The position numbers were made by a program, and so were the translations under genes. Of a DNA stretch of 21,959 nt, positions 1 through 21,959 are shown in pieces. The stretch is from positions 1 through 21,959 of IMG/VR virus record IMGVR_UViG_3300004805_000039. One strand, 5' to 3'. The first letter of the stretch is position 1; the number at the start of each line of letters is the position of its first letter. Below the pieces are notes generated by a model, which saw only the letters and a program-made list of their open reading frames with translations, did not search any database and was not told where the DNA came from. The stretch comes from a virus.

Positions 1-186
1 GGCCAAATCATCATCGCTGTAACTGGCTAATTGCTCCCGAGTCAGGTCGCCCAATTTTCCTCGCGGTGCGGTAACCTGCTCCTGGGGCGCGGGGGGCGTA
101 AGCTGGGGAGCGGCAGTATTTTCAGTTTTCGGGTTTGGTGCGGTGGGCCATATACCACTTCCCCAGTCTGTGATTTCACTGTCCAT
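1..186 (-). CDS. Partial hypothetical phage protein (N-terminal 62 codons)
   Basis: Reading leftward from an ATG at 186-184 there is an uninterrupted reading frame of 62 codons that runs off the window edge, so only the N-terminus is seen. It starts MDSEITDWGSGIWPT, continues through a Pro/Gln/Ala-rich linker (residues about 14-42) and ends in an acidic stretch containing LTREQLASYSDDDLA. The ATG lies two bases after the stop of the large 1390-residue gene, so it belongs to the same transcript. No clear Shine-Dalgarno site precedes it, and translational coupling is likely. The family is not recognisable from this fragment. By position it should be another late virion or ejection gene, but that is inference. 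Confidence 0.65.
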   Translation of the reverse strand, partial: MDSEITDWGSGIWPTAPNPKTENTAAPQLTPPAPQEQVTAPRGKLGDLTREQLASYSDDDLA

Positions 187-188
187 TT

Positions 189-3100
189 TTATTGGCCCAC
201 AAAAGCAAGAGACAGGTTTGCAACGCCGCGTTTTTTCCCGAAGTTATTGATGTAATTTATGGTGTTTGCATACTCGTCGCTGTCACGGGGGCTGGACAAG
301 CCATGCAAGACATTGGGGGAGTTTTTGCTTTCGTAAATTTCTGCGGCGGCGTTTTTCATGTCATTGAAAAATTTCTGATCATAATATTGATCAAACGCTT
401 TGATAACACTTTGCGCCAGGAAATTAGGTTCAATAGTCCCCGCCTCGTCCAGTACATTCCTTCTTAAGATGTCTTTCACATTGGCGATATTGTTCTGCGC
501 CAGAAGCATGGCCTGGGCATGCCGGTCAAGGTTTTGGCCGGGAGAAAGTTCTTGGAATCCATGCAATGCGTCAACGGCATGCAACTGTGCTTTGGTCAGC
601 TGGCCAGCAGCATTTGCCATACGGACTTTTTCAGCAATTTGCACGTCACCCACGCCCGAGATAGTTGGCAATCCAATTTTTTTCAAAATGTCGTTCACAA
701 TTGTAATTTGAGGCATAAAAATCACCCCCAAGGGCCCCTGCACGAGATTTTGTTTCCCTTCAGGCGTGGAGAACAACGCATTGGCTTGTTCGGCGGAAAG
801 AGACATGTTCGAATTGGCTTCGGCTCCGCTGCTATACACGTCGTTAATTATTTTTTCTGAGTCCGCGACTCGCTGGGGGTTAATCGCCCCCAAGCCCACG
901 GCGTTTGCCCTATACTGTTCGGCAGCCGGTTCTACGGTAGCTAGAATAGACGGGGTCAAGTACTTGTGGGTTGGAGATGCTGCTTGACCAGCCCCCTGCG
1001 TGCCGGTGGGCATGTTCGTGGGTGAATACGAATTTCCGTATGCGTCTTTGACAAGGCCGTTAGGGTCTTTCTTAATGATTCCCCGATTGAGCCCCATCCA
1101 AATATCGTTGGCGTTCTTCACCCCAGCCGAGATTATATCTTGGTTGGACTTAGCTATTTCTTGCTGCTGTTGGACAACATTTTGGCTGGACTGCGCCCCC
1201 GTCTTTGCGGCGTAAGCGAGTGACGCCAGCGGGCTCGCGCCTCTGGAGTTCACCAGCGCGTTGATGAAGGTGGCGGTTGGGATAAGGGCCTGGGGGTCGC
1301 CCCGAAGGAGCCGACTCATGTAATTGTCTTGGGGCGTGCCCTTAGCATGCGCGGCCTCGTAGTCGGACCTCGCTTGCAGGGGGTGGGCCAGGATACCGCC
1401 CAGGCCACCCAGGAGGCCCTTGTGGGCTGCGGGAGAGGGCGCGGGCGAGGATGTAGAGCCTGCGGCGGCTATTTTGGCGAGGTCAACGTCGGCATCGACG
1501 GCATTCTCCTCCGGAGGCGCTACTCCAGCCTGCGAGAATGTTGGTCCGTTGACAGAATCCAGCACACCAACATCGGCGTCGGCTGCCTCATCCCCAGGCT
1601 GCGCCATGGCGGTGGGGTGTGTGCGCAACGGTAACGTCTGGGGTTTATGCCTCGCCCCACCAGCCACACCGGTACGGGGTGCCGGACCCAGCGCCGCAGG
1701 CCCCAAAACCCCCAACACCGACCGCATCGCATAATCCTCGAGGGCGTTCTGGGGCCTAGCTGCCGCCTGACCTGCGGCGGGCAAGTGAACCAAAGATTGA
1801 GCCGAACCCAGGGGCGGTGTGATGTGATACGGGTTGGCGGGTGATGGTGCCGGAGTAGATGCGGGGGCCGCTATCTGCGCAGGCGCTACTCCGCCCTGCG
1901 GCTGGATGTTCTGGACGGGTGGCGGTTTAGGATTATAATGAGGAGGCGATTTAAAAACCATATCGCTGGGTGGCTGGGCCGGGGGGGCCGCGCCAAGAGC
2001 TTTGGCGTATTGCGCTTTTTGATCTTCGGTTATTACAACAGGTAATTGGCCGGGATATTCAGGCGGCGCGTCTTCCACCGCCCCATCCAAAGCGTACCCC
2101 CTCCGGCTACCAACGGACCCGCCCTTGGCAAAAAGAGCCATGACGGCGGGGACAGCTGCCGCGACCGCAGTGGCGGCAGTGGCGGCGGCCCCAATGTCTT
2201 TGCCGATTTGCTCCACCTGAGAGCCAGATGAGCCTGCGGGCGCGGGTGGGGAGGAGGGGGACTTACCGCCCTGGCTCGTTTCTCCGGTGGGGATGGTTAG
2301 GCCCTGAGGTTTTTCAGGAACAACGCCCGCGCTGAAGTTTCCAGTGGCCGCGTCCATGTTAGTGCCAAGGGGGTTGGTTCCTGGGTTACTGCCGTAGGGA
2401 TTGTTGACAGGGCCGCCGGGTCCGTACCCCACAACGCCGCCGGAAGCCCTGTTTTTCCAAGCATCATTAACCGCCGTGGCGGCGTGCGCCATAGAGGTAA
2501 CATCCCGGCCCATTTGCTCAGTTTGAGAGCCTGAAGCGCCGGGGGCAGCGTCCGGGGGGGCTAGGCCCTTATTGGGGCCACCGCCAGGAGTGCCGGTGGG
2601 AATACTCAGGGCTTGCTGACCCTCGAGGGCACCACCGGCAACTGGAGCGGCCATAGCCGCGTCCATGTTGGTGCCAAGGGGATTGGCTCCCGGGTTACTA
2701 CCATACGGGCTGGAGGGCGGGCCGCCAAACGCGTATCCGATTACGCCGCCTCTAGCCGCACCTTCCGGTTGGCCGGTAATTTTATTTTTAACGTAATTGT
2801 AGCCCCGCTCCCCCAGGCCGGTCACTTTTTGACCCAGCTTCGATTTAGCAAATTCGTCGTAGGATTCAGCCGTTCTAGCGGCGTCACCTGCAGTCGAGGT
2901 GCCGCTGTCTGGGGCGTAAGACAATTCTACTTTTTGCGGGTGAGAAACTGGAAGATTGGCCGCCGGGACAAAACCCTTGCCGCCGTATGGCCCAGTGCCC
3001 GAGGAGGCTTCCCCTCCCCCGAGCGCGCTCAAGTACGGCCCGTACATACCTTGAGCATTTTGCAGAATTTGCGCCATCATTTGCGGGTCAAAACCCGGAG

Positions 3101-4361
3101 GGCTGTAGCCCTGCGGGGAGCCACCGTCCGCGTATCCTTCGCCGCTGTGCCAGAAGCTGACAGGGCCACCGTGACTGGATGGAACCACGCCGCCGCTTGC
3201 AAGTAGCGGCTTCTTCGAAGTTGCGGTGGTGGTGCTGCCCGACAGAGCGCCGGTGCCCTCCAGGGTATTGGCCAGGAACTGCGCCGTCTGGAAGGGGTAG
3301 GACTGCTGCTGCTGGAACTGGTTGAATAGGGCCGTCTTGCCAGCCTGTTCGGTCTGCTGCCCCACTTGGCCAGCCGCAAGCTGCGCCTCCGCGCCCTGGA
3401 GGCCAGCAGATTGAGCGCCAGCGCCGAGACCGGCGAGGCCCTGCGAGGTCGCAGCCCCCATACCGTAGATACCTTGGCCGAGAGCTTGCTGCTGCTGGGC
3501 TGTAGTCATGCCCTGGCCGAATTGTTGCTGGCCGAGGGCGGCGATCTGCTCGGCGGTCGCGGTGCCCTGGCCGAAGCCCTGCTGGCCAATGCCGAGCATC
3601 TGCCCCGCAGCCTGCTGCTGGGCGGCGCGGTTAGCCTGTGCAGCCGACAGGCCGAGGCCCTGCTGTTGCTGCGCCGTCTGCAGAGCCTGCCCGTAGCCCT
3701 GGTTAAGGAGGCCGCTGAGGACGTTGCCGCTGGCGAGGTTTTGCTGACCCTGGAGAACTGCAGACGCAATACCGGCCCGGTCGCCGCCAAAAGCGCCCTG
3801 GCGAATAGCGTTGCCAGTCTGACCGGCCATGGCTTGTTGGTTCTGCTGATTCAGGAGGGCGGCAGTGTTGCCGACCACACTGTGCAGGTAGGGGCTCATG
3901 TACTGGTTAATTTGCTGCCCACCGAGGGCGCTTGGGTCAACCGCCTGAGCGCCAGCCTGGGCGTACTGAGTAGCGGCTTGCTGGAACGGCTGCGCGCCCT
4001 GGTAAGCGCCCTGCAGCGTGCTGTAGGCCTGCTCGTTGGCGGCCTGCCCAGCGCCTTGAGCCCCGGAGATGCTTTGGGCTGCAGCGCCATAGAATGGCGT
4101 GGCTTGGTCCTGGGCGTTCATAAGTTGGCCGGTGGCGGCACCGTAGTAGGGCTGGGCGGCACCGGCGTACTGGTTCGTGCCCGCCACGCCATAGTTCTGG
4201 GTGGCGTTCATGGGGGCGACAAAGTCGTTGGGGTTTGTCGAGTACTGCTTGAACGGCGTGTTGGCGGCATTCGTCGCCATAGCGTTGACGTTTCTAAACC
4301 CCGCCATCACCTCTTCGGGCGGCGTGGTTGTCTGGGTAGACTTCGAAGTGCTGCCGCCCAT
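189..4361 (-). CDS. Large Gln/Ala/Gly-rich virion protein, putative DNA-ejection (internal virion) protein
   Basis: This 1390-residue protein is the largest in the window. The N-terminus (MGGSTSKSTQTTTPPEEV) has no signal peptide. Residues about 50-360 are low-complexity, rich in Gln, Ala and Gly, with runs such as QQQQ and repeated GQGxxGxGQG-type phrases. Residues 537-740 hold two diverged tandem copies of a roughly 100-residue unit, each with a GGV(I/V)GY motif, NPYGSNPG/SPYGSNPG, NPLGTNMDAA and a GSQxEQxGxD segment. A Pro/Ala-rich stretch follows (about 780-960), and the last roughly 350 residues look alpha-helical. The size, composition and position after the nozzle and fibre genes resemble large ejection proteins of short-tailed phages. 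No lysozyme or peptidase motif was seen. The ATG directly abuts the TAA of the GNAT gene, with GGAG six bases upstream. A tail-fibre-associated role is the alternative. Confidence 0.8.
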   Translation of the reverse strand: MGGSTSKSTQTTTPPEEVMAGFRNVNAMATNAANTPFKQYSTNPNDFVAPMNATQNYGVAGTNQYAGAAQPYYGAATGQLMNAQDQATPFYGAAAQSISGAQGAGQAANEQAYSTLQGAYQGAQPFQQAATQYAQAGAQAVDPSALGGQQINQYMSPYLHSVVGNTAALLNQQNQQAMAGQTGNAIRQGAFGGDRAGIASAVLQGQQNLASGNVLSGLLNQGYGQALQTAQQQQGLGLSAAQANRAAQQQAAGQMLGIGQQGFGQGTATAEQIAALGQQQFGQGMTTAQQQQALGQGIYGMGAATSQGLAGLGAGAQSAGLQGAEAQLAAGQVGQQTEQAGKTALFNQFQQQQSYPFQTAQFLANTLEGTGALSGSTTTATSKKPLLASGGVVPSSHGGPVSFWHSGEGYADGGSPQGYSPPGFDPQMMAQILQNAQGMYGPYLSALGGGEASSGTGPYGGKGFVPAANLPVSHPQKVELSYAPDSGTSTAGDAARTAESYDEFAKSKLGQKVTGLGERGYNYVKNKITGQPEGAARGGVIGYAFGGPPSSPYGSNPGANPLGTNMDAAMAAPVAGGALEGQQALSIPTGTPGGGPNKGLAPPDAAPGASGSQTEQMGRDVTSMAHAATAVNDAWKNRASGGVVGYGPGGPVNNPYGSNPGTNPLGTNMDAATGNFSAGVVPEKPQGLTIPTGETSQGGKSPSSPPAPAGSSGSQVEQIGKDIGAAATAATAVAAAVPAVMALFAKGGSVGSRRGYALDGAVEDAPPEYPGQLPVVITEDQKAQYAKALGAAPPAQPPSDMVFKSPPHYNPKPPPVQNIQPQGGVAPAQIAAPASTPAPSPANPYHITPPLGSAQSLVHLPAAGQAAARPQNALEDYAMRSVLGVLGPAALGPAPRTGVAGGARHKPQTLPLRTHPTAMAQPGDEAADADVGVLDSVNGPTFSQAGVAPPEENAVDADVDLAKIAAAGSTSSPAPSPAAHKGLLGGLGGILAHPLQARSDYEAAHAKGTPQDNYMSRLLRGDPQALIPTATFINALVNSRGASPLASLAYAAKTGAQSSQNVVQQQQEIAKSNQDIISAGVKNANDIWMGLNRGIIKKDPNGLVKDAYGNSYSPTNMPTGTQGAGQAASPTHKYLTPSILATVEPAAEQYRANAVGLGAINPQRVADSEKIINDVYSSGAEANSNMSLSAEQANALFSTPEGKQNLVQGPLGVIFMPQITIVNDILKKIGLPTISGVGDVQIAEKVRMANAAGQLTKAQLHAVDALHGFQELSPGQNLDRHAQAMLLAQNNIANVKDILRRNVLDEAGTIEPNFLAQSVIKAFDQYYDQKFFNDMKNAAAEIYESKNSPNVLHGLSSPRDSDEYANTINYINNFGKKRGVANLSLAFVGQ
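2142..2753 (-). repeat. Two diverged tandem repeats (about 300 bp each) in the putative ejection protein
   Basis: Residues 537-637 (2451-2753) and 640-740 (2142-2444) of the 1390-residue protein share, in the same order, GGV(I/V)GY, PYGSNPG, NPLGTNMDAA, a (L/I)(S/T)IPTG phrase and GSQxEQxGxD followed by an Ala-rich helix. They look like an internal duplication that has since diverged. Confidence 0.75.
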
Positions 4362-4859
4362 TTAATGCTCCGTTTCGGAAAGCTCGCCGGTTTTCGTCCC
4401 GTAAAGGAAGAATGCACCACTGGGTTTGCCAAACTCCCGCTCGTACATACGCACCTTAGCCTCGGTTCGGTTGTTGGATAATACACCAATTATCAGTGGC
4501 ATTCCAATGGTGTCGGCGACCTGCTTGCTAAACGCGCAGAGACGCCTCGCCCTGCCACCCTTGGCTGACCTGTATTCGGGGTGAATGAAGATGGCCCGCT
4601 CTTCCAAAACGTCACTGTCGGAGTACCACATCGAGCCAGTCCTGAGCAGGACGACACCCTCGATCATACCATCCGGCTTGCCGATGACGCCGCAAATACC
4701 TTGATGCTGGTGGAGGGATGGCCATATCTCGCCCGCCAGTTTGTCGGGGTTTGGGTTAAGGAAACCGTTTTCGGCGCAGGCTTCCAGGGCGAGGGTCATA
4801 ATCTCGGTGAAGTCTTCAGCAGTGGCGATCCGAATGCGGAGGTCGTCAGAGTTGGTCAT
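4362..4859 (-). CDS. GNAT-family N-acetyltransferase
   Basis: This 165-residue protein fits a single GNAT domain, which moves an acetyl group from acetyl-CoA to an amine. The start RIRIATAEDFTEIMTLALEA is a typical strand 1 / helix 1 beginning. EGVVLLR and MWYSDSDVLEERAIFIHPEYR provide the central strands. The stretch IHPEYRSAKGGRARRLCAF matches the acetyl-CoA pyrophosphate-binding motif A, in which Arg/Gln and Gly contact the cofactor. The length is normal for the family. The substrate cannot be inferred. The gene sits inside the virion cluster, 12 bases after the 208-residue gene and abutting the large ejection-protein gene, so it is expressed with late genes. Such enzymes recur in phage structural modules and may modify virion or host proteins, but that is inference. 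Start supported by AGGG upstream of ATG. Confidence 0.82.
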   Translation of the reverse strand: MTNSDDLRIRIATAEDFTEIMTLALEACAENGFLNPNPDKLAGEIWPSLHQHQGICGVIGKPDGMIEGVVLLRTGSMWYSDSDVLEERAIFIHPEYRSAKGGRARRLCAFSKQVADTIGMPLIIGVLSNNRTEAKVRMYEREFGKPSGAFFLYGTKTGELSETEH

Positions 4860-4871
4860 TTTAATCTTGCC

Positions 4872-5498
4872 CTAATCGACTTTTGGCCCAGGTAGGTTCT
4901 TTAAGGTCTTCACCGTTTCAGCGCGCATGCGCCTCACGAACTGGTCTAGGACGCGGTGGCCGGTATCCAAGTCGCCACCACCGGCATGCATAACCTGCTC
5001 CGGCGAAAGCACATACTCGCCACCGGCGGCGACGATGGGGACGGAGTTAGCCTCGCCCCCGTCAGCCCGGTGCGGCATGGAAGCGCCATACGGGCCACCG
5101 CTGGAGCCGTAGGGGCCGCCCTGGGCGTTGTAGGGGCCGCCGTGGGCGTTGTAGGGGCCGCCATTGCCGCCGTAGGGCGTGCCGCCGAACATGCGCCTCA
5201 TGTGCTTGAAGCCAGCGATGGTGTTCCCCTCACCCATGGCGCTGATGATGTCAGCCGGGATGACGTAGGAGCCGGAGGGGACGTGCATGGGGAGGTGGTC
5301 GGTACGACCCGCTACGCTGCTGTGGATGGGGCCGACATGCAAGCGTATGCGCTTGCCCAGGCCGCCACCGTGAGCCTTGGCGGTGCGGGCCATATTCAGC
5401 GCCGCAGCCACAGCCTGCTTCTGCGGGTGCCCGGCGTCCACCATTTCGGCGATGTTATGGCTGATGGTTTTTTGTGAAGAGCCCTTGGATAGCGGCAT
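4872..5498 (-). CDS. Conserved phage virion-associated protein with Gly-Pro-Tyr heptad repeats
   Basis: A 208-residue protein in three parts. Residues 1-45 ([20 protein letters not shown], then [15 protein letters not shown]) resemble a short basic phage motif that I recall from many small structural proteins. Residues 113-140 are four exact-length 7-residue repeats of the form GGPY(N/G)xx. The C-terminal part (about 150-208) has [17 protein letters not shown] and a helical tail ending [11 protein letters not shown]. The paired phrases [19 protein letters not shown] and [18 protein letters not shown] look like two versions of one module flanking the repeat. No enzymatic motif is seen. Position between tail genes and the ejection-protein gene suggests a virion or assembly role. 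The start is supported by GAGG six bases before ATG. Confidence 0.75.
5079..5162 (-). repeat. Four tandem 21-bp repeats encoding GGPY heptads
   Basis: The 84 bp encode residues 113-140 of the 208-residue protein as four consecutive units [21 protein letters not shown] and GGPYGAS. On the plus strand the shared core reads as repeated ggggccgcc(g/c) blocks. The unit length of exactly 21 bp keeps the frame, so copy number can change without breaking the gene. Confidence 0.85.
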
Positions 5499-5505
5499 GG
5501 TGTCC

Positions 5506-5847
5506 TCACGAATAGCTTACGGTGACGGTTTGCCCTGTGCCGGGGGCAACGACGAGGCCGACAGAGACGGGTAGGTTAACAAAAATCACCCCGATGGTAT
5601 TGGGGATGGTGAAAATGGGGTTGCCGGTACCGGCGGCGGTGTTCGTGTCGTAGACGTGGCCGTTGGCAGAACCCGCCACCGTGATGCTTATGACGGCTAT
5701 GCGGCCAGCGCCCAGCTTCACCAACGTCGCGGCGGCTAGGCTTGGCGCGATGCGGGAGCCCTGCACAGACAGGTAAGCCGCCGCCACGCTGTTGATGGCC
5801 TGGGCGATGTTTTGGGCGGAGGTAAGGATGTCTGACAGCGAGGCCAT
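5506..5847 (-). CDS. Conserved hypothetical phage structural protein
   Basis: This is a 113-residue protein starting [20 protein letters not shown]. The N-terminal 45 residues are amphipathic and helical. The rest is rich in Val, Ile, Gly and Thr and looks beta-stranded ([35 protein letters not shown]). The frame stays open 17 codons further upstream, but I chose the ATG at 5847. GAGGAA lies nine bases before it and overlaps the stop codon of the upstream fibre gene, whereas a farther start would overlap that gene. I recall similar short proteins next to collagen-like fibres in environmental phages, but no function is known to me. A virion or fibre-attachment role is only a guess from its place between the short fibre and the 208-residue gene. 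Confidence 0.75.
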
Positions 5848-5860
5848 GGCTAGATGTTCC

Positions 5861-6511
5861 TCATGGTGTGTACCGGAAGTAGAACTCGCCGGTATCAAGG
5901 GTGCCGGGGGCCGTGGTGCCCGCCGTCATTTTGCCCGCATTGCCGGTAGTGGCTGATGCCACCCACGCCAGAGTGCCGCCCGTGCCCGCTAGGGCATTGC
6001 GGGCCGCCAGCGGGGTCGTGGAGGCCGTCCCGCCGTGGGCGACAGTTAGGGGGTCTGCGAGGGCTGTGCCCCAGGCTGTCCCCGTTGACACAGCGATACC
6101 GGCGGCTGGGTACACTGTAGACCCCGCCGGACCAGTCGGTCCTGTCGGCCCAGTGACAGAAGACGCCGCGCCCGTGGCCCCTGTCGCCCCAGTCGTTCCT
6201 GTAGGGCCAGACGGCCCCGTGGGTCCAACAGGCCCAGTGGGTCCGGTGGGGCCTCCGGGAGCTCCGATAGGCCCTGTAGGCCCAGTCGGCCCCGCAGGAC
6301 CAGACGGCCCCGTTGGGCCTCCGGGCGTGCCATTGGCTCCGGTTGGCCCTGTGGGCCCAGTGACGGACGACGCAGCACCAGTTGGCCCAGTTACTCCGGT
6401 TGCCCCCGTGGGCCCTGTAGGCCCAGTCGGCCCCGTAGCGCCCAGTGCTCCGCCAGCCGCCGCGAAATTGGCGTCTATGTACGGGTCGCCGATGATGTAC
6501 GGGACAGTCAT
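5861..6511 (-). CDS. Short collagen-like tail fibre or virion surface protein
   Basis: This 216-residue protein starts [16 protein letters not shown]. Residues about 24-130 are an almost unbroken run of Gly-X-Y triplets dominated by GPT, the pattern that forms a collagen-type triple helix. Two copies of [14 protein letters not shown] lie inside it. The C-terminal part has [22 protein letters not shown], a phrase common in phage fibres, and ends EFYFRYTP. Its ATG shares one base with the stop codon of the nozzle gene (TGATG overlap), and GGGAAG lies five bases upstream, so I prefer this start to an upstream extension that would run inside the nozzle gene. It probably forms a thin trimeric spike or fibre next to the nozzle. 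A head-surface fibre is possible. Confidence 0.85.
6122..6442 (-). repeat. Collagen-like Gly-X-Y repeat in short fibre
   Basis: Degenerate 9-bp (GGN CCN ACN) repeats encode residues about 24-130 of the 216-residue fibre. Two [11 protein letters not shown] units are nearly the same as the [11 protein letters not shown] units of the large fibre at 10843-14358. Confidence 0.85.
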
Positions 6512-8592
6512 CAGAACTTCCCATCCTGCTGCAGCCGGTACCTGATATTGCCAATCCGCCAGAAGCTGCCGGTGTCGCTGCTGCCGATCTTGAGGGAGAC
6601 CAGCCGCCCCCTGAAACGGGGTGAGATGAAGGTCGTACTCTGGGTCAGGGGGTATGGGCCAAATGTCGTCGGCGTCTGACCAGCGTAATCCGCGACATTG
6701 AAGGTTAAGTTGACGGTCGCGTTCTGAGCGCCGCCGTAGTAGCCCCACTTCATGTCCGGCCAGACCTGATCGACGAAGGTCTTAACGTCAGCCTCAGACA
6801 TGGCGTAGTAGCCCGTCTGGATGAACGAATCCATTGGCTGGCCGTCCGCGTCGGTGGAGGTCTCGTGCTGGTACAAATACAGGCTCTCGGGGTCCGCCCC
6901 GATGGGGGGGCCAAGGACTGACTGGTCGATCCAGGCCGACCGCGACATGGTCCCGTAGTCCCACTGCTGCAGGAAGACATTATATTTGACGTAGGAGTTC
7001 ACTTCCCCGCCGTCATTCTTCGACGGGTAGAACCATGAAATCTCGCCAAAGCGCGCGTTCACCGCGACCCTGATCCTGTCAGTCCGTGTCGTGTCGAGGT
7101 CTTGGAAGATGACATCCCAAAGGGGGCATGGGATGGGTGACACACCGTCACCTGACAGCAGGAAGAATTGAGACGCCCCCATCCAGTATGTTGAGCCGTT
7201 CAGGGTTGCCGCCGCCTTGCGGGAAATCATACCGCATGAAGCGCCCACCTCGTTGAAGGAGTAGACGAAGGGCGGCCCAATGTACTGCATCGAGTAGACA
7301 TTGACGTCTGTCCAAACGAGCCCCTGCTGGGGCCCCTGGACGCAGCCGACAATCTTTGATCCCTTGGGCACGCGGTAGGAGCCAGCCTGATTGGTGGGGG
7401 TGGCGATCCAACTGTTGTAGTCGTTGACGTCGCACCACCTGATCAGCAGGGGGTCTTGGATGCCGGTAAAGGTGGAGCCCCACGCCACAATTTGGCGCTG
7501 CGGCATGGCCACGAACATGCCATCGTTTAGTGGTGGCCCCGCCGGTATGATGGTGGCTATTGGTTGCCCAGACAGGGCGTCCCACTGATAAATAGGCTGC
7601 AGCAACGTCCCGTTGACGGGATTGCTGATTAGCACTTGGCCCCAGTTGTCGAGGCTCCAATCCGTGGCCGAAATTGGTGTGCCGGTGTTGGGGACGACGG
7701 CAGTGCCAGTACCGTATCCCCCGTCACCGTAGCCGCCCACGCCGTAGCCAGTGCTGGCGGGAATAGCGCCGATGCCGATACTGTAGACGAACCTGACGTT
7801 GCCGCTGTTAATGGAGGCGGTCGTCGAGGACGTCGCCAGGGCCTGAGAGTTAATGGTGAAGTGGTTGGCATCGACAATGGTCTGGATGACGTAGTTGCCA
7901 AACAGCGTGACGCCGCCGACCGTGGTGGACACCAAGATGGGGTACGTGTCGCCCGCCAGGAAGCCGTGAGCCGTCAGGGCCACCGAGACCAAGTTGATGG
8001 CATTGGTCGTGGTGAACGCCGCCACAACGCCGGGGGAAGTGCTGCTCAGGGCGGGCAAGAGATTGCCGAAGATGTCTTGCGCGTTGATGGTGTAGGAGGT
8101 CGCGCCGCTGCCGGTGGTGGGGTACAGGCCAAACAGGATCAGGCCGCCCACGCTGACGTGGGTCTCTATGTAGACCGTATCAAACGAGGTTATGCCGCCG
8201 GTCGTAGCGTCCACCACAGTGATGGTTGGAGACCCCGAGACTGTGGTGAAGTTGGGCGTGACGTTATCGGTAATGCTGCGGGGTGTGATGTCGCTCAGGA
8301 TACCGCTCGTGACGACAGCAAGCTGGGCTTGGCCCGTGACGCCGATGTTCTCCATGCCGACCGCTAGGCGCGCATTGGCGTTGGTGTCCTCCCACGCCCA
8401 AAGGCTGCGGGCCTTGCTGGCGGTGGTGCTGCCGTAAAACTTCGTCCACCCGCCCAGCTTCTGGCTGAGGGCTCCCACGATTGGGTCGAACACAAAGCGG
8501 ACAAGATTACAGGCGGAAATGCCCGCCTCATTAAGGGCGGGCGTGGCTGTAATATCAACGCCAGGGCGGAGCTTGACTGAGGCGTGGGGCAT
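6511..8592 (-). CDS. Tail nozzle/hub-like structural protein (P22 gp10-like group, environmental phage type)
   Basis: A 693-residue protein with the N-terminus [20 protein letters not shown] followed by [13 protein letters not shown] and a GGW motif near residues 47-49. This start is characteristic, as far as I recall, of a widespread phage family placed with packaged-DNA stabilisation or tail nozzle proteins. Residues about 113-172 and 197-250 look like two beta-sandwich inserts of the same type, the second with TAHGFLAGD and DANHFTIN. A Gly/Tyr-rich loop follows (280-297). The remaining C-terminal half is rich in Trp and aromatic residues, as expected for a beta-propeller-like body. It ends [11 protein letters not shown]. 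It probably sits below the adaptor ring and closes the DNA channel. It begins six bases after the adaptor gene and overlaps the short-fibre start by one base. Confidence 0.8.
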
Positions 8593-8598
8593 AAGGCG

Positions 8599-9372
8599 TT
8601 ACCCCCTCGATGGCGTTGCGACGGGAGAAGATGGCATGGACGACCACGCCGACGCCTGGAACTTCTTCCTGTACTCCTCAACTGTCGCGCCCTTGAGCAA
8701 CCCCTGGTACTGGCTCTCGTAGCTCTGGGCCATGGCCGGGTCGTCGCTTTCGCGGCCAAAGTTACGCTGGAAGGCGCTGATGTAGATCATACTGGCCATG
8801 ACCAGAAGGTCCGGCAAGTAGGTGCTGATGAAGGTCGTGCCGGTGTTGGCGGCTGCAGTTGTCGCGGACTTGTAAAGCGTGGGGGCCCGGATAGTTCCCG
8901 TAACGACAACGGTGTAAGTATTGTCGGGCCAGGGGCCGAGGATGAGGTTGTTGTCTACATTCCCGCCAGTCGCCCTGTCTCCGCCGTACATGGCGTAGTA
9001 GGCGGGCACGCCTGCATTGGTGGCGTTGCCGTAGACGTTCTGCAGGTACTCCTTGGTCGTCGGCAGGAGGGGCACGTTGCCGCCGGTGCCGCTATTGAGG
9101 AGGATGGTCTGGATGGTGACGAAGTCGTCCGTAGATATGGTGAACAGGTTGGTGGCGGTCGTCAGGGTGTAGTTCTTACTCGTCATCGTCGGCAGCAAGT
9201 CCAGATCGCGCTGGATGCGAAGCTCTGCGTAATTGAGCATTTGGGGGATGATGGCGTTGAACGCGTCATCCACCCCGACCACAACGCCAGCCGTAGTCGT
9301 TGTATTGACGACAGCCATGGTGGCGATCTGTGAAACGTAGCCATTGTAGGTGAGGGGCGTCGTGTTCGGCAT
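8599..9372 (-). CDS. Phage adaptor (head-to-tail connector) protein, SU10 adaptor-like
   Basis: A 257-residue protein. The N-terminal region has the pattern FNAIIPQMLNYAELRIQRDLDLLP (residues about 39-61), and the C-terminal region has PDLLVMASMIYISAFQRNFG followed by AQSYESQYQGLLKGA and EEYRKKFQ. From memory this combination of an alpha-helical start, central beta domain and long C-terminal helices typifies the adaptor proteins of phage SU10 and related short-tailed phages, which bind under the portal ring and carry tail parts. The neighbouring nozzle gene six bases downstream agrees with that. The ATG at 9372 follows GAGGTAGG at about nine bases. A tail-tubular-protein A (T7 gp11-like) label describes the same role. 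Confidence 0.8.
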   Translation of the reverse strand: MPNTTPLTYNGYVSQIATMAVVNTTTTAGVVVGVDDAFNAIIPQMLNYAELRIQRDLDLLPTMTSKNYTLTTATNLFTISTDDFVTIQTILLNSGTGGNVPLLPTTKEYLQNVYGNATNAGVPAYYAMYGGDRATGGNVDNNLILGPWPDNTYTVVVTGTIRAPTLYKSATTAAANTGTTFISTYLPDLLVMASMIYISAFQRNFGRESDDPAMAQSYESQYQGLLKGATVEEYRKKFQASAWSSMPSSPVATPSRG

Positions 9373-9404
9373 CCTGAATACCTACCTCATTTTGCAGAAC
9401 TTTT

Positions 9405-10457
9405 CTAGGTTGCCGATAGGAACTCTAGGTTGGCCCGGAGCCGAGCATCTTCAGGTGCGAATGATAAGGCCAAACGAGCCTGTTCCAAAGCAACATCTTT
9501 CAAGCCAAGGCGGAAGGCTGAGATGCTGGCGAGGTCATGTGCCCAGTATTCCCATACCGCCGGGTCGCAGGTGTAGGACCAGTCTCTCTGCGTGATCGAC
9601 AGTGCCCGCATGGAGGCTGTGTAGCAGTCAAGCCACCGGCCCTGGTGGTGGTACATCATGGCCAGTTCGCACCAGGGGTCTCTGGTGCCCATAGCCTCGG
9701 CGCATGCCCTGAGGAGGCTTGCCTCCTGCGCCCAGAGGTTGCCCAGTTCGGCGTGGGCCTTGGCCATGGTGCGGTAGGCGTAGCAACGCTCTGCAGGCCA
9801 CACGGCAGACGGCATGGCGAGATACCGATCACACTGAGCCAGGGACTCCTGCCACTCGCCGTAGAAGGAAAGCTCTCGGGCGTAGTAGAAGGCGTTGCGG
9901 GGGCACAGCGGGTCTTCCTCGACCGACAGCTTCAGCAGTGGCAGGTACTGCCCACGGCTCTTTGTGGAGTCTGGGTGGTGGCTGACGAGGAGCAGGTCTG
10001 TCTCGGCCCACACCTCCGTCACGCCCTCATTCGGCATGGGGTACTCATGCACGGGGTGGTGCCAATGGTAGGCATGCCGGGAGTGGATTTTCTCGGACTT
10101 GAACTTGATGCCGCAACTCCAGTCGAAGAAGTACCGCATGCGTGTCGTTCCGGGGGCCCAGAGGCGCTCCACTTCTTCCCGCCAGCCGGGTTCCATGACC
10201 TCGTCGAGGTCCAGGCTGATGCAGATGTCGATGTCGTCAGGCACGAGCGCCAGGGCCGCATTGCGGGCGGCGTCAAACCGCCAGGGTGAGACTGTGATGG
10301 GTTCGACGACCGCACCCATACCCCTGGCCTTGTAGATCGTGGCGTCTGTGCTGCCCGTGTCGGCGATCAAGATGAGGTCTGCGTCTTTGGCTGAGTTGCA
10401 GAAGCGTTCGACAAATTGCTCTTCGTTTTTGGCGATAGCGTAGATAGCGATTTTCAA
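9405..10457 (-). CDS. Glycosyltransferase, GT2-like (GT-A fold) with C-terminal TPR-like region
   Basis: A 350-residue enzyme that probably transfers a sugar from a nucleotide-sugar donor. The N-terminus MKIAIYAIAKNEEQFVERF, then IADTGSTDAT (about 31-40), FDAARNAAL (61-69) and the metal-binding DxD motif in SLDLDE (Asp83, Asp85) are hallmarks of family 2 transferases. Residues about 190-345 are helical with repeated Ala, Tyr and Leu patterns (for example CYAYRTMAKAHAELG, WCELAMMYHHQGRW, LARLALSFAPEDA-like end) that resemble TPR repeats, often a protein-binding platform. The start codon is TTG at 10457, chosen because the conserved KIAIYAIAKNEE needs it and AAGGAA lies six bases upstream. No membrane segment is seen, so it should act in the cytosol. 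Acceptor unknown: fibre, other virion protein or host glycan. Confidence 0.85.
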   Translation of the reverse strand: MKIAIYAIAKNEEQFVERFCNSAKDADLILIADTGSTDATIYKARGMGAVVEPITVSPWRFDAARNAALALVPDDIDICISLDLDEVMEPGWREEVERLWAPGTTRMRYFFDWSCGIKFKSEKIHSRHAYHWHHPVHEYPMPNEGVTEVWAETDLLLVSHHPDSTKSRGQYLPLLKLSVEEDPLCPRNAFYYARELSFYGEWQESLAQCDRYLAMPSAVWPAERCYAYRTMAKAHAELGNLWAQEASLLRACAEAMGTRDPWCELAMMYHHQGRWLDCYTASMRALSITQRDWSYTCDPAVWEYWAHDLASISAFRLGLKDVALEQARLALSFAPEDARLRANLEFLSAT

Positions 10458-10467
10458 AACGGGTTCC

Positions 10468-10833
10468 TTAAGCGGTGGGGTCTACCTGCGGCATAAGTGC
10501 GCTAACTTGAGCCGTCAAGGCGGCAATTTGGTTTTCCAAGTCGGTAATCTGCGCGGCGGCGGCTTGAGCGGATGCTTTCGCCGCGTCTTGCGTAGTGGAA
10601 AGATCAGCAACGGTTTGCGCGTCCAGTCCGCTAACAATGTCAGACAGAGACAGGCCGTAATCAGCAAGCACCTTCTCCGGTGGCATGGGGCCAACCACCT
10701 TGGTTTCAACCTTGCTTTCTCCCGTAAACGGATCGGTGGAGGGGGCTGATAGCGTCACTTCACAGGCCCAAGCAATGGAGCCGTTGGGCTGCATGACAAA
10801 ATCGGCGCGGGTAATTTTCGTGGTGATGGTCAT
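10468..10833 (-). CDS. Small coiled-coil protein downstream of the fibre gene
   Basis: A 121-residue protein beginning MTITTKITRADFVMQPNGSI. The first half is beta-like, with WACEVTLSAPSTDPFTG and a Lys/Val strand. The second half (about 80-118) is a heptad-type helix, ALAxAxITDLENQIAALTAQVSAL in pattern, likely a coiled coil. It follows the 1171-residue fibre by nine bases, with AAGGAAC as ribosome-binding site next to the fibre stop, and precedes the glycosyltransferase by ten bases. Small genes directly after fibre genes often encode fibre-assembly chaperones or tip-attached proteins, so that is a reasonable guess. The sequence itself does not name a family. Confidence 0.7.
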   Translation of the reverse strand: MTITTKITRADFVMQPNGSIAWACEVTLSAPSTDPFTGESKVETKVVGPMPPEKVLADYGLSLSDIVSGLDAQTVADLSTTQDAAKASAQAAAAQITDLENQIAALTAQVSALMPQVDPTA

Positions 10834-10842
10834 TTTGGTTCC

Positions 10843-15092
<4,250 letters not shown>

Positions 15093-15096
<4 letters not shown>

Positions 15097-15782
15097 GCCG
15101 TGAAGTACCCCGAGATGGTGGGGGAGATGTAGAAGGCCGACGTCTCGATGTTTTGGGTCGCGGCAATTTCATACGCCTCGTCAGCCATGGGCTTCAGCAT
15201 GGCGACCTTGTCGGGAGCCCAGATCATCGCCAGACGCTGCGCCATGCCGTAGGCGGCAGCCTCGAGGAAATAATACGGCAGTTCGATGTTCTGGCCGTCC
15301 TTTAGGTTGGCGTCTTGGATTTGCCGCATGCGGTAGTATTTGAACGCCGTCTCGTTGCCCGTGGGGACCGGCCACAGCGTCACGGTGGGCGACAGCAGGC
15401 GGTCGAACCAGAAGGTCGTGGGGAAGCCCTGTTGAGTGATGTTCGGGTAGCTGGCGTACTCGGTGCGGCTGATGGGCAGGATCAGGCGGTCGGTGGTCAT
15501 GCCGCCGCTGGTCGTAGTGATGTAGGCGTCCAGCATCACGACCGTGTTCGTGGGTACGGCGTAGGTCGCCGTGCCCTGCACCAGGGGGATCGACTGAAGG
15601 TCAACGGTCCACAGGTTGACGCCCTGGCTGCTCCACCGGCCAAGCATCATGTTGGCCGCCATGCGGGCGGACTCCATGTGCTCCTGCAGCAGTTCCGTAT
15701 TGCGGATGCCGCAGAGGTTAAAAGCGTAGAGGGTTATTTCGCCAAGCGATGGATTGTAGTCGTAAGTCCCGCTGAGTGACAT
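15093..15782 (-). CDS. Head-completion/adaptor-like neck protein (P22 gp4-like role)
   Basis: A 229-residue protein. The start has SLGEITLYAFNLCGIR, followed by HMESARMAANMMLGRWSSQG (about 35-54), then beta strands with TATYAVPTNTVVMLDAYI, WPVPTGNETAFKYY (about 137-150), and a C-terminal helical part QNIELPYYFLEAAAYGMAQRL and AYEIAATQNIE. This helix-strand-helix order and the WPVP phrase are typical of phage adaptor proteins that fill the gap between portal and tail. It is the first of two adaptor-like genes in the window; this one is closer to P22 gp4-type neck proteins in my reading. ATG at 15782 is preceded by AAGGAT. It overlaps the zinc-ribbon gene by four bases. Confidence 0.75.
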
Positions 15783-15799
15783 GCTGCATCCTTGCTGGA

Positions 15800-16456
15800 C
15801 TACCGGGGCCCATTGCTAAATTGCGTGAAGGTAGCCGTCACACCGGCGGCGGTGCCGCTGTTCAGCAGGACGCGAACCCAAATGGGCGAATAGGTGTAGC
15901 CGCCGTTGATGCTGGTCGTGGCCGCCACAAGCGTCGTGTCGGGGCAGGAGACCCACACCATTGACGCGGGGGCCACGGGGGTGAAGGCGGAGTTGGGGTC
16001 GTCAGCCGAGCCCTGGACGGTGTAATTCGGGCTGCCGGTGATGGTGCAGATGACGCTGGTGAAATTGGGGGCCCACGAGTCCAGGCGCACCCAGCCGGAA
16101 GAGGCCACGGCATTCGTGCCGACAGTTACCGCGCCTGTGAAGGCGGCGGAGACCGTAATCGAGGTCACGGTGGCGTAGTCCAGAACGGTGTAGCCGGTCG
16201 TCGCGTTGGGGCCTGTGAGGGTCTCGCTGACGGTATTCCCCTGCCAGTTGGTGCCAGTCACCGTGATGGTCTTGGCTGACTCGTTGGAGGCGGTGGTGAA
16301 AAGGACGCGGCGGGCCGTGTCGAGGGTGGCGACACCGCCACTGACAAGGCTGCCGTTGAGCGTCAGAGCGCCAGCGGCGGCGGGCGTCTGAGACAGGGCG
16401 ATGTTGTTGGCTGAGGGGCTGGCGAGGGGACCAACGGAGACGACAACTGGGCGCAT
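15800..16456 (-). CDS. Beta-rich virion protein of unknown function
   Basis: A 218-residue protein beginning MRPVVVSVGPLASPSANNIA. It is rich in Thr, Ser, Val, Ala and Gly with alternating hydrophobic residues, which suggests mostly beta-strand. Phrases such as KTITVTGTNWQGNTVSETLTG, GYTVLDYATVTSITVSAAF and SPNYTVQGSADDP are seen in environmental phage head or neck proteins as I recall. No catalytic motif, signal peptide or membrane segment is present. The ATG is preceded by AAGGAT and a 6-bp hairpin. It lies between the DUF6321-type gene and the adaptor-like gene (17-base gap). A head-decoration or neck-surface role is possible. Confidence 0.75.
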   Translation of the reverse strand: MRPVVVSVGPLASPSANNIALSQTPAAAGALTLNGSLVSGGVATLDTARRVLFTTASNESAKTITVTGTNWQGNTVSETLTGPNATTGYTVLDYATVTSITVSAAFTGAVTVGTNAVASSGWVRLDSWAPNFTSVICTITGSPNYTVQGSADDPNSAFTPVAPASMVWVSCPDTTLVAATTSINGGYTYSPIWVRVLLNSGTAAGVTATFTQFSNGPR

Positions 16457-16473
16457 GGGTTAATCCTTATCCT

Positions 16474-16488
16474 GACGGGTCGCCCGTC
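16474..16488 (-). other. Intergenic stem-loop upstream of the 218-residue gene
   Basis: On the transcript GACGGG pairs perfectly with CCCGTC around a three-base loop CGA. It lies nine bases before the AAGGAT ribosome-binding site of the next gene and has no U tract, so it is probably not a terminator. It may shape or stabilise the leader. Confidence 0.5.
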
Positions 16489-16499
16489 GTGTTTCTATT

Positions 16500-16769
16500 T
16501 TAGCACTTAACGTCCCAGCGTTTAAGGGCCAAGTTGATGCGGCTATTCGGGTCGTGGGCCGTCTTGGAAGACGTGAGTTTTTCTTTCATGCCGCACATCC
16601 GGGTCCGAAAGTTCTCCCGCCTCTGGGCGGCGTCCGGGCTGTGATCGGCTTCCTCAGATGTGACAGGCCGCTTGATGTTGTGGCCCTCAGCCCGGAGGGA
16701 ATCCCGGCCTTTTTCATTCAGGCCGCCTGAGGGTGACTGACCTTCTTTGCGCGTCCAAGCTCCAGACAT
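16500..16769 (-). CDS. Small phage protein, DUF6321-type
   Basis: An 89-residue basic protein. The start MSGAWTRKEGQSPSGGLNEK continues to GRDSLRAEGHNIKRPV, and the end has RRENFRTRMCGMKEKLTSSK plus DPNSRINLALKRWDVKC. From memory this set (WTRKEG..PSGGLN.KGR, then RR..F..RM.GMK, then DP.SRIN.AL..W) matches the DUF6321 family found in phages, with no assigned function. The length is normal, so the gene is complete. GGAGAG lies five bases before the ATG. A terminator-like hairpin ends 16 bases upstream, so it is read by readthrough or made at a lower level than the genes before it. It may be a minor virion or packaging-related protein. Confidence 0.8.
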   Translation of the reverse strand: MSGAWTRKEGQSPSGGLNEKGRDSLRAEGHNIKRPVTSEEADHSPDAAQRRENFRTRMCGMKEKLTSSKTAHDPNSRINLALKRWDVKC

Positions 16770-16785
16770 ATCGCTCTCCGATGGT

Positions 16786-16809
16786 AAAACGGGGGCACCA
16801 AGGCCCCCG
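16786..16809 (-). terminator. Terminator-like hairpin (attenuator) between the 98- and 89-residue genes
   Basis: Transcribed right to left, CGGGGGC pairs with GCCCCCG (7 bp, perfect) around a six-base loop CTTGGT, followed directly by TTTT then ACC. This fits a moderately strong intrinsic terminator. The next start codon is only 16 bases past the U run, with no room for a promoter, so it most likely acts as an attenuator with partial readthrough. Confidence 0.6.
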
Positions 16810-16834
16810 CTTCATCAGTCCATTTGGCTTTCGC

Positions 16835-17131
16835 CTAGTCCATTCCGCCTTCGACCTTGCGGCCAGGAGCGGGAGTGCCGTGCCGAGCCGAGGTGAACGG
16901 GTTAGCGTCAGACGTCGCCCGGCCACCGGCCTTGCGCGGCTTGCGGCCAGCGTTGCCCATGCCCTTGTCGCCGTCAGGCTTGCCGCAATCCTTTTTGGCG
17001 CGACCGCCGGACTTGCGCTCCTCGGCTTCGTCATTGACCTTGCTTTGGAAGGTAAAGCGGGCGTTCTTCTTGCCGAGATCGGCGGAGGCTTCGTTGGTAC
17101 CCCCGGTGCTGCGGCCTTTACGGTTTTTCAT
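16835..17131 (-). CDS. Small, highly basic phage protein of unknown function
   Basis: A 98-residue protein rich in Lys, Arg, Gly and Asp. It starts MKNRKGRSTGGTNEASADLG, has KNARFTFQSKVNDEAEER in the middle, and ends with a Gly/Lys/Arg-rich tail including NAGRKPRKAGGRA. It seems largely disordered and could bind nucleic acid or the inner capsid surface, which is inference from charge only. GGAGAGG lies before ATG. It sits 15 bases downstream of the 161-residue gene, and a terminator-like hairpin follows it. I do not recognise the family. Confidence 0.65.
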   Translation of the reverse strand: MKNRKGRSTGGTNEASADLGKKNARFTFQSKVNDEAEERKSGGRAKKDCGKPDGDKGMGNAGRKPRKAGGRATSDANPFTSARHGTPAPGRKVEGGMD

Positions 17132-17146
17132 GAGAGCCTCTCCGGG

Positions 17147-17632
17147 TTAGGTGTAGGTGCCGTTGGTGAAGCCGTTGATGCCCTGCACGTAGCAGACGAT
17201 CAACTGAGCAACACCGGCGGTGCCTGCACTGGATTTGACGTAGATTTGAACATCCTGGGTGGCGCTGGTGTTGTTCCAGGCCGCGATCAGGCTGGTGACG
17301 GGGACGGTATATTGCCCCTGCACAAGGCTGGCGTTGGCAAGGGCGGCGGCCAGTTCAGTGGACGTCGTGGACGTGCCAATGCTCAGGGTGCCGCTGGAGC
17401 CCCAGCTTGTCGTGATGTTCAGGTAGATGTCCGTGATCAAGCTGTTGGCCGGGATCACGATAGTGGTGGCGGCGGCGGTGGTGGATTGCGTGATAGGCGC
17501 AACCTGTACCATGGCCGTAAAGCCGACGTTCTGCGTACCGCTGGACCCACCCGCACCGGCAAGGTTTCCCGTGCCGTCGCTTGCAAGTACGTTGCCCGCC
17601 AGAACCGGCCCCGTGAAGACTGTAGTACCCAT
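17147..17632 (-). CDS. Putative capsid-associated (decoration or head) protein
   Basis: A 161-residue protein starting MGTTVFTGPVLAGNVLASDG and ending IVCYVQGINGFTNGTYT. The body is beta-rich with Thr, Ser, Val and Ala, for example ATTIVIPANSLITDIYLNIT and TSATQDVQIYVKSS. I recall similar proteins directly downstream of capsid genes in environmental phages, where they are called structural or decoration proteins, but no fold is established here. The ribosome-binding region AGGAGAACCCAC before the ATG is almost the same as that of the 198-residue gene at 19213. It is separated from the capsid gene by 53 bases that hold an 8-bp hairpin. Confidence 0.72.
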   Translation of the reverse strand: MGTTVFTGPVLAGNVLASDGTGNLAGAGGSSGTQNVGFTAMVQVAPITQSTTAAATTIVIPANSLITDIYLNITTSWGSSGTLSIGTSTTSTELAAALANASLVQGQYTVPVTSLIAAWNNTSATQDVQIYVKSSAGTAGVAQLIVCYVQGINGFTNGTYT

Positions 17633-17653
17633 GTGGGTTCTCCTGTGGGATGG

Positions 17654-17679
17654 GGCCCTCCCCGGTTAAGAGGAGGGCC
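17654..17679 (-). other. Stem-loop between the capsid gene and the 161-residue gene
   Basis: GGCCCTCC pairs with GGAGGGCC (8 bp, perfect) around a ten-base loop. No U tract follows (next bases CCATCC), so it is a weak terminator at best. It could protect the 3' end of the capsid message or lower the level of downstream transcripts. An octamer cggttaag occurs in the loop (17663-17670) and again at 17683-17690. Confidence 0.5.
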
Positions 17680-17685
17680 TGCCGG

Positions 17686-18600
17686 TTAAGAAGTCGGGAA
17701 CGATCCGTAGATCGAACGCCAGTTGTAGTAGCCGAAGCTGTAACGCTCGTAGCCCTTGACCAGCAGATTGTCCGTTACGAAGTCGACCTGCATGTCGGAC
17801 TCGAACTTAACGCGCTCCATATAGGAGAGCCCGTCAATGTTCGTCAGGAGGAACCACGCGAAGGCAGAGGTCAGGTAGTCATTGACCATGTAACCCTCAG
17901 GCAGGCCACCGGCGGTGCTGATGATTGCATTGACGTCGTTGTCTGCCGAGCCAGGGCGAAGCTCAGTCTTCGTCAGACGAATAGCGACCGGCTCCAGTTG
18001 CGGAGGCACGACCAACTTACGACCGCGAGCGAACACCTTAAGACCGGCTTGGTCCTTAAAGTTCGTGCGGATCGAGATCATCGCGTTCAGCAGGGTGGAT
18101 TCGTTCAGGTCAACGTCCGTGGTCGGGCGATTGCTGACAGTGCCGCCATCAATCGGGTGGCTGGTGGAGCAAAGCGCCACGCCGTCACCGCCGATGGAGG
18201 AATTGTAAGTCGTCGCCGTGTTCAGCAGGTTCGAACCGTAGATTTCCTTCGTTTGCTGGAAGGACTCGATCAGGCCGAGGTTCGACGGGTGGAACTGCGT
18301 CTTGTACAGGTTGTCGTCGATGGCCTTGCGAGTGATCGCGTAGCCGAGGGCGATTTCGTTGTGCTCTTGGTTGTAGACGTAACGCTCACCAGCATTGTTG
18401 TCGAAAGACGTTTGAGCGCCTTCCGTCTTAAGCTGGGCCAGACCGAGGTAGCGCATTTCGGCGGTACGCTCGAGGGCCAGCTTGGAGTCGTGCTTGGTGA
18501 AGATTTTGTCGTACTGAGACGGGATCATCTCGTACTTGCCTTCAACCCCACGGAGACCGGGGAGCAGAAGGTCTTTAATTGCTGAAAGGTTAACAGCCAT
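17686..18600 (-). CDS. Major capsid protein (HK97-fold, Mu GpT-like group)
   Basis: A 304-residue protein with no signal peptide. It starts MAVNLSAIKDLLLPGLRGVE and contains DNNAGERYVYNQEHNEIALGY (extended-loop-like region, about 67-87), YAITRKAIDDNLY, CSTSHPIDGGTVSN (about 143-156), LLNAMISIRTNFKDQAG and ARGRKLVVPPQLEPVA (about 191-206), and ends YNWRSIYGSFPTS. The phrase PIDGGTxSN with a following helix and VVPPxL is typical of Mu-like and related capsid subunits. About 420 subunits would build a T=7 shell if the virion is of common size, but the T number is not known. The ATG has GAGGAG eight bases upstream, a strong site, as expected for the most abundant virion protein. It lies 16 bases after the decoration-protein candidate and shares its promoter. 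Confidence 0.88.
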   Translation of the reverse strand: MAVNLSAIKDLLLPGLRGVEGKYEMIPSQYDKIFTKHDSKLALERTAEMRYLGLAQLKTEGAQTSFDNNAGERYVYNQEHNEIALGYAITRKAIDDNLYKTQFHPSNLGLIESFQQTKEIYGSNLLNTATTYNSSIGGDGVALCSTSHPIDGGTVSNRPTTDVDLNESTLLNAMISIRTNFKDQAGLKVFARGRKLVVPPQLEPVAIRLTKTELRPGSADNDVNAIISTAGGLPEGYMVNDYLTSAFAWFLLTNIDGLSYMERVKFESDMQVDFVTDNLLVKGYERYSFGYYNWRSIYGSFPTS

Positions 18601-18616
18601 TGGTCCTGCTCCTCAA

Positions 18617-19213
18617 TTAAACGCCGGTCAGCGTCTTGGTTTCAACATTGTTGAAAGCGACGATGGCCAGATTGTACGCACCAGCAGCGGTGCCGTTCGC
18701 GCCCGGAGGGTCAGTCACAAGGCTGACGACCCGGAAGGGCAGGGTGGCGGTGGTGGTCGGGGTGACGGTGATGTCGATGTAAGCGCCCGAGATGCCGCTG
18801 GCCGTGCTAGGCGTGCCGTAGGCGATTTGGACGTTCGTACCGATGTCAGCGGCAACAAGGCCAACCGAAGTTGAGCCGCCGACCTGAGCCAGGAACTTGG
18901 CGTTCGGGTCGTTGATGACGTAGCAGGTGACGATGTTGCCGGAGGCGACGTCAGCCGCGCCCCAGAAGTTCGACCACACGGTGCGCTTCTGGCTTACCGA
19001 AAGGTACTTACAACCCGCAAACACGCCCGCAAGAGCGAGAACGCCGGGGGTGGTGGGGTACACGCCGCCGCCGGTACCATCACGGTATACGGGGTCGCCG
19101 AAGTACATGGCCGCAGTGTTATAGGCACAGAAAGTGGAAACCTGTTCATAGGTGGGCGCAGAGCCCGTGCCACTTGCTTGCCGAAAACCGAAAGGCGCGC
19201 TGGTATTCGCCAT
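18617..19213 (-). CDS. Putative head decoration protein preceding the capsid gene
   Basis: A 198-residue protein starting MANTSAPFGFRQASGTGSAP, with FCAYNTAAMYFGDPVYRDG (about 28-46), GVLALAGVFAGCKYL, IVTCYVINDPNAKFLAQVGG, and a C-terminal LAIVAFNNVETKTLTGV. It is beta-rich. From memory, proteins of this kind precede the capsid gene in many environmental phages and are described as structural or decoration proteins. It is the first gene after the terminator and promoter-like element, with AGGAGA eight bases before ATG. That ribosome-binding site is part of a hairpin (19222-19236), so its translation may depend on opening that stem. Other possible roles are head fibre or head-completion protein. 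Confidence 0.75.
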   Translation of the reverse strand: MANTSAPFGFRQASGTGSAPTYEQVSTFCAYNTAAMYFGDPVYRDGTGGGVYPTTPGVLALAGVFAGCKYLSVSQKRTVWSNFWGAADVASGNIVTCYVINDPNAKFLAQVGGSTSVGLVAADIGTNVQIAYGTPSTASGISGAYIDITVTPTTTATLPFRVVSLVTDPPGANGTAAGAYNLAIVAFNNVETKTLTGV

Positions 19214-19221
19214 GACGGGTT

Positions 19222-19236
19222 CTCCTTTTCAAGGAG
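19222..19236 (-). promoter_or_regulatory. Hairpin sequestering the ribosome-binding site of the 198-residue gene
   Basis: On the transcript CTCCTT pairs with AAGGAG around a three-base loop GAA. The AAGGAG arm is the Shine-Dalgarno site, which ends eight bases before the ATG at 19213. The other arm is a perfect anti-Shine-Dalgarno sequence. The stem is 6 bp, so it could lower initiation or respond to a ligand, protein or temperature. This is read from the sequence and not tested. Confidence 0.55.
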
Positions 19237-19282
19237 GCCATCATCGCGCGCCGGGGCGATTCAAGACCGGAAAAATGCTCAA

Positions 19283-19302
19283 CCCGCCACGCTGGGGGCG
19301 GG
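19283..19302 (-). other. GC-rich stem-loop in the leader of the capsid operon
   Basis: CCCGCC pairs with GGCGGG around an eight-base loop just downstream of the promoter-like -10. The run TTGAGCATTTTT begins right after it, so it might be a second weak terminator or a 5'-stabilising leader stem. Confidence 0.4.
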
Positions 19303-19304
19303 GA

Positions 19305-19319
19305 GCCTTAAAATAAGGC
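19305..19319 (-). promoter_or_regulatory. Small palindrome overlapping the -10 element
   Basis: GCCTTA-TTT-TAAGGC is a perfect 6-bp inverted repeat with a three-base centre, and it contains the -10 hexamer. Symmetry at this place fits an operator for a regulator that blocks or recruits polymerase. An RNA hairpin is another reading. No repressor gene is in the window. Confidence 0.35.
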
Positions 19320-19339
19320 CGAACCGGAATAAAAGTCAA
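19310..19339 (-). promoter_or_regulatory. Sigma70-like promoter for decoration and capsid genes
   Basis: On the minus strand TTGACT (19339-19334, five of six bases of TTGACA) is followed after 18 bases by TATTTT (19315-19310, four of six of TATAAT). Transcription would begin near 19302, giving a leader of about 90 bases before the decoration-gene ATG at 19213. It lies just after the terminator at 19347-19371, which makes an independent promoter for the most strongly expressed virion genes plausible. Confidence 0.5.
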
Positions 19340-19346
19340 CGGAAAC

Positions 19347-19371
19347 AAAAAAGGCGACCCTGGGGCCGCCC
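19347..19371 (-). terminator. Rho-independent terminator after the 218-residue gene
   Basis: Reading leftward, GGCGGCC pairs with GGTCGCC (7 bp with one G-U pair) around a four-base loop, followed by six T bases. This is a canonical intrinsic terminator located 25 bases past the stop of the 19396-20052 gene. It separates the early head genes (scaffold and others) from the decoration-capsid unit. Confidence 0.8.
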
Positions 19372-19395
19372 TTCTGTCTCAATGGTACAGGTCGT

Positions 19396-21959: not shown

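What the first reader, a model, noticed from the sequence alone, without database searches (positions are those of the whole stretch)
9405..10457. Glycosyltransferase with TPR-like tail encoded between a collagen-like fibre and the tail adaptor
The enzyme has clear GT-A signs (KNEE start, DTGSTD, FDAARN, DxD at Asp83/Asp85) and a helical repeat C-terminus that could hold a protein partner. It sits in the middle of virion genes, ten bases after the small coiled-coil gene that follows the 1171-residue fibre, so it is made late together with virion parts. A late-expressed cytosolic transferase next to a Thr/Ser-rich Gly-X-Y fibre suggests glycosylation of the fibre (or of another virion protein), perhaps to evade binding or to stabilise the triple helix. 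That link is inference.
Basis: partly seen in the sequence, partly recalled or inferred. Interest (0 to 1): 0.62.

Follow-up and report, generated by a model that had tools for sequence, protein, structure and literature searches.

The report
Phage enzyme that sugar-coats collagen fibre
A freshwater phage carries, in its tail-fibre gene block, a glycosyltransferase that very probably attaches sugar to the threonines of its own collagen-like tail fibre; the two genes are gained and lost together, and relatives of the enzyme sit beside collagen-like genes in many bacteria.

Summary
The gene (minus strand, 350 aa, TTG start) encodes a GT-A domain with an intact DxD and a TPR tail (AlphaFold2 pLDDT 96; best PDB matches are the peptide glycosyltransferases SunS and ThuS). 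In related phage contigs the variable tail-fibre slot has both genes (9 cases) or neither (36), with no mixed case. On a tree of a neighbouring gene the two switch together about eight times. Sixty of 60 loci have both on one strand. All seven complete phage genomes with the enzyme encode collagen-like repeats, against 3 of 12 without it. In bacteria (mostly Bacillota) collagen-like ORFs are about 100 times denser next to the enzyme than 5-10 kb away. Linked phage collagens have Thr in 71% of Y positions and almost no charge there; unlinked ones have 21%. The nearest characterised enzyme by description is C. difficile SgtA, which puts O-GlcNAc on Thr of the BclA3 collagen. Best reading: a phage version of that pair, a co-mobile fibre and glycosyltransferase cassette. 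The sugar and the benefit are unknown, and no activity was shown.

The parts
9405..10457 (-). Glycosyltransferase gene, 350 aa, TTG start: GT-A domain (about 1-170) plus helical TPR tail (about 171-349)
10843..14358 (-). Collagen-like tail fibre, 1171 aa; Gly-X-Y runs at residues 52-279, mostly GPT/GAT, interrupted by AASTVT; likely acceptor
   Evidence: Pfam Collagen 1.2e-13 and tail-fibre PHROGs; Y = Thr 70%, charged Y 0%
5861..6511 (-). Second GPT collagen-like protein, about 216 aa; ATG overlaps the stop codon of the gene before it; possible second acceptor
   Evidence: Pfam Collagen 7.7e-9 for the longer frame 5861-6748; sequence
10468..10833 (-). Small 121-aa gene with C-terminal coiled coil between fibre and enzyme; no tblastn match among the loci listed, so not part of the conserved pair
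8599..9372 (-). Conserved virion gene downstream of the slot (phrog_2941), used as one edge of the tail-fibre slot
6511..8592 (-). Packaged-DNA stabilisation / tail hub-like protein (phrog_3287), anchor for the unbiased test
15093..15782 (-). SU10-type tail adaptor, other edge of the tail-fibre slot; used for the tree
   Evidence: Pfam SU10_adaptor 8e-10
17686..18600 (-). Major capsid protein, anchor for the unbiased test
   Evidence: phrog_371; 90% identical to the capsid protein of MW202675

Best explanation
The gene encodes a cytosolic, metal-dependent GT-A (GT2-type) protein O-glycosyltransferase of the kind that modifies collagen-like proteins. Made in the same block and on the same strand as the virion genes, its TPR tail holds the newly made fibre chains while the GT-A site transfers one sugar from a nucleotide sugar (UDP-GlcNAc if it follows SgtA; donor not tested) to threonines in the Y position of the Gly-X-Y repeats of the fibre 10843-14358 and perhaps of the second collagen-like protein 5861-6511. 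The sugars most likely take over the stabilising job done by hydroxyproline or by charged side chains in other collagens, and they coat the fibre. Shown here: predicted fold, intact catalytic motifs, family, strict co-inheritance with Thr-Y collagens, same strand and order. Inferred: the reaction itself, the donor, substrate capture by the TPR tail, and the benefit.
For: Co-inheritance: the slot between the SU10 adaptor and the phrog_2941/3287 genes, in loci anchored on genes other than enzyme or fibre, has both 9, neither 36, mixed 0 (Fisher p 1e-9 ignoring relatedness). Enzyme-anchored slots add 13 of 13. SU10-adaptor tree: at least 8 switches, always together, 2 of them forced by well-supported branches. 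When the enzyme lies outside the slot in L322 the collagen lies beside it. 60/60 same strand, 55/60 collagen upstream. Whole contigs: 11/11 with enzyme have GPTGPTG runs against 2/11 without. Complete phages: 7/7 with enzyme have (GXX)10 runs against 3/12 without, and the sampled runs of those three are rich in K/E/D. Bacteria: 80 relatives at 40-52% identity, 51 with a collagen-like ORF within 5 kb; density 0.654 per kb within 500 bp against 0.006 at 5-10 kb. Acceptor signature: median Y-Thr 0.71 against 0.21, charged Y 0.00 against 0.14. Structure: SunS/ThuS peptide glycosyltransferases are the top PDB fold matches, E 3.5e-16, TM 0.65; GmaR by profile, E 1.4e-9. Precedent: SgtA, 358 aa, GT-A plus TPR, next to bclA3, puts O-GlcNAc on Thr of GPT collagen in vitro with Mn2+ (PMC7157674). 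A TPR domain binding the acceptor is shown for FlmG, a GT-B enzyme (PMC7591256).
Against: No biochemical evidence for any phage member. Some phages have GPT collagen without a detectable enzyme of this family (L279, and contigs G035 and G036, all possibly incomplete), so the enzyme is not required for every such fibre. In jumbo phages the enzyme and the collagen genes are tens of kb apart and PaBG collagens are mixed K/D/Thr, so there the substrate could differ. A non-glycosylated recombinant prophage collagen (EPclA) was stable to 42 C (PMC3368898), so sugar is not always needed for stability. The composition comparison is not corrected for relatedness.
Confidence: 0.8

Rival explanations
1. 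The enzyme modifies a host surface glycan (O-antigen or capsule) late in infection to block re-adsorption of progeny or superinfection; it travels with the fibre because receptor binding and receptor alteration evolve together.
For: Glycosyltransferases in the host-recognition cluster of pelagiphages are interpreted this way by their authors (PMC7029224). PHROG 13126 and some records are named beta-1,4- or LOS glucosyltransferase.
Against: No lipid-linked-glycan partner gene was seen in the window. The family tracks collagens in Bacillota as well, which have no O-antigen, directly beside the collagen gene. Nearest folds are peptide glycosyltransferases. It does not explain why linked fibres are Thr-Y and uncharged. 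Slots with non-collagen fibres do not carry the enzyme.
Confidence: 0.08
2. It glycosylates another virion protein (capsid, tail tube, or non-collagen parts of the fibre), as in mycobacteriophages.
For: Phage-encoded glycosylation of capsid and tail tube is known (Freeman et al. 2023, cited in PMC12619734).
Against: Capsid, adaptor and hub genes are conserved in the 36 slots that lack the enzyme; only the collagen gene comes and goes with it.
Confidence: 0.08
3. It is a fibre-assembly chaperone that uses the TPR tail, with the transferase domain inactive or secondary (GmaR also has a second, regulatory role).
For: TPR array; the related slot in MW202675 holds a tail fibre followed by a tail assembly chaperone.
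Against: DxD, DTGSxD and HE are invariant in 50 homologues down to 35% identity, so catalysis appears to be under selection.
Confidence: 0.04

Closest known systems
SgtA-BclA3 of Clostridioides difficile (PMC7157674)
   Same: Size (358 vs 350 aa), GT-A domain followed by TPR repeats, gene adjacent to a GPT collagen gene; acceptor threonines in Gly-Pro-Thr repeats
   Different: Spore exosporium rather than a virion; SgtA lies immediately upstream of its collagen gene whereas here the enzyme is downstream with a small gene between; donor known (UDP-GlcNAc) only for SgtA; direct sequence comparison not made because the SgtA sequence was not at hand
SunS / ThuS glycocin S-glycosyltransferases (7msn, 7msp, 7msk)
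   Same: Best PDB fold matches (TM 0.65); GT2 GT-A fold, peptide acceptor; HE and FYxARE-like stretches line up with ThuS
   Different: Acceptor is a small bacteriocin peptide; only 15-17% identity over the structural alignment
GmaR flagellin O-GlcNAc transferase/antirepressor of Listeria (22ao, 7x9r)
   Same: GT-A domain matched by profile (E 1.4e-9); protein O-glycosylation
   Different: Acceptor is flagellin; second role as antirepressor
Phage virion glycosylation in mycobacteriophages (Freeman et al. 2023, cited in PMC12619734)
   Same: Phage-encoded glycosyltransferase acting on virion proteins
   Different: Capsid and tail tube C-termini are modified; not collagen fibres
Mimivirus collagen glycosylation (L230, R699; PMC9546862)
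   Same: A virus that modifies its own collagen with its own transferase
   Different: Eukaryotic-type hydroxylysine chemistry, different acceptor residue; no hydroxylase gene seen in the window here

Membership tests
GT2-type GT-A glycosyltransferases | Glycos_transf_2 domain with DxD | tested here: met
   Pfam 25.3 bits against cutoff 23.3; DxD invariant; GT-A fold in the model
PHROG 13126 | Full-length profile match | tested here: met
   E 8.6e-94, residues 1-348
SgtA-type collagen O-glycosyltransferase | GT-A plus C-terminal TPR, about 350 aa | tested here: met
SgtA-type collagen O-glycosyltransferase | Genetic linkage to a Thr-Y collagen-like gene | tested here: met
SgtA-type collagen O-glycosyltransferase | Sequence homology to SgtA itself | not tested
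   SgtA sequence not at hand; Clostridia relatives at about 41-46% identity sit beside GPT collagens
SgtA-type collagen O-glycosyltransferase | Transfer of GlcNAc to Thr of GPT peptides | not testable with these tools
   needs enzyme assay
SunS family peptide S-glycosyltransferase (TIGR04195) | NCBIfam curated cutoff of 350 bits | tested here: not met
   no NCBIfam hit for the window protein; fold similarity only

The most novel reading that the evidence does not exclude
Tailed phages carry a co-mobile 'glycosylated collagen fibre' cassette. Enzymes of this family, and more distant GT2-TPR proteins seen beside other phage collagens, O-glycosylate Y-position threonines, so that 'Thr-Y, uncharged' collagen is a sequence code for sugar-stabilised triple helix across phages and bacteria, replacing hydroxyproline and salt bridges.
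Probability: 0.55. Interest if true: 0.75.

Novelty: new variant of a known kind. Interest (0 to 1): 0.63.

Why it matters
If right, it gives a substrate to a phage transferase family now labelled only 'beta-1,4-glycosyltransferase'. It also adds collagen tail fibres to the short list of glycosylated phage virion parts, and suggests how bacterial and viral collagens without hydroxyproline can be stable. The prediction is simple to test: Thr-Y fibres from enzyme-positive phages should carry sugar, and charged-Y fibres should not.

Tried and rejected
A strict collagen detector (12 uninterrupted triplets, then a 30-residue window) missed interrupted GPT fibres such as L014 and gave one false mixed case; it was replaced. 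The jumbo phages looked like counter-examples because no collagen lies within 10 kb of the enzyme; a whole-genome search showed that all of those tested have collagen runs. The GPx pattern scan gave only two enzyme-positive loci, too few for the composition test on its own, so enzyme-linked loci found by other anchors were used. Frequency of the enzyme among GPT-pattern contigs could not be read from short contigs; among 19 contigs over 40 kb selected by GPT, 7 have a strong and 3 a weak match. The control column of the (GXX)10 pattern search is uninformative because that pattern reads the same backwards. The small 121-aa gene was considered as part of the module and dropped (no matches). Lysogenic seroconversion was set aside: no partner genes of a host-glycan pathway seen in the window. 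Freeman et al. 2023 is not in the held library, so it is cited through PMC12619734.

Full report
What was checked. The window is a complete IMG/VR record of 21,959 bases, a fragment of a tailed phage; host unknown. All the genes discussed here are on the minus strand. The finding's frame 9405-10457 is open on the minus strand, 350 aa, starting at a TTG with an AAGGA stretch a few bases upstream. The ten-base gap and the 1171-aa fibre are correct.

What the protein is. It matches Pfam Glycos_transf_2 just above its cutoff and PHROG 13126 along its whole length. In an alignment of 50 viral relatives (down to 35% identity) the DTGSxD loop, D83/D85, H137-E138 and R194-E195 are invariant, which argues for an active enzyme. 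AlphaFold2 on that alignment gives mean pLDDT 96 and pTM 0.89: a GT-A domain followed by a run of helices. The family profile hits solved TPR proteins at positions 224-293, GmaR (E 1.4e-9), ThuS and SunS. Foldseek puts SunS and ThuS first (E 3.5e-16, TM 0.65), then TPR arrays including that of O-GlcNAc transferase. These glycosyltransferase relatives act on peptides or proteins rather than lipids or DNA (established knowledge of the families).

The slot. In the nearest complete relative, MW202675 (major capsid protein 90% identical), the same position between the SU10-type adaptor and the stabilisation protein holds a tail fibre and a tail assembly chaperone, and neither collagen nor enzyme. 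The position is therefore the tail-fibre slot of this phage group.

Co-inheritance. Loci were fetched with five queries: the enzyme, the stabilisation protein, the capsid protein, the phrog_2941 gene and the SU10 adaptor. Slots with both edges present were scored for the enzyme (profile search) and for collagen-like runs. In loci not fetched by the enzyme, 9 slots have both and 36 have neither; none is mixed (p 1e-9 by Fisher). In loci fetched by the enzyme, 13 of 13 have collagen. Relatedness inflates the p value, so a tree of the SU10 adaptor was built: the pair must have been gained or lost at least 8 times on the best tree and the two traits agree in every row, although only 2 of the changes are forced by well-supported branches. 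The window itself is nested among relatives that lack both. Three loci carry the enzyme upstream of the adaptor instead; in the one with enough upstream sequence (L322) a collagen gene lies beside it. Across 60 phage loci the two genes are always on one strand and the collagen gene is upstream in 55. On whole contigs 11 of 11 with the enzyme have GPTGPTG-coding runs, against 2 of 11 without.

Distant phages. The enzyme is found at 44-45% identity in Actinomycetia phage DSL-LC01, downstream of two collagen genes, and in a human-gut phage contig, directly downstream of one. In jumbo phages (25-34%) it lies among virion genes without a nearby collagen gene. Searching whole records for ten uninterrupted Gly-X-Y codons showed that all seven enzyme-positive genomes tested have such runs, against 3 of 12 controls; the sampled runs of those three are rich in K, E and D (p 0.003). 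The jumbo phages represent only a few independent lineages.

Bacteria. One scan of bacterial genomes returned 80 relatives at 40-52% identity, mostly Bacillota. Fifty-one have a collagen-like ORF within 5 kb. Density of such ORFs is 0.654 per kb within 500 bp of the enzyme and 0.006 per kb at 5-10 kb, an internal control against general abundance. In a tree most of the freshwater phage enzymes form one clade with a single bacterial member, and the Bacillota enzymes another with a single phage member.

Acceptor signature. In 61 enzyme-linked phage collagens the Y position is Thr in a median 71% of triplets and charged in 0%. In 71 phage collagens from a scan blind to Y, without the enzyme in the locus, the figures are 21% and 14% (Mann-Whitney p about 2e-15 and 1e-14; not corrected for relatedness). 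A review gives 31.6% Thr at Y for bacterial collagens overall (PMC8968730). The window fibre has 70% Thr and no charge.

How it most likely works. SgtA of C. difficile is 358 aa, GT-A plus TPR, encoded next to bclA3, and transfers GlcNAc to Thr of GPT peptides in vitro with Mn2+ (PMC7157674). FlmG shows that a TPR domain can capture the acceptor protein, although FlmG is a GT-B enzyme (PMC7591256). By analogy the phage enzyme would bind fresh fibre chains and decorate Thr before or during trimerisation. The loss of charged Y residues in linked fibres fits sugar taking over stabilisation; shielding from binding is equally possible. These last steps are inference.

Limits. No activity, donor or glycan was shown. 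Homology to SgtA itself was not tested. There are collagen-bearing contigs without the enzyme (L279, G035, G036), and one prophage collagen is stable without sugar (PMC3368898).

Novelty. Each part has a precedent: collagen O-glycosylation in spores, phage virion glycosylation, a virus modifying its own collagen. A phage collagen fibre with a dedicated SgtA-like enzyme, inherited as a cassette, was not found in the held literature. It is filed as a new variant of a known kind.

Noticed in passing
   Followed up: partly
L378 2364-5624, L379 836-2074, L416 1702-2967, L419 2678-4786, L437 9635-10849, L477 5623-8475: More distant GT2 proteins, most with TPR matches, close to phage collagen genes; L477 adds methyltransferase and GT9 domains, and L419 follows three collagen genes in a row. 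They suggest repeated recruitment of transferases to phage collagens.
   Followed up: partly
L082 13433-15004: In phage DSL-LC01 a gene annotated tryptophan halogenase sits directly before the transferase and shortly after the collagen genes.
   Followed up: no
L498, L499, L505, L506, L508, L519, L540, L547: Bacterial loci with two tandem members of the same transferase family.
   Followed up: no
window 4362-4859 (-): GNAT-type acetyltransferase (phrog_1249) conserved among the virion genes of many relatives.
   Followed up: no
L279 3420-5390; contigs of L117 and L267: Collagen-like sequence without a detectable transferase of this family; exceptions to the pairing.
   Followed up: partly
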